Source: Oxalobacteraceae bacterium
GTDB lineage: Bacteria > Pseudomonadota > Gammaproteobacteria > Burkholderiales > Burkholderiaceae_D
NCBI GenBank assembly: GCA_025352145.1
Contig: JANXTY010000021.1
Span: forward strand, 1 to 64,000
Direction of reading: 5' to 3'
DNA: 64,000 nt
Below the pieces are notes generated by a model. That model was not told the origin of the DNA and searched no databases. It saw only the letters and a program-made list of their open reading frames with translations. Below are positions 1 through 64,000 of this stretch, in pieces. The position numbers were made by a program, and so were the translations under genes. The first letter of the stretch is position 1, and each line of letters begins with the position of its first letter.

Positions 1-1094
1 TGTTACGCACGCCACATCTGCTAGGCTTGCCGGATGAAAAAAGCTAACCTTGATTTATACACCGACTATTTGCTGAGCACCTTTGGATCTGCAACTGCAA
101 CTGGACTATCTGCGATGGTAGAAGGAGAGGTGAGCCACGACAGGATTACGCGGTTTTTATCGGAACAGGATTATACGTCGAAGGACTTATGGCAGCAGGT
201 CAAAACGACGGTGAGAATGATTGAACGCGATGATGGCGTATTGATTTTTGATGACACGATTCAAGAGAAGGCGTGGACAGATGAAAGTGAATTGATGTGC
301 TGGCACTTCGACCATTGCAGCGGTCGCAATGTGAAGGGGATTAACCTTCTCAACGCGCTATAGCACTGTAACGGGACATCAATTCCGGTGGCATTCGAAT
401 TGGTGAAAAAGCCGTTTCAATACTGCGATCTGTTGACCCGGCAGATTAAACGTAAAGGCGATGTGACAAAAAATGAAATGATGCGCCAGATGATCGACAC
501 CTGTATTGGCAACGCGTTGAAATTTCGCTTTGTTTTGATGGATAACTGGTTTTCCTCCGAGGAGAACTTCGATTTTATTGCGGGCAAGGGCAAGCATTTC
601 ATTGCCGCACTCAAGGACAACCGGCTGGTGGCATTATCCGAAGATGACAGAAAGAAGAAGCGTTTTGTGCGAGTAGATGAACTTGATTTTCCAGAGAAAA
701 CCGCAGTGCAAGGCTGGCTCAAGGGATATGCGAAAGCCGTCCTTTTAGTCCGCCAGGTCTTTACAAACAAAGACGACAGCACGGGGATCTTACATCTGGT
801 TTGCAGTGATTTAACTTGCGACTATGACGCCATTACCACGGCCTACAAAAAACGGTGGAAAGTGGAAGTGTTTCACAAGTCGTTGAAATCCAACGCCAAC
901 TTGGCAAAGTCTCCAACCCGAACAGTACGCACCCAAAGTAACCCTATATTTATGTCTATTTGCGCAACCTTCAAGCTCGAATGCCTGAGTATCAAAACCA
1001 AACTCAATCCCTTTGCGCTTTGTCGCAAATTACTCATTAACGCCTCCCGTACCGCCTATGCTGAACTTCAGCAATTTCGAGCGGCTGCGTAACA
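1..1094 (+). mobile_element. Insertion sequence with degenerate transposase
   Basis: The first nine bases TGTTACGCA are matched in inverse by TGCGTAACA at 1086-1094, and the repeat continues imperfectly (GCC after a one-base gap), so these look like terminal inverted repeats around one transposase gene. The transposase stop codon lies inside the right repeat. The left end coincides with the window edge, so a target duplication cannot be checked. The element lies 61 bp upstream of etfB. Confidence 0.75.
34..1092 (+). pseudogene. DDE transposase (IS4/IS701-like) interrupted by an amber stop
   Basis: The frame opens at 34, meets TAG at 361-363 directly after NLLNAL, and continues in the same frame to TAA at 1092, giving about 352 codons. 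From memory of related transposases the interrupted codon is usually a tyrosine in a stretch like NALYHCNGT, so a single point mutation probably created the stop. Recognisable parts are IFDDT near residue 72, the VLMDNWF region after the stop, and the C-terminal YKKRWKVEVFHKSLK region with the Glu expected of a DDE enzyme. The family name rests on recall of similar proteins and was not searched. Activity would need readthrough or supply in trans. Confidence 0.8.
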
Positions 1095-1100
1095 TCAGTT

Positions 1101-1106
1101 TATAAT
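1101..1106 (+). promoter_or_regulatory. Possible -10 box of the etfBA operon beside the IS end
   Basis: TATAAT sits seven bases past the right end of the insertion sequence and about 50 bases before etfB. No convincing -35 hexamer lies 16-18 bases upstream, where the sequence is IS DNA. The insertion may have replaced the native -35 region, or the true promoter may be elsewhere. Confidence 0.35.
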
Positions 1107-1155
1107 TTCGAAAGATTTTTCCCCACCTTCTTTCGTCTATTTTCAAAGGCATCTT

Positions 1156-1905
1156 ATGAAAGTTTTGGTACCCGTTAAACGCGTAGTCGATTACAACGTC
1201 AAAGTACGCGCCAAATCCGATGGCAGCGGCGTCGATATCGCCAACGCGAAAATGTCGATGAATCCCTTTGATGAAATCGCATTAGAAGAAGCCATGCGCC
1301 TGAAAGAGTCGGGTAAGGTCACCGAAGTCATTGCCATTTCCTGCGGGATAACCCAATGTCAGGAGACCTTGCGCACCGCAATGGCCATCGGTGCCGATCG
1401 CGCCATTTTGGTAGAAACAACAGCGGATATCGAACCACTGGCAGTGGCTAAACTACTCAAGGCATTGGCGGATAAGGAACAACCCCAATTGATCATTCTC
1501 GGCAAACAAGCCATCGACGATGATTGTAACCAAACCGGGCAAATGCTGGCTGCCTTGCTCGGTTGGCCTCAAGCCACCTTTGCATCCAAGGTCGTGCTGG
1601 ACGATGGCAAAGTAACTGTGACCCGTGAAGTAGATGGCGGATTAGAAACACTGGCCCTGACGCTGCCCGCTATTATCACCACCGATTTGCGATTAAACGA
1701 GCCGCGTTATGTCACGCTGCCTAACATTATGAAAGCCAAGAAAAAGCAACTCGACACCATCAATCCCGGCACTCTGGGCGTCGATGTCACAGCGCGACTC
1801 AAAACCTTGAAAGTGGTTGAACCACTCAAACGCACGGCCGGCGTCATCGTTCCCGACATTGCTACGCTCGTGTCAAAATTGCGCAACGAAGCGAAAGTTA
1901 TTTAA
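1156..1905 (+). CDS. etfB: Electron transfer flavoprotein subunit beta
   Basis: 249 residues, normal length for EtfB. The N-terminus [18 protein letters not shown] and the central [17 protein letters not shown] segment are characteristic. EtfB binds AMP and pairs with EtfA, which carries FAD, to take electrons from acyl-CoA dehydrogenases and pass them to ETF-ubiquinone oxidoreductase. It is cytoplasmic. The next gene, 60 bp on, is etfA and an acyl-CoA dehydrogenase follows, so the block is a coherent beta-oxidation electron-transfer unit. The upstream flank is insertion-sequence DNA, so expression may be altered. Confidence 0.95.
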
Positions 1906-1965
1906 CCGCCCCACCCTAGGACCACTAAGCCTTTTGTACGTCCTTCGTCAAACCAGGAAAATATC

Positions 1966-2895
1966 ATGACCGCACTCGTCATAGCCGAACACGATAATGC
2001 TTCATTAAAAGGAAGCACCCTTAACACCGTCACTGCTGCGATCCAGTGCAGCAGTGAGATTCATGTTTTCATTGCGGGCCACCACTGCAGCGGCGCAGCC
2101 CAGGCTGCCGCACAAATAGCGGGCGTATCAAAAATATTGGTAGCAGATGCCGCGCAATTTTCTAATGGACTGGCTGAAAATGTGGCGGCGCAAATCTTGA
2201 CACATGCTTCTGCGTACTCGCACATCCTTGCGCCGGCCACCGCTTACGGGAAAAATATCCTGCCGCGCGTTGCAGCTAAACTTGACGTTAGCCAAATTTC
2301 AGAAATTACTAAAGTCGATTCGCCCGATACCTTCGAACGTCCGATCTACGCCGGGAACGCAATCGCGACCGTTCAATCATCGGATAAAACCAAAGTCATT
2401 ACCGTACGCACTACCGGTTTTGATGCCGCTACGACAGGCGGCAACGCCACCATAGAAAACGTGACGGCAATTGCTGATGCCGGGCAATCTGCCTTTGTCT
2501 CCCGCGAAGTCGCCAAATCAGATCGCCCCGAATTGACCGCTGCAAAAATTATCGTGTCCGGTGGACGCGGCATAGGATCGGCCGACAATTTCAAAATTTT
2601 GGAACCATTGGCGGACAAACTCGGCGCGGCAATGGGCGCATCGCGTGCAGCCGTCGATGCAGGTTTCGTACCTAACGACTGGCAAGTGGGCCAGACCGGA
2701 AAAATCGTTGCGCCGCAACTCTATATCGCTATCGGCATTTCGGGCGCGATCCAGCATTTAGCCGGGATGAAAGACTCCAAAACCATCGTCGCCATTAACA
2801 AGGATCCTGAAGCACCGATTTTTTCTGTGGCTGACTATGGCATCGTCGGCGATTTGTTTGAACTCGTGCCACAACTCATCGCTGAGTTAGGTTAA
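1966..2895 (+). CDS. etfA: Electron transfer flavoprotein subunit alpha
   Basis: 309 residues, typical of EtfA. The C-terminal FAD domain shows [13 protein letters not shown] near residue 200, then [20 protein letters not shown] and the KDPEAPIF motif near residue 280. It forms the heterodimer with EtfB and holds the redox FAD. It lies 60 bp after etfB in the same orientation, and the start is preceded by an AGGAAA-type ribosome site. Followed by a 117-bp gap before the acyl-CoA dehydrogenase. Confidence 0.95.
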
Positions 2896-3012
2896 CCTGG
2901 CCCAATCTTTGTATAAATTCGGGCTAGCGAATCGATTGGCCGGACGGGTGCAGCAGGCGTAGAAAAATTTTACGCACTATGCCTGTTTTCTTTCACCATT
3001 TTGGAGATTGAG
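2896..3012 (+). promoter_or_regulatory. Spacer between etfA and acyl-CoA dehydrogenase with -10-like box and hairpin
   Basis: TATAAA at 2912-2917, inside CTTTGTATAAATT, resembles a -10 element. The same TGTATA(A/C)ATT string recurs near 31722, 35192 and 47815. Further on, GCGTA and TACGC flank AAAAATTT within CAGG...CCTG arms and could form a hairpin. No good -35 was seen, so a separate promoter for the dehydrogenase is only possible. Confidence 0.3.
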
Positions 3013-4815
3013 ATGTCCTATACCGCCCCGCTCAAAGATATGCTGTTCGTCCTCAACGAACTGGCTGATCTCGCCGCCCTTAGCAGGCTGCCCGGCTGTG
3101 AAGATGCCTCACCAGAAACGGTCGAAGCCATACTCGAAGAAAATGCCAAGTTTTGTAGTGCCGTGATAGCCCCGCTGAACGCCTCGGGAGACAAAGAACC
3201 AAGTACATGGAAAGAGGGCCATGTCACTACATCCAAGGGCTTTAAAGAAGCCTTCAAGGCATTTAGCGATGCGGGCTGGCAAGGTGTGCAGCATACCGTC
3301 GACTTTGGCGGGCAAGGATTGCCCAAATGTGTCGCGACCCCCGCCATCGAGATGCTCAACTCAGCCAGTATCTCCTTCGCCCTGTGCCCGCTACTAACCG
3401 ATAGCGCAATCGAAGCACTCATGACGGCAGGATCAAATGCGCAAAAAAATACCTACCTTGAAAATCTGATTTCCGGCAAGTGGACAGGCACCATGAACTT
3501 AACCGAGCCACAGGCAGGCTCCGATCTGGCTGCCGTGCGCACACGTGCGGTGCCTCAGGATGACGGGACTTACAAACTATTTGGCACCAAAATATTTATT
3601 ACCTATGGCGAGCATGATATGGCTGAAAATATCATCCACCTCGTGCTAGCTCGCACACCCGATGCACCGGAGGGAGTCAAAGGAATTTCCCTGTTTATCG
3701 TACCGAAATTCATGATCAGCACCGATGGCTCAATCGGCGTGCGCAACGATGTTCATTGTGTTTCCATCGAACACAAACTCGGCATCAAAGCTAGTCCTAC
3801 GGCAACGTTGCAATTTGGTGATCACGGCGGTGCCGTCGGCACGTTGGTCGGGACAGAAAATCGCGGCCTGGAAATCATGTTCATCATGATGAATGCAGCA
3901 CGCTTCGGAGTCGCATTACAAGGCATCGGGCTAGCTGAGCGTTCGTATCAACGCGCTGTACGGTTCGCACGGGAGCGTGTGCAATCACGCGACCTTGCCG
4001 GATCGACGGGCCCGGTATCGATCATCCACCACCCGGATGTGCGTCGGATGCTCATGTCGATGCGTGCTCAGACCGAGGCCGCCCGCGCTCTGGCATATGT
4101 GGCAGCAGCAGCAAGTGATATCGCCCATCACCACACCGACGCAGAAACACGCCAGAAAAATCAGGCGCTTTATGAATATCTGGTGCCTGTCATCAAAGGC
4201 TGGTCTACCGAAATGTCGATCGACGTGGCCTCGACCTGCATACAGGTACATGGGGGCATGGGATTTATTGAGGAAACCGGTGTAGCGCAATACTATCGCG
4301 ACGCCAAAATTTTGACGATCTATGAAGGCACGACTGCGATTCAAGCCAACGACCTTATTAGCAGGAAGACGGTCCGCGATGGGGGCGCGGCGATACACGC
4401 CATCCTTGCACAGATCGCTCAAACTCATGGGCAGTTAAGGGCAACCCAAAAGGGCGAACATACCGCCGATTTTGCGGCCCTCGCCAAACAACTGGAACAG
4501 GGTGCAAAGGCGCTGGAAGATGTCGTCAGCTACGTACTCGCCAACATGAAGAGCGATGTTAAAGCCGTATTTGCGGGTAGTGTTTTATATCTGAAACTCG
4601 CGGGCGTCGTGCTAGGGGGTTGGCAAATGGCACGCGCTGCAATTGCGGCCGAAACAAAACTCAAGGCCGGCACAGAAGACAAGGAGTTCTACCGTTCAAA
4701 AATTGCCACTGCCCGTTTTTTTGCCGAACACATTATGTCCCAATCCAGTGGATTTCGCACCGCCATTGTCGAAGGTAGTAGCAGCACGTTGGCACTAAAC
4801 GAAGATCAGTTCTAG
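3013..4815 (+). CDS. Acyl-CoA dehydrogenase with C-terminal extension domain
   Basis: 600 residues from the ATG at 3013, which has TTGGAG six bases upstream; a TTG at 3001 would add four residues but overlaps that site. The central part is a standard acyl-CoA dehydrogenase: MNLTEPQAGSDLAAVRTRA near 160-180 (FAD and substrate binding) and CIQVHGGMGFIEETGVAQYYRD near 415-435, close to the catalytic glutamate region, then ILTIYEGTTAIQ. The last ~130 residues form the extra helical domain of the long-chain subgroup often called AcdA. It oxidises acyl-CoA to enoyl-CoA and passes electrons to the EtfAB encoded upstream. Chain-length preference cannot be read from sequence. Confidence 0.92.
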   Translation: MSYTAPLKDMLFVLNELADLAALSRLPGCEDASPETVEAILEENAKFCSAVIAPLNASGDKEPSTWKEGHVTTSKGFKEAFKAFSDAGWQGVQHTVDFGGQGLPKCVATPAIEMLNSASISFALCPLLTDSAIEALMTAGSNAQKNTYLENLISGKWTGTMNLTEPQAGSDLAAVRTRAVPQDDGTYKLFGTKIFITYGEHDMAENIIHLVLARTPDAPEGVKGISLFIVPKFMISTDGSIGVRNDVHCVSIEHKLGIKASPTATLQFGDHGGAVGTLVGTENRGLEIMFIMMNAARFGVALQGIGLAERSYQRAVRFARERVQSRDLAGSTGPVSIIHHPDVRRMLMSMRAQTEAARALAYVAAAASDIAHHHTDAETRQKNQALYEYLVPVIKGWSTEMSIDVASTCIQVHGGMGFIEETGVAQYYRDAKILTIYEGTTAIQANDLISRKTVRDGGAAIHAILAQIAQTHGQLRATQKGEHTADFAALAKQLEQGAKALEDVVSYVLANMKSDVKAVFAGSVLYLKLAGVVLGGWQMARAAIAAETKLKAGTEDKEFYRSKIATARFFAEHIMSQSSGFRTAIVEGSSSTLALNEDQF

Positions 4816-4879
4816 CGACCTAATTTTAATTTTTAGACGTTCCATCAGAACACGCTGCCCGATACCCTCGACTCCTCGA

Positions 4880-6019
4880 CTACAGGGCCGCGAGATTTCC
4901 CCATATTTGCTTCATGCTGCACAAAACGCGGACATCGTCTTCGTGGAGTACTTCTCGCACCGCAAATAAATTGTTGCTCGTATCACGTTCAACCGGCATC
5001 GTTAAGGGCTGATCATTCGATCCAGCAATGGCATATACAACGGGACAATTCTTCTGGCTCGCTTTGACCACAATCCCGATTTCTTCATTTTCCAATCGCA
5101 CGTAAGTGCCAGGGGGATAGCTGGTGAGAACCCGAATAAAATAGGATGCTAAAAAAGGATCGGCAGCGTTACCCTCCACGAGGAAGATGTCGCGCAATGC
5201 GATATTTGGCCGGATCGATTTTCGATAATTGCGCGAGGACACTTGCGCGCAGTAACGATCGGCAAGTGAAATAAGCTTCGCATTTTGGGGGATCTCATCC
5301 CCGCTTTTTCCAAATGGATAGCCACTGCCATCTTCATTCTCATGATGCGACAAAACGCAAGATAACCATTGTGTATCGGTAATACCGGCATGTTTGAGCG
5401 CATTCGCTCCCTCCTCTGGATGCCGCCGAATGGTGTAAACCTCGTCGTGGGAAAGCGTCGTTCTCTGACTTTGCAATTGTTCGTGATGACGCAGCATACC
5501 GACATTCATGGTCAGTGCCGCTGCAGTAATTAGCAATACCTCCTCGGCAGATTTTTCCATCGCCTGGGCAACTAACAGAGACACTATTGCAGTTTCAACG
5601 CAATGACGCACAGCATAAGCACCGGATATCTGGCTAAGCAACATAGTAGCGATAGCAATCTCAGGCTGTAAATTTACCCCGGCAATCAATTTTTCGGCGA
5701 CACCTAGAATTTCAGCCTGCGCATTGGCTTCCAACTTGAGTCCATGCAGTAAATATTCCAAGCGCTTATTGACTTCATTGAGTACGCGTAAGACGGATCT
5801 ACTTTCTGTTTTATTGACATTATCCGCATCGCTATCCACGGTAGGATCCACCACACCCGTATCGGCAAAGAGACCTATTTCCAGCAGACGATTAAATTGC
5901 ACGGACCTGATAAGAACATGGCCCTTGCGCAGCAAAAGACGGTCGCTGGCGATATATAAATCCCAAGGCAATGGCTCACCAAATGCAATATCTGACAGGG
6001 ATATCTTATGCTGGTTCAT
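4880..6019 (-). CDS. HD-GYP-type signalling protein lacking the HD residues
   Basis: 379 residues. A roughly 100-residue N-terminal region of unknown fold precedes an HD-GYP-like domain (about 110-300). The second half motif is clear, HHENEDGSGYP near residue 225 with RRHPEEGANAL just before it. However, where the canonical HDIGK stands there is TMNVGML near residue 170, so the metal-binding HD pair is absent. HD-GYP proteins hydrolyse cyclic di-GMP with a metal centre; this copy is predicted to have weak or no hydrolysis and may bind nucleotide or a partner. A small C-terminal extension (300-379) resembles the tail seen in bacterial HD-GYP proteins. It is transcribed alone, convergent with the acyl-CoA dehydrogenase. 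Confidence 0.85.
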   Translation of the reverse strand: MNQHKISLSDIAFGEPLPWDLYIASDRLLLRKGHVLIRSVQFNRLLEIGLFADTGVVDPTVDSDADNVNKTESRSVLRVLNEVNKRLEYLLHGLKLEANAQAEILGVAEKLIAGVNLQPEIAIATMLLSQISGAYAVRHCVETAIVSLLVAQAMEKSAEEVLLITAAALTMNVGMLRHHEQLQSQRTTLSHDEVYTIRRHPEEGANALKHAGITDTQWLSCVLSHHENEDGSGYPFGKSGDEIPQNAKLISLADRYCAQVSSRNYRKSIRPNIALRDIFLVEGNAADPFLASYFIRVLTSYPPGTYVRLENEEIGIVVKASQKNCPVVYAIAGSNDQPLTMPVERDTSNNLFAVREVLHEDDVRVLCSMKQIWGNLAAL

Positions 6020-6211
6020 GATTTTTTCTTGCTTGGCTAGTGTGTGATTTCATCAGGTCAAGCGCTGGTGCGCTCTACTAAAACATCGACAACCCACCTC
6101 TTATTGAACATATACGATACGCCCTCACCCGAAAAACAAGATCAGCGCAAAACCATCCTCGACTAAATATCCTTTTAAAACTGCCGCCAACGCAACGACT
6201 TGCCGATAAGC

Positions 6212-6230
6212 AATATACGTTAAGTATATT
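6212..6230. promoter_or_regulatory. Palindrome upstream of the HD-GYP gene
   Basis: AATATAC and GTATATT are perfect 7-base arms around GTTAA. The site lies about 190 bases upstream of the HD-GYP start in an otherwise AT-rich gap. It may be an operator or chance; no regulator family is assigned. Confidence 0.3.
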
Positions 6231-6362
6231 CGAGATTACGCCATATTTGACCGCTTGAAAACAGCAGACTTATACAAAAAATGAAGGCCGTGAAGTTCTA
6301 GTCCGCACTCCCAGAATCTGTCGTATTTCCCCAACGACAGTGCCATCGGACTGGAGGTGCAT

Positions 6363-6503
6363 ATGCCCCCTGTTAACCCTGGCAGCGAGCCAACGAATAC
6401 TTCAACGGGACCACAACCATATGCCGCAGATCAAGATCAAAGCCGATCAGCCAAGACTAAACAAAAGAAGGAAATAATTTTTATCTCCCTCTTGCTTTTT
6501 TAA
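6363..6503 (+). CDS. Possible 46-residue small protein
   Basis: An ATG at 6363 is preceded by GGAGG at 6353-6357 with five-base spacing, the best ribosome site in this 660-bp gap. The product starts MPPVNPGSEPTN, continues with a Gln/Asp/Lys-rich middle, and ends in a hydrophobic run IIFISLLLF. No family is recognised. The stop overlaps the -35/-10 region of the downstream regulator gene. The C-terminal hydrophobic tail would suit a small membrane-associated peptide, but coding status is unproven. Confidence 0.35.
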   Translation: MPPVNPGSEPTNTSTGPQPYAADQDQSRSAKTKQKKEIIFISLLLF

Positions 6504-6530
6504 ATTTTACTGTTATAGTTATGTATAACA
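6492..6530 (+). promoter_or_regulatory. Promoter with overlapping dyad for the gntR-ABC operon
   Basis: TTGCTT (6492-6497) and TATAGT (6514-6519) are separated by 16 bases. A dyad TGTTATA-GTTATG-TATAACA (6511-6530) covers the -10 box, the usual position for a repressor site. GntR-type regulators of the YtrA subgroup commonly repress their own operon with an ABC transporter, so this is the likely operator of the adjacent regulator. The 150-base leader that follows also holds a 19-codon reading frame at 6611-6670. Confidence 0.6.
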
Positions 6531-6682
6531 ATAAATCACATGCGACCCAAAGCGATCAAAGGTCTAACTAGTGTACCTGTCTAAAAATGCCGTAAAAGGC
6601 CGTTAAAAAAATGGAAAGTCTGGGTGCAAAGCAACTTGATGAAATCATTCACGCAATGTGCCATTCATAAAGAGAAGGTTCT

Positions 6683-7054
6683 ATGACAACAACTTGGAAC
6701 GATGATCAACCCATTTATCGCCAACTGCGCGAACGCATAGTGGGCTTGATGTTGACCGGCGTATTTAAAGAAGGCGACCCACTGCCATCGGTGCGGCAAG
6801 TGGCCAGTGATTATCAGATCAATCATTTAACCGTGAGCAAGGCTTACCAGGAGCTTGTGGATATGCAATTAGTGGAAACACGGCGCGGGATGGGCATGTA
6901 CGTTATGCCTGGCGCGCAAGAAAAATTACACGGCATTGAAAAAGAAAAATTTTTAAGCACCGAACTGCCCGCACTAATCACACGCATCAAACATTTAGGA
7001 CTTAGTGTGGATGAACTCTGCACAGCCATTAAAAACACGAAAGAGGATCAATAA
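6683..7054 (+). CDS. GntR-family transcriptional regulator, YtrA-like
   Basis: 123 residues: a GntR winged-helix domain (about 8-75) with YRQLRERIVGLMLTG and LPSVRQVASDYQINHLTVSKAYQELV, followed by only ~45 residues. The short C-terminal part without a FadR, HutC or MocR effector domain is the hallmark of the YtrA subgroup. Its stop abuts the ATG of the ABC ATPase with no gap, so the two are translationally coupled. It probably represses this operon by binding the dyad at 6511-6530. Ribosome site AGAGAAGG lies just upstream. Confidence 0.88.
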   Translation: MTTTWNDDQPIYRQLRERIVGLMLTGVFKEGDPLPSVRQVASDYQINHLTVSKAYQELVDMQLVETRRGMGMYVMPGAQEKLHGIEKEKFLSTELPALITRIKHLGLSVDELCTAIKNTKEDQ

Positions 7055-7909
7055 ATGGAAGCCATCATTCACGCTCAGGGACTTCGTAAATCCTACGGAA
7101 AGAAAATCGCCCTGGATAATATTAATCTGCATATTCCCGCAGGCCGTATCGTCGGATTGATCGGTCCCAACGGCGCAGGAAAAACCACTTTATTAAAAGG
7201 AATTTTGGGCCTAAGCACAGTGGAAGGTGAGTTGCAGGTATTGGGAATGAATCCCTTCAAAGAACGCACCAAGCTGTTAGAAAAAGTGTCATTTATTGCC
7301 GACACCGCCATCATGCCACGCTGGCTAAAAGTGAGTGAGGCGCTCGATTATGTGGCAGGCGTTCACCCCGCTTTCAGCCGGGGAAAAGCACTCGGTTTTT
7401 TAGCCAAAACCACCATCACCTTAAAGCATACCGTCAAAGAATTATCCAAAGGGATGGTCACACAATTGCACCTTGCCCTCATCATGGCGATTGACAGCAA
7501 GTTGCTGGTACTGGATGAACCCACACTAGGTTTGGATATTATTTACCGTAAACAATTTTATGAATCGCTTTTAAACGATTACTACGACGCGCAAAAAACC
7601 ATAGTCATCACTACGCATCAAGTGGAAGAAATCGAAGGTATCCTGACCGATCTCATTTTTATCAATCACGGAAAAATTCTTCTGGAAATACGCATGGACG
7701 ATCTACCGAATCAATTCGCAGAGTTACAAATAGATGCGGATAAAAAGGAGGAGGCACTGACACTCAAGCCTATTCATACCCGCACTCTGCTGGGTGGTTT
7801 CAGCATGACGTTTGAAAATCCAGATTTTGAAAAATTACAGACCCTAGGGCGCGTCTCAACACCCAGCGTGGCCGATTTGTTTGTCGCCAAAATGAAAAAT
7901 GCTCAATAA
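7055..7909 (+). CDS. ABC transporter ATP-binding protein
   Basis: 284 residues. Walker A is GPNGAGKTT near residue 38, the signature is the degenerate ELSKGMVTQLHLAL near 130, and Walker B is LLVLDEPTLGLD near 152, with the switch His in TTHQVEEIEG. The C-terminal ~70 residues are a variable regulatory region. It powers the permease encoded ten bases downstream. YtrA-linked ABC systems often respond to cell-envelope stress or antimicrobial peptides, but the substrate here is unknown. Confidence 0.9.
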   Translation: MEAIIHAQGLRKSYGKKIALDNINLHIPAGRIVGLIGPNGAGKTTLLKGILGLSTVEGELQVLGMNPFKERTKLLEKVSFIADTAIMPRWLKVSEALDYVAGVHPAFSRGKALGFLAKTTITLKHTVKELSKGMVTQLHLALIMAIDSKLLVLDEPTLGLDIIYRKQFYESLLNDYYDAQKTIVITTHQVEEIEGILTDLIFINHGKILLEIRMDDLPNQFAELQIDADKKEEALTLKPIHTRTLLGGFSMTFENPDFEKLQTLGRVSTPSVADLFVAKMKNAQ

Positions 7910-7918
7910 GGAATCGAC

Positions 7919-8899
7919 ATGATAATCATTAAAAAATGTTTTATTCAATTAAAACGTGAGTTATGGGAAAACAAAAAAGGGTTCCTCTGGACTCCTGCAG
8001 TTGTCACACTTTTGTTAACCCTATTTACCTTGTACGGAGTGAGCAATTACCAAACCATGATTCATGTAAAGGGATCACACTGGTCATTTGGCGTTGAGAA
8101 TCACAATTCGAAGGCAGAACGCCTCCCCTCAATTACTGCAACACTTAATCCAATAGATAGAAAGAAAAAAGAAGCAATCGATTTGGCTACAGATCCCCGC
8201 GTAGTAGAGGAAGCGATACCAGCAGGCATAGTGACGTTTTGCGGTATTATTTTTATCCCTTTTTCCATAGTGCTATTTGTCTATGCTCACGACACATTGT
8301 TTGATGATCGAAAAAATCGTGAAATTTTATTTTGGCGATCCATGCCGGTGAGTGAAACCATGAATATTTTGATCAAGCTTTTCATGATCTTGTTTATTGC
8401 GCCGACGATCATGATTTCACTCAGTTTCTTAAGTGGTTTTCTGGTGCTCGTAGTGAGCTTGATAATTTTCTCGGCAACGGGCGCTCTTCCAGTGAGTGAT
8501 GTGGCTCCATTTCTGCCGGTATTCAAAAGTTTATTCTTCCTAGTGGAATTATATGGAATGGCCTTATTTAGTTTGACAATATTACTACCCTTGATTGGCT
8601 GGATATTTTTTTCCTCGGCCCTCGCAAAAAAATCCCCTTTTCTCATTAGTACACTTGTCCCTGTAGCTTTAATTATTATTGATAAAAGATTTCAAAGACA
8701 TGCGGATATTAATTTCCATATTATCGATACGCTTGAAGCATACGAGAAGATGGCTTCCCATTTCCTTAGCTGGTTTTCTCAATACCCTGACCTACCACTT
8801 GATGCGCATGTCGTCACACACTATCTACTAGCACTCCTCATTGGTGGGCTGTTAATAACGGCCACTATCTGGCTGCGCAACCATCGTTATGAAATTTAG
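7919..8899 (+). CDS. ABC transporter permease
   Basis: 326 residues with about six hydrophobic segments: near 25-45, a large soluble loop (45-100), then clusters near 105-125, 150-190, 205-235, 240-255 and 295-315. The arrangement with the first helix, a periplasmic loop and a block of helices fits ABC-2 type permeases. It is the last gene of the gntR operon. Its coding sequence is more AT-rich than its neighbours. The large hairpin at 8915-8980 follows its stop by 15 bases. Confidence 0.82.
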   Translation: MIIIKKCFIQLKRELWENKKGFLWTPAVVTLLLTLFTLYGVSNYQTMIHVKGSHWSFGVENHNSKAERLPSITATLNPIDRKKKEAIDLATDPRVVEEAIPAGIVTFCGIIFIPFSIVLFVYAHDTLFDDRKNREILFWRSMPVSETMNILIKLFMILFIAPTIMISLSFLSGFLVLVVSLIIFSATGALPVSDVAPFLPVFKSLFFLVELYGMALFSLTILLPLIGWIFFSSALAKKSPFLISTLVPVALIIIDKRFQRHADINFHIIDTLEAYEKMASHFLSWFSQYPDLPLDAHVVTHYLLALLIGGLLITATIWLRNHRYEI

Positions 8900-8914
8900 T
8901 TCACGTCCATCTTA

Positions 8915-8980
8915 GACAGATTTGATGTCAGGCATCTTGTAAAAGTTCTCTACTTACAAACGCCGCCTGACACATCTGTC
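8915..8980. repeat. 66-base long-arm hairpin after the ABC permease
   Basis: Three nested arm pairs stack on one axis: GACAGAT (8915-8921) with ATCTGTC (8974-8980), TGTCAGGC (8926-8933) with GCCTGACA (8965-8972), and TTGTAA (8937-8942) with TTACAA (8954-8959). That is 21 paired positions with small interruptions. There is no clean T-run after it. It could be a transcription-ending or mRNA-protecting structure, or a small mobile palindromic repeat. Confidence 0.7.
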
Positions 8981-9052
8981 GACGACCTGCTCAAACCTCC
9001 TATATTTCCCTGCAAAATCAGGGCGGCTAACTCACGTCAATTCACTTCAATC

Positions 9053-11467
9053 ATGATCACTCAACCTAGCGTTTTATCTCCTCATCTATCTGTCTGCGTA
9101 CCTGGTGTTAGTCTTGCGCGATCTAAAACCCGCACCATCTTGCATAGTTCAGTCATGAGTAGCTTGCTGTGCTTGGGCCAATTCACACTGGCCCAAACCA
9201 TAGCGCCTCCGGCAACGTCTGAGGTTACTGTTAAACCCGTCGTTCCTGCCAAAGCAGGCATGAAGGAGATTGCAAAGGGAAATGCCAAGGAAAGCCCTAA
9301 GCTGGAAACTAAAACAGAACCGACGGCCGCTGCTCCAGACAATGCCAGTGATGTCACTACCATCACGGTGACGAGTAACCGCACTAGCAACCGGATTGAC
9401 CGTCAAGTCTATGATGTCAAGACTGACATCGCCAACACCACCAGCTCGGTCGCAGACGCACTCAATAATGTGCCCTCAGTGACGGTCGATCCGAATGGTG
9501 CTGTGAGCTTGCGTGGCCGTACCAATGTGCAGATATTGGTCGATGGTAAACCGTCAGCCATGCTGCAAGGCGAGAACCGTGGCGACGCTTTACGCGCCAT
9601 GCCTGCAGCGGACATTAAATCCATTGAAGTGATCAATAATCCGGGCGCGCAATTTGGCAATGAAGGTGGTGGCGGACCTATTCTGAATTTGGTAATGAAT
9701 CGCAACCGTCGCCCCGGCGGGGTTGGCTCTCTGAATGCCAATGTAGGAACAGCCGGTCGCTATAATTCCTCTTTGTTCGGCACTTATAATCAGGGGCGGT
9801 TGGGCTTTCAGGGGGGTATTAACGTGCGTCACGATGGGCGCAATGCTACGGGTGAAGTCGCCCTCGATAGGCTTGATCCAACCACCGGTGCTGTGATTGG
9901 CCGTAGTGCACAGACTTTTACCTCCACTGGCCTGACTGACTCTGCTGGCATCAACTCCACGCTGATCTATAACCTGAGCGATAAAGATACCATCGGGGTC
10001 AATCTCTCCTATTTTACCTTTGCCAGCGATCAAAGATCGAATGCCCGTTATCTAAGCTACGGCCAAGATGCTGCATTGGCTAGCGATTACATGCGTCTTA
10101 CGTTGGGCAATAGTGATAACAAGAACCTTAGTTGGGGGGCGCGAGCCGATCATAAAGGTACTGTTGATGGAGAGTTCTTCAAAATAGATCTTCGCGTATC
10201 CTCGTCGACTTACGCCAACGATGGCGTGTCGTCTAATATTTACGCGTTCAGCAATATCGGCACGGCGAATAGTCAAAGCCGTCAGGCCTACAAAACAGAA
10301 AAGACCATCATTGATTTTACCGGCGATTATGAACTCCCCATCGATAAGAATTTTCTTAAACTCGGCTATAAAATTGCGCGCAATAACAATAGTTTTGATA
10401 ATGGCTATATCGATATAGCCACTGGGACCCTGGTGGAAACGATCAACACCACACGAACCAATTTCTTTAAGCTCGATGAAACAGATTGGGCACTGTATGG
10501 TTCTTACGAGCTTCGTTTGAATCAAAAGTGGGGCGTTCAAGGCGGACTGCGTGTTGAAAAAACCAGTGTGGATATACAGCAGCTCACTACCAAGCTGTTT
10601 GCCACCAATGACTATATCAACTATATCCCGAGTTCTTTTGTCAGCTATAAGGTCTCGGACAATACCACTCTTCGTTTTAGCTATGCTCACCGTATTAGCC
10701 GCCCTAGTCCATACGATCTCAATCCGTTTGTGGTGTATCAGGATGAGCTTCATCTATCGTCGGGCAATCCCAAGCTGAAGCCGACGCAGACTGACTCATT
10801 TGAGCTTGGGTATGAATCTAAATGGGGCGTTGTGGATACCAATGTCAGGGGGTATTACCGCAAAGATAAAGATTCCATTTCTTATCGTAGCGATCCCTTT
10901 ATTACTGCCGATGGGACAACCGTAACGTTGACCACACGCGATAATGCTGGCAGCAATCGATCGGGTGGGCTGGAGTTTAGCTTTAGCGGCAAAGCTTTGC
11001 CAAAATTGACGATCAATGCCAGCGGTAATTTAGCCTATACCGAACAGAACACGATCAATACAGGAGGTAATATAAGCAAACTCACCGCGCCTTCTCTGAA
11101 CCTGCGGACAAGGTTTAATTATCAGGCCACCGAATCCGATTCGGTACAGATAGCTTTAAACGCGCAAGGTAAAACTTTGTCTGGACAAGGTTATCGTCAA
11201 CCGTTTGCGACCGCCGACTTTAGCTATCGTCACACGATAACGCCTAAACTTAGCCTGGTGATGAACGTGACCGATGTGTTCAGATCAAACAAATATGAGA
11301 CGATCATAGATACCACCACCCTCAAGGAAAGCAGCATCCGGCGTTATGACAGTCAGCTCGCGTATATCGGACTGTCCTATCGGTTTGGCGGAGTTACCCC
11401 ACCTTCTAAACCTAAAGCCGGAACTCCCCCAGGAACAGAAGTCATCAAGGTGAAGGAACGGAAGTAA
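9053..11467 (+). CDS. TonB-dependent outer-membrane receptor
   Basis: 804 residues. A long N-terminal leader with a hydrophobic segment ends near QFTLAQ (about residue 48), so export through Sec is likely, though ATG at 9155 would give a more ordinary signal peptide. A linker rich in Ala, Lys and Glu follows, then the plug domain (about 105-225) with VSLRGRTNVQILVDGKPSAM and IKSIEVINNPGAQFGNEG. The remainder has alternating aromatic beta-strands of a 22-stranded barrel. It resembles the CirA/outer-membrane beta-barrel group. The ligand is unknown and no transport genes are adjacent, so siderophore, peptide or glycan uptake are all open. Confidence 0.88.
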   Translation: MITQPSVLSPHLSVCVPGVSLARSKTRTILHSSVMSSLLCLGQFTLAQTIAPPATSEVTVKPVVPAKAGMKEIAKGNAKESPKLETKTEPTAAAPDNASDVTTITVTSNRTSNRIDRQVYDVKTDIANTTSSVADALNNVPSVTVDPNGAVSLRGRTNVQILVDGKPSAMLQGENRGDALRAMPAADIKSIEVINNPGAQFGNEGGGGPILNLVMNRNRRPGGVGSLNANVGTAGRYNSSLFGTYNQGRLGFQGGINVRHDGRNATGEVALDRLDPTTGAVIGRSAQTFTSTGLTDSAGINSTLIYNLSDKDTIGVNLSYFTFASDQRSNARYLSYGQDAALASDYMRLTLGNSDNKNLSWGARADHKGTVDGEFFKIDLRVSSSTYANDGVSSNIYAFSNIGTANSQSRQAYKTEKTIIDFTGDYELPIDKNFLKLGYKIARNNNSFDNGYIDIATGTLVETINTTRTNFFKLDETDWALYGSYELRLNQKWGVQGGLRVEKTSVDIQQLTTKLFATNDYINYIPSSFVSYKVSDNTTLRFSYAHRISRPSPYDLNPFVVYQDELHLSSGNPKLKPTQTDSFELGYESKWGVVDTNVRGYYRKDKDSISYRSDPFITADGTTVTLTTRDNAGSNRSGGLEFSFSGKALPKLTINASGNLAYTEQNTINTGGNISKLTAPSLNLRTRFNYQATESDSVQIALNAQGKTLSGQGYRQPFATADFSYRHTITPKLSLVMNVTDVFRSNKYETIIDTTTLKESSIRRYDSQLAYIGLSYRFGGVTPPSKPKAGTPPGTEVIKVKERK

Positions 11468-11479
11468 GCGGTAGGCAGC

Positions 11480-11724
11480 CAGCGCCAATTCCCTTTACTT
11501 GGAGGCTTACGTTCTACGAGGAAATATACAAAGGTCGTTAAAAACGCCCAGGAAAAATAAGTAGTAAGAAAAAGGACCCAGCGTTGCGGAGAAAGATCAT
11601 ATTGCTCACCATCCTGGATGTCCCCTACAGAGATAGAAGTTAAGTGAAGGGTTCCTATGACTATCCAAAAAATACTGGCATAGAAAAAAATATGTAAATA
11701 TTTTTGTGTTTTAGGGCTAAACAT
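11480..11724 (-). pseudogene. N-terminal fragment of a membrane protein, possibly a sensor kinase
   Basis: The first ~75 residues from 11724 look like a genuine protein: two hydrophobic segments (YLHIFFYASIFWIVIG and WVLFLTTYFSWAFLTTFVYF) joined by a polar loop, ending in FLVERKPPSK. Beyond that the frame runs antisense into the 3' end of the receptor gene and has no protein-like character. It reads as the surviving 5' end of a multi-helix inner-membrane protein, perhaps a LytS/AlgZ-like kinase, whose remainder was deleted. The kinase idea is inference only. Confidence 0.45.
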
Positions 11725-12000
11725 TTATTTTATTTCTTGTTCCACATTAAGCCCGCTGAAAGTCATGATCGTTTCACAACAATTTTATCGCACCACCCAG
11801 GCGAATTTCAGTTGGCATTTTTTTCGTATTCTAGATTGCCTGATTTCAGCATAATTGCCCTACCAAATTTCACATCCCCATCGCATAATTACCCCGCTAA
11901 TTCCAGCGATATTTCCCACAACAAATATAACTTCTTTCGGCCCGCAATAAGTTGCGCAGAGGTCTCTTACATAGAAAGCCTCTAGCAGCTAATTAGCATT
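11725..12000. other. AT-rich gap with a solitary IS5-type end
   Basis: No credible gene. GTTGCGCAGAGGTCTC at 11951-11966 matches the right end of the element at 12685-12805 in 14 of 16 positions, but no left partner was seen upstream. It may be a remnant of a related element. Confidence 0.4.
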
Positions 12001-12477
12001 TTAGGTGGCGTTAGATGGTAGGAATTGAAAATCTAACGACCACATTTCCGGTAAACAAATTTTAAACAATCCTGATCGCGCCGTCCTTCTCGCTAATTTC
12101 AGAAGCGCCTTGTCCTTAGTAATGAGCACATCTGCATAAGCATCACAAGCGAGTTGAAGAAATTTCTGATCATCTTTATCACGACAAATCGGTAGAATAA
12201 TGTCGGTTCGTGGGTTCGGTTCGATACACAAAATAAGGGCATCAAATTGCGCTGCGCTTTGCGCTTTAGACTCTTCATTTAAACGTAAATGTTGATAGCC
12301 GAGGACGATCTGCCATTCCGTCCGACAATCTGCACGCGTGATGACTTCCACTTGGCCACTTTCCATAGCGGCCCGCAATAATTTCCAGCGTGGATCGTAA
12401 AATACAAACAAATCGAGACATACGTTAGTGTCAAGGACGAGGCGCTTTGGCTTAGGTATCATGGTCGGCATTTTCAC
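12001..12477 (-). CDS. PIN-domain protein, toxin-like
   Basis: 158 residues covering one PIN domain. Acidic residues typical of the metal site are visible: RLVLDTNVCLDLF near the N-terminus, CRDKDDQKFLQLA near 105-115, and DVLITKDKALLKLA near 123-135. PIN proteins are Mg-dependent ribonucleases and this type is annotated as a putative toxin component (COG1569-like). A matching antitoxin of 70-100 codons was not found directly upstream or downstream, so it may be solitary, or regulated from elsewhere. Start could be 12477 or the Met three codons later. Confidence 0.75.
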   Translation of the reverse strand: MKMPTMIPKPKRLVLDTNVCLDLFVFYDPRWKLLRAAMESGQVEVITRADCRTEWQIVLGYQHLRLNEESKAQSAAQFDALILCIEPNPRTDIILPICRDKDDQKFLQLACDAYADVLITKDKALLKLARRTARSGLFKICLPEMWSLDFQFLPSNAT

Positions 12478-12684
12478 CTATTTTGATCCATAACGTTGAT
12501 TGTTCTTTCTCCCGCGAAAACGCTCGATCTAGATACGTCGTTAATGACAACTCACTCTTTCTCATCATGCGAAAAGAGGAGTAACTTGTAGGTAATGATC
12601 AAGGCAAAGCGGGGGGAATTACCTTGTTTATGTAATACACATCGACGAAAGTCTTGAATTGCTTAGTGGGCACACCCCATTATT

Positions 12685-12805
12685 GAGATCTCTGTACAAC
12701 GGTAGGGAACGGCAAAATATTGGATCGAAAAGCCCAACCAGTCGCCTGTACAGTGAGGATCGCAGGTTCAAGATTTCGTCGCGCCGTAGGTTGTGCAGAG
12801 GCCTC
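12685..12805. mobile_element. 121-bp MITE-like element with IS5-type ends
   Basis: GAGATCTCTGTACAAC (12685-12700) and GTTGTGCAGAGGCCTC (12790-12805) are inverted repeats matching at 13 of 16 positions. Both sides are flanked by TTATT (12680-12684 and 12806-12810), a candidate target duplication. The interior has no transposase coding. The end sequence resembles IS5-group termini (GAGNCCTxTGCAC), so it was probably moved by such a transposase. It sits 20 bp past the lexA stop codon. Confidence 0.6.
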
Positions 12806-12829
12806 TTATTTGCGATACTCAAAATGCCC

Positions 12830-13492
12830 TTATCCCCACGCACGCAATAGCCCGACAGCCAATCCCTCCAATGTGAAATCATCGCGCCCCACTTCAATAC
12901 GGATCGGCTTGAAATCAGGATTTTCAGGAAGTAATTCAATCACTGAACCAGTCTTCTTGTAGCGTTTCACCGTGACATCGTCCCCAATTCTTGCGACAAT
13001 AATTTGCCCATCTTTTACATTGTCGACTTTTTTTACAGCCAATAAGTCGCCATCCATAATGCCAATATCACGCATCGACAACCCACGTACTTTAAGTAAA
13101 TAATCTGGTCTAGCAGAAAAGAATGCGGGATCAACAGTGTAGGTGGCCTCAATATGTTCCTGTGCCAAGATAGGCGATCCAGCGGCAACTCGACCAACTA
13201 GGGGCAGGCATAACTGCATCAACGCAGAATCGGGTAATGCCAGTTGGCTTCCGCCAGAACGCTGCATGGCATTCTGCCCGATATTGCGTAAGCGGATACC
13301 ACGCGACATACCGGGCGAAATATCGATGGCCCCCTTACGCGCCAGCGCTTGCAAATGCTCTTCTGCGGCATTGACCGAGCGAAAACCCAATTCTGTTGCG
13401 ATTTCTGCTCGAGTGGGAGGAAATCCAGTATTTTCAATGGCATCCTTAATCAAATTTAGGATTTGTTCTTGACGGGCAGTGAGTTTGATCAT
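12830..13492 (-). CDS. lexA: LexA repressor, SOS regulator
   Basis: 220 residues. Winged helix-turn-helix (1-70) with [12 protein letters not shown] and [25 protein letters not shown]. The cleavage site Ala-Gly is in RVAAGSP near residue 97, the catalytic Ser in GLSMRD near 137 and the catalytic Lys in DVTVKRYKK near 174. RecA filaments trigger self-cleavage and release the DNA-damage regulon. Two LexA boxes lie 45-77 bases upstream, so autoregulation is expected. It follows trmJ on the same strand. Confidence 0.97.
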
Positions 13493-13536
13493 ATCGGTAC
13501 CATATTGGTGAATACTATTCTCGTTGCAGGGCTGGG

Positions 13537-13569
13537 CTGTTTTTATATACAGACTGTATTTTTATACAG
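13537..13569 (-). promoter_or_regulatory. Two tandem SOS (LexA) boxes at the lexA promoter
   Basis: CTGTTTTTATATACAG (13537-13552) and CTGTATTTTTATACAG (13554-13569) each fit CTG-N10-CAG and are one base apart. On the minus strand TTGCAC (13573-13568) and TGTATA (13550-13545) are spaced 17 bases as a promoter that both boxes cover. Two boxes in front of lexA is the arrangement known from Escherichia coli. Confidence 0.9.
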
Positions 13570-13641
13570 TGCAAGCCATAATGCAAGTATATTCTCCAGC
13601 GTGATGCAGTAAAAATACCGCCTTCGATTTAACAAAAAAAT

Positions 13642-14400
13642 CTATTTTTTAATATGAAGCAAAATTTGCTTGGCAATACCACGCAAAATATTGACTTCCT
13701 CCATCTCAAGTTGCGTTCGGGAAAACAACCTTTTTAGCCTTTGTAATAATTTTTTTGGGTGGGCTGCATCGAGAAAATCAATCGCAATCAACGCTTGTTC
13801 TAAATGGATAAACATTCCGTCAATTTGATTGAGCGTGGCTGCCTCTCCATGAAAGCCAATACCTCTTTCAAGTAGATGGTCACCTATCTCCGCAACACGG
13901 CATTCGTAAGCCAACACCTGCGCTGCTTGGGCAAGATTCAAGGAAGAATAGTCTGAATTAGCCGGGATATTGATCAATACATTGCATTTCTCCACCACGT
14001 CGTTAGGTAATCCAAAACGCTCATTGCCAAACAAGAGGGCACCCTTTATTTCAACATCGTTTGCAAGACGAGTCGCCAAAACTCGCGGCGTTAAGATCGG
14101 CGGTGAAAATTCACGCAATCGTGCGCTGACTGCCGCTGCAAAATTACATCCATCAAGCGCCTCCGCGATCGAGCCCACGATCCGCGCATTCTTTAAAACA
14201 TCTTGGGCCCCGCTAGCAAACGCAACGGCCTCTTCTTGCATCAATACATCAGAAAAACGTGGATTTACTAGCACCAACTCGGAAAATCCCATTGTCTTCA
14301 TCGCCCTAGCCACCGAACCGATATTGCCGGGACGACTTGTTTCGACCAATACGAATCGCAGCCTTTTAAAAAGAGAAGTGTTGGTTTGACTTGGGTTCAT
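13642..14400 (-). CDS. trmJ: tRNA (cytidine/uridine-32-2'-O)-methyltransferase
   Basis: 252 residues. An N-terminal SPOUT fold of the TrmH group is shown by ETSRPGNIGSVARAMKTMGF (about 17-37), LLFGNERFGLPN (about 128) and SSLNLAQAAQVLAYE (about 158), the three conserved motifs that form the S-adenosylmethionine knot. The C-terminal helical part suits TrmJ rather than TrmL. It methylates position 32 of several tRNAs in the cytoplasm. It is divergent from suhB with about 140 bp between starts, and upstream of lexA on the same strand. Confidence 0.88.
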   Translation of the reverse strand: MNPSQTNTSLFKRLRFVLVETSRPGNIGSVARAMKTMGFSELVLVNPRFSDVLMQEEAVAFASGAQDVLKNARIVGSIAEALDGCNFAAAVSARLREFSPPILTPRVLATRLANDVEIKGALLFGNERFGLPNDVVEKCNVLINIPANSDYSSLNLAQAAQVLAYECRVAEIGDHLLERGIGFHGEAATLNQIDGMFIHLEQALIAIDFLDAAHPKKLLQRLKRLFSRTQLEMEEVNILRGIAKQILLHIKK

Positions 14401-14542
14401 TTAAAATAGTAGCCTTCTGTAGTAAGAAGAATGATTGTTTCCACGGCGAAGCAATTACACTCTTGCCGCATCGCTCTTGTGCCACGTTTTGTTCCACGCA
14501 GTGTGTCGTAGATCAAAGTGCACTCATTTTAACGGAAGCTCT

Positions 14543-15334
14543 ATGCACCCAATGCTTAATACGGCAGTCAAAGCCGCCCGCCGCGGCGCCGCGATCATTA
14601 ACCGCGCCTCATTTGACATTGATCGCATTAAGGTCACTGAGAAGCAACATAACGATTTCGTCACTGAAGTTGATCAAGCCGCAGAACAAGCCATCATTGA
14701 AGTCTTGCTCAAGGCTTACCCGGATCATGCAATCCTCGCCGAAGAGTCAGGCGCATCCCATAATCTACACGACGATAATGAAAACGTCTGGATCATTGAT
14801 CCACTTGATGGCACTACGAATTTCATTCATGGCTTTCCGCAATATTGTGTGTCAATCGCACTACAGCAACGCGGCATCATCACACAAGCCGTCGTGTACG
14901 ATCCCACACGAAACGATCTCTTTACTGCTACAAAAGGCAGCGGTGCCTATCTCAATGACAAACGTTTACGCGTCACGAAGCTCGATAGAATTGCCGATGC
15001 ATTAATCGGAACAGGATTTCCTCACCGTGACCTGCGGGCATTGGATGAATACACCAAAATGTTTCGCGTCATGAGCGAGCAATGCCAAGGATTGCGTCGC
15101 CCAGGCGCGGCAGCGCTAGATCTGGCCTACGTTGCGGCGGGTCGGCTTGACGGCTTTTTTGAAAAAGGATTACAGCCGTGGGATATCGCTGCCGGCTCTT
15201 TGTTGATTACCGAAGCAGGTGGCATCGTAGGCACTTTCTCAGGTGAGGCAGACTATCTCTACAAAGGCGACGTGATTACTGGAACACCCAAGGTATTTGC
15301 GCAAATGCTCAATTTATTAAAGCCGTTTGCCTAA
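14543..15334 (+). CDS. suhB: Inositol-1-monophosphatase family protein SuhB
   Basis: 263 residues from ATG 14543, the usual start [15 protein letters not shown]; upstream in-frame extension is unlikely to be coding. Metal and substrate motifs are present: AILAEESG near 66, [15 protein letters not shown] near 84 and the C-terminal [19 protein letters not shown] near 210. SuhB hydrolyses inositol-1-phosphate and, in Escherichia coli, also acts in rRNA antitermination with Nus factors. It is followed by a terminator at 15371. Confidence 0.94.
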
Positions 15335-15370
15335 AATGTCGCGGGTAAATACAACAATTTTATAGACCCG

Positions 15371-15400
15371 ACGGCCCCACTACTGCGGGCCGTGTTTATT
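15371..15400 (+). terminator. Rho-independent terminator after suhB
   Basis: ACGGCCC (15371-15377) and GGGCCGT (15387-15393) form a 7-bp GC-rich stem with a 9-base loop, followed by GTTTATTTTC. Confidence 0.7.
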
Positions 15401-15438
15401 TTCACAAACAGAAATGTCGGCACCTTCAACAACACTGT

Positions 15439-15572
15439 TATAATCCGGCGGTGCGGCACTTTGTACCAGTCCCCTTGCCGCTGTCCTACGACCTTCTAAT
15501 CTGATCTGTTTGCCTGCGACTGGCGCCTCGTAGCATTTTTGGCGACAGGCCGATCTTCACCATAAAGTTATC
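15439..15572 (+). promoter_or_regulatory. Promoter and structured 5' leader of rhlE
   Basis: TATAAT at 15439-15444 places transcription start near 15451, about 120 bases before the ATG. In this leader CTGTC-CTACGA (15481-15491) can pair with TCGTAG (15528-15533) and GACAG (15544-15548), with a ten-base bulge. Long structured leaders are known for some cold-induced RNA-helicase genes; that role here is inference. Confidence 0.5.
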
Positions 15573-16931
15573 ATGTCCTTCTCTAAACTCGGCCTATCCG
15601 ATGCGATTGTTCGCGCTGTTACTGAACATGGCTATACCACCCCAACACCGATCCAAATGCAAGCAATTCCTGCTGTACTGGCAGGCGGCGATTTATTGGC
15701 TGGGGCACAAACTGGTACCGGAAAAACCGCTGGCTTTACTCTACCCATCCTACACCGCCTATCCAATGACACCTTGGGAGCTGCGCAGACCACCACGACA
15801 TCCCAAAGGTCGATTCGCGCTCTGGTGCTCACCCCAACCCGCGAACTGGCAGCGCAAGTAGAGGAAAGTGTCCGTACTTACGGCAAATACCTGCACCTAA
15901 ACTCGACCGTCATTTTTGGTGGCGTTGGTATCAACCCTCAAATTAAGCAACTCAAGCACGGTGTCGACATTCTGGTAGCTACACCAGGCCGCCTACTCGA
16001 TCACATGCAGCAAGGCACGGTAAACTTATCTAAAGTCGAGATACTTATTTTGGATGAAGCCGATCGCATGCTCGATATGGGCTTCATCAAAGACATTCGC
16101 AAAGTGCTCGCTGTTCTACCCAAGAAACGCCAGAATTTATTATTCTCAGCTACTTTTTCTGAAGAGATAAAAGCGCTGGCAGATGGTCTGCTCAACTCGC
16201 CTGCAATGATTGAAGTCGCACGTCGCAACTCGACTGTCGAAATCATTTCGCAAAAAGTACATCCAGTGGACCGCGACAAAAAACACCCGATGCTGGCACA
16301 CCTGATCAAAACCAATCAATGGTCGCAGGTGCTGGTATTTACACGTACCAAGCATGGTGCCAATAAATTAGTCGAACAGCTGGAAAAGGACGGAATTGGC
16401 GCACTAGCGATTCATGGCAACAAAAGTCAATCGGCGCGTACTCGTGCATTGACCGAATTCAAGAGTGGTGAACTACAGGTACTAGTGGCAACCGACATTG
16501 CTGCCAGAGGTATTGACATTGACCAATTGCCGCACGTGGTCAACTATGACTTACCCAACGTGCCGGAAGATTATGTTCATCGCATCGGCCGTACCGGTCG
16601 CGCCGGTGCCACTGGCGAAGCCGTTTCACTGGTTTGTGTGGATGAGCATGAAATGCTGCGCGATATTGAAAAACTCATCAAGCAATCGCTGCCAAAACAA
16701 GTCATCCCCGGTTTCGAGCCGGACCTCAACGCCAAGGCACAACCGGTTCAACTACGAAGCGGCAACGGGGGGGGGCATCGCAATCAACCACGTGCTGGCG
16801 GCGGTGCGGTGGTTAAAGTGAAAACAACACAATCCGCCAAATCTAGAACAGGGGCACCAGCAAAACCATCTAGCAATAAATTTCCACCTCGTCCGGCTGC
16901 CCCTCATCGCTCTGGTGGCCGCGGTAGGTAA
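15573..16931 (+). CDS. rhlE: DEAD-box ATP-dependent RNA helicase, RhlE-like
   Basis: 452 residues. Helicase motifs in order: Q motif [13 protein letters not shown], motif I AQTGTGKT (about 45), [15 protein letters not shown], motif II DEAD (about 160), motif III SAT, and motif [12 protein letters not shown] (about 340). The last ~70 residues are basic and rich in Gly, Pro and Lys, as in RhlE C-terminal tails that bind RNA. It remodels rRNA precursors and RNA-protein complexes in the cytoplasm. A long structured leader precedes it, and it converges on ppiD. The best family match is RhlE; SrmB or RhlB are less likely given the short motif spacing and tail. Confidence 0.9.
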
Positions 16932-16942
16932 TTTGAAAACTT

Positions 16943-16978
16943 AGAGGCAATTAGCATAAACGCTATCGCCTCTATCTA
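16943..16978. terminator. Hairpin between convergent rhlE and ppiD
   Basis: AGAGGC (16943-16948) and GCCTCT (16968-16973) pair, with inner AGC/GCT arms. It may end transcription from both sides. The T-tract is weak. Confidence 0.45.
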
Positions 16979-17041
16979 AAGCACAGCAAATGGGAAATAA
17001 ATTGCTGCTGCGATCAAATAATTTTTGTACGCATAATATTT

Positions 17042-18985
17042 TTATTTTTCCTCAAGATCGCCGCTATTTTTTTCATCTGCAATGGCAAAATTTTTCATCA
17101 CTTTCACTTTAGCTTTTTTCTTCAGAATCGCAACATAATCAAACATTTCTTGCTGACCCAAAACGTTTGCAATTTGTTGCTGCACGCCCTGCCTACGATT
17201 CGCATCGCTTTCTACAGGCTGAATAACTTTATTGATACGGTAGAGACTATAACCCTGACCGGCAACTTCAACTCCGACATAAGCGGGGAGCTTAGTCACA
17301 TCGGCTTTCATTAGCATCGCCAACGCCGATTTTTCCAAGCCCATATCCTTGGAACGAGAAATCATTTTTGTTGCAGAAAAGCCGGTCATATCCTCCTTGC
17401 TAATAAGTGCAGCTCGCTTAGTCTCCCCCGCTTGCTTAGCAAGCTTAGCCGCCTCTATTTGGACAATCTTTGCACGAATAATTGGTTGCACCTCATCAAA
17501 TGAGCGCTTGGCCGCAGGCTGATACTCAATAATATGTGCTGCAATTAATGTATTTTGTCCAATATCAACTGCTTCGGTATTGTGTTTGTTTTTTATTGCC
17601 TCATTCGAGAATAATGCCTTCAAGAATTTAGGATTATTGATCGGCAAAACTAGCGATGTCGAAGGATTCGGGAGACGCAGGATGTTAGAGGCCGTTTCAA
17701 TTTTAAGCTGAAGTTTTTCGGCCACCGGCTTTAAACTATCGGCTTGGTCGTATACGATGTCGGAAAATTCTTTCGCCAATTCCACATATTTTTTTTGCGC
17801 TTTTTGCTTCTTCAATTCCGTAGCAATCTCGTTTTTTACCTCAGCCAGCGCTTTAATGGATGAGGGTTTTATTCCGGTCAATTCAATGATGTGATAACCA
17901 AAATCGGACTCAACGACATTACTAATTTCACCTTGCTTGAGCTTGTATGCCGCCTCTTCAAAAGGCTTTACCATCATATTTTTTCCAAAATAATCAAGAT
18001 CGCCACCACGTGCAGCAGATCCAGTATCTTGCGAATATTCTTTGGCTAACTTTGCAAAATCCCCTGGAGTTTTACGCAGTTGCCCCAGCAGGTTTTCCAC
18101 CTTAGCTTTAGCCACACCCTTATCCGTGGAAGACGCATCTTTTTTTACCGAAATCAAAATATGACTGGCACGACGTTGCTCTTCAACGGAATATCGTCCC
18201 TGGGTTATATTTTGATCGTACTGGGATTGAATATCACTTTCAGAAACCTCAATTTTCGAGGCGACTTGGTCACTGCTAAGGATCACATATTCTATTTTTG
18301 CATGTTCAGGAATTTCAAATTGCGCTCCATTTTTTTTATAATAATTTTGGAGAGCGCTGTCGCTAATTTTTACCTGCGAAGCGTAGTCAGCCGTTTTAAA
18401 CGGCAACTCCTGAATCTCCCGCTCCTGTTCGGTAATATCAGATACACGATTCGCCACCCACTTGGGAGAAAACGCACTTGTGCTAATTGCTGAATCAACT
18501 TGCTGTAGCGCTAGGTCACTTCTTAAGCGAGCGTCGTGCATTGCCGGTGTCATGCCCTGAGTACCAAGCAAGGCTTTATAACGCTCATTATTAAATGAGC
18601 CATCAGGTTTTGTAAGTCCCTGAATCCCCAGAATAATTTGGCGTATCGTCGGATCAGAAACGGTCAAATGATTTCGAAGGATTTCAGCACTCAAAGCATG
18701 CTTAGTAATCAAATCATCCAGAACACGTTGTTTTGCTTCGGGAGTATCCAACATTTTGGGATCAAATTGCGCGCCCAACATCTGGCGATACCGATCTAAT
18801 TGTTCGCGTTGCGCAGCATCCAATTCCAGCTGGGTAATAGACTTACCCGACACCTTCGCCACTGCATTTCCATCATCGCCAAAGCTGCTGTAACTACCGA
18901 TGCCAACAAATGCAAATGAAGGAAGAATGATCAGGGCCAGAAAAAACTGCATTAAACGCTGGTGGGTACGAATATATTCAAACAT
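17042..18985 (-). CDS. ppiD: Peptidyl-prolyl isomerase/periplasmic chaperone PpiD
   Basis: 647 residues. One N-terminal transmembrane helix (about 12-35, RLMQFFLALIILPSFAFVGI) anchors the protein with the rest in the periplasm. A SurA-like N-terminal chaperone domain follows (about 40-225), then a parvulin domain (about 265-370) with HILISVK, FAKLAKEYSQDTGSAARGGDLDYF and GYHIIELT, and a C-terminal region. It helps outer-membrane and secreted proteins fold near the translocon. The position after tig-clpPX-lon-hupB matches the order in many Proteobacteria, with two tRNA genes inserted between hupB and ppiD. Confidence 0.93.
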   Translation of the reverse strand: MFEYIRTHQRLMQFFLALIILPSFAFVGIGSYSSFGDDGNAVAKVSGKSITQLELDAAQREQLDRYRQMLGAQFDPKMLDTPEAKQRVLDDLITKHALSAEILRNHLTVSDPTIRQIILGIQGLTKPDGSFNNERYKALLGTQGMTPAMHDARLRSDLALQQVDSAISTSAFSPKWVANRVSDITEQEREIQELPFKTADYASQVKISDSALQNYYKKNGAQFEIPEHAKIEYVILSSDQVASKIEVSESDIQSQYDQNITQGRYSVEEQRRASHILISVKKDASSTDKGVAKAKVENLLGQLRKTPGDFAKLAKEYSQDTGSAARGGDLDYFGKNMMVKPFEEAAYKLKQGEISNVVESDFGYHIIELTGIKPSSIKALAEVKNEIATELKKQKAQKKYVELAKEFSDIVYDQADSLKPVAEKLQLKIETASNILRLPNPSTSLVLPINNPKFLKALFSNEAIKNKHNTEAVDIGQNTLIAAHIIEYQPAAKRSFDEVQPIIRAKIVQIEAAKLAKQAGETKRAALISKEDMTGFSATKMISRSKDMGLEKSALAMLMKADVTKLPAYVGVEVAGQGYSLYRINKVIQPVESDANRRQGVQQQIANVLGQQEMFDYVAILKKKAKVKVMKNFAIADEKNSGDLEEK

Positions 18986-19035
18986 AGTCAGGCCAATAAC
19001 AAGATGAATTAAAAATAAATTGCGAAATTATCGCC

Positions 19036-19065
19036 TATAAAAAAAGGCGAACTTTCGTTCGCCTT
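19036..19065 (-). terminator. Terminator after the tRNA-Val/tRNA-Asp pair
   Basis: AAGGCGAAC (19044-19052) and GTTCGCCTT (19057-19065) form a 9-bp stem with a four-base loop. On the minus strand it is followed by a run of seven T residues. Confidence 0.85.
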
Positions 19066-19073
19066 CTCAGTTC

Positions 19074-19150
19074 TGGCGGAGTGGACGGGACTCGAACCCG
19101 CGACCCCCGGCGTGACAGGCCGGTATTCTAACCAGCTGAACTACCACTCC
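19074..19150 (-). tRNA. tRNA-Asp (anticodon GTC)
   Basis: The minus strand begins GGAGTGGTAGTTCAGCTGG and folds into a cloverleaf with acceptor GGAGTGG/CCACTCC, TTCGAGTC in the T arm, discriminator G and an encoded CCA. The anticodon loop reads CTGTCAC, giving GTC. It follows tRNA-Val by 24 bases and shares its terminator. Confidence 0.97.
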
Positions 19151-19174
19151 TATCTTATGCCTTGTCTAGCTTAT

Positions 19175-19250
19175 TGGTGGGTGCTGAGAGGCTCGAACTC
19201 CCGACCTACGCCTTGTAAGGGCGCCGCTCTACCAACTGAGCTAAGCACCC
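19175..19250 (-). tRNA. tRNA-Val (anticodon TAC)
   Basis: The minus strand begins GGGTGCTTAGCTCAGTTGG. Acceptor GGGTGCT/AGCACCC, T arm TTCGAGCC, discriminator A and encoded CCA. The anticodon loop reads CTTACAA, giving TAC. It lies between hupB and tRNA-Asp. Confidence 0.97.
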
Positions 19251-19306
19251 CCTACTTACCGCTCGCTTAGCCAGACAAAATGACGTTTGCCACTACGCCA
19301 AAAGAG

Positions 19307-19579
19307 TTAGTTTACCGCATCTTTCAAACCTTTGCCAGGTTTAAATTTTGGCACCTTGGCTGATTTTATTTTAATGGGATCACCAGTACGCGGGTTACGA
19401 CCAGTACGCGCAGCCCGCTTGATAACAGAAAATGTACCGAAACCAACGAGTGTCACACTTCCATTTTTTTTCAAGGTTATTTTTACCGCCCCGATCAACG
19501 CATCCAAAGCCCGTGTCGCTGCGGCCTTGGAAATATCCGCCGTACCAGCCATATGTTCAATTAATTCCGTTTTATTCAC
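19307..19579 (-). CDS. hupB: DNA-binding protein HU-beta
   Basis: 90 residues from a GTG start at 19579, chosen because the protein then begins like other HU proteins ([15 protein letters not shown]) and GAGGGGG lies ten bases upstream. Longer readings from 19621 add an unrelated N-terminus. [21 protein letters not shown] is the beta-arm that inserts into the minor groove. HU is a nucleoid protein that bends DNA. Its place just after lon is conserved in Proteobacteria. Confidence 0.95.
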
Positions 19580-19787
19580 TTGCGCCCCCTCACAAAGATT
19601 GAACGAGCAATGACGGTACAATATTTATTATTAGTCACACGCCCATTGCCTGATGCAGAAGAAATCTGCAGCCCGTATTAAACAAGTCAGGTACGCTTGT
19701 GTCAAGTTGTTTGCGCCAATTCGTCAATTGTTGGAGGAGAACCGCAGTATGCTTAAATAAAAATCCAATTTTATAAACAATCAAAAA

Positions 19788-19819
19788 GGAAAAAGGCGCT
19801 TATGAAGCGCCTTTTTTCT
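19788..19819 (-). terminator. Terminator after lon
   Basis: AAGGCGCTT and AAGCGCCTT arms (19793-19812) with a three-base loop. Runs of A before and T after make it effective on either strand; on the minus strand it ends lon, before the hupB promoter. Confidence 0.85.
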
Positions 19820-19832
19820 ACTTAATACCATC

Positions 19833-22244
19833 TTAATGTTTCATCACATTAGGGTCTGGTTTCCCATCCGTTTTTGCAACAGCTGAGCTAACTAGGGCTT
19901 CTGTTTCAGATAACGCCACAGTAGGACGTTCTAAAGCAATTTCCAGAACCTTATCAATCCAACGCACCGGCACTATTTCCAGTTTATTTTTTACGTTGTC
20001 GGGAATATCCGACAAATCCTTTACGTTTTGCTCTGGTATAAGCACGGTCTTGATTCCTCCCCTATGCGCTGCCAATAGTTTCTCTTTCAATCCACCAATA
20101 GGCAACACCTCGCCACGCAATGTAATCTCCCCCGTCATTGCTACATCCGCACGCACTGGGATTCCAGTAAAAATCGAGACTAAAGCAGTGGTCATTGCGA
20201 TGCCAGCCGAAGGTCCATCTTTCGGAGTCGCTCCTTCAGGAACATGAATGTGAATGTCATTTTTTTCAAAAATCTCATTCCTGATACCAAGACGATTAGC
20301 GCGGCTGCGAACTACAGTGCGCGCAGCTTCAATCGACTCCTTCATCACATCACCCAAAGTACCAGTACGAATAATGCCCCCTTTACCTGGCATGGTCACC
20401 GCTTCGATTGTCAGCAAATCCCCGCCAACTTCGGTCCAAGCAAGTCCAACAACCTGTCCCACCTGATTTTCTTTCTCAGCAACCCCATAATCAAAACGAC
20501 GCACGCCCAAAAATTTATCTATATTTTTTGAACTAACAACGACTTTTTTATCCTGCTTTTTAAGCAAAAGCATTTTCACCACTTTACGGCACACTTTAGA
20601 AATTTCTCTCTCTAGTGAACGCACACCCGCTTCTCTGGTGTAAAAACGAATAATGTCGCGGATCGCCGACTCTGCAACGCCGATTTCCCCCTCCTTGAGC
20701 CCGTTGTTTTTGATTTGCTTTGGCAATAAATAACGCAGCGCAATGTTAGTTTTTTCGTCCTCTGTATAACCAGACAAACGTATCACCTCCATCCGATCCA
20801 GCAACGCTGGTGGGATGTTGTATGAATTTGAAGTAGCAACAAACATCACATCCGACAAATCAAAATCAACTTCAATATAGTGATCAGAAAAGGTATGATT
20901 TTGCTCAGGATCGAGTACTTCAAGCAGCGCAGAAGATGGGTCACCCCGGAAATCGGCTCCCATTTTATCGACTTCATCCAATAAAAATAAAGGATTACGA
21001 ACACCGGCCTTAGCTAAACTTTGCAGTATTTTCCCTGGCATTGAACCAATGTAAGTACGGCGATGGCCACGAATTTCGGCCTCATCTCGTACTCCGCCCA
21101 AAGCCATGCGCACGAATTTACGATTTGTTGCACGCGCAATGGATTGCCCCAACGAAGTTTTACCAACCCCGGGAGGCCCGACAAAACACAAAATCGGCGC
21201 TTTAAGTTTATCAACACGCTGTTGCACAGCGAGGTACTCGAGAATCCTCTCCTTCACTTTGTCGAGTCCATAATGATCCCCTTCTAGCACTTTTTCCGCA
21301 TTAGTTAAGTCATTATTGACTTTGGATTTTTTCCTCCAAGGCAGGCCCACCAGAGTATCAATGTAATTACGAACCACCGTCGCCTCAGCTGACATAGGGG
21401 ACATTAACTTAAGTTTTTTGAGTTCATTTTGTGCCTTATCACGTGCCTCCTTAGGCAATTTTGCTGCGATAACTTTTTTCTCTAATTCATCTAGGTCCGC
21501 GCCATCCTCTCCTTCACCGAGTTCCTTCTGAATCGCCTTGACCTGCTCATTTAAATAGTACTCACGTTGAGATTTTTCCATTTGACGTTTAACGCGCCCG
21601 CGTATACGTTTCTCGACTTGAAGAATATCGAGTTCACCTTCGAGCTGGCCTAACAAATGCTCAAGACGTTGAGAAACGCTGAAAATTTCCAGAATTACTT
21701 GTTTTTGCTCAAGCTTAAGAGGCAAGTGCGCCGCAACAGTATCGGCTAATCGACCGGCATCATCAATGCCTGCCAGCGAGGTCAAAATTTCCGGCGGGAT
21801 TTTTTTATTCAGCTTCACATATTGGTCGAATTGTTGAACAATAGCTCGGCGCATTGCCTCTACTTCCGACTCATTCCCCATTTCAGATTCAATCGGACTC
21901 ACATCTGCAACAAAATGCGTCTCCGATTCACTGATGTGATGAATTCGTGCACGTTGAGCCCCCTCCACCAATACTTTTACCGTACCATCAGGCAACTTCA
22001 ACATTTGCAAAATGTTAGCAACGCATCCAATTTCGTAGATATCACTCGCAGAAGGTTCATCCTTAGCTGCAGCCTTTTGGGCTGCTAGCATAATGCTTTT
22101 CCCTTGCTCCATTGCCGCCTCAAGAGCCTTAATTGACTTAGGGCGACCAACAAACAACGGTATTACCATATGCGGAAAAACGACAACATCACGCAACGGC
22201 AGCAATGGCAGCTGGGTTTGTTCGATTAATTGAGAAGTTGTCAT
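19833..22244 (-). CDS. lon: ATP-dependent protease La (Lon)
   Basis: 803 residues, full family length. N-terminal substrate domain (about 10-205) starts LPLLPLRDVVVFPHMVIPLFVGR. The AAA+ module has Walker A GPPGVGKTS near 358 and Walker B FLLDEVDKMG near 420. The C-terminal protease carries the catalytic Ser in PKDGPSAGIAM near 680 and the Lys in GGLKEKLLAA near 722. It degrades misfolded and regulatory proteins in the cytoplasm. It lies in the conserved tig-clpP-clpX-lon order, separated from clpX by 279 bp with a terminator, so it probably has its own heat-inducible promoter. A run of eight C residues stands in that gap near 22343. Confidence 0.98.
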   Translation of the reverse strand: MTTSQLIEQTQLPLLPLRDVVVFPHMVIPLFVGRPKSIKALEAAMEQGKSIMLAAQKAAAKDEPSASDIYEIGCVANILQMLKLPDGTVKVLVEGAQRARIHHISESETHFVADVSPIESEMGNESEVEAMRRAIVQQFDQYVKLNKKIPPEILTSLAGIDDAGRLADTVAAHLPLKLEQKQVILEIFSVSQRLEHLLGQLEGELDILQVEKRIRGRVKRQMEKSQREYYLNEQVKAIQKELGEGEDGADLDELEKKVIAAKLPKEARDKAQNELKKLKLMSPMSAEATVVRNYIDTLVGLPWRKKSKVNNDLTNAEKVLEGDHYGLDKVKERILEYLAVQQRVDKLKAPILCFVGPPGVGKTSLGQSIARATNRKFVRMALGGVRDEAEIRGHRRTYIGSMPGKILQSLAKAGVRNPLFLLDEVDKMGADFRGDPSSALLEVLDPEQNHTFSDHYIEVDFDLSDVMFVATSNSYNIPPALLDRMEVIRLSGYTEDEKTNIALRYLLPKQIKNNGLKEGEIGVAESAIRDIIRFYTREAGVRSLEREISKVCRKVVKMLLLKKQDKKVVVSSKNIDKFLGVRRFDYGVAEKENQVGQVVGLAWTEVGGDLLTIEAVTMPGKGGIIRTGTLGDVMKESIEAARTVVRSRANRLGIRNEIFEKNDIHIHVPEGATPKDGPSAGIAMTTALVSIFTGIPVRADVAMTGEITLRGEVLPIGGLKEKLLAAHRGGIKTVLIPEQNVKDLSDIPDNVKNKLEIVPVRWIDKVLEIALERPTVALSETEALVSSAVAKTDGKPDPNVMKH

Positions 22245-22387
22245 GGGATACCTTATAAGAACGTGTTAACGATGTTGGCACGAGCTGCCGAAACACAAGA
22301 CTCGCGTTCAAAAATTACTGCGATCTAGTACAAAATCTCCTGCCCCCCCCTACAAATTACCTCTATCAATACAACACGAAATTCCAA

Positions 22388-22426
22388 TAGAAAAGCCACA
22401 CAAGGTCGCCCTAGAGTGGCTTTTCG
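22388..22426 (-). terminator. Terminator after clpX
   Basis: AAAGCCAC (22392-22399) and GTGGCTTT (22416-22423) make an 8-bp stem with a 16-base loop, and on the minus strand the second arm is followed by TTTTCT. Confidence 0.65.
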
Positions 22427-22523
22427 ATTGAAGCCCAGTTGATTTTCTTTACGTAAATTGTACCGCTGTTGGACAACAAAACTGCTCTAAATCCTTTTTT
22501 ATACAAAACTTCCAGCCTTGAAC

Positions 22524-23792
22524 TCAATTTTCACCGGATGCCTTTGCATGCTCGTGATAAATCATCAATGGTTTTGCCCCATTCGTTATCGTATTTTCGT
22601 CAATAACAACTTTGCTGACATTTTTTTGATTGGGCAACTCATACATTACGTCAAGCAAGGCGTGTTCAAGAATGGAACGTAGTCCACGCGCGCCAGTTTT
22701 GCGTGCCAGCGCTTTTTTTGCAATCGCACGCAACGCAGCGGGCCTAATTTCAAGTTCAGCCCCTTCCATCAACAATAATTTTGAGTATTGCTTAATGAGC
22801 GCATTTTTTGGTTCAATCAATATTTGAATGAGGGCTTCTTCGGTTAATTCGCTCAATGTCGCTACCACAGGAAGACGGCCGACTAATTCAGGTATAAGGC
22901 CAAACTTAATCAAATCTTCAGGTTCGGCTTCCAATAACATATCGCTAGAAGTTTTTTGACTCTTGCTCTTTACGCTTGCAGAAAAACCTATCCCACTTTT
23001 CTCTGAACGATTCGAAATGATTTTGACCAAGCCATCAAAAGCCCCCCCACAAATAAACATAATATTTGTGGTATCAATCTGGACAAAATCCTGATTAGGA
23101 TGTTTGCGCCCGCCCTGGGGAGGCACAGATGCCATAGTACCTTCAATCAGTTTGAGCAAAGCCTGCTGGACACCCTCCCCGGAAACATCGCGCGTAATGG
23201 ATGGATTATCAGACTTGCGCGAAATTTTATCAATTTCGTCGATGTAAACAATTCCCTTTTGGGCCTTATCCACCTCGTAGTTACAACTCTGCAGGAGTTT
23301 TTGAATAATGTTTTCGACATCTTCACCAACATACCCCGCCTCAGTCAACGTCGTGGCATCCGCAATAACAAATGGAACATTCAACATCCGCGCCAGTGTC
23401 TGCGCCAGCAAGGTTTTTCCAGAGCCAGTCGGCCCAACTAGTAAAATATTACTTTTGGCAAGCTCGACATCATCTTTTTTGCCCAGATGTTTAAGGCGTT
23501 TATAGTGGTTATATACAGCTACCGATAAAATCCGCTTTGCGGTCGTCTGGCCAATCACATACTGATCAAGAAGATCGCAAATTTCTTGCGGTGTCGGCAA
23601 ATCAGACTTGGTGCCGGCCACTGATTCTATGCTGGATGTTTCATCACGAATGATGTCATTGCACAAATCGATACATTCATCGCAAATAAAAACAGAGGGG
23701 CCGGCAATGAGTTTTTTTACCTCATGCTGACTCTTGCCGCAAAATGAGCAATAAAGTAGTTTTTCGCCGTTGGAGGTTTTCTTATCTGACAT
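22524..23792 (-). CDS. clpX: ClpX ATPase subunit of the ClpXP protease
   Basis: 422 residues. A four-cysteine zinc finger is at the N-terminus ([13 protein letters not shown] and CDECIDLC). The AAA+ core has Walker [10 protein letters not shown] near 118, Walker [15 protein letters not shown] near 182, and pore and sensor regions through [21 protein letters not shown]. It unfolds tagged proteins and feeds them to ClpP, encoded 168 bp upstream on the same strand. A terminator-like hairpin between clpP and clpX suggests partly separate expression. Confidence 0.98.
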
Positions 23793-23893
23793 GGGTGGCT
23801 ACTTATGTGTGGGCATTAGTTCAATATTACCTGCGAATTTCAAATTCGTCACTGGAATCAATTTCGGCAATCTGATTGACGAACTTTTAGCAC

Positions 23894-23926
23894 AAAAAAA
23901 CGCCCGAATATAAAACACCCGGGCAT
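23894..23926 (-). terminator. Attenuator or terminator between clpP and clpX
   Basis: GCCCG (23902-23906) and CGGGC (23920-23924) pair around an AT-rich loop, and the minus strand then runs into seven T residues. It could reduce readthrough into clpX. Confidence 0.6.
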
Positions 23927-23959
23927 GTACACGGTACCATCGCAGTACCATTTGGTTAC

Positions 23960-24586
23960 TTATGCTCGAGTAGTCAATACTTTATCAATCAATCCGTATT
24001 CAGCAGCTTCATCCGCAGACATGAAATTATCTCTATCGGTATCTTTGGCAATCTGCTCAGTAGTTTTACCTGTTTTTTCTGCCAAAATGCGATTGAGACG
24101 CTCTCTCAAATAAAGGATCTCTCGGGCTTGAATCTCAATATCGGAGGCCTGCCCTTGAGAACCGCCGGATGGCTGATGAATCATGATGCGGGAGTTAGGT
24201 AAGGAAAACCGCTTAGCCTTGGCACCCGCAGCCAACAAAAATGCCCCCATTGACGCAGCCATGCCAGTACATAAAGTCGACACGTCGGGCTTAATAAACT
24301 GCATAGTGTCAAAAATGGCCATCCCGGCAGAAACAGATCCGCCTGGGGAGTTAATGTAGAGAGAAATATCCTTATCTGGATTCTCACTCTCCAAAAATAA
24401 TAATTGAGCCACAACCAAATTTGCCATCTGATCATTTACGGGCCCGACCATAAAAATCACGCGTTCTTTTAGCAGACGTGAATAAATATCATAGGATCGC
24501 TCGCCTCTGCCGCTTTGCTCGACAACCATCGGCACCAGACCGAGCATCTCAACATCCAATGCGGGATTTTGGATCGTACTTGTCAT
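23960..24586 (-). CDS. clpP: ClpP serine protease subunit
   Basis: 208 residues from ATG 24586 ([11 protein letters not shown]), preceded by AAAGGAAAG; a longer reading from 24619 is less likely. The catalytic triad is visible: Ser in [11 protein letters not shown] near 108, His in MIHQPSGG near 133 and Asp in [10 protein letters not shown] near 182. It forms a tetradecameric chamber with ClpX or ClpA. It starts 33 bases after the tig stop, so tig-clpP are probably co-transcribed. Confidence 0.97.
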
Positions 24587-24619
24587 GTGCTTTCCTTTTA
24601 CTGAAGACCGCAATAGCAC

Positions 24620-25969
24620 CTACGCTTTTGCTGCGCTTCCCATGAGTTCATCGAATGCGACCGATTTCTCGGTTACCTTTGCTTTCTCCAGCACAAAATT
24701 GACCACGTTTTCCTCTAACGTCAGTGCCTCAACTTCGGCGAGCCTGCGGCGGTCAGTGTAATAATACTTGAGAACTTCACGTGGATCTTCATAGCTTTGT
24801 GCAAATTCTTCGATTTGCGCCTTTACCTGATCCGGCGTTGCCTGCAACTTGTTTACTTTAACAAACTCGGACAGAATCAAACCCAAACGAACACGGCGCT
24901 CAGCTTGTGCTACAAACAGCTCTGGTGGAAATGGAACGTTTGCGACATTCATGCCACGCTGCGCCATGTCTTGACGAGTTACTTCAGTCAAACGCGCAAC
25001 TTCTTGGTCAAGCAAAGCTCTAGGCACATCTAACTCCGAAATTTTGATCAGCGCATCCATCACGCTTTCCTTGTTTTTTGTTTTGACTCGGCCACCTACT
25101 TCACGCTGAAGATTAACTTTAATATCTTCCCGCATCGTCGTCACATTACCATCAGCAACGCCGAGTGACTTTGCAAATTCGCCGTCCACTTCGGGAAGAT
25201 GCGACCATTCCAGCTTCTTCAGGGAAATTTTGAACTCAGCCGTCTTTCCTGCCACATCTTTACCATGATAATCGGCAGGGAAAACCAAAGAAAAGATCTT
25301 GGACTCACCCACTAACAGACCAATTGTTGCGGTCTCAAATTCAGCAAGCATGCGTCCTTCACCTAACACAAAGACGTAATCTTCCGCTTCGCCACCCTCA
25401 AATTTCACTCCGTCAATTGTGCCAACGAAATCCACTGTGACGCGATCATTATTTTGCGCCGAATTGACCAAACCGCCATCGCCATGCTCACTTTGCTCAC
25501 CTTTTACGTGATAGTGAACCCGTTGTTTACGCAGGATGTCGAGCGTCTTGTCGATTTCAATGTCAGAAACGTCTGCCGTTACCCTCTCAATATTTAACCC
25601 CGATAAATCGCCAATTTTCACTTCTGGATAAATCTCAAAAATGGCATCAAAAGAAACTGAACCTTCTATTGCGGCCTCGCCTGTCTTTGGCTCAATTTTC
25701 GGATACCCAGCTACGCGCAAATTATTTTCATTTGCAGCATCGTTAAATACACGGCCCACTTTATCGTTCAAAACCTCGGTTTCGACTTGATATCCATATT
25801 GCGCAGCAACCATTTTCATAGGTACTTTCCCCACACGAAAACCTGGTGCCTTTGCTGTACGCGCACGGGCCTTTAAGCGTTTTTCAACTTCCGCTTGAAC
25901 GTCCGCCAACGGGAATGAGATGGTGAGGCGACGCTCAAGTTTGCTCAAAGTTTCAACCGATGTTGCCAT
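24620..25969 (-). CDS. tig: Trigger factor, ribosome-bound chaperone
   Basis: 449 residues from the ATG at 25969, which has GGATGA close upstream; an ATG nine bases earlier is the alternative. The N-terminal ribosome-docking loop PGFRVGKVP is near residue 43, the FKBP-type isomerase domain spans about 165-250 ([20 protein letters not shown]), and the helical C-terminal arm completes the protein. It meets nascent chains at the exit tunnel. It is the first protein gene of the tig-clpP-clpX-lon series and lies 29 bp after tRNA-Leu. Confidence 0.97.
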
Positions 25970-25998
25970 GAAAATCATCCAAAAAAATTAAAAAACAG

Positions 25999-26085
25999 TG
26001 GTGCGAGGAGGGGGACTCGAACCCCCACACCATTACTGGCGTCAGGACCTAAACCTGGTGCGTCTACCAATTTCGCCATCCTCGC
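25999..26085 (-). tRNA. tRNA-Leu (anticodon TAG)
   Basis: The 87-nt minus-strand gene begins GCGAGGATGGCGAAATTGG, has a long variable arm and acceptor GCGAGGA/TCCTCGC, with discriminator A and encoded CCA. The anticodon loop reads TTTAGGT, giving TAG. A T-rich stretch follows and tig begins 29 bases on. Confidence 0.96.
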
Positions 26086-26142
26086 AAGAATTTACACATT
26101 ATTTAAGTTAAGAACAGACACCACAAAGAAACAATGTGCGCA

Positions 26143-26180
26143 AAAACAAAAGGCGACCCAAAGTGGTCTACGGTCGCCCA
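26143..26180 (-). terminator. Terminator after the RND efflux genes
   Basis: GGCGACC (26152-26158) and GGTCGCC (26172-26178) form a 7-bp stem with a 13-base loop. On the minus strand TTTTGTTTTTG follows. The rest of the 26086-26344 gap shows no gene. Confidence 0.75.
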
Positions 26181-26344
26181 GTGAAGCATTTAGTTTTGTG
26201 GCTATTCAACTTCAACGCAATATTTTACTGGATTTCGAAGCGACCTGTCGCGTTTTTTGTACCTCTAGCGAATCCCGGAGTAAGTGCCATTCATCAAGCC
26301 ATCTTTTTACAATACAACGAATAACCTAAACGCTACCAACACAA

Positions 26345-29300
26345 TCAGAGCGGCCTTTTAACCCTAAACCACGCTGCATATAAAGCAGGTAAAAACAACA
26401 AAGTCAGTGCTGTTGCAATGATCAATCCCCCCATAATAGCGACCGCCATCGGCCCCCAGAACACGGAACGCGACAAGGGAATCATCGCCAATACAGCCGC
26501 AGCCGCAGTCAAAATAATCGGTCTGCAGCGTCGCACCGCCGATTCGACAATGGCATTCCACGGCGCCGCCCCAGCAACAATGTCTTGCTCAATCTGATCG
26601 ATAAGAATCACGGAGTTTCGTATGATCATACCGAACAATGCGATGACGCCCAGTTGCGCCACAAAACCAAAAGGCCGCTGCAAAATGAGCAATGCCATTG
26701 CCGCGCCGGCTACACCCAGTGGGCCCGTCAGGAAAACCAATAATGAACGTGAAAAACTGTGTAATTGCAACATCAAAAGGGTAAATATAATAAAAATGAC
26801 CAACGGCAAATTGACAGCAATCGATTGCTGTGCCTTACCGCTATCGGCCGCTGCTCCGGCCAGCTCAATCTTATAACCGGCAGGAAGATCAGCACGTAAT
26901 TTGACCAGATTCTTATCAATCTCAGCGGACACAGTGGGGCCTTGAATACCATCCACTACATCGGACTGGACGGTAATAGCCCACTCCCGCCCTTCGCGCC
27001 ATACTACACCAGGCTCCCAAGCGAAACTTGCTCTCGCAATCTGCGAAATGGGAACAAATTTTCCAGTCGATGTCGGGATATTCGTATCATTGAGAACCTC
27101 AAGCGTCGCCCTCTCCTCAAGAGGCTGCCGAACTTGAATGTCGATAAGTCGGTTTCCTTCACGAAATTGCCCTATGTTCGTTCCACTCAATATCGTATTT
27201 GCAGCGCGCATAACTGTCTGAGAAGTGATGCCCAACGCACGCAATTTCTCCTGATCCAGTTGCAGTCGCACCACTTTGACAGATTCGTTCCAATTGTCGT
27301 TAACGCCCAAGGCATTTGGATTAGCACGCATAATATCTTTGACTTGATCGGCAATTCTACGTACTTTATCGACTTCCGTACCAGCCACACGAAACTGTAC
27401 TGGATAAGGCACAGGCGGACCATTGGGCAATAGCTTGACGCGGCCACGTACTTCTGGAAACTGCGACTTAAAAGCAGCAACGATTCTTAGCCGTAATTTC
27501 TCGCGCGCCCTTAAATCAATGGGCAGCACTACAATCTGCGCCACATTAGTTTGTGGAAATATTTGATCCAGCGGCAAATAAAAACGTGGGCTCCCGGTAC
27601 CTACGTAACTCGTGACACTTTCAACGCCTTCTTCCCTTCTAATAAATGTCTCGAATTTTTTGGTTTGCACTTCGGTCGCTGCAAAACTTGATCCCTCCGG
27701 CAACCAAAGTTCGACCATTAATTCTCTACGGCTGGAATCAGGAAAAAATTGCAGCTCGATAAACTTAAAACCGAACACGCCCAAACCAAATACAAGTAGC
27801 GTCAAACCAATGGTAGTTTTTCGCCACTCGACACACCAGTTCACTATTTCACGAAACCGCCGATAAAACGGTGTATCGAATAGTTCATGATGGCCATCGG
27901 CATTGGCTGCGGGTTTAACCTTCAGCAAGACATAACCGATATAGGGTGTGAATAACACGGCAGCAAACCAGGAAATCAACAGCGCCAACGCATTCACTGA
28001 AAACATGGAAAATGTGTATTCACCCGCTGTCGATTTTGCCAAACCGATCGGCAAAAATCCTGCTGCAGTAATCAAGGTGCCAGTCAACATGGGCATCGCT
28101 GTCGAGCTATATGCAAAGGTTGCAGCATCAAAACGAGAAAGACCCTCCTCCATCTTTCGCACCATCATCTCAACCGCAATAATGGCATCGTCAACCAATA
28201 GTCCGAGGGCAATGATGAGAGCCCCTAAGGAAATTTTGTGCAAATCAATATCAAGCACCCGCATAAAAAGAAAAGTAATTGCCAGCACCAACGGTATCGT
28301 CAAGCCGACGACCAACCCTGGTCGAACGTCAAGGCGAAACGGTTTGGTATGTAAGCCCAAAGCCAAAAAACTCACTGCGAGTACGATCAACACCGCCTCG
28401 ATCAGCGTGTGCAAAAATTCACCCACCGAACTGGTGACCGCTTTCGGCTGATCCGCCACGCGCTCCAGTTCAATCCCTACGGGCAGCTTTCCTTTTATCT
28501 CATCGACAGTGCTTTGGAGATGTTTCCCCATCTCTATAATATTGCCCCCCTTCTCCATTGAAATACCGAGACCGATGACTTCTTTCCCATTGAAACGCAT
28601 CTTGTCTTGGGGCGGGTCTTTATACTCGCGTTTAATGAGCGCAAAATCACCTAAACGAAAGGTCGTTCCGTTGGCGCGTAATTGGAGATTTTCAAAATCT
28701 TTGACCGTTTTCAATGCGCCACTAACGCGCACCTGCAAATTGTCGGTAGAAGTGACCAACATACCAGTAGATTCAATGGTGTTCTGTGTACTGATTTGGT
28801 TGGCAATGGCTTCAAACGGAACGCCGAGTTGCGCAAATTTTTTGTGCGAAAATTCAATGGTAATTTTTTCGTCCTGCAACCCAAATAACTCGACCTTTGC
28901 TACCAGCGGAACACGCAAAAATTGTTGGCGCACAAAGTCAGCGTAATCCTTCATCTCGGCGTAATTAAAGCCATCACCAGACAGTGCGAAAATTGAGCCG
29001 TAGGTATCACCAAATTCATCATTGAAAAAAGGACCCACTATGCCCAGTGGCAAGGTACTCCTGATATCTCCGATTTTTTTTCGGACCTGATACCACGATG
29101 CGGCAGTTTCTTTAGGCGGGGTCGATTCTCTCAATTGCAAGATAATGAGCGTCTCACCCGGCTTGGAATAGCTACGAATTTTGTCGACAAACGGCACTTC
29201 CTGAAGTTTTTTCTCCAGCTTGTCGGTAACCTGATCAGCCATCTGCAGCGCTGTTGCGCCAGGCCAATTAGCGCGGATGACCATGGCGCGAAAGGTGAAT

Positions 29301-29428
29301 GGAGGATCCTCATCCTGACCTAAATGGCCATAGCTAATAATGCCCCCAATCATGAGCACAGCAATTAGATAGCGAGTCAATGGAACGTGTTCCAGCGCCC
29401 AGCGCGAAAGATTAAAGTCGCCTTTCAT
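26345..29428 (-). CDS. RND efflux transporter permease subunit
   Basis: 1027 residues, standard for the AcrB/MdtB superfamily. Helix 1 starts near residue 17, a large periplasmic domain runs about 40-330, helices 2-6 follow with GLLVDDAIIAVEMMVRKMEEG near 410 holding the paired Asp residues of the proton relay, helix 7 is near 540, and a second periplasmic domain and helices 8-12 complete the duplicated fold. It would export small molecules with the adaptor encoded upstream. The two genes overlap by ATGA. No outer-membrane factor gene is adjacent, so a shared TolC-type channel is likely. The substrate is not predictable. Confidence 0.93.
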   Translation of the reverse strand: MKGDFNLSRWALEHVPLTRYLIAVLMIGGIISYGHLGQDEDPPFTFRAMVIRANWPGATALQMADQVTDKLEKKLQEVPFVDKIRSYSKPGETLIILQLRESTPPKETAASWYQVRKKIGDIRSTLPLGIVGPFFNDEFGDTYGSIFALSGDGFNYAEMKDYADFVRQQFLRVPLVAKVELFGLQDEKITIEFSHKKFAQLGVPFEAIANQISTQNTIESTGMLVTSTDNLQVRVSGALKTVKDFENLQLRANGTTFRLGDFALIKREYKDPPQDKMRFNGKEVIGLGISMEKGGNIIEMGKHLQSTVDEIKGKLPVGIELERVADQPKAVTSSVGEFLHTLIEAVLIVLAVSFLALGLHTKPFRLDVRPGLVVGLTIPLVLAITFLFMRVLDIDLHKISLGALIIALGLLVDDAIIAVEMMVRKMEEGLSRFDAATFAYSSTAMPMLTGTLITAAGFLPIGLAKSTAGEYTFSMFSVNALALLISWFAAVLFTPYIGYVLLKVKPAANADGHHELFDTPFYRRFREIVNWCVEWRKTTIGLTLLVFGLGVFGFKFIELQFFPDSSRRELMVELWLPEGSSFAATEVQTKKFETFIRREEGVESVTSYVGTGSPRFYLPLDQIFPQTNVAQIVVLPIDLRAREKLRLRIVAAFKSQFPEVRGRVKLLPNGPPVPYPVQFRVAGTEVDKVRRIADQVKDIMRANPNALGVNDNWNESVKVVRLQLDQEKLRALGITSQTVMRAANTILSGTNIGQFREGNRLIDIQVRQPLEERATLEVLNDTNIPTSTGKFVPISQIARASFAWEPGVVWREGREWAITVQSDVVDGIQGPTVSAEIDKNLVKLRADLPAGYKIELAGAAADSGKAQQSIAVNLPLVIFIIFTLLMLQLHSFSRSLLVFLTGPLGVAGAAMALLILQRPFGFVAQLGVIALFGMIIRNSVILIDQIEQDIVAGAAPWNAIVESAVRRCRPIILTAAAAVLAMIPLSRSVFWGPMAVAIMGGLIIATALTLLFLPALYAAWFRVKRPL

Positions 29429-30645
29429 TTGGCAATTCCAGCGCTGGGCGCAGAAGATGTCGCATCGATGGGCGTTATTCCATGTATTGACAATTTGCTC
29501 GGCTGGGACATACCTTCGCTGCTATTCTTTTTTTGATCCGAATCCTCTTCTAAAAGTCGGACCTTTTGCCCAGGCTTTAGTTGATTCACTCCAGCCGTGA
29601 CCACCGTCTGTCCAGGCACCACCCCGGAGGTCAGAAAAAATTCATTGCCACTTGGATTGCCGATGGTCACTGGAACAAGCCTTACTACTCCATTTTCTAT
29701 AATCCACACCGAACTCACGCCCTTTTCCTGAAACAAAGCGGTGAGAGGAACTTTGATGGAGGCACTCGGTGTTTTTGATGTGAACTGTACGTAAGCTGTC
29801 ATACCTAATTTGACTTCAGCCGGTGCAGATGGCATAGCAATTTTGGTTAAGTAAGTGCGCGTAGCAGAATCCGCTATCGGTGATATTTCACGAATTTTCC
29901 CCGGAATAGACACTTGTGGTTTCGCCCACAAGCGTACCCGCACATCGGCAATGCGGCGCAACGCCTCAACTTTATCTTCGGGAATGCCGATGACCACTTC
30001 CTTCTCACCTAGTTCAGCCACCCGAACCACCGCAGTGCCGGAACTCACCACCTGACCGATTTCAGCATCGATTGACGTAACCACGCCGTCCACATCGGCT
30101 ACCAGACTAGTATATCCAGCCTGGTTTGTTTGCTCCTTATACGCAGCAAAGGCTTGGTCCATACTCGCCTGCGCTGCCTTATAAGTGGAATTTTTGGCAT
30201 CAAGAACTGCGAGGCTCACGAAATTTTTTTCATGCAATTCTCGATACCGTTGATACTCCGCCTTAGCTAAATCACGATTACTCTCCGCCGCTTTTACCCC
30301 GGCATTTGCCTGCGATTGCAGCAATTGCAAATCCTGCGGATCAAGCTGCATCAATATCTGTCCACGCTTGACGTGTGCGCCAACATCTACTTTGCGTGAA
30401 ATAATTTTCCCACCCACCCGAAAACTCAATCGGGACTCAATCCGCGGGCGTACCTCACCAGAAAATTCTGCCGCAACATTAACGCCGTCCGGTACAAGCT
30501 GCATAGCACGCACCGGACGAATATCTTCTTTTTTTTCTACCGCCTTGGAACACCCTGCCATTAATAATAACGATGCAAACATCAGAAGGAAAATTCTTGA
30601 TATCTGAAGAGAAAGGCGAACGGATTTTCTTGTCGAGTCAAGCAC
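29425..30645 (-). CDS. RND efflux periplasmic adaptor lipoprotein
   Basis: About 406 residues from a GTG at 30645, chosen because AAGGAAAA precedes it and the signal sequence then has normal length; an upstream ATG at 30720 adds 25 residues. A lipobox LLLMAGC places a lipid-modified Cys after the hydrophobic segment. Domains: barrel-sandwich/lipoyl parts (RVGGKIISRKVDVGAHVKRGQILMQLDP and later TSLVADVDGVVTSIDAEIGQVV), a coiled-coil hairpin between them, then beta-barrel and membrane-proximal domains. It links the RND pump to an outer-membrane channel. The start region faces hpnC across an 80-160 bp divergent gap with dyads. Confidence 0.9.
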   Translation of the reverse strand: MLDSTRKSVRLSLQISRIFLLMFASLLLMAGCSKAVEKKEDIRPVRAMQLVPDGVNVAAEFSGEVRPRIESRLSFRVGGKIISRKVDVGAHVKRGQILMQLDPQDLQLLQSQANAGVKAAESNRDLAKAEYQRYRELHEKNFVSLAVLDAKNSTYKAAQASMDQAFAAYKEQTNQAGYTSLVADVDGVVTSIDAEIGQVVSSGTAVVRVAELGEKEVVIGIPEDKVEALRRIADVRVRLWAKPQVSIPGKIREISPIADSATRTYLTKIAMPSAPAEVKLGMTAYVQFTSKTPSASIKVPLTALFQEKGVSSVWIIENGVVRLVPVTIGNPSGNEFFLTSGVVPGQTVVTAGVNQLKPGQKVRLLEEDSDQKKNSSEGMSQPSKLSIHGITPIDATSSAPSAGIAK

Positions 30646-30728
30646 GATATTTTCCTTTTTTCGATGTAGAAATATTTTTATGGCAATATTGCAGAGCGAG
30701 AACATTGACGATAAAATCAATGCCCCTT

Positions 30729-30799
30729 ATTACTGACTCCTAGGTTATTAATTATAAATGGATCAGCAACCCCCTGTAAATGACTTTCTAGTCAGTAAT
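30729..30799. promoter_or_regulatory. Operator-like dyads in the RND/hpnC divergent region
   Basis: ATTACTGACT (30729-30738) is matched in inverse by AGTCAGTAAT (30790-30799). The second arm also belongs to a compact palindrome TGACT-TTCT-AGTCA (30781-30794). The spacing suits a TetR-type repressor, the usual controllers of RND pumps, but no regulator gene is adjacent. The last site ends four bases before the hpnC ATG. Confidence 0.5.
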
Positions 30800-30803
30800 T
30801 TAA

Positions 30804-31622
30804 ATGCCCGTCAATCATTACGAAAATTTTCCCGTTGCATCTATTTTGCTACCAGCACGGCTACGGTCAGCAGTGGAAGCAATTTATCTCTTTGCACGCA
30901 GCGCGGATGATCTCGCGGACGAAGGCGATGCGTCGCCTGAAGTCCGATTAAATGCGCTTGCAGCCTATGAGGAGGAACTCAATAAAATTGAGCGTAATGA
31001 CACAACTGGGTCTGAGCAATTCCAAACTCTTGCAGCCATTATCAACGCTTACGGCTTACCATTGCAGGCATTTCGCGACCTGTTATCGGCGTTCAAACAG
31101 GACGTGACCACTACCCGCTATGCGACCAATGACCTACTCATGGATTATTGCCGTCGTTCCGCCAATCCCATAGGCAGGTTGATGTTGACACTATATGACG
31201 CAAACCAGCCGAACAATCTGCGCGATGCGGACGCTATCTGCTCCGCTTTGCAACTGATCAATTTCTGGCAAGATGTAGCGGTCGATATCCTCAAGAAACG
31301 CATTTATTTGCCTCAGGAAGATTTGATCCACTTCGGGGTTGCGGAATTCCAACTCGAGACCGGCCACACCGATGGTGCTTGGCGAACCTTAATGCGTTTT
31401 AAGGTTGATCGAGCACGTGCGCTGCTGTTGTCAGGCGCATCTTTAGCACTGCGTCTTCCAGGGCGTATTGGATGGGAACTGCGCTTAGTGATTCAGGGTG
31501 GGCTGCGCATATTGGAACGTATAGAGTACGTCAGTTACGACGTCTTTACGCAGCGCCCGCAGCTTACCTTGGTTGACTGGATCGTCATCCTATGGCGAGC
31601 CACGAAGATGAGGCCGCATTAA
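30804..31622 (+). CDS. hpnC: Hydroxysqualene synthase HpnC
   Basis: 272 residues of the squalene/phytoene synthase fold. The N-terminus HYENFPVASILLPARLR is typical of HpnC. Aspartate-rich motifs are IYLFARSADDLADEGD near 30-45 and INFWQDVAVDILKKRIYLP near 153-170, which bind the Mg-diphosphate. In the HpnCDE route HpnD makes presqualene diphosphate from two farnesyl diphosphates, HpnC converts it to hydroxysqualene, and HpnE reduces that to squalene. There is no clear ribosome site because the operator-like dyad abuts the start. hpnD follows after 271 bp. Confidence 0.9.
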   Translation: MPVNHYENFPVASILLPARLRSAVEAIYLFARSADDLADEGDASPEVRLNALAAYEEELNKIERNDTTGSEQFQTLAAIINAYGLPLQAFRDLLSAFKQDVTTTRYATNDLLMDYCRRSANPIGRLMLTLYDANQPNNLRDADAICSALQLINFWQDVAVDILKKRIYLPQEDLIHFGVAEFQLETGHTDGAWRTLMRFKVDRARALLLSGASLALRLPGRIGWELRLVIQGGLRILERIEYVSYDVFTQRPQLTLVDWIVILWRATKMRPH

Positions 31623-31893
31623 CGACACATTAACCACGCTACGACGACGAGCAATGCCGTAGCGTCTCCTTCAGCGTGGAACAACTCGCAAGTTATTTTT
31701 TTAAACTTTTCTTAACCTGGCCTTTGTATACATTCGAGAGATCATCACGCAGGATTTATGTAAAAGTCAGGTTAATGCCCTGAATTCGGAAAATCCCGTT
31801 TGTCCCCGCTCTTGTAGTCGATTAACATGGCAGCTTCCAGGTATTTCCCTGCATACCCACCACTCACCACGCGAATTTACTCACCATCTCCTC
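31623..31893. promoter_or_regulatory. Gap between hpnC and hpnD with hairpin and -10-like box
   Basis: ACGCTACG (31636-31643) and CGTAGCGT (31658-31665) form an 8-bp stem after hpnC without a T-run. Downstream, CTTTGTATACATT (around 31720-31733) resembles a -10 region, so hpnDE may have their own promoter. No gene is evident. Confidence 0.4.
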
Positions 31894-32727
31894 ATGTCAC
31901 CCGACGAATACTGCCAACAAAAAGCCGCGCAGAGCGGATCGAGCTTCTATTACAGCTTCTTGTTTTTACCATCGGAACGCCGCCGCGCGATCACAGCGTT
32001 GTATGCTTTTTGCCGCGAAGTCGACGACGCTGTAGATGAGTGCAGCGATGATGCAGTCGCCCATTCCAAACTTATTTGGTGGCGCAAGGAAGTGAGTGCC
32101 ATGCTTCAAGATAATCCCAGCCATCCCGTCACCAAGGCCCTGCATCCGCATCTCTTGGTGTATGCCATCGAAGGCAAACACCTGTTGGCTGTTATTGACG
32201 GGATGGAGATGGATCTGACGCAAACCCGATACCTGGATTTTCCTGGCATGCAGCGCTATTGCTGGCACGTTGCCAGCGTTGTCGGCATCATGTCGGCTAG
32301 TATCTTTGGCGTGACTCGGCCGGAGACTTTGCAGTACGCAGAAAAACTCGGCCTCGCTTTTCAGCTCACTAACATCATCCGGGATGTCGGCGAGGATGCA
32401 CGCAAAGGACGGATTTATCTGCCGATCAACGAACTCCAACAATTCAACATTACCGCCGCCGATATTCTCAATGCAAAACATAGTGAGAATTTTTCCAACC
32501 TTATGCGTTTCCAAGCGCAACGCGCGCAAACTATTTACGATGAAGCATTTGCACTGCTTCCTGCAGCAGACCGCAGAGCGCAGCGCCCCGGATTAATCAT
32601 GGCAACCATCTATCGCACCTTGCTCAACGAAATTGAACGCGATGGTTTCCATGTGCTGAATCAACGCATTTCCTTGACGCCGATTCGCAAGCTGTGGTTG
32701 GCTTGGAAAACCTACGTTTGGGGCTGA
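31894..32727 (+). CDS. hpnD: Presqualene diphosphate synthase HpnD
   Basis: 277 residues. The start MSPDEYCQQKAAQSGSSFYY is typical of HpnD. Motifs are ALYAFCREVDDAVDEC near 40-55 and QLTNIIRDVGEDARKGRIYLP near 155-175, the two Asp-rich sites for farnesyl diphosphate. It condenses two farnesyl diphosphates head to head. hpnE starts one base after its stop, so the two are coupled. No squalene-hopene cyclase is in the window, so the end product (hopanoids or another triterpenoid) is not shown here. Confidence 0.93.
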   Translation: MSPDEYCQQKAAQSGSSFYYSFLFLPSERRRAITALYAFCREVDDAVDECSDDAVAHSKLIWWRKEVSAMLQDNPSHPVTKALHPHLLVYAIEGKHLLAVIDGMEMDLTQTRYLDFPGMQRYCWHVASVVGIMSASIFGVTRPETLQYAEKLGLAFQLTNIIRDVGEDARKGRIYLPINELQQFNITAADILNAKHSENFSNLMRFQAQRAQTIYDEAFALLPAADRRAQRPGLIMATIYRTLLNEIERDGFHVLNQRISLTPIRKLWLAWKTYVWG

Positions 32728-32728
32728 C

Positions 32729-34057
32729 GTGAACATTCAGCGCGTCGCTATCATCGGCGGCGGATGGTCTGGTTGCGCAGCAGCGGTGGAACTATCGCAT
32801 CGAGGCCACCACACCACGTTGTTCGAATCTGCCCGAACCTTAGGGGGCCGCGCACGATGCGTTGAACTTCATGACAAAACGCTCGACAACGGTCAGCATA
32901 TATTGTTGGGTGCCTATGCCGAAACACTGCGCCTGATGCGCATGGTCGGCATTGATACCGACGAAGTGCTGCTGCGCTTGCCGCTGCAAATGCGTTATCC
33001 TGAAAACAGCGGCGGTATGGATTTCATTGCACCGCGACTGCCTGCCCCGTTCCATATGCTTGTTGCTCTGATCCGTGCCAGGGGACTGGCACTGGAAGAC
33101 AAACTCTCACTAGCACGCTTCTCAACTACAGCACGCTGGATGGATTGGCGATTAAACGTCGACTGCTCGGTTACCGAATTACTCGATCGCTTTGACCAAA
33201 CCCCACATTTAATCAAACTGCTGTGGCGTCCTCTTTGTCTTGCTGCCTTAAACACTCCACTGGAGATTGCATCAGCCCAAGTGTTTTTAAATGTTTTGCA
33301 TGATAGCTTAGGTGGGGCACGTAGTGCCTCCGACATGCTGATTCCACGCGTTGATTTAACGACGCTATTTCCGCAGAAAGCAGTTGCATTCATTGAACGA
33401 CATGGCGGACACGTCTACACTGGCAGCACCATCGAAAAAATCACCCAGAACGGCACGCATTGGCGGCTTAACATAGCCGGTCAAAATGCCGACCCCAGAA
33501 GCGAACAAAACTTCGATGCTATTGTCATCGCCACCCAAGCCAATCAGGCGACGCAATTACTCGATGACGTGATGGGGGCTAATACGCTGCAGGACTTCAG
33601 CTATCAACCCATCACCACCTGTTATCTGCAATATGGACCTGGAGTCAAATTGGGACAACCATTTTTTGCATTGCCCGATGACGCAGCAACGGGACATTGG
33701 GGACAGTTCGTCTTTGATCGAGGAGCATTGAATTCGGCGCAGCCCGGGTTACTCGCGGTCGTCATCAGTGCATCAACAGAAGCCATCGCGTTAGAGCAGC
33801 AGATACTCGCCGATGCCGTCGCCACACAATTGGCACAAGTGCTGCAGCAACCAGAATTGAAGAGTCCAGTCTGGACCAAAATAATTTCGGAAAAACGAGC
33901 CACATTCTCGTGTACCCCAGAGCTGATTCGCCCAAAAAATCTAACCGCTTTAACTGGACTGGTTCTCGCGGGCGACTATACCGCAAGTGAATACCCAGCC
34001 ACACTGGAATCAGCTGCACGTAGCGGTGTTGCGGCGGCACGCTGCCTTATCGAATAG
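32729..34057 (+). CDS. hpnE: Hydroxysqualene dehydroxylase HpnE
   Basis: 442 residues starting at GTG 32729, directly after the hpnD stop. The FAD Rossmann motif is VAIIGGGWSGCAAAVELSHRG at residues 5-25, followed by LFESARTLGGRARC. The C-terminal LVLAGDYTASEYPATLESAARSG is the second flavin-contact motif of the amine-oxidase/phytoene-desaturase fold. It carries out the last reductive step from hydroxysqualene to squalene. The next gene is a damaged nnrE, so this is the end of the intact operon. Confidence 0.92.
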   Translation: MNIQRVAIIGGGWSGCAAAVELSHRGHHTTLFESARTLGGRARCVELHDKTLDNGQHILLGAYAETLRLMRMVGIDTDEVLLRLPLQMRYPENSGGMDFIAPRLPAPFHMLVALIRARGLALEDKLSLARFSTTARWMDWRLNVDCSVTELLDRFDQTPHLIKLLWRPLCLAALNTPLEIASAQVFLNVLHDSLGGARSASDMLIPRVDLTTLFPQKAVAFIERHGGHVYTGSTIEKITQNGTHWRLNIAGQNADPRSEQNFDAIVIATQANQATQLLDDVMGANTLQDFSYQPITTCYLQYGPGVKLGQPFFALPDDAATGHWGQFVFDRGALNSAQPGLLAVVISASTEAIALEQQILADAVATQLAQVLQQPELKSPVWTKIISEKRATFSCTPELIRPKNLTALTGLVLAGDYTASEYPATLESAARSGVAAARCLIE

Positions 34058-34473
34058 CCCCTTATTCCGGTATCACTGTCCTTATTTATCAAGATAGAAA
34101 TTCGGAAAAATAGATTCAATGTGCGATTTTGAAAAAACACAGGATACCCATGACTGCACTTTATTCAGTAGCAGAAATCCGAACAATAGAACAAGCTGCA
34201 ATTGTGGATTTACACCAAGATAGTCTTATGCAGCGTGCAGGCCAGGCTGCCGCTACTTTGGGATTGACTTTAATCTCAAGTGCGATAAGCCAGGCGGAGA
34301 TACTGATCATTGCGGGTCCCGGAAACAATGGCGGCGATGCCCTTGAATGTGCCCATATCTTGGCGCAAGCTGGCACACGCGTTAAGGTTTTTTTGTATGC
34401 AGATCCAAGCAAATATTCTCCAGAAAGTTCTCTCGCTTTACAGCGCGCGCAAAACAGCACTGCGCAGTTCTTA

Positions 34474-35142
34474 GAACCTGTTCAAGATCTTTTCAGCAGC
34501 AGAACAAGGAAGACCAAAGAAGCAAACTGAAGGCTGGTATTGAGTTTTCTCTCGCAGTTTTTCCATAGTCGCCTGCATTTTTTCAGCCAGGAAAATGAGC
34601 GTTCCACTACCCAGCGTTGGGGTATACGGCAAAGGTGTACAGTTCATTGCGCTTGGCAATGTCCACCGTTGCGCCCAACAGCGCTTTGCCGCCATCGGCA
34701 AACGGGGCACCCGTATAGCTGCCATCGACCAGCACATTGGTTACCTCCGATAAAGCATCCTTGTGCAGCATGAACGCCGTCAACGCGCCTTTTCGATCCG
34801 TCACATCTGCCGTGGTAACGGCCATGGCATAGGGCAAACCCTGCGTATCGACTGCAATATGGCGCTTGATGCCCGAGACTTTTTTACCTGCGTCATAGCC
34901 TTTATTTAGGAAAATCACTGGGCAACATCCGGCATTGGCACCCGCTTTTTAGCACATACAGAACTCCACAAAAAATCTCGTACAAATCCACCTGCCTTGG
35001 CTTGGTCTGCTTCCTTGCGCTTTCCCGTAACTCTCGGATAAGTTCATACTGCTTTCGACTGATGCCGCTGGGGTAAATTTTTCTGACCCATACAGTTTAC
35101 GGACGGTGGTCCATTTTGGCAAAAGAGATCTTGAACAGGCTC
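34474..35142 (-). mobile_element. Degraded IS5-family insertion sequence
   Basis: GAACCTGTTCAAGATCTTTT (34474-34493) is the inverse match, 18 of 20, of the right end at 35123-35142. TTA flanks both sides (34471-34473 and 35143-35145) as a 3-bp target duplication, usual for IS5 relatives. Length is 669 bp, shorter than intact relatives, consistent with an internal deletion. Confidence 0.85.
34490..35091 (-). pseudogene. IS5-type transposase, internally deleted and frameshifted
   Basis: The minus strand encodes a start near 35091 (MGQKN), then fragments that match the N-terminal ISRKQYELIRELRESARKQT region, then after CQCRMLPSDF a jump to GYDAGKKVSGIKRHIAVDTQG, with the middle ~70 residues missing. 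ALTAFMLHKDALSEVTNVLVDGSYTGAPFADGGKALLGA continues in one frame, and the C-terminal WLEKCRRLWKNCERKLN-like part is in another. No complete DDE triad can be assembled, so it is inactive. Confidence 0.8.
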
Positions 35143-35244
35143 TTAGACCGCAATTCTCAGGAATTGATAGAGGCTATCCGAACCCGCCCTTTGTATAAAT
35201 TACGTACGTCCTGGCTTGTCTTTTGAGGAATTACATCTTCCTAC

Positions 35245-35303
35245 TTGACGCTGCTTGCAAGCCGTTGTATTTTTAAAAAACCACCTCTTAGATATGCCAT
35301 ATC
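35245..35303 (+). promoter_or_regulatory. Promoter and palindrome upstream of the dgo operon
   Basis: TTGACG (35245-35250) and TATTTT (35268-35273) are 17 bases apart. A perfect 13-base palindrome GATATG-C-CATATC lies at 35291-35303, just downstream of the expected start, where a repressor would block. Which regulator binds is unknown; the LysR gene at 46375 is a candidate. Confidence 0.5.
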
Positions 35304-35389
35304 CATATACTTATTCGTAATTTATTCATATTCACGATCTAGCTAAGGGGTTTAAGATCAACGTTTTTTAACTGGCCTATATTCATTCT

Positions 35390-36538
35390 ATGAAAATTAC
35401 CAAGCTCACTACCTATCGCCTCCCGCCACGCTGGATGCTTCTTAAAATTGAAACCGATGCTGGCATCGTAGGGTGGGGTGAGCCGGTGATTGAGGGACGA
35501 GCACGTACAGTAGAAGCAGCAGTGCAGGAACTGGTGCCTAATCTGATCGGACAAGATCCATCGCGTATCAACGATCTCTGGCAGGTCATGTACCGTGGCG
35601 CTTTCTATCGTGGCGGACCGATACTGATGAGTGCCATTGCCGGAGTCGACCAAGCGCTATGGGACATCAAAGGAAAAGCGCTGGGCGTGCCTGTTTATGA
35701 ACTACTGGGCGGGTTGGTACGCGACAAGATGAAGACTTATAGCTGGGTCGGCGGCGACCGCCCAGACGATGTCATTGCTGGGATTCGCAAATTCCGCGAA
35801 GTAGGATTTGATACTTTTAAGATGAATGGCACCGAAGAATTTGGCATCATCGATAGTGCGAAAGCTGTCGATGCCGCCGTTGGTCGAATAGCCGAAATTC
35901 GCAGCGCTTTCGGCAATGAGATCGAATTTGGCATTGATTTCCACGGCCGCGTTGCCGCCCCAATGGCGAAGGTATTACTCCGGGAATTAGAGCCTTACCG
36001 CCCGCTTTTCGTTGAAGAACCGGTGTTAGCCGAGCAGGCCGAATATTACCCGCGTTTGGCCGATAGCACCTCCATTCCGCTCGCTGCTGGCGAGCGCATG
36101 TATTCGCGCTTTGATTTCAAACGTGTTTTCCAGCAAGGCGGCATCTCCATTGTGCAGCCCGATCTATCGCACGCCGGTGGAATTACCGAATGCGTGAAAA
36201 TCGCCGCCATGGCGGAAGCTTACGATATTGCCCTCGCACCTCACTGCCCGCTGGGGCCAATTGCATTAGCTGCTTGCTTGCAAGTGGATTTTGTTTCGCA
36301 TAACGCCGTACTGCAAGAACAAAGCATGGGTATCCATTACAACAAGGGGGCTGAATTGCTCGATTATGTAGTCAACCGTGCCGATTTCAATATTGTCGAT
36401 GGCTACATCGCTCCAATGCCGAAACCAGGTCTCGGCGTAGTGATCGATGAAGAACGAGTAATCGAGGCAAGCCGCAATGCTCCCGATTGGCGCAACCCAT
36501 TGTGGCGCCACAAAGATGGTAGCGTAGCCGAATGGTAA
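35390..36538 (+). CDS. dgoD: D-galactonate dehydratase
   Basis: 382 residues of the mandelate racemase/muconate lactonising enolase family. The N-terminal cap starts [21 protein letters not shown]. Metal and catalytic sites include FKMNG near 143, the Asp in GIDFHGRV near 183, EEPV near 209, [11 protein letters not shown] near 234 and the catalytic His in [11 protein letters not shown] near 285. It removes water from D-galactonate to give 2-keto-3-deoxygalactonate. dgoK overlaps its 3' end by seven bases. The neighbours DgoK and DgoA support galactonate over other acid sugars. Confidence 0.93.
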
Positions 36539-37542
36539 GCACATCTGAGATGGCCGACGCTTTGCAAGCTGCACGTCTCATCGGCATCGACTGGGGTAGT
36601 ACTGGACTCCGAATATTCTTGATCGGCACGGATGGCACGTTGTTGGCTACCCGTGCTGCGGCTCAAGGGGCGTCTGTATTGAAAGGCGCTGAGGCCTACG
36701 CAACAGCGCTCAATACTCTAGCAGGCGATTGGTTGGCTTATCGTGGACCGGCAAACAGGGCACTACCCATCATTGCTTGCGGCATGGTTGGCAGTGCGCA
36801 TGGTTGGCAAGAAGTGCCCTATGTTAATTGTCCTGCCAGTACCAACGAACTCGCTGCGAATTTACACACGGTCGATGGCGGACAACTTTGCATTATTCCA
36901 GGATTAATATGTACCCCTGTCGATATACCGCCGGATCTTATCCGAGGTGAAGAAACCCAGATCGTCGGTGCCTTGCATTTACACCCTGAGCTTGCTTCAG
37001 AATCCTGCATTGTCATGCCGGGTACCCATTCAAAATGGGCGCAAATCAAACAAGGGCAAGTGCTAGGTTTTGCAACCCACATGACAGGTGAATTGTTTGC
37101 AGTATTGCGCGCGCATTCGGTACTGGGACGACTCATACCCGAGGCATCCGGCGAACAGGATTTACCTACCTTTTTGGCAGGGATCGATGCAGCACGCAAC
37201 GATGGCCACTTGGGTTTGAGTCATCAACTGTTTGCGGTACGCAGTCTGGGTCTAACAAAAAAAATCCCCGGAAGCGGTCTGGCCGATTACCTTTCAGGCC
37301 TGCTAATCGGTCATGAATTACGCGCCGGACTTGGGTGGCGCGACATGGCTGCCCTTGCTGCTGCCCCCCTTGTACTCATTGGTGAACCAGCGTTATGTCA
37401 GCGTTATGCACAAGCACTGAAGCGTTTTAATCAGCACGTCCATATTGTTCTACCCAACACAGCACCTGCCGGATTGTGGCATCTTGCACTTACAGCAGGC
37501 TTGGTTCCTCAAACATCCTTTATCGCGGAGCCTCAACTATGA
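36532..37542 (+). CDS. dgoK: 2-dehydro-3-deoxygalactonokinase
   Basis: 336 residues. [20 protein letters not shown] near the N-terminus is the phosphate-binding loop of this kinase family, and [14 protein letters not shown] near 162 and [16 protein letters not shown] near 183 are further family signatures. It phosphorylates 2-keto-3-deoxygalactonate at C6 using ATP. The start is ATG 36532 inside the end of dgoD, and its stop overlaps the dgoA start in ATGA, so the three genes are translationally coupled. Confidence 0.92.
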
Positions 37543-38186
37543 GCCAACCTCTTTCCTCATTCGATATCGCATTTTCCGCCCTGCCTCTAGTGGCCATCTT
37601 ACGAGGCATCCGCCCCAGCGAGGTCGAGGGCATTGCAATGGCCTTATATGGGCAAGGTTTCCGCTTGATCGAAGTGCCCCTGAATTCGCCGCAAGCCCTG
37701 GAATCCATCTCCATTTTGCGCCGCTGCATGCCCGCCGATACCTTGGTGGGTGCTGGCACCGTATTGAGTATTGAGTCGGTGCATCAGGTACGTGATGCCG
37801 GGGGACAGCTTATTGTGATGCCACATTCAGACAAGCTGGTTATTACCTCAGCCAAGCAAGCGGGCTTGTATTGCGTCCCTGGCGCTGCTACACCTACGGA
37901 AGCATTTTCCGCCTTGCATGCCGGGGCAGATGCCATAAAATTATTCCCAGCAGAACTCGTAACACCCACCGTACTAAAAGCAATGCGCGCAGTGCTACCA
38001 CCAACTTTACGTCTACTGCCGGTAGGAGGTATAACGCCTCAGGGCATGGCCGAATATCGTCGCGCTGGCGCAGCGGGTTTTGGACTGGGTGGCGCATTAT
38101 ACGCGCCCGGTTTCGATGCTGCGGAGGTGGCCAAAAGAGCGCAAAATTTTGTAGATGCCTTAGCGCAATTGGTTACCACATCCTGA
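37539..38186 (+). CDS. dgoA: 2-dehydro-3-deoxy-6-phosphogalactonate aldolase
   Basis: 215 residues from the ATG at 37539, which overlaps the dgoK stop. LPLVAILRGIRPSEVEG is the N-terminal signature of KDPG/KDPGal aldolases, VGAGTVLS near 68 and the Schiff-base Lys in GADAIKLFPAE near 130 complete the barrel. It splits the phosphorylated acid to pyruvate and glyceraldehyde-3-phosphate. The gene order D-K-A and the neighbouring beta-galactosidase favour the galactonate version over the KDPG version. Confidence 0.92.
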   Translation: MSQPLSSFDIAFSALPLVAILRGIRPSEVEGIAMALYGQGFRLIEVPLNSPQALESISILRRCMPADTLVGAGTVLSIESVHQVRDAGGQLIVMPHSDKLVITSAKQAGLYCVPGAATPTEAFSALHAGADAIKLFPAELVTPTVLKAMRAVLPPTLRLLPVGGITPQGMAEYRRAGAAGFGLGGALYAPGFDAAEVAKRAQNFVDALAQLVTTS

Positions 38187-38248
38187 TTTGTACGGCACCT
38201 TATGCAGAACTGTCACACTACTGTCACACTAAAAAATCGGAGACAAAA

Positions 38249-40723
38249 ATGTACAAACAAATAAATCGCACCACACTTATTCCACTCATAGCGGGAATAC
38301 TAATGGCCTCGGTTGCGCATGCTCAGACCGTATTAAATATTGACGCCAGCGCGCCGACCCCCGTACCCACCACGGGACATTTACATATGGGGACGGCTGT
38401 ATCGCCCCATGGTGAGCGCTTAGATATTAATAACCAATATTTGCTACGCAACGGTCAGCCTTGGCTACCTGTGATGGGTGAGTTTCATTACACCCGCAGC
38501 CCGGCTGAAAGCTGGGAAGCGGAGCTCCAGAAAATGAAATCGGCCGGGATCAATGTAGTCGCCAGTTATGTGATCTGGAACCATCATGAAGAACAAGAAG
38601 GACAATTCAACTGGAAGGGTAATCGTGACTTGCATCATTTCATCCAGCTGTGCGCCAAGGTTGGACTTGAGGTAGTGGTCCGCGTTGGCCCCTGGGCGCA
38701 TGCGGAAGCCCGATATGGCGGCGTCCCGGATTGGGTAGTCAACGCCATGCCGACGCGTAGCAACGATGCGCAATACTTAAAATTTGTCGAGCGCCTTTAC
38801 ACCCAGATCGGTCAGCAACTTAAAGGCCAACTGTGGAAACAAGGTGGCCCCGTCATTGGCATTCAAATCGAGAACGAATACAACATCGGTGGACCAGGCC
38901 ACGGCGAAGATCATATTCGCGCCCTGAAAGCGCTGATCTTGAAAGCCGGCATGGATGTGCCCCTCTATACCGTTACAGGGTGGGATCGTACGATTTATCC
39001 TTCGGGTGAAGTAACGCCGGTATTCGGGGGCTATCCTGACGAGCCTTGGGCCATAACGACGAAGGAATTACCGCCAAAAGAAACCTACGCATTCCGTTTT
39101 GGCAGCAGGGTCAGCGGTGATCTGGGTGCGCAAACCGTAGGTACAGCAGCCGGTACAGCCGAGACCGACATTAATCTGACCCCTTTTCTAGGCGCGGAAT
39201 ATGGTGCTGGGTTACCGGCAATGTACCGCCGCCGCACCCTGGTGTCGCCCGACGATATTGCATCAATGCTGCCAGTGCAGCTAGGTTCGGGCGTCAATTT
39301 GTTGGGCTACTATATGTTTCATGGTGGTCGCAATCCGATGGGGCGTACCTCTCTCGAAGAAAGCACACTCAGTGGTGGCTATAACGACACACCAATGATT
39401 AGTTACGACTTCCAGGCGCCATTGGGCCCGGATGGTCAACAACGTCAAGTGTTGACACGTCTACGCCCTTATCATTATTTTTTACATGACTTTGGTGCGC
39501 GCCTCGCTCCCATGACGGTTCGTAAACCTGAGCACGTGCCCACGTCCGAAACTGAATTAAGCACACCACGGCTATCCGTGCGCAGCCAAGGCGATAGCGC
39601 TTTTCTGTTCATGAATAACCATGTGCGTCAGTATGCGATGCCACTGCAACGCCAGTTGCGTTTCTCGGTCAAGCTTCCCGGGCAAACTTTGGTATTTCCT
39701 CAACAACCGGTAGATGTAGCCAATGGCAGCTACTTTATTTGGCCGATTAATTTTGATCTGGATGGTACTCGCCTTACCTACGCAACTGCGCAACCAGTCG
39801 CACGCTTGGACAATGGGAAAAATGGCTTGCTCTATGTTTTTTCTGCCACCGCCGGAATCCCGGTGGAGTTGGGTTTTGATGCGAGCGTAAGTGCCTATCT
39901 AAGCGCACCGACCGCACGCATAACGCAAGCCGATGGTCATTTGGTAGTCGATAACATCACGCCCGGCACCAACGTTGCCCTCACGCTTAATCATCCGAAT
40001 TCTCGCCCCGTGAGTCTGTTAATTCTCACCCCTGAACAAGTGCAGAAGTTATCCATCGGGGATCTGGGTGGTCAGCGCCGCTTAGTACTGAGCGAACAGC
40101 AGAGTTACTTTGCGGATGGCGGCTTGCAAATGCGCTCAGTGGGACAGAACAAATTTCGTGTCGCAGTGTATCCCGCACTCACTAAGCCGCCCAAATCCAC
40201 GAGCGCTCTTCAAATTGCCACCAAAGATGGCGTATTTCAGGTGTTTGAGTCTGAACAAAAAACGCGCCATTTCGACGCAACCTTGACACAAATACGGGAA
40301 GCTCAAGCAATGGCCCCAGTGATCCGAGGTGGCTCAGCAAAAGCCGCTATGCAACCCATACCAGAGCACTTCAAGGCTGCTGCTGCCTGGAAAATTTCGG
40401 TACCGGCGGATCAGTTAAAACAAATGCACGGCCTCGATGATGCGTTACTAGAGATCGATTTCGTTGGTGACATAGGGAGGTTATTTTCTGGCACTCGCTT
40501 ACTCGATGACTGGTATTACTTTGGATACGGCTGGCAATTCGGGCTTAAGCAACACATTGCCGAGCTCAGCGATTCATTGACCGTTTCCGTACTGCCGCTG
40601 CGTGCCGATGCGCCAATTTATCTGCCCAAGGAACATCGCCCGGAGTTTGGTAGCCAAACTCAAATTGCTACGGTACGCAAAGTGCGTATTACACCCGTGT
40701 ATCAATTAGGTATTCGGCCTTAG
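38249..40723 (+). CDS. Secreted beta-galactosidase, glycoside hydrolase family 35
   Basis: 824 residues from ATG 38249 with GGAG nearby. A signal peptide ends at SVAHAQ (residue 26), so the enzyme is periplasmic or exported. The GH35 barrel shows GEFHYTRSPAESWEAELQKMKSAGIN near 72, the acid/base Glu in GIQIENEYNIGG near 207, and the nucleophile Glu in FLGAEYGAGLP near 316. C-terminal beta-sandwich domains follow. It would release terminal galactose from beta-galactosides such as galactan fragments. It lies 62 bp after dgoA and probably shares that operon. Confidence 0.9.
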   Translation: MYKQINRTTLIPLIAGILMASVAHAQTVLNIDASAPTPVPTTGHLHMGTAVSPHGERLDINNQYLLRNGQPWLPVMGEFHYTRSPAESWEAELQKMKSAGINVVASYVIWNHHEEQEGQFNWKGNRDLHHFIQLCAKVGLEVVVRVGPWAHAEARYGGVPDWVVNAMPTRSNDAQYLKFVERLYTQIGQQLKGQLWKQGGPVIGIQIENEYNIGGPGHGEDHIRALKALILKAGMDVPLYTVTGWDRTIYPSGEVTPVFGGYPDEPWAITTKELPPKETYAFRFGSRVSGDLGAQTVGTAAGTAETDINLTPFLGAEYGAGLPAMYRRRTLVSPDDIASMLPVQLGSGVNLLGYYMFHGGRNPMGRTSLEESTLSGGYNDTPMISYDFQAPLGPDGQQRQVLTRLRPYHYFLHDFGARLAPMTVRKPEHVPTSETELSTPRLSVRSQGDSAFLFMNNHVRQYAMPLQRQLRFSVKLPGQTLVFPQQPVDVANGSYFIWPINFDLDGTRLTYATAQPVARLDNGKNGLLYVFSATAGIPVELGFDASVSAYLSAPTARITQADGHLVVDNITPGTNVALTLNHPNSRPVSLLILTPEQVQKLSIGDLGGQRRLVLSEQQSYFADGGLQMRSVGQNKFRVAVYPALTKPPKSTSALQIATKDGVFQVFESEQKTRHFDATLTQIREAQAMAPVIRGGSAKAAMQPIPEHFKAAAAWKISVPADQLKQMHGLDDALLEIDFVGDIGRLFSGTRLLDDWYYFGYGWQFGLKQHIAELSDSLTVSVLPLRADAPIYLPKEHRPEFGSQTQIATVRKVRITPVYQLGIRP

Positions 40724-40768
40724 CAAGCACAACACGGCATCATTTATTTTTCTGGATGGGCCTCATGA

Positions 40769-40792
40769 GGCATGGCGCTACATCGCCATGCC
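40769..40792. repeat. Strong hairpin after the GH35 gene
   Basis: GGCATGGCG and CGCCATGCC are perfect 9-base arms with a six-base loop. There is no following T-run, so termination would need help. It may protect the 3' end of the dgo/GH35 transcript. Confidence 0.6.
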
Positions 40793-40915
40793 GGCGTAGA
40801 TTCAGTGCTTGGTGCTATGTGCTACAAACGGCATTGTCTCGCGCCGACCGTATTCTCCAAAGCCAAGCTATGCCACATTCAGATAGTTAGAAGGAGAAAT
40901 TGCATTTGTTGGGTA

Positions 40916-40945
40916 TGCCGGAATCCAATAACATAGCTTCCGGCA
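40916..40945. promoter_or_regulatory. Dyad upstream of the sugar ABC operon
   Basis: TGCCGGAA (40916-40923) and TTCCGGCA (40938-40945) are perfect 8-base arms 14 bases apart, centred about 76 bases before the lactonase gene. The half-site spacing suits a dimeric regulator bound to successive turns, but a hairpin is also possible. AT-rich TAAATAAT follows as a possible -10. Confidence 0.5.
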
Positions 40946-41006
40946 CGCATCACGTTAGAAAAATTTGTAAATAATAATTCGTTCCTTACTCTTAATTTAC
41001 CTCCCT

Positions 41007-41957
41007 ATGTTGAAATCCGAGAACAGCGAAGTCATGACAGTAGCGCAGGCTCAAGGCGCGGTACTAGGTGAATGTCTGCTTTGGGATCCCACTGCCCAAC
41101 GCTGGTGGTGGACCGATATTGAGGCAAGTACAGTGCATGCCTGGCCCGCCGAATCAAGTACAACCTTGACTTACAAGCTACCTGATCGAGTCGGCTCCTT
41201 TGCCCACTGTCATTCCGGTCGTATGCTCATGGGCCTGGCCAAGCGCCTGTGTTTTGCAAGTATCCAGAATACAAGCGATGAAGCCGGAACGCGTCCCTTA
41301 CAAGTGCAACCGTTGATTGCAGTCGATCCCGCTGAACCACGTACCCGTATTAATGATGGTCGTACTGATCGGCGTGGTTTTTTTGTTTTCGGGACGATGA
41401 ACGAGGCCGCAGAAAAACGTCCCATCGGAAGTTTTTATCAGTATTCCATGCAACATGGCTTACGCCGCCTGGCACTGCCCGCAGTCGCAATTACAAATAG
41501 TATTTGCTTTAGTATCGATGGTAAAACGATGTACTTTGCCGATACGCTGACACGCCGGATTCAGCAATGCGACTATGACGCTGAATCAGCGCACGTCGCC
41601 AATATTCGCTTATTCGTTGAAATGGAAGGACCCGATGCCTATCCAGATGGATCTGTCATTGATCGTGACGGCTGCCTTTGGAATGCGCAATGGGGTGCGG
41701 GTCGCGTTGTGCAGTATTCGCCTTCTGGTGAACTGCTGCGCAGCATCCGGGTGCCTGCCAAGAACCCTACCTGCCCTGCCTTCGGCGGTAAAAATCTTGA
41801 CCAATTGATGGTCTCCAGTTCTCGTCAAGAAATGACCGCCGACGAATTGCTCAACATGCCCCACGCAGGTAGCCTCTTCTACCTGAATATGCCTACGCCA
41901 CTCGGCGTTCTCGACACACTCTTTGACGACACACTTCCTGTCGCCAAATCTTCATAA
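41007..41957 (+). CDS. SMP-30/gluconolactonase-family lactonase, probable galactonolactonase
   Basis: 316 residues of the six-bladed propeller family. Metal ligands expected in this family are visible: Glu in AVLGECLLWDP near 24, Asn in TRINDGRTDRRGFFVFGTMNE near 115, Asn in ITNSICFSIDG near 163 and Asp in DAYPDGSVIDRDGCLW near 214. These enzymes open sugar lactones. Placed between the Dgo enzymes and a sugar dehydrogenase, its likely substrate is D-galactono-lactone, or L-arabinonolactone as the alternative. It starts the ABC operon, 17 bp before araF. Confidence 0.82.
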   Translation: MLKSENSEVMTVAQAQGAVLGECLLWDPTAQRWWWTDIEASTVHAWPAESSTTLTYKLPDRVGSFAHCHSGRMLMGLAKRLCFASIQNTSDEAGTRPLQVQPLIAVDPAEPRTRINDGRTDRRGFFVFGTMNEAAEKRPIGSFYQYSMQHGLRRLALPAVAITNSICFSIDGKTMYFADTLTRRIQQCDYDAESAHVANIRLFVEMEGPDAYPDGSVIDRDGCLWNAQWGAGRVVQYSPSGELLRSIRVPAKNPTCPAFGGKNLDQLMVSSSRQEMTADELLNMPHAGSLFYLNMPTPLGVLDTLFDDTLPVAKSS

Positions 41958-41973
41958 ACCACACGGAGAAATA

Positions 41974-42972
41974 ATGAAACGAACACTGTCCATACTGGCC
42001 CAATGTATCCCAATCCTTGCAAGCATGGTACTGACTGCAACGAGCCAGGCACAGGCGACAGAGCCTGTCAAAATTGGATTTTTAGTCAAGCAAGCCGAAG
42101 AACCCTGGTTTCAAGACGAATGGCGCTATGCCGACCAAGCGGCAAAAGAAAAAGGATTTCTTTTAGTAAAAATTGGCATTCCTAACGGCGAAAAAATGAT
42201 GTCGGCCATCGATAATCTGGCGGCCCAAAAAGCACAGGGATTCGTGATCTGTGCACCTGATGTTAAATTGGGCGTCGCCGTCGAGCGTGCTGCCAAACGC
42301 CAGAGCCTCAAGGTCATGTCGGTGGACGATCAATTAGTCGATGGCGCGGGTAAGCCGATTGCCAGCATTCCCCACATGGGAATTTCTGCATACGAGATAG
42401 GCAAACAGGTTGGGCAGGGAATAATGGAAGAAATGAAAGCGCGCAAATGGTCAATGCAGGAAGTGGGCGCGCTGCGCATGGCCTTTGACCAATTGCCGAC
42501 TGCACGAGAGCGTACCCAAGGTGCGGTCGATGCACTCAAGGCAGGAGGATTTCCCATAGCTAACATCATCGATGCCGCGCAGGCAAAAACGGATACCGAA
42601 AGTGCTTTTAACGCAGCCAACATCGCCTTTACCAAACAGGCTCGCTTCAAGCACTGGTTAGTTTTTGGCTTAAATGACGAAGCTGTGCTGGGTGCAGTGC
42701 GTGCTGCAGAAGGACGGGGTCTGCGTAGCGATGCTGTGATAGGAATTGGTATCGGAGGCAGCAAGACGGCGCTCAATGAATTCGTCAAACCCAATCCAAC
42801 GGGTTTTTACGGGACCGTCCTCATCAGCCCAAAACGGCATGGCTACGAAACTGCGATCAATATGTACAAATGGATCGCTGAAAATCAAAAACCTGCTGCT
42901 GTGACACTGACCAATGGCACCTTGATGACACGTCACAACCAAGCTGCGGTTCGCGCACAGTTTGGACTATAA
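41974..42972 (+). CDS. araF: Periplasmic sugar-binding protein of an arabinose/galactose ABC transporter
   Basis: 332 residues with GGAG nine bases before the ATG at 41974. Signal peptide ends near QAQATEP. The mature protein is a type I periplasmic-binding protein closest in my memory to AraF: EPVKIGFLVKQAEEPWFQDEWRYAD and FGLNDEAVLGAVRAAEGRG. AraF of Escherichia coli binds L-arabinose and also D-galactose. The Dgo pathway next door favours galactose as ligand, which is inference. Confidence 0.86.
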   Translation: MKRTLSILAQCIPILASMVLTATSQAQATEPVKIGFLVKQAEEPWFQDEWRYADQAAKEKGFLLVKIGIPNGEKMMSAIDNLAAQKAQGFVICAPDVKLGVAVERAAKRQSLKVMSVDDQLVDGAGKPIASIPHMGISAYEIGKQVGQGIMEEMKARKWSMQEVGALRMAFDQLPTARERTQGAVDALKAGGFPIANIIDAAQAKTDTESAFNAANIAFTKQARFKHWLVFGLNDEAVLGAVRAAEGRGLRSDAVIGIGIGGSKTALNEFVKPNPTGFYGTVLISPKRHGYETAINMYKWIAENQKPAAVTLTNGTLMTRHNQAAVRAQFGL

Positions 42973-42985
42973 ACTGCCTATGTAA

Positions 42986-44533
42986 ATGTCACTACCCATG
43001 TCTGCTTATTTGCAATTTGACCAAGTCTCAAAAATTTTCCCTGGAGTGAAAGCACTCAACGGCGTCAGCTTCGAGGCGCATGCCGGAAGTGTCCACGGAC
43101 TGCTTGGCGAGAATGGTGCCGGCAAGTCCACGCTGCTAAAAATTCTGGGGGGACAGTATCGTCCCGATGGTGGACGCTTGCTGGTTAACGGCGCTGAATG
43201 CCACTTCGGTTCAGCTGCGGACGCTATCGCTGCGGGCATTGCCGTCATTCATCAAGAGCTGCAATATGTACCTGAGCTAACGGTCACTGAAAATATCTTG
43301 CTTGGGCGTCTGCCAACCCGTTTTGGAATCGTCAATCGCCCTCTTGCACGCAGCATTGTCGCCGAACGTCTAGCAGCGATCGGCGTCAACCTGAACCCGG
43401 ATGCACGTTTAGCCGATTTATCCATTGCTCAGCGCCAGATGGTCGAGATCTGCAAAGCCGTCATGCAGGATGCGCAAGTGATCGCCTTCGACGAGCCAAC
43501 CAGCAGTCTGTCGCATAACGAAAGCGAGATCCTGTTCCGCCTGGTACGCGAACTGCGCGCCGCTGGTCGCACCCTCATTTATATCTCGCACCGGCTTGAA
43601 GAACTGTATGCGCTGTGCGACGCCTGCACCATTTTTCGCGACGGCCGCAAGATCATCACACATCCCGTCATGGCTGAGGTTGCACGCGATAGATTGATCA
43701 GCGATATGGTAGGACGCGAGGTCAATGACATCTACGATTACCGCACCAAAACCCTTGGCCCTGAACGTCTGAAAGTGTCTGGACTACGCGGTGAAAAACT
43801 TGTCGAAGGCGGAGACTTCAGCGTACGTGGTGGCGAAGTATGCGGTTTTTTCGGGTTAGTCGGCGCGGGACGCACCGAGCTGATGAGACTGCTCTACGGC
43901 GCAGATAAACGTGAAGCTGGATCAGTGCAACTCGACGGTGTTACTGTCCCTGAGCACGGCCCATCAGCCGCTATCGATGCCGGTATCGTACTCTGTCCAG
44001 AAGACCGCAAGGAGCAAGGCATTCTTGCCCAATCTTCCGTGGCGGAAAATATCAACATCAGTTGCCGGCGCCATGACTTATTAGGCGGCATATTTTTGCG
44101 CCATCGTCGCGAAGCCGCGCTTGCCGACAGTTTCATTAACCGCTTGCGTATTAAAACGCCCAGTCGTGACCAGGAAATTCGTCTGCTGTCCGGCGGTAAT
44201 CAGCAGAAAGTTATTCTGGCACGCTGGCTGGCCGAACCAAAACTCAAGGTACTCATTCTTGACGAGCCTACCCGTGGCATTGATGTTGGTGCCAAGAACG
44301 AAATTTACCGCATCATTCATGAAGTGGCCGAACGCGGCTGCTGTGTCATCGTAGTATCGAGCGAACTACCCGAAGTGTTGGGTATCGCTGACCGTGTGAT
44401 CGTCATGCGTGAGGGTAAAATTTGCGGCGAACTCGACCGCGCCCAAGCGAACGAAACATCTGTGCTGCGTCTGGCGCTGCCTGATGCGACCCCACCTAAA
44501 GTTAATACCATCACCCCTCGGAGTTTTTCATGA
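42986..44533 (+). CDS. araG: Sugar ABC transporter ATP-binding protein
   Basis: 515 residues with two tandem nucleotide-binding domains, as in AraG/MglA/RbsA. The first has Walker [19 protein letters not shown] near 38 and Walker [16 protein letters not shown] near 160. The second has [14 protein letters not shown] near 290 (degenerate Walker A), the [15 protein letters not shown] signature near 402 and [15 protein letters not shown] near 425. It drives the AraH-type permease encoded next; the genes overlap by ATGA. Confidence 0.92.
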
Positions 44534-45513
44534 GTACCCTTAGTTCGATCCAAGAAAATCCAGCCATCCCTGCACCGCACTATCGTCAATGGTTGGTAGA
44601 GCATAGTATGCCGCTCGGCTACGCTGTTCTATTTTTCATCCTATCGCTCACCGTACAAAATTTTTTTTCTAGTGCCAATATTGTCGGGCTGATGCTATCG
44701 GTGGCGCAAATTGGCATGGTGGCTTGTACGATGATGTTATGTTTAGCTTCGCGCGACTTCGACCTGTCCGTAGGCTCTACCATTGCGTTTGCGGGCGTGC
44801 TTGGTGCCATCATCATGGAACGTACTCAAAGCATCGGTTTGGCCGTCGGCGGTGGATTGCTGGCAGGTGCATTGATCGGTGCAGGCAATGGCGTACTGAT
44901 CGCCTATCTGCGTGTCAATGCACTGATCGCCACGCTGGCAACCATGCTGATGGTGCGGGGACTGGCCTTCATCGTCTCCAAAGGGCAAGCGGTTGGGATT
45001 GCTGACGAAAGATTCATCAACTTCGGTGATGCCCGTCTGTTTGGATTGCCACTGCCCGTACTAGTCATGGCAGCCTGCTTCGTCGTGTTTGGTGTCCTGC
45101 TTAATCACACTGTGTTTGGCCGCAACACCCTGGCTATCGGTGGCAACCCCGAAGCCGCTCGTCTGGCAGGCGTCAAAGTCGAGCGCTTGCGTGTCTGGAT
45201 TTTTCTGCTTCAAGGATTGATTGCTGCAATGGCAGGACTGATTCTGGCGTCACGCATCACTAGCGGCCAACCTAATTCAGCCCAAGGCTTCGAACTTGAC
45301 GTGATTTCCGCCTGCGTATTGGGTGGAGTATCTTTACAAGGTGGCAAAGCCAGAATTTTTGGCGTGCTCATTGGCGTAATGATTATGGGCACGGTGGAAA
45401 ACGTCATGAATCTGCTCGATGTCGACGCTTTTTATCAATATCTCATGCGTGGTTTGATACTATTAATGGCCGTATTGCTCGATCAGCTTAAAACCAAAGG
45501 TAGCCATAGGTAA
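44530..45513 (+). CDS. araH: Sugar ABC transporter permease
   Basis: 327 residues, mostly hydrophobic, about nine to ten membrane spans. [33 protein letters not shown] near 198 is the cytoplasmic coupling loop that meets the ATPase in the AraH/RbsC family. [25 protein letters not shown] near 258 is the second conserved segment. It forms the channel for the periplasmic sugar delivered by the AraF-type protein. Confidence 0.92.
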
Positions 45514-45571
45514 GCCGCAAGCAAAATCGACCATTGCCTACCAACATACAACCAGAGAAATAATCCTATCC

Positions 45572-46345
45572 ATGACACATAGACTTCAAGACAAAGTAGC
45601 CATCGTCACCGGCTCTACACTGGGCATTGGCAAAGCAATTGCCCGACTATTTGTGGCACAAGGTGCTTACGTCGTTCTCAACAGTCACCAACAGAACGCA
45701 GCGTCCGAAGCCATTCTCCAAGAGCTAGGCAGCGAACGTGCATTTTTTGTACAAGCAGACGTGGCCGATGCTGCAGCGACCGAACAAATGGTTGCGCAGA
45801 CCATCGCCCGTTTTGGCCGGGTCGATGTAGTGGTCAATAACGCAGGAATGAATGTGTTCACCGACCCGCTCGCCATGACCACCGAACAATGGCAACGCTG
45901 TTTTGCAGTCGACCTGGATGGTGCCTGGAATGTCACGCGGGCTGCATTACCGGGCATGCTTGCCCAAGGTGCAGGCAACATCATCAATATAGCGTCGGTG
46001 CATGGTCATCACATCATTCCTGGTTGCTTCCCCTATCCCGTAGCCAAACATGCCTTGATTGGTCTGACCCGCGCATTGGGTATCGAATATGCAGCACGTG
46101 GGATACGCGTGAATTCCATTTCACCTGGACTCATCCTAACCGATGCGGTGGAAAGCTGGCTAGCCAGTTGCCCGGATCCCCAAGCTGAACGCGAGCGCCA
46201 AGAAAAGATTTTGCCATGTCGTCGTGCCGGACAACCGGAAGAGGTCGCCTATACGGCACTGTTCCTGGCAAGCGACGAAGCACGCTTCATCAACGCCACC
46301 GATATCCTGATCGATGGTGGGCGGTCTCAAATCTATCATGACTAA
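45572..46345 (+). CDS. Short-chain dehydrogenase, probable galactose 1-dehydrogenase
   Basis: 257 residues. Cofactor motif TGSTLGIGKAIA near 12, VNNAGMN near 88, catalytic Ser in INIASVHGHH near 138 and Tyr-x3-Lys in PYPVAKHA near 153. The fold oxidises a hydroxyl group with NAD(P). In the context of galactose import, a lactonase and DgoD/K/A it is best read as the enzyme that oxidises galactose to galactono-lactone, the first step of the De Ley-Doudoroff route. L-arabinose or fucose dehydrogenase activity is an alternative. It is 58 bp after araH and 29 bp before the LysR gene. Confidence 0.78.
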   Translation: MTHRLQDKVAIVTGSTLGIGKAIARLFVAQGAYVVLNSHQQNAASEAILQELGSERAFFVQADVADAAATEQMVAQTIARFGRVDVVVNNAGMNVFTDPLAMTTEQWQRCFAVDLDGAWNVTRAALPGMLAQGAGNIINIASVHGHHIIPGCFPYPVAKHALIGLTRALGIEYAARGIRVNSISPGLILTDAVESWLASCPDPQAERERQEKILPCRRAGQPEEVAYTALFLASDEARFINATDILIDGGRSQIYHD

Positions 46346-46374
46346 GACGCCTTTCCCAAGAAATACGTGCATCC

Positions 46375-47337
46375 ATGTCTGATACACGCTCTGATCGCTT
46401 TGTACGTTCTTACCTCAAGACCCGCCACTTAGTCTTGCTGGTGGAACTAGGGCGACATGGCTCCATACTTCACGCAGCTCAGGCCGCTAATCTAACTCAA
46501 CCAGCTGCTTCCAAACTGCTAGGGGAGCTAGAGCATGCGCTCGGCATACCCTTATTTGAACGCCTGCCACGCGGCGTAGTTCCGACACGCTATGGCGAGG
46601 TGCTGATCCGACGTGCCGGTGCTGCTTTAGCAGAAATGGACTTAGCACATCAAGACGTCATGGAGCTATTGTCTGGACTCACTGGTCGGGTTTCCGTAGG
46701 CACTGTTCTCACACCCTCTACCAGTCTTTTGCCCCAGGCGGTCAACTTATTAAAGACACGCTTCTCCCGAGTCCACGTCTCCATCAGCGTCGATACCAGC
46801 AAGCTGTTAATCGAACGCTTACGGGCCGGCATGCTTGATCTGGTGATTGGTCGCATTCTTGATGCAGAGTCCGCAGCAGAACTCAACTTCGAACCATTAA
46901 CAGACGAGCCGCATAGTTTAATCGCGCGAGCAGGGCACCCCTTAGCCCGGCACCACAATTTGCAACTGAAGGACCTCGTACACGAAGGCTGGATACTCCC
47001 GCCAAGCGGAAGTATTTTGCGGGACCGGCTGACCGCATTATTTTTGTCGCACGGCCTTGATCAACCCAGCGAAACAGTCGAAACACTGGCGTTGCCAGTC
47101 ATTACCAATCTGCTGCGGGGCAGCGACATGGTAGTGGCCTTGCCCGAAGAGCTGGTTCGACCCTCTCTGGATACTGGCTTACTGACCGTACTCCCCTGTG
47201 ACTTAGGTTTGCGCATGGATTGGTACGGCATCGTCACACGTAAAAATCACGAGCTATCCCCGGGAGCGAAATCCATGCTCGCTATGCTGCGGGAAATCGC
47301 TGCAACCCTCTATCCACCTCGTCCAGAAATAAGTTAA
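46375..47337 (+). CDS. LysR-family regulator of the galactose region
   Basis: 320 residues. The helix-turn-helix is at about 15-75 (HLVLLVELGRHGSILHAAQAANLTQPAASKLLGELE, then LFERLPRGVVPTRYGEVL). The remainder is a LysR substrate domain. It resembles the GbpR type that controls galactose and arabinose uptake in Agrobacterium, a resemblance from recall. It is the last gene of the ABC/SDR run and so probably regulates it and perhaps dgoD and the receptor. The effector is likely a sugar or sugar acid of the pathway. Confidence 0.85.
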   Translation: MSDTRSDRFVRSYLKTRHLVLLVELGRHGSILHAAQAANLTQPAASKLLGELEHALGIPLFERLPRGVVPTRYGEVLIRRAGAALAEMDLAHQDVMELLSGLTGRVSVGTVLTPSTSLLPQAVNLLKTRFSRVHVSISVDTSKLLIERLRAGMLDLVIGRILDAESAAELNFEPLTDEPHSLIARAGHPLARHHNLQLKDLVHEGWILPPSGSILRDRLTALFLSHGLDQPSETVETLALPVITNLLRGSDMVVALPEELVRPSLDTGLLTVLPCDLGLRMDWYGIVTRKNHELSPGAKSMLAMLREIAATLYPPRPEIS

Positions 47338-47884
47338 TCACCCTCCGGCCTGACGACATGGGGGCACCCACCCTACATTTTTGTTGCATATGCACAACAC
47401 AGCTCCATTAAACTCATTCCCCTTCGCATGCACAAGAAAAACAAAACACATGATCGCCGGCAGTACTTGCAAAAGATAACGCCTTGCTCAAGCAGCGTTT
47501 CTTTCGAGTCCAGGAAAACAATAAATTCATACCCACAATCTCCCTCTGTAGCGGCCTTCTTTTAAGGTCAACATACACAAAAAAAGACGCCATTTCCAGA
47601 TACCCCAACCCTTCTTTTCCTTCCCCAGCTCCCCAATTTAGCAGCAAAAATAAGACACATCACGCCAATAATATGGCTATTTTTTTTGAAAAAATTTTTA
47701 AATTATTTCATCATTTAACTCGCTTGAATAGCACCTATACGTTATCCACATACTATTCGTCAAATATTTGATTGGAACCTTATTGCTGAATGCAATAGTA
47801 TCTATTCAGACTCTGTATAAATTAAGAGGGTCGCTGCCTAAGCCGCCAGTTATTTGGCACATTTATCTAAATTTGGGAGACCGT
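47338..47884 (+). promoter_or_regulatory. Upstream region of the large TonB receptor
   Basis: No credible gene in this 547-bp stretch. CTGAAT (47786-47791) and ATTCAG (47804-47809) form a dyad 12 bases apart. A -10-like TATAAA is at 47816-47821 with no good -35, so an activator bound at the dyad could supply contact. The remaining sequence is AT-rich with low-complexity stretches. Confidence 0.4.
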
Positions 47885-50500
47885 ATGAAACAGAAAAAAA
47901 TTGTTTGGCTGATTCGCGCCTTGTTTGTCATGCCGGTTGTAAGCGGTAGCGCTATGGCGCAGCAAAGCCCAGCACCTGCTGCAGATGACGTTCAACAGAT
48001 AGTGGTAACTGGCATCCGCGCTTCGATTCGTAGTGCCTTAGCCAGCAAAGAAGCATCGAACAGCATGATCGAAGTCATCGCATCGGAAGATATCGGCAAA
48101 TTGCCGGATACGACGATTGCGGAAACACTGGCTCGCCTGCCAGGTCTGTCCTCCGGTATAGATCGCGGGAATGCCAGCCAGGTAGTAGCGCGTGGACTCG
48201 GTCCCCGGTTTATCGGCGCCACTCTCAATGGACGTGAACTAGCTTCCTCCGAACCTGCTCGTGCAGTGCGTTTTGAACAGTTTCCATCAGAATCAATCAG
48301 TGGCGCTACCGTCGCCAAAACCCAATCGGCCGAGCTCATCGAAGGTGGTGCAGCTACCAGCATTGATCTGCAAACTGTGAAACCGCTCTCCTTTAAAAGC
48401 CGCCAAATTTCACTTAAGGCAGATGCGCTGTATTACCCACTCGGCGATAAACTTCCAGGCGCATCCAGCACAGCGCCACGTGTAGGAGGGGTTTATATCG
48501 ACCAGTTTAATAACAATACGTTGGGAGTTGCGTTAGCGTTTAGCTACCAGAAGCAGCCCTCACTGCAAAAAAATTCCAAGCTGTGGGGCTTCAACGAAGA
48601 CCACTCGACCGATCTAAATGGTGACGGCAAAATCGACAAGACCCCGTGGGGCTTTCAAGACGACATCAAACGTGGCAAAGATGCGCGCTCCAGTTTCCTT
48701 GGTAAGACAGAATGGAAAGCAAGCCCCGATGCCCTCCTTACTGCCGATATTTATTACGCCAAAGCTGGGATCAAAGAGCCAGAGTTACAGCACTATACCG
48801 GTGACCTTGGCAACTGGGATGGGTATGAAAAGGCTAATTACAGCAAGCTCGACATTCGTAATGGCTACGTCGTTGGCGCTACCGTCACTAATGTTGGCAT
48901 CGTCAATAACGATGCGCTGTGGACGCAGGACACACATAATTTGGCAGGCGGCTTAAACGGCAAGTTCAATGTTGACGCCTGGAAAATCGAAGCGGATCTG
49001 TCGACTTCCGTCGCAAGTCGCGACAGTCAATGGCGCGACGTCAAGCAATACTCCAAAGCGAACGGCACGATTACGTGGTCCTTTACGGGCGATGAAAATC
49101 AATCCTATTCGTTCAGCCATGATTCAGGTAATCCCGCTGCGTTCTGGCAACCCACTCTGGATGTAAACACGGATGGTCATCTAAAAGATACGTTAAACGG
49201 CTTTCATCTTAACGGTTCTCGTTCGGTTGGCTTTGGTGACATTAGCAAGGTTAAATTTGGCGTGCGCTTGACCGAACGTAAAAAAGATTACAGTCAGACC
49301 ACCTGGAGTCTAAACCCCACAGGCACCGTGCCTGATTCTGCCTATGAAACAATTCGCGTTGATGGCTTCGCACCCTATATCGCGCTCAAAGATTTTAATT
49401 CAACCGTAGCGACTTATTTCGGTGCCAAAGCTTTTGACCCGAATGGACGTCTGCAAACCCGTGATGATTTACTCGCTGGATGGAAAGTCACCGAATCGAG
49501 TTCTTCGATGTATGCCCAAGCGGATCTGGACGGCAACATGATGGGACACTCCTATCGCGGTAATGCCGGCATACGCGTGGTTCACACCAAGCAAACTGGT
49601 GGTGGCATGCAGTCGCTTAATGGTGCGGCTCCAAAAGATTTTGTAGATGGGATTTCCTATACGGAAGTACTGCCAAGTGTGAACCTGGTCTTTAATCTCG
49701 ACGCAAAGCAAGAGAAACAAATTCGCTTCGGTGCATCGCGTGCGATGAGTCGTGCACCGCTGGATGAAATGCGGGGTTCACGCAATTTGAATGTGGACGT
49801 CAATCCAGTAATGCCTGTCACCGGTAGTGCTGGTAATCCTCACCTCAAACCTATGTTAGCCGACCAAGTGGATTTAGCCTATCAATGGTATTTCGGGAAA
49901 GGATCTTTGCTTTCCGGTGGGCTGTTCTATAAGAAAATCAGCGATTACATCGGCATCACGGCCGACAAAAGTGAGGTGATTGTTAACGGGGTATCCCGTA
50001 CTGCGACGGTCACCCACTCAATCAATGGCACAGGCGGCAATGTCCGGGGCTTAGAGTTAATCTACCAACAGGCATTTACTGGCCTGCCGGCACCGTTCGA
50101 TGGTCTGGGCGTCTACAGCAACTATTCGTACACGCAGAGCAGCATCCACGAAAATATTCCGACCAGTAGTCCTTACCCAGTTGAAGGTCTCATGAAAAAC
50201 AACGGCGGTATCACGCTGTGGTACGAAAAAGCGGGATACGAGGCCAGAATGTCGGTCAATTATCACAGCCCATTTGTACGTAACCCAACCTGGGGTGCTG
50301 GCCAACTTACCGTCAATGGTGCTGAAACATATATGACGTTGAACTTATCCAAGAAAATTACAAACCAAGTACAGGTACGGTTTGGTATCGACAATCTGAC
50401 CAACCAAAAAGTGGTCTACACGAGCACCAACAATCCGTATTCCCAAGAAGTGACCGAGTTTGGCCGCCGCTTTAATCTTGGGGTGTCATACAAGATGTAA
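47885..50500 (+). CDS. TonB-dependent receptor for galactan/galactoside uptake (probable)
   Basis: 871 residues from ATG 47885, preceded by GGGAGA. Signal peptide ends at SAMAQQ near residue 23. TonB box region QQIVVTGIRASIRSALASKE is followed by a plug (DIGKLPDTTIAETLARLPG, VVARGLGPRFIGATLNGREL) and a large barrel ending in FGRRFNLGVSYKM with terminal aromatic-Lys-Met. This is the subfamily common in Xanthomonas and Caulobacter for carbohydrate uptake. It lies between the LysR gene and the GH53 galactanase, so galacto-oligosaccharides are the most plausible cargo. The ligand is inference. Confidence 0.85.
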   Translation: MKQKKIVWLIRALFVMPVVSGSAMAQQSPAPAADDVQQIVVTGIRASIRSALASKEASNSMIEVIASEDIGKLPDTTIAETLARLPGLSSGIDRGNASQVVARGLGPRFIGATLNGRELASSEPARAVRFEQFPSESISGATVAKTQSAELIEGGAATSIDLQTVKPLSFKSRQISLKADALYYPLGDKLPGASSTAPRVGGVYIDQFNNNTLGVALAFSYQKQPSLQKNSKLWGFNEDHSTDLNGDGKIDKTPWGFQDDIKRGKDARSSFLGKTEWKASPDALLTADIYYAKAGIKEPELQHYTGDLGNWDGYEKANYSKLDIRNGYVVGATVTNVGIVNNDALWTQDTHNLAGGLNGKFNVDAWKIEADLSTSVASRDSQWRDVKQYSKANGTITWSFTGDENQSYSFSHDSGNPAAFWQPTLDVNTDGHLKDTLNGFHLNGSRSVGFGDISKVKFGVRLTERKKDYSQTTWSLNPTGTVPDSAYETIRVDGFAPYIALKDFNSTVATYFGAKAFDPNGRLQTRDDLLAGWKVTESSSSMYAQADLDGNMMGHSYRGNAGIRVVHTKQTGGGMQSLNGAAPKDFVDGISYTEVLPSVNLVFNLDAKQEKQIRFGASRAMSRAPLDEMRGSRNLNVDVNPVMPVTGSAGNPHLKPMLADQVDLAYQWYFGKGSLLSGGLFYKKISDYIGITADKSEVIVNGVSRTATVTHSINGTGGNVRGLELIYQQAFTGLPAPFDGLGVYSNYSYTQSSIHENIPTSSPYPVEGLMKNNGGITLWYEKAGYEARMSVNYHSPFVRNPTWGAGQLTVNGAETYMTLNLSKKITNQVQVRFGIDNLTNQKVVYTSTNNPYSQEVTEFGRRFNLGVSYKM

Positions 50501-50540
50501 GTAATAAGAAGGAAGATTAGCCGGAAAGAGTAGCAGGAAC

Positions 50541-50571
50541 GGTGCGAGCAACAATGTGATGTGCTCGCACC
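50541..50571. repeat. 10-bp-stem hairpin after the receptor gene
   Basis: GGTGCGAGCA (50541-50550) and TGCTCGCACC (50562-50571) are perfect inverted arms with an 11-base loop, 41 bases past the stop. No T-run follows. May be a transcription-attenuating or mRNA-stabilising structure. Confidence 0.6.
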
Positions 50572-50634
50572 GCCCCAAGCATCCAGTAATTCCAGTTGCT
50601 CATACGAGTACCCAGCCATACTTTATTCAATTGA

Positions 50635-50665
50635 GATGGCGGTTCGGATTATTCGAACCGCCATC
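50635..50665. repeat. 12-bp-stem hairpin between receptor and GH53 genes
   Basis: GATGGCGGTTCG (50635-50646) and CGAACCGCCATC (50654-50665) are perfect, with a seven-base loop. It is the second strong hairpin in this gap and lacks a T-run. Confidence 0.65.
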
Positions 50666-50802
50666 CCATAAATTCATCTAACAAACAGCCATCATGCGGC
50701 TAGGATCGGCGCGGGCTTGATCACGTCCGTACTTCCCTGAATTTTCGATAACGCAAAGAAAGGAGGCTCCTACACAAATCAATCTATATCAGAACAATTG
50801 AA

Positions 50803-50864
50803 TTGATATTGATTTTTTTCAGCATAATTATTACAAACCCAATCAATTTTTTGTAGTGACTACA
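50803..50864 (+). promoter_or_regulatory. Promoter-like boxes and palindrome before GH53
   Basis: TTGATA (50803-50808) and TAATTA (50825-50830) are spaced 16 bases. A 13-base perfect palindrome TGTAGT-G-ACTACA occupies 50852-50864, just before the GAGGAG ribosome site, where binding or pairing could affect initiation. CAATTGAATTGATATTGAT nearby echoes the AATTGAT-rich region before the pectate lyase. Confidence 0.45.
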
Positions 50865-50879
50865 TAAGAGGAGACAAAA

Positions 50880-51878
50880 ATGATATCTCAATCATTCTTT
50901 CAAATAATTTGTACTGCAATTTTTTCTGGTTGTTTGTTATTGCCTGCGGCTTCGTCAGCCGCAAGTTTTGCCAATGGTGCCGACGTCAGCTGGGTCGATC
51001 AGCAAGAATCGAGCGGCTATTCTTTTTATAATAGCAGCGGCGTAAAAACCGATCCATTTTTGCTATTGAAAAATCTGCAAATTAACTCTATCCGGCTTAG
51101 GGTATGGGTTAATCCGGCAGGTGGCTGGAATGATGCTGCCGATGTGCTCTACAAAGCCAAGCGCGCCGCTGCACAGGGGCAGCGCATCATGATCGACTTT
51201 CATTACAGTGATTCATGGGCCGATCCCGGAAAGCAGAACAAGCCTGCGGCCTGGGCTTCGCACACTTTCGCGCAACTCAACACGGATGTTTATAACCATA
51301 CCTATGGCGTGCTCAACTATCTGAAGACCAATGGCATCACGGTCGAATGGGTGCAAGTGGGAAATGAAATCAATAGCGGCATGTTGTGGCCAGATGGCAG
51401 TACCTCCCATTTCAGCAAACTCGCCTCGCTGATCAACAATGGCTACAACGCCACCAAAGCCGTTTATCCGAGTGCCAAGGTAGTCTTGCATATCGCAAAC
51501 GGCTATAACAACGCGGTGTTTCGCTGGTTCTTCGATGGCGTAAAAGGAGGAGGCGCAAAATGGGATGTCATCGGTATGTCGCACTATCCTCCAGTGAGCG
51601 GCTGGGCGAGTTACAACAACCAGATATCGACCAATATGTGGGACATGGTGGGGCGTTACAGCAAACCGGTCATGGTGTGCGAAGTTGGCATGGACTGGCA
51701 GCAAGCGAGTACGACCAAAAGCATGCTTACCGATTTGCTCAACAAAACCAAGGCACTGGGCTCGAATGGGTTAGGAGTTTTCTACTGGGAGCCGCAGGCT
51801 TATCCTGGCTGGCAGGGTTACAACATGGGCGCGCTCAACTCCTCCGGTAAATTCACCATTGCCATGGATCCGTTTTAA
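50880..51878 (+). CDS. Endo-beta-1,4-galactanase, glycoside hydrolase family 53
   Basis: 332 residues. A signal peptide ends near ASSAAS (residue 29). The GH53 barrel is clear: FANGADVSWVDQQESSG, INSIRLRVWVNPAGG, IMIDFHYSDSWADPGKQNKP, the acid/base Glu in WVQVGNEINSGMLWP near 162 and the nucleophile Glu in PVMVCEVGMDW near 266. It cuts beta-1,4-galactan, the side chain of rhamnogalacturonan I in pectin, outside the cell or in the periplasm. It has no carbohydrate-binding module. Expressed from its own promoter beside the TonB receptor and ended by a perfect terminator. Confidence 0.94.
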   Translation: MISQSFFQIICTAIFSGCLLLPAASSAASFANGADVSWVDQQESSGYSFYNSSGVKTDPFLLLKNLQINSIRLRVWVNPAGGWNDAADVLYKAKRAAAQGQRIMIDFHYSDSWADPGKQNKPAAWASHTFAQLNTDVYNHTYGVLNYLKTNGITVEWVQVGNEINSGMLWPDGSTSHFSKLASLINNGYNATKAVYPSAKVVLHIANGYNNAVFRWFFDGVKGGGAKWDVIGMSHYPPVSGWASYNNQISTNMWDMVGRYSKPVMVCEVGMDWQQASTTKSMLTDLLNKTKALGSNGLGVFYWEPQAYPGWQGYNMGALNSSGKFTIAMDPF

Positions 51879-51960
51879 ATTTGCCTGCCCTGCCGCATAA
51901 ACCAAAAAAGCACTATTGGAATCAGTGGCAGGTGTGTCGGCAGAGGTAGCTTATTGCATA

Positions 51961-51997
51961 AAAAAATGGCCAGTCAAATTTTGACTGGCCATTTTCA
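51961..51997. terminator. Bidirectional terminator between GH53 and ybbA
   Basis: A 15-base perfect inverted repeat around the core ATGGCCAGTC (arms 51963-51977 and 51981-51995) with a three-base loop. A-rich before and T-rich after, so it serves both convergent genes. Confidence 0.9.
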
Positions 51998-52060
51998 ACT
52001 ATTCTTTCCTTTCTGCACCGTTTTCTTCACCGCTTTTGCAAACAACTAACGCAACTAACC

Positions 52061-52741
52061 TCAAATCAAACGTCCCTCCGATAGCGTAATCGTCCGAGCA
52101 CAGCGCGCGGCGATCACAGGATCATGGGTAACCAATAGCAAGGTTGATCCACGTTCCTGATTCAGCTCAAACATTAATTGCATTACCGCCTTTCCCGTCA
52201 CCGCATCCAGGCTGCCTGTCGGTTCATCGGCGAACAATAATGGCGGCTCGGTCACAAAGGCACGCGCCAAAGCAACGCGCTGCTGCTCCCCTCCAGATAG
52301 ATATTTGGGATAATGCTTCAGGCGGCTTGATAATCCAACGCGCCCAAGCATCGCCTCCGCCTTTTCTCTCGCATTTTCTTCGCTGCGCAACTCCAACGGC
52401 AGCATGACATTTTCCAGCGCATTGAGATGTGCCAGCAGCTGAAATGACTGGAACACGAAGCCCAACTTCGCTTTGCGCAATTGCGCCCTGCCATCTTCGT
52501 CCAGCGCAAAAATATCTTCGCCGTCGATCTTAACGCTCCCATCGGACGGCGTATCGAGTCCGGCCAACAGACCCAGCAAGGTAGATTTGCCCGACCCGGA
52601 CGCACCCACAATAGCAAGCGTCGCTTGCGCATGAACAGTAAAATCGATATTTTGCAAAATCGTGAGCTCGCCTGTGGCGTCGGCAACACGTTTGCATAGA
52701 CCAACGACTTCAATGGCCGGTTTTTTTTTAAAGGATGACAT
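52061..52741 (-). CDS. ybbA: ABC transporter ATP-binding protein, YbbA-like
   Basis: 226 residues from the ATG at 52741 ([15 protein letters not shown]); an upstream start at 52816 has no better ribosome site. Walker [17 protein letters not shown] near 44, signature [16 protein letters not shown] near 148, Walker [13 protein letters not shown] near 170 and the switch His in LLLVTHDP. It belongs to the LolD/MacB-like group. The usual partner permease YbbP is not adjacent. It is divergent from tesA, sharing the bases CATG between the two start codons. Confidence 0.87.
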
Positions 52742-53387
52742 GCGGAAAAAATTAAGAACAAATTCTTGGTTGGCGCGGATCTTGCGCAGTCTCTTATTGG
52801 TGCTGTTGAGTACCATTGCAACGAGCGCCTATTCTGCATCAAAAACAGTGCTTGTGCTTGGCGACAGCCTATCGGCGGAATATGGCCTAAGCCAAGGTAC
52901 CGGCTGGGTCACGCTGTTAGCATCGCGCCTGAAATCGCAGTCCCTCAATGCGACCGTGATTAACGCCAGTATCAGCGGGGACACTAGTAGCGGTGGGAAA
53001 ACCAGACTATGGAGCCTCATCGAAAAATACCACCCCTCTATCGTCATTATCGAACTGGGCGGCAACGATGGCCTACGCGGACTCTCACTGGCAGCGACAG
53101 AAAGCAACTTTCGTTCGATGATTTCTATCGCACAAAAAAACAAAGCGAAAGTGCTATTGATCGGCATGCGATTGCCTCCCAATTATGGACATACCTATAC
53201 GGAGAAATTTGCTGGACTGTACGCACGGCTGGCACAAGAAACCGGATCAGCGTTAGCGCCTTTTTTATTAGAAGGTATCGCCGATAATCTGCAGCTATTT
53301 CAACCCGATCGTATCCACCCCATCGCCGCTGCACATCCCAGAATGCTTGATAATGTGTGGCCGCATTTACGCTCTCTTCTCAAATAA
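52740..53387 (+). CDS. tesA: Acyl-CoA thioesterase I / arylesterase TesA
   Basis: 215 residues from ATG 52740, preceded by AAGGATGAC. A signal anchor (about 14-33) ends near AYSA, so the protein is periplasmic. SGNH-hydrolase blocks are present: LVLGDSLSAEYG (block I, Ser), a Gly in the SISGDTSSGG region (block II), IIELGGNDGLRG (block III, Asn) and the His of PDRIHPIAAAHP (block V). It hydrolyses acyl thioesters and esters. Divergent pairing with ybbA is conserved in many Proteobacteria. Confidence 0.93.
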   Translation: MRKKLRTNSWLARILRSLLLVLLSTIATSAYSASKTVLVLGDSLSAEYGLSQGTGWVTLLASRLKSQSLNATVINASISGDTSSGGKTRLWSLIEKYHPSIVIIELGGNDGLRGLSLAATESNFRSMISIAQKNKAKVLLIGMRLPPNYGHTYTEKFAGLYARLAQETGSALAPFLLEGIADNLQLFQPDRIHPIAAAHPRMLDNVWPHLRSLLK

Positions 53388-53792
53388 ACCCCACCCACTA
53401 TCCACGCATATTTTGGTGCGAACGTCGTACCCATACAGTCACTACCTCTGTATTTTAAAAATGATCCCACATGGCGGAATTCCTTACCCTTGTCAATTGA
53501 AATCCAAATAAAACAAGTGCCGATCCACATGAAAACCTCATAAAAAGCAATCAAACAAGAATGGCAGATGGCATTGGGTAGCCATCAAAAGTTGCCGCCA
53601 ATTTTTTTTAAAAATTGATCGACTGGCTCAATCAAACAAATAATTGATTACCAATATTAAAAATTGGATCAATCAATTGCATAAAAACATCACAGGTATT
53701 GATTAATTGGACTAACCAGTGCAATATCTGATGGCCGCAAAATGCGGTTAGAAGAGACAATCATTTTTAAAACTATAAAAGGAAATAAATAA
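53388..53792 (+). promoter_or_regulatory. Regulatory region of the pectate lyase gene
   Basis: TTGATT (53699-53704) and CAATAT (53722-53727) are 17 bases apart. TGGACTAACCA (53708-53718) lies in the spacer and is close to the TGGTNNNACCA type bound by FadR-subgroup GntR regulators such as UxuR. Upstream, from 53610 to 53700, the strings ATTGAT and CAATCAA recur in both orientations. No gene is visible in the gap. Confidence 0.5.
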
Positions 53793-54845
53793 ATGAAAAC
53801 CACGTATTTAAAAAGTGCAATGGCCATCGCGACTATCATGGCCGCCACACATGCTATCGCTGGTCCCGTGGGTTACGGCGCAGCGACCACCGGTGGTGGT
53901 AGCAAAGCAGCCGTCAACGTCGCCACGATGGCGGCCATGCAATCTGCTATCGACGGATATTCCGGCAGCGGTGGCCTCGTCCTCAACTACACTGGCACCT
54001 TCAACTACGCGACTATCACTGATGTATGCGCACAATGGAAGAAAGCAGCCCAGATCGTTGAAATCAAAAACAAAAGTGACATCACCATCAAAGGCACTAA
54101 TACCTCTTCTGGGAATTTCGGCATTCACATTGTGGGCAATGCGCACAACGTCATCGTTCAAAACATGACCATTGGCCTGTTGCCAGGTGGCTCCAATGCC
54201 GACTCGATTTCCATCGAAGGCACATCCAGCGGGCAACCTTCCAACATCTGGGTTGACCACAACACCATTTTCGCCTCACTCACGATGTGTTCAGGCGCAG
54301 GCGATGCCTCTTTCGACGGCGGTATCGATATGAAAAAAGGGGCGAACCACATCACTGTCTCTTACAACTATATTCATGACTACCAAAAAGTAAGCCTGAA
54401 TGGCTACAGCGACAAGGACACCGCCAACGCTGCAGCGCGCACTACCTTCCACCACAATCGCTTCGAGAATGTCAAATCACGCTTGCCGCTGCAGCGCTTT
54501 GGCTTGACCCACATCTATAACAATTACTTTAACAACGTTCACACATCCGGCATCAATGTGCGTATGGGCGGGCTCTCTCTCATCGAATCAAACTACTTTG
54601 AAAACATCCTGAACCCGGTGACCTCGCGCGACAGTTCGGCTATCGGCTTTTGGGATCTACGCAATAACTTCGTAGGTGGTGGCATTACATGGGATGCAGG
54701 CTCTTCTGGCACAGTGAATGCAACCGACTGGAAGACGACTAAAGCATTTGGCTCGACCGGCTACTCCTATACGGTAGAAGCAGCATCAGGCGTAAAAGTC
54801 AGGGCCATTGCTACAGCGGGTGCTCGTACCAATCTGGCGCAATAA
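53793..54845 (+). CDS. Pectate lyase, polysaccharide lyase family 1
   Basis: 350 residues. Signal peptide ends at ATHAIAG near residue 23. The right-handed beta-helix has repeated turns: SDITIKGTNTS, HNVIVQNMTIG, PSNIWVDHNTIFASL (the WVDH calcium and substrate motif near 152), HITVSYNYIHDY, TTFHHNRFEN and SRLPLQRFGLTHIYNNYF, whose Arg residues match the catalytic RxPxxR pattern. It cleaves polygalacturonate by beta-elimination outside the cell. The codon use is richer in GC than the AT-rich flanks. It has its own promoter with an operator-like site and two hairpins at the end. Confidence 0.93.
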   Translation: MKTTYLKSAMAIATIMAATHAIAGPVGYGAATTGGGSKAAVNVATMAAMQSAIDGYSGSGGLVLNYTGTFNYATITDVCAQWKKAAQIVEIKNKSDITIKGTNTSSGNFGIHIVGNAHNVIVQNMTIGLLPGGSNADSISIEGTSSGQPSNIWVDHNTIFASLTMCSGAGDASFDGGIDMKKGANHITVSYNYIHDYQKVSLNGYSDKDTANAAARTTFHHNRFENVKSRLPLQRFGLTHIYNNYFNNVHTSGINVRMGGLSLIESNYFENILNPVTSRDSSAIGFWDLRNNFVGGGITWDAGSSGTVNATDWKTTKAFGSTGYSYTVEAASGVKVRAIATAGARTNLAQ

Positions 54846-54858
54846 ACACTCGTAGGAA

Positions 54859-54882
54859 CTTTCTCAGCGTAAGCTGAGAAAG
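54859..54882 (+). repeat. Perfect hairpin directly after the pectate lyase
   Basis: CTTTCTCAGC and GCTGAGAAAG are perfect 10-base arms around the four-base loop GTAA. It precedes the terminator at 54891 and may stabilise the transcript end. Confidence 0.7.
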
Positions 54883-54890
54883 AGATAGGA

Positions 54891-54918
54891 AAACGGCACT
54901 CCGGTGCCGTTTTTATTT
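54891..54918 (+). terminator. Terminator after the pectate lyase
   Basis: AAACGGCAC (54891-54899), loop TCCG, GTGCCGTTT (54904-54912), followed by TTATTTAT. Confidence 0.85.
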
Positions 54919-55134
54919 ATCCCAATCAAACTCGTCCATTCGCTCATAGCCGTACCACAAATAATATTCGATAATGAGCGAAAATTGCACCTCCTTTTAA
55001 CCAGGAGCGACCTTGAACTATCTGCCAGGCGTCGCCATCACTACTACCACCCACACCAGTATCCACGCGCCACACCGTGGTACGCTCCAAAACGCAAATA
55101 AACCATTTCCACCAATACAAACTCAAGTTAGCAC

Positions 55135-56193
55135 ATGAAGTATCCTGCCCTGGTTCCATTGAGCGAAGTGCTTCCCCCGCTTTCGCAATTCGATTGCATA
55201 ATCGACGTTCGCAGCCCATCAGAGTTTGCCGAAGACCACATCCCCGGGGCAATCAATTGCCCTGTACTCGATGACCAGGAGCGCATGCAAGTGGGCACCT
55301 TGTACAAACAAGTCAATGCCTTTGAAGCCAAAAAAATCGGCGCGGCTCTGGTGGCTAAAAATATAGCCCGCCACATCGAAACGCACTTTATCGACAAGCC
55401 ACGCGACTGGAAACCTCTGATCTATTGCTGGCGTGGCGGCAATCGCAGCGGCGCAATGGCGCATATTCTCGCAAAAATAGGATGGCCCGTGATGCAATTA
55501 GATGGCGGCTATAAAGCCTATCGACAGCATGTCAACACTACGCTCATGGAACTGCCGTCAAAATTCACCTTTCAGGTTCTGTGCGGTACCACAGGAAGCG
55601 GCAAGAGTCGATTACTGCAAGTGCTGGCCAGAGAAGGCGCGCAAGTCCTGGATTTGGAACAACTGGCAGCACATCGTGGCTCGGTATTAGGTAATTTACC
55701 CAGTGAGCCGCAACCGTCACAAAAAATGTTCGATAGTCGCATTTGGGACCTATTGCGCCGCTTCAATAAAAATAGGCCTCTATTTGTAGAGTCAGAGAGC
55801 AAGAAAATCGGCAATCTTCGCGTACCCGATGCGTTGATGGAAAAAATGCGAGCTTCCTCCTGCATTTCACTCACTTTATCCATCGCAAATCGGGTCAGAC
55901 TTCTGACCGAGGACTACCCCCACTTCACCGCCAATCCTGTGGCCTTAAATGCACAGCTAAACTGCTTGGTAGGATTGCATGGCCATGAAAAAATTAATCG
56001 ATGGCACGCGCTAGCCTTGTCAAACCAAATGACAATATTGGTTGAAGAGCTACTGACAGAACATTACGATCCCGCCTATGTACGCTCCATCGCACGTAAT
56101 TTTTCTCAATTTCCCCAATCAAGAATTCAGGCGCTAGAGGACATATCCGAAGCAGCATTTCTCGACGCAGCCAGGCAACTCAACCAGGCATGA
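55135..56193 (+). CDS. selU: tRNA 2-selenouridine/geranyl-2-thiouridine synthase
   Basis: 352 residues. An N-terminal rhodanese domain (about 1-130) starts VPLSEVLPPLSQFDCIIDVRSPSEFAEDHIPGA and holds the catalytic Cys in LIYCWRGGNRSGAMA near 98. A P-loop domain follows with LCGTTGSGKSRLLQVLA near 150. The enzyme (also called MnmH/YbbB) replaces sulphur by selenium in wobble 2-thiouridines of some tRNAs, and can geranylate them. Selenophosphate synthetase is not in this window. It lies alone after the pectate lyase terminator; tRNA-Pro follows. Confidence 0.93.
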   Translation: MKYPALVPLSEVLPPLSQFDCIIDVRSPSEFAEDHIPGAINCPVLDDQERMQVGTLYKQVNAFEAKKIGAALVAKNIARHIETHFIDKPRDWKPLIYCWRGGNRSGAMAHILAKIGWPVMQLDGGYKAYRQHVNTTLMELPSKFTFQVLCGTTGSGKSRLLQVLAREGAQVLDLEQLAAHRGSVLGNLPSEPQPSQKMFDSRIWDLLRRFNKNRPLFVESESKKIGNLRVPDALMEKMRASSCISLTLSIANRVRLLTEDYPHFTANPVALNAQLNCLVGLHGHEKINRWHALALSNQMTILVEELLTEHYDPAYVRSIARNFSQFPQSRIQALEDISEAAFLDAARQLNQA

Positions 56194-56302
56194 TGCAAAA
56201 TTCCGCTCACGGCACCAAATCGCCAGCGCATTTTGCAAAATGAGTGAGCCGCACTTTAGGCTGGCAAAAGCCCGGCGCACTCTGCTATAATCCGCAGCTC
56301 GT

Positions 56303-56379
56303 CGGGGCGTAGCGCAGCCTGGTAGCGTACTTGCATGGGGTGCAAGGGGTCGGAAGTTCGAATCTTCTCGCCCCGACCA
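56303..56379 (+). tRNA. tRNA-Pro (anticodon GGG)
   Basis: CGGGGCG/CGCCCCG acceptor, CTTGC-ATGGGGT-GCAAG anticodon arm giving GGG, T arm with TTCGAAT and encoded CCA. A clean -10 TATAAT is at 56286-56291, 11 bases before the gene, with TGGCAA 18 bases further upstream as a weak -35. Confidence 0.96.
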
Positions 56380-56388
56380 GAAAAATCC

Positions 56389-56430
56389 AATGGGTTGGTG
56401 ATAGTTTTCACTAACCCATTTTTCTTTTTC
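56389..56430 (+). terminator. Terminator after tRNA-Pro
   Basis: AATGGGTTGGTGA (56389-56401) and TCACTAACCCATT (56408-56420) pair except for one mismatch, then TTTCTTTTTC. Beyond it, CCTACATAG occurs twice in tandem (about 56451-56470). No gene from there to the GH28 stop. Confidence 0.85.
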
Positions 56431-56593
56431 CTCCATTTTCTTGGCTTTTTCCCTACATAGCCCTACATAGCTATATATAAGGGATAAATCTCTCCCCATT
56501 ATTTTTCTCCATCGAGCCACCTATGATCAGTCCGGCTCAAGAAAATTCTCCATCACTGACATAGTTTTTAGGGCGCCGAAGGCTCGAAAGAAA

Positions 56594-58228
56594 TTAAATT
56601 TTCAACGATTTAACAAAACTTTTCACTTGCTGATCTTTAATATCCCGCGAATTTTTTACGGAGAAATCACTTACTCCGCGCAAATCAAAATACACCGCCT
56701 CATCTTGTCCACGCTCAATATTAAGCGCAGTGAAATAGGCATCACTTACATCTTCCAGGACCATGGCGGTACGCTCTTCGGATTTGATGTAACTAATTTT
56801 TACCTGGTCCATTTCAATCGCTTTGACATGACGGAAATAAAACCCATAGGCGGGCACTTTACCAAACATGCCAGGCTCTGGATATTTTGCGGGGTTCTCA
56901 GGCGGGACGAGAGCACTAGCCGCTTTTGAACCACCCCCTTGCGATTCAATTCGCAGGTTGGTAATGCGGATATCTTCAACCGGATGATCAGGCAAGCCAC
57001 TGATCGTCATCGCATAATTTCCCTCCGCACCTGATACCACAACATTGCTGATGTTAATGCGTTTGATACTACCAATCGGCGGCTTGTTGGGGCCACGTAA
57101 ACGCGCGCCCAAACGAATAAAAATAGGATCATTAGCTACGTTACGCATGGTGATATTGGAAATCGCAATATCCTCAATGTGCGAGCCGTCGACACTTTCT
57201 ATGGCAAGTCCTCGGCATTCATCGAATATGCAATTGGTTATGGTGATATTTCTAAAATCGCCATTCGATTCGGTACCCAATTTGATGCGCCCGACTTTAC
57301 CGGATTTATATTCAGGCTTGCTACGTTTAAATGTGCCGTCCAATAACGTGCCTTCGTCAAAATTGCCCGAAACAAAGCAATCCGAGATGGTAACGTTTTC
57401 ACAAGGCCATACTTTGCCGAGGCCGTAAGATGCCTTCAAACAAATGCCATCATCCCACGGGCTGTTCACGCTGCAGTGGGTGATGCGTACATTACTGCAA
57501 GCATCGATATCCATCCCATCGCGGTTGGTATCAATCTTCACATTGTCAATGAAAAGATTGTTGATCCCGGTTGCGAGTATGCCAAAATGACCGCCGTGCA
57601 AAATTGAAAAATCACGCAAAGTGACGTTGCGGCATTCGCGCAATGCGATGGCCTTATTGCCCTCACCAGGCTCATCGGCGGTATCTCTATAACGGCCGGT
57701 TGCACGGTTATACCCACTATTTAATCCCTTGCCATGAATCAAACCATTTCCCACAATCGCAATATTTTCTAAACCGATCCCCCAAATCAAACTATTTTTC
57801 CAATGGCTATGACCATAGTCCTGGTAATTTCCACCTTCTTGATTTGGCTCGGGAAAATCATAGGGCATGACTTTCCAGTCCACGGCTTCAATAGTTGCGC
57901 CCGCCTCCAGATACAAAGTAATGTTATTTTTTAGATGAATCGATGCAGATAAATAGGTTCCGGGCGGAAAATAAACGGTACCGCCACCCACCTCCGCCGC
58001 AGCGTCTATCGCAGCGTTAATGGCAGGGGAGTCCAGGTTTTTTCCATCACCTTTCGCGCCAAATTTTTTCACATCCAACAAATTCGCTGGTGGAATGTTA
58101 GGAGCTGCTAGCGCATTCATTGTAGCGATACTGCCTACCAGCCCAGTTGCCAATGGAAACGCAGGTATGCTGCCCACCATTTTCATGGTGGTTGTTAAGA
58201 ATTGCCGACGGGTACGTATATTCTTCAT
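56594..58228 (-). CDS. Glycoside hydrolase family 28 enzyme, Tat-exported
   Basis: 544 residues from ATG 58228, preceded by GGCGAG; an in-frame start 30 bases earlier is weaker. The N-terminus NIRTRRQFLTTTMKMV is a twin-arginine signal, cut near NALAAP (about residue 42). A pectin-lyase-like beta-helix follows with VKKFGAKGDGKNLDSPAINAAI, NRDGMDIDACSNV near 245, DDGICLKAS near 265 and RIKLGTESNG near 330. The Asp residues and the RIK of GH28 are present, but the usual GHG motif is replaced by DEGTLLDG. It probably cuts galacturonan or rhamnogalacturonan; endo or exo action is not decidable. It is transcribed opposite to the nearby pectate lyase. Confidence 0.88.
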   Translation of the reverse strand: MKNIRTRRQFLTTTMKMVGSIPAFPLATGLVGSIATMNALAAPNIPPANLLDVKKFGAKGDGKNLDSPAINAAIDAAAEVGGGTVYFPPGTYLSASIHLKNNITLYLEAGATIEAVDWKVMPYDFPEPNQEGGNYQDYGHSHWKNSLIWGIGLENIAIVGNGLIHGKGLNSGYNRATGRYRDTADEPGEGNKAIALRECRNVTLRDFSILHGGHFGILATGINNLFIDNVKIDTNRDGMDIDACSNVRITHCSVNSPWDDGICLKASYGLGKVWPCENVTISDCFVSGNFDEGTLLDGTFKRSKPEYKSGKVGRIKLGTESNGDFRNITITNCIFDECRGLAIESVDGSHIEDIAISNITMRNVANDPIFIRLGARLRGPNKPPIGSIKRINISNVVVSGAEGNYAMTISGLPDHPVEDIRITNLRIESQGGGSKAASALVPPENPAKYPEPGMFGKVPAYGFYFRHVKAIEMDQVKISYIKSEERTAMVLEDVSDAYFTALNIERGQDEAVYFDLRGVSDFSVKNSRDIKDQQVKSFVKSLKI

Positions 58229-58626
58229 TTTTTCTCGCCAAAAATTATTACTCAACAAAGGGCCATCCCGTCACTAGCATTAAAGTACGGGAGGAGTTAT
58301 TTACTACACGTGCATCAAGTCGTGCATTAAACCATCGGCACTCACAATAGACAATGTTTGACGCAGAAAACACGGGGCAAAAAAACGATCGCGAGGGCCC
58401 CGCAAATAATCCATATTGCTACGCAACAATTCAATGGCAAGGAAAAACCAATTCGCCTTTCAGAAGTGCCGGCGCTGCATTCTGCCAGCCCAAATCTCTG
58501 TCATAAAACCCGGCGTGTACACAACAATACGCCTCGGCACGTTTTCTAAAATTGGCTTATGATGCTCTGCATCAACACAGCTTTTTCCGCATTCTTGGCA
58601 GGTAAATTTAATTAGAGGTGAACTTC
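58229..58626. other. Divergent gap between GH28 and phaZ
   Basis: No gene is supported. It must hold the promoters of both genes. A direct pair of GTGCAT-type strings (GTGCATCAAGTCGTGCATTA near 58310-58330) stands about 85-100 bases upstream of the GH28 start and could be an operator. Confidence 0.35.
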
Positions 58627-59862
58627 ATGCTTTACCAATTTCATGAAATGCAGCGCGCCCTCCTTACCCCACTCACACATTGGGCAGAGGCTGCTTCCAA
58701 AGTCTTCACTAGTCCCATCTCTCCACTTGCCCACACACCGTTTGCACAACGTATCGCGGCCGGTTACGAACTCATGTACCGACTTGGAAAAGATTATGAA
58801 AAACCAGAGTTCGGAATAAAAACAACCCAAGTCGATGGCAAAGAAATCGGCGTGTATGAGGTCACTACAATCAAGAAACCTTTTTGTACCCTGATTCATT
58901 TCAAAAAAGACTGGCAAGGCAAGCAATCTGCTGCAAAGCAACAAGCAAAGATTTTGCTCATTGCGCCCCTGTCCGGGCACCATTCCACCCTCCTTCGCGA
59001 TACAGTTCGCAGCTTGCTGCCCAACCATGACGTCTACATCACGGACTGGACCGACGCACGTATGGTGCCTTTATCTGAAGGACCGTTTCATCTAGACGAC
59101 TACATTTATTATGTGCAAGAATTTATTCGTCTGCTGGGCCCGGATTTGCATGTGATTTCAGTTTGCCAACCAACGGTGCCCGTGCTGGCAGCAATTTCAT
59201 TGATGGCCACAGCTAAAGATCACAAACTGCCAAAAACAATGACCATGATGGGGGGGCCAATCGACCCCCGCAAATCGCCCACCGATGTCAATACATTGGC
59301 GACAGAAAAGAAATTCTCCTGGTTTGAAAATACTGTCATCTATAGCGTCCCGCATAACTATCCGGCCTTTGGCCGCAAGGTGTATCCGGGCTTCTTGCAA
59401 CATGCGGGATTCATTGCCATGAACCCTGGCCGCCATGCGCAGAGCCATCGCGAGTTCTACATGCACCTAGTCGAGGGTGACGATGAATCGGCTGAGGGGC
59501 ATCGCCAGTTTTACAATGAATACAATGCCGTATTGGACATGCCGGCAGAATATTATCTGGATACGATCAAGACCGTGTTCCAGGAATTCCAGCTACCGAA
59601 AGGTACTTGGGAAGTCGGAGGTAAGCTGGTTCGCCCACAAGATATCAAGACCGTAGCACTCTTTACGGTCGAAGGTGAACTAGACGATATTTCCGGCGCG
59701 GGGCAAACCCAGGCTGCGCATGAATTGTGCAGCGGCCTTCCTGCGTCGATGAAACAAGATTTTGTGGCGCCGCAATGCGGTCATTATGGAATTTTCTCTG
59801 GCCGTCGCTGGCGTGAAATGATTTGCCCCAAAATTGGTGAGTTCATCAAGGCACATTCCTGA
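58627..59862 (+). CDS. phaZ: Intracellular polyhydroxyalkanoate depolymerase
   Basis: 411 residues from ATG 58627; AGAGGTG lies eight bases upstream and overlaps an in-frame GTG. No signal peptide. The catalytic nucleophile is a Cys in HVISVCQPTVPVLAA near residue 180 instead of the Ser of secreted depolymerases, and C-terminal FTVEGELDDISGAGQT (Asp) and QCGHYGIFSG (His) complete the triad. It breaks down stored poly-3-hydroxybutyrate granules for carbon and energy. The gene is alone between divergent GH28 and a 500-bp gap. Confidence 0.93.
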   Translation: MLYQFHEMQRALLTPLTHWAEAASKVFTSPISPLAHTPFAQRIAAGYELMYRLGKDYEKPEFGIKTTQVDGKEIGVYEVTTIKKPFCTLIHFKKDWQGKQSAAKQQAKILLIAPLSGHHSTLLRDTVRSLLPNHDVYITDWTDARMVPLSEGPFHLDDYIYYVQEFIRLLGPDLHVISVCQPTVPVLAAISLMATAKDHKLPKTMTMMGGPIDPRKSPTDVNTLATEKKFSWFENTVIYSVPHNYPAFGRKVYPGFLQHAGFIAMNPGRHAQSHREFYMHLVEGDDESAEGHRQFYNEYNAVLDMPAEYYLDTIKTVFQEFQLPKGTWEVGGKLVRPQDIKTVALFTVEGELDDISGAGQTQAAHELCSGLPASMKQDFVAPQCGHYGIFSGRRWREMICPKIGEFIKAHS

Positions 59863-59944
59863 GTGCTCGCATAGCAACCCTAGATAAGGGGTACAAATGA
59901 GTATCAACTTGTGACCACATTCCCCTAGCTTATTCACACTCTCT

Positions 59945-59976
59945 AAAAAAAACAGGATGCCGACCAGGCCATCCTG
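59945..59976 (-). terminator. Minus-strand terminator with no annotated gene before it
   Basis: CAGGATG (59953-59959) and CATCCTG (59970-59976) pair, extended inside by GCC/GGC. On the minus strand eight T residues follow, so it should end a minus-strand transcript that starts somewhere between about 60000 and 60360. Confidence 0.7.
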
Positions 59977-60024
59977 CAACACTTTCTAGGAGACTGCCAT
60001 TCAAGATTAAGTAAACCGAACGGA

Positions 60025-60099
60025 TTACGCCAATACAAACCGACAACCGGGCCATTCGATGAGACAAGCGGCGTTCCCAAGAACATAAGCTGGGTTCAT
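60025..60099 (-). CDS. Possible 24-residue peptide or small RNA unit
   Basis: On the minus strand an ATG at 60099 is preceded by GAGGAG about eleven bases upstream and encodes MNPAYVLGNAACLIEWPG, ending CRFVLA. It is followed 50 bases on by the minus-strand terminator at 59945. There are two Cys residues. It is unrecognised. The RNA, rather than the peptide, could be the product. No clear promoter was identified. Confidence 0.3.
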   Translation of the reverse strand: MNPAYVLGNAACLIEWPGCRFVLA

Positions 60100-60363
60100 C
60101 TCAAAATAATCTCCTCGTTCTTTTGAATAAATTTTTTTTCTAAGATTTTTTACGGTCAGTGGCGAAACATTTTTTAATCAAAAGATGACATCGGGAGAAA
60201 TGCACTCCCATGCCAAAGTACTAGTGCAGTAGCCGGATTCCCAGGTGAATCATCAATGAAATCAGAAACTTTTTAGTGAGGATCGAAAAATACGGCGCCC
60301 TCGCCTCCTATTTTTACCTATCCCCATCAGGTTTACTCCGCAATAGCGTGTCGTTCTAGGATA

Positions 60364-61122
60364 ATGGCGTTTTACACCAGCGTCTATCCTGCCGTGCTGC
60401 CTATTTTGCCCAAATCCCTTGCCGACCAGATAGAAGATCTACTGCCGCAAACCCAGTGCACGAAATGTGGCTATCCCGCTTGTCGTCCTTATGCCGAAGC
60501 CATCGCCAGCGGCGGTGCCAACTACAATCAATGCCCGCCAGGCGGTGTTGAAGGCGTTGCCAGACTGGCGAAACTCCTCGGCAAACCGGTCATTCCGATT
60601 AACCCTGTCAATGGCAAAGAACGACCACGCCCGATGGCATTCATCGACGAAGCACTCTGTATTGGTTGCACCCTATGCATCCAGGCTTGCCCAGTTGACG
60701 CCATCCTTGGTGCCGCTAAACAAATGCACACCATTCTGACGGATCTTTGCACCGGATGCGATTTGTGCGTCGCGCCCTGCCCGGTCGATTGCATTACGAT
60801 GATGAATGTCACTGAAGAGAAAACAGGGTGGAAGGCATGGTCGCAACAGCAGGCCGATGCAGCGCGTTCACGACATGATTTTCGCACCTTCCGGTTGCGG
60901 CGAGAAAAAGAAGAAAATGATGCGCGCTTGGCCGCCAAAGCGATCGCCAAGCTCAAAGAAATAGAAGCTGCACCCACCTTATCCGCCGAAGAAATTAAGG
61001 AGAAAGAACGCAAAAAGGCGATTATTCAGGCAGCCATTGAACGCGCACGCATCATTAAAGAATCTCAAATCAGTAAAGAATCCCAAAACAAAAAAATCTC
61101 GAAGAAAGATGGGCAGACATGA
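60364..61122 (+). CDS. rsxB: Electron transport complex protein RsxB/RnfB
   Basis: 252 residues. A 4Fe-4S domain near the N-terminus has [17 protein letters not shown] and a further Cys in NQCPPGG. Two ferredoxin motifs follow, [12 protein letters not shown] near 100 and [12 protein letters not shown] near 130. The C-terminal 90 residues are charged and Lys/Glu rich. In gammaproteobacteria RsxB is one of six Rnf/Rsx subunits, but here no other subunit is in the window and the N-terminal membrane helix is absent. It may be a free ferredoxin supplying electrons, for instance to the iron-sulphur enzyme Nth encoded next; that pairing is inference. Confidence 0.88.
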
Positions 61123-61766
61123 ATGCACTACAGCGGCGCGAAATGTTTGTCCGCTTTCGCTTGGCCAATCCGCATCCGACCACCGAACTTGAATTCACGA
61201 CACCCTTCGAGTTATTGATAGCCGTCATCCTATCGGCTCAAGCTACCGATGTCTCCGTCAACAAGGCTACCCGCAAACTGTACCCACTCGCCAATACGCC
61301 CACGGCAATTTACGCCCTAGGTATCGATGGTTTGATACCGTATATCCAAACCATCGGCCTGTTCCGTACCAAAGCTAAAAACATCATCGAAACCTGCCGC
61401 CTCTTGCTTACAGAACACAGCAGCGAGGTGCCACGCACGAGAGAGGCGCTGCAGGCACTGCCCGGCGTCGGTCGCAAGACTGCCAATGTAGTACTCAATA
61501 CCGCATTTGGCGAACCTACGATGGCGGTCGATACCCACATCTTCCGCGTCTCGAACCGGACCGGCCTTGCTCCGGGTAAAAACGTGGATGTCGTCGAGCA
61601 AAAATTACTGAAGGTGATCCCCAAAGAATTTATGCACGATGCACACCACTGGCTGATCCTGCATGGACGTTACACCTGCACAGCGCGCAATCCGCAATGC
61701 TGGAACTGCATGGTTATCGACTTATGCGATTTCAAATCCAAGACGCCATTGCCGCAAGCGACGTAG
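61119..61766 (+). CDS. nth: Endonuclease III
   Basis: 215 residues. Helix-hairpin-helix [14 protein letters not shown] near 112 holds the catalytic Lys, [15 protein letters not shown] near 132 the catalytic Asp, and the C-terminal [17 protein letters not shown] is the Cys-x6-Cys-x2-Cys-x5-Cys iron-sulphur loop. It removes oxidised pyrimidines from DNA and nicks the abasic site. Its ATG overlaps the rsxB stop (ATGA), so the two are coupled. Confidence 0.96.
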
Positions 61767-61906
61767 TCCCCATTTTTCACAAAAACTGCTCTGCTCCCTC
61801 GTCTTTCCGTTTGACCAAGAACACCACAGAACGACCCTCCTGCTTGAATTGAGAGCCAGAAAATACAGTTCGATAGGGAAATATAGCCCAGCATTCCCAT
61901 CATTTT

Positions 61907-62806
61907 TTAACGCGTGCGACACTCAAGAAAATTTCTCCAGGCAGGGACCGCAATGCGCCAGAAATGTTCGACCGACTGCGCCTGATGTAAAGACAAACCA
62001 AGAAATTGCGCCGCTGTCAGCAATACTGAGAGGGCCGCCCGATCATCCCGAGCAGAAATCTCAATGGGCATAGCACCATTTTGTTTTGATAATTTATCGC
62101 CATTCTGATTTCTAAGAACAGGAACATGGAGATATTGGGGAGTAGGATAGTCAAGCAATTTTTGCAGGTACATCTGACGCGGCGTGGAATAAAGCAAATC
62201 TGCGCCGCGCACCACATGGGTAATGCCCTGCTCCGCATCATCGACGACCACTGCCAGCTGATAAGCCCAGAATCCATCCGCACGCTTCAACACAAAATCG
62301 CCCGATTCAATGGCAAGATTAAACGTGACCATACCTTCCCAACGATCATCTAAACGAATCACTGCCGCCGGAGCAGACGGCTCTGGAACACGCACCCGCA
62401 AAGCCCGTGCAATTCTGCCTGGCACAAGGTCATGCCGACAAGTGCCGGGATAAATCGCCGCACCATCGGAAGCAATACCAATACGCGAATCAGCGATTTC
62501 TCGACGAGTACAGCGGCAAGGATAGGCAAACTCCACCAAAGATGCAGCCGCTTTTTCATAAAGCGATTTGCACCTGCTTTGCCAGATGACCTCACCATCC
62601 CAGCGCATACCCAATCGCATAAGAACCGCTATGATGGCTTCGGCGGCACCTGGAACAGTGCGAATTTCATCTACATCGTCAATACGCAAGAACCACTGAC
62701 CTTGATGCACCTTCGCATCTAGATAGCCCGCCAAAGCAGTCACCAACGACCCTGCATGCAAAGGCCCAGTGGGAGAAGGAGCGAATCGGCCTACGTATTT
62801 CATCAT
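61907..62806 (-). CDS. gluQ: Glutamyl-Q tRNA(Asp) synthetase
   Basis: 299 residues, the length of truncated glutamyl-tRNA synthetase paralogues without the anticodon-binding domain. RFAPSPTGPLHAGSLVTALAGY contains the HIGH-like motif, PCRCTRREI (with an added Cys later) is the zinc site, and GDKLSKQNGA is the KMSKS-like loop. It attaches glutamate to queuosine in tRNA-Asp; this window encodes a tRNA-Asp with the required GTC anticodon. Convergent with nth and divergent from the pirin gene. Confidence 0.94.
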   Translation of the reverse strand: MMKYVGRFAPSPTGPLHAGSLVTALAGYLDAKVHQGQWFLRIDDVDEIRTVPGAAEAIIAVLMRLGMRWDGEVIWQSRCKSLYEKAAASLVEFAYPCRCTRREIADSRIGIASDGAAIYPGTCRHDLVPGRIARALRVRVPEPSAPAAVIRLDDRWEGMVTFNLAIESGDFVLKRADGFWAYQLAVVVDDAEQGITHVVRGADLLYSTPRQMYLQKLLDYPTPQYLHVPVLRNQNGDKLSKQNGAMPIEISARDDRAALSVLLTAAQFLGLSLHQAQSVEHFWRIAVPAWRNFLECRTR

Positions 62807-62893
62807 CGGGGGATAAAGGACAAATACACACCATCAAAAAACATCATCGAAAAGCCATTCACCGACAGGAATAATATTTGTTGTATTAAGAAA

Positions 62894-62922
62894 TTTCGCC
62901 CACCCTGTTCAAATATTATAAT
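62894..62922 (+). promoter_or_regulatory. Promoter of the pirin gene
   Basis: TATAAT at 62917-62922 with TTTCGC 17 bases upstream. Transcription would start about 55 bases before the ATG, which has AAGGAG seven bases ahead. Confidence 0.5.
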
Positions 62923-62985
62923 TGCGCATGCTTGAAATAGGACGGAGTTTTCTCGAATCTTTATCGGAATAACCAAGGAGTAGCG

Positions 62986-63687
62986 ATGATTGAACTAAGA
63001 AAAAATACCGAACGCGGTCATGCCAATCACGGCTGGCTCAATTCTTATCACAGTTTTTCTTTTGCAGAGTATGTCGACCCGCAACACATGCACTTTGGTC
63101 CTTTACGCGTTATTAATGACGACACCATCGAGCCTGGCACAGGCTTTGGTACCCACGGTCATCAAGACATGGAAATTATCACCTATGTACTGGAAGGTGA
63201 ACTTGCCCACAAGGATAGTATGGGCAATGGCAGCGTGATTCGACCTGGAGACGTACAAAGAATGAGCGCAGGCACAGGTATTAGGCATTCTGAATTTAAT
63301 CACTCACAGGAATATAAAACGCACTTCATGCAAATCTGGATTGTGCCCAGCGACAAGGGGATTAGCCCCAGCTATGAAGAAAAACATTTTCCATCTACGG
63401 AAAAAAATGGCCGCTTGCGTCTAGTAGCCTCTCGTGATGGACGTGATGGCTCAGTGTCCCTACATCAGGATGCCAACATGTACGTCGGCCTATTTAATAT
63501 ATCCCAACACGCCACTATGGCACTCTCTCCATCGCGCCTCGCCTACCTTCATGTGGCGCGCGGCACCATTGATGTCAACGGCCAACGTTTAACCACCGGT
63601 GATGCGCTTAAGTTTAGCGATGAAACAGCACTAAAAGTAGAGAATGGGGACAATGCAGAAATTCTGTTATTTGATTTGCCCGCATAA
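62986..63687 (+). CDS. Pirin-family cupin protein (YhhW-like)
   Basis: 233 residues, two cupin domains. The N-terminal domain has the metal-binding set HGHQDMEIITYVLEGELAHKDSMG near 59-82 (His, His, His and Glu), followed by RMSAGTGIRHSEFNHS. The C-terminal cupin lacks such ligands. YhhW in Escherichia coli shows quercetin dioxygenase activity in vitro; the natural substrate is unknown. A single gene with its own promoter. In a pectin-degrading organism plant flavonoids are possible substrates, which is speculation. Confidence 0.9.
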   Translation: MIELRKNTERGHANHGWLNSYHSFSFAEYVDPQHMHFGPLRVINDDTIEPGTGFGTHGHQDMEIITYVLEGELAHKDSMGNGSVIRPGDVQRMSAGTGIRHSEFNHSQEYKTHFMQIWIVPSDKGISPSYEEKHFPSTEKNGRLRLVASRDGRDGSVSLHQDANMYVGLFNISQHATMALSPSRLAYLHVARGTIDVNGQRLTTGDALKFSDETALKVENGDNAEILLFDLPA

Positions 63688-63819
63688 TTCCAACTTGCAT
63701 CAGCGGTACCCGCAAGATCTGCGACGATGACTCCCTATCAATGGGCTGATCAATCGGCTGATTTTGTGCTTTAAAAAAATCTCCATCCGATTATCTACCG
63801 CTCCTTCTCAGGAATTTCA

Positions 63820-64000
63820 ATGATAAAAATATTGGCCCTTACTCTTCGCACGATGTTGATTCGGGGCCTGCTTGGTGGGTGCACCCTGATCACTTTGGCT
63901 AACGCGCAAACCGCGCCTGGCGTCACAGATTTCGGACCGAAAAATATGCAGCGCGATGTACGGCAAGTTCGAATGCGCTTTAGTAATGAGATGGTTGCCT
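63820..64000 (+). CDS. 5' end of an exported protein, possibly alpha-2-macroglobulin-like
   Basis: The first 60 codons from ATG 63820 run off the window. A signal peptide (basic MIKILALTLRTMLIRG, hydrophobic stretch, cut near ANAQTA at residue 29) is present. The mature start, with QVRMRFSNEMVA near the window end, resembles the first domain of bacterial alpha-2-macroglobulins. That family call is tentative because only about 30 mature residues are visible. Confidence 0.5.
   Translation, partial: MIKILALTLRTMLIRGLLGGCTLITLANAQTAPGVTDFGPKNMQRDVRQVRMRFSNEMVA

Follow-up and report, generated by a model that had tools for sequence, protein, structure and literature searches.

What does a transcription terminator end when it stands on the minus strand between two plus-strand genes and no gene can be recognised ahead of it? 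The question is raised by the junction of phaZ and rsxB in an Oxalobacteraceae bacterium, within a 64,000-nucleotide stretch of contig JANXTY010000021.1 (the window), where an earlier note had proposed a small regulatory RNA or peptide. The names that it gave to the two neighbours are borne out by NCBIfam matches: phaZ, encoding a PHB depolymerase (TIGR01849), occupies 58618..59862 on the plus strand, with its stop at 59862, and rsxB (NF005415) occupies 60364..61122 on the same strand, with its start at 60364. Between them lies a gap of 501 bp (59863..60363) without a gene recognised from the list of open reading frames, from relatives or from profile searches. With a GC content of 0.40-0.45 in three overlapping 250-bp windows, the gap is AT-rich; it is present as a single copy in its own genome. 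On its other side, phaZ adjoins a rhamnogalacturonidase-like gene (NF049898, E 2.3e-200) at 56594-58258 on the minus strand. Among the literature matches listed, no title dealt with the phaZ-rsxB junction.

The feature that draws attention to this gap is found where the earlier note had seen a terminator with eight T residues. On the minus strand at 59945..59977, folding, a hairpin scan and shuffling delineate a predicted intrinsic terminator, in which a hairpin with a one-base bulge (stem at 59977-59952, -13.7 kcal/mol) runs directly into eight T (59952-59945). The 48 nt from 59990 to 59943 fold at -17 kcal/mol (z -3.19), and 3 of 200 shuffles were as good. Like Rho-independent terminators in general, the site has a stable stem and a T tract immediately after it; it differs from them in that a recognisable gene is absent ahead of the 59977-59952 hairpin on its strand, so that the earlier observation of no preceding gene, a tiny frame aside, still stands. 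The hairpin lies at +90 to +115 relative to the phaZ stop and is the sole site that the scan found in the gap when 6 of 9 T were demanded of the tail. A simple consensus scan of 58500-62000 did not list it (2 sites, against a shuffle mean of 4.4), the loop and bulge rules of that scan presumably excluding a hairpin of this kind. Judged by its sequence, it is probably a real and ordinary intrinsic terminator. The hairpin scan found no plus-strand terminator after phaZ in the first 250 nt of the gap; transcription may run on from phaZ into rsxB.

We compared the junction with 109 relative loci from, among others, Massilia, Noviherbaspirillum, Herbaspirillum, Janthinobacterium and Collimonas. Both phaZ and rsxB are present in 99 of them, while 10 are without phaZ within the fetched stretch. 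The gap measures 0-186 bp at 68 of the 99 loci and 342 bp or more at the remaining 31, counts that were not made distinct and in which the same genome may appear twice. A minus-strand gene was matched in 27 of the 31 wide gaps (tblastn, E < 1e-3) with four frames from these same gaps as queries, and the counts, that of a 379-codon frame aside, include the query's own gap. RcnB accounted for 19 of the matched gaps, an SBP-like frame for five and a third frame for five, three of which also match RcnB; one wide gap contains the 379-codon minus-strand frame, which matches only itself, and four (L021, L103, L030 and L070) gave no such match. In Pfam, the identity of RcnB is given by PF11776 (E 2.1e-20, one member scanned), the SBP-like frame falls just below its cut-off (24.5 bits against 26.4), as does the third frame for PF06983 (19.6 against 24), and the 379-codon frame has no profile match. 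Differing convergent minus-strand genes (RcnB, SBP-like and others) thus recur in one and the same slot, at L028, L038, L016, L012, L077 and other loci.

Terminators at this junction were counted in 82 distinct gaps, obtained from the 99 by dropping those shorter than 60 bp and those whose first 100 bases were identical. In 63 of these gaps a plus-strand terminator lies within 130 nt of phaZ, in 16 a minus-strand one, including 15 with both; 18 have neither, and shuffles gave 1.2% and 0.8%. In the window gap no plus-strand terminator was found behind phaZ, compared with the 63 of 82 distinct gaps that have one. Only one distinct junction is minus-only, that of Massilia agri (L028), and there rcnB lies ahead of the terminator on the minus strand. 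With a laxer rule for the T tract, 74 of 99 had a plus-strand terminator, 45 a minus-strand one and 38 both, the window being included and the loci not made distinct, so that some may be one genome; this rule gives the top minus-strand score in the window to a different hairpin, whose tail is weak. The rcnB terminators of three Massilia loci (L028, L038 and L016) resemble that of the window in lying at the same junction, on the minus strand and behind the phaZ stop. They are located at +10 to +20, however, whereas the window hairpin begins at +90 and is accompanied by no recognised rcnB or other gene.

We favour, with a probability of roughly 45%, the reading that a minus-strand unit in this convergent slot ends at the terminator, the gene having been lost, or the unit surviving as a remnant or as a very short lineage-specific one. 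The hairpin would then be where minus-strand transcription between phaZ and rsxB ends, by intrinsic termination. The slot is repeatedly filled, in relatives, by a convergent minus-strand gene, most often rcnB, whose terminator sits just behind the phaZ stop; in the window the slot is still wide (501 bp), the gene would be gone, and the terminator would be the surviving 3' end of a gene that need not have been rcnB. Minus-strand RNA arising in the gap or behind rsxB would now be stopped there, which would keep antisense RNA out of phaZ. If the slot holds or has held a convergent gene, a minus-only terminator in a wide gap is to be expected, and the convergent genes of relatives, with their own or shared terminators, would be a plainer cause of it than a regulatory RNA or peptide.

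Searches for a gene remnant gave no match. Even at E <= 1, none of the four frames from relatives found a match in the window gap, so that no RcnB similarity was detected there; the six frames of the gap, with stops written as X, retrieved nothing from Pfam (E <= 5), and its three minus-strand frames nothing from PHROGs (E <= 1). The RcnB family was also absent from the search of the organism's own genome, an assembly 97.5% complete. Against a relic stands L011, the closest relative in branch length, where the gap is short and its terminator works both ways. Gene loss is here an analogy drawn from relatives and not a traced event, and alternatively other DNA may have enlarged the slot.

The same locus bears on a second reading, which we regard as rather doubtful, namely that a two-way junction terminator once stood behind phaZ and that only its minus half was kept; it would end no transcript of its own and would merely stop stray antisense RNA. 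The frequency of plus-strand terminators in the first 130 nt after the phaZ stop among the distinct gaps, and the 15 two-way cases, are in keeping with such an origin, as are the position of the window hairpin inside that range and the two-way hairpin of L011, found at +46 to +79 of a 186-bp gap. The hairpins themselves argue the other way: the local alignment between the window and L011 gaps falls beyond the window hairpin and leaves the two hairpins unconnected, the 63 plus-strand hairpins of relatives start at +4 to +62 and that of the window at +90, and the plus side of the window hairpin is without a T tract. A FastTree tree of trimmed phaZ, rsxB and nth proteins from 98 relative loci and the window left the sister status of L011 unsupported. 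The only printed node above the window comprises 63 tips with a support of 0.596, and we therefore drew no history from this tree.

A third reading, which we consider unlikely, holds that the terminator ends an independent, lineage-specific small regulatory RNA, some 130-180 nt long and transcribed from the gap. Orphan terminators between genes commonly serve as a lead in predicting small RNAs, and the gap is long, AT-rich and without a recognised gene. One prediction study reported candidates detected for 14 of the 18 intergenic regions that it had selected (PMC2573895). In our own searches nothing spoke for such an RNA. At gathering score, Rfam recognised only four tRNAs in the whole window, and between 59800 and 60400 it gave nothing credible, the two matches (E 0.21 and 4) being far under their gathering scores; no described RNA family was thus matched. 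The 171 nt from 60110 to 59940, hairpin included, fold like their shuffles (z -0.03). In a scan that covered sigma-70-like sites, the best minus-strand candidate ahead of the tiny frame (60159-60131) agrees at 8 of 12 bases, a score equalled or beaten in 495 of 500 shuffled strands.

Conservation was sought at the DNA level in 100 genomes (up to six candidates scored in each) and in 392 genomes of the family (up to two in each), two overlapping sets. Among the genomes listed there was no congener of the host. At E <= 0.001, the gap DNA was found in its own genome only in both sets. The earlier note had named conservation of the frame and stem in relatives as a check on its proposal, and, at the distances that these comparisons covered, neither that DNA search nor the peptide searches described below, with their weak matches, bore it out. 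At E <= 0.1 matches were listed in 121 of the 392 genomes, its own included, many of them on the 25 bases of the hairpin; we rejected these matches as a shared RNA or terminator. Twenty of the match places were fetched, and all 20 sit within stop-to-stop frames of at least 215 codons, one coding context being common to six of them and a second one to two; we regard them as brief matches to coding sequence. For at least three of the places (L140, L141 and L151), local realignment ended on a different stretch or a shorter one.

Of the regulatory RNA or peptide proposed for this gap, then, the orphan terminator has held, and RNA families, structure, promoter, conservation and reading frame have lent it no support; the small RNA is a possibility without backing. 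We see little probability in a combined scenario, in which a lineage-specific minus-strand small RNA, perhaps also encoding a short peptide, would have arisen after the loss of the convergent gene by reusing a promoter remnant and the terminator. Burkholderia cenocepacia, a related bacterium, belongs to the same order as the host. Its small RNAs, ncS35 and NcS25 among them, are reported to be expressed regulators; for the candidate stretch in the window, in contrast, the searches above gave neither conservation nor excess structure.

That the hairpin and its T run came about by coincidence in AT-rich DNA, and have no role, is in our view also very unlikely. Dinucleotide shuffles of the gap produced a site at -13.7 kcal/mol or better before a T-rich tail in 23 of 1,000 cases, but none of the 1,000 combined such stability with eight T. 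The window as a whole contains 17 sites at -13.7 kcal/mol or better, against 3-11 in each of five whole-window shuffles, and this hairpin alone among them has eight consecutive T in its tail; adding the demand for 7 of 9 T left 12 sites, against 1-3 in the shuffles. When the limit was relaxed to -8 kcal/mol, shuffling gave 33-55 sites against the 63 observed, and hence only the strict class stands out. Two further points speak for chance, the failure of the simple consensus scan to list the hairpin and the distribution of the 17 equally stable sites, 10 of which lie between frames and seven inside them in a crude set of frames. The hairpin scan thus yields false positives, although one of the seven (56389-56420) lies just behind a tRNA (56303-56376) and counts as inside only through a doubtful frame.

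We also considered a mobile element here and rejected it. There is no second copy of the gap in its own genome, where matches extended over only 14-28 bases (E 0.18 or worse), and the repeats within the gap are short and imperfect. Nothing better than E 2 was found in plasmids or than E 7 in phages, and the exact hairpin is absent from viral contigs.

The tiny frame itself, of 24 codons (MNPAYVLGNAACLIEWPGCRFVLA; 60025..60099, minus strand), and the Shine-Dalgarno-like word GAGGAG (60111..60116, minus strand) are present as claimed, the latter, at 60116-60111, just beyond the interval 59945-60110 to which the earlier note had assigned the transcript. The frame, taken together with its start and ribosome site, does not exceed chance expectation: on both strands of 2,000 shuffles, 503 held a frame of at least 24 codons with any start behind such a word, and 240 an ATG frame of at least 20 codons. 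The frame has no Pfam match and one weak match, at an E of 0.00865 per genome, in a search of 147 other genomes and its own. An overlapping frame of 47 codons (59943..60086, minus strand) crosses the terminator stem and is probably not coding either, with weak matches in two of the 147 other genomes (E 0.002 and 0.004). For both frames the alignments extend over short stretches with many W, R and C residues, and we did not accept them as conservation of a peptide, taking them as chance for so many genomes, a judgement made without a shuffle control. The 24-codon frame therefore looks like a chance frame and is probably not coding; a peptide product is unlikely, and translation into a small functional peptide is highly improbable, because the ATG with GAGGAG upstream that favours it is set 11 nt from that word, in a chance-level frame without a protein family. 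Upstream of this frame lies an imperfect AT-rich inverted repeat (60119-60185) with 22-nt arms that are 77% complementary.

By itself the finding means little, adding one more predicted intrinsic terminator. An orphan terminator may nevertheless be explicable by what relatives keep at the same junction, and in these bacteria the junction of phaZ and rsxB is a recurrent slot for different convergent genes. Should a transcript be found in the gap, it could be RNA left behind by the loss of such a gene.
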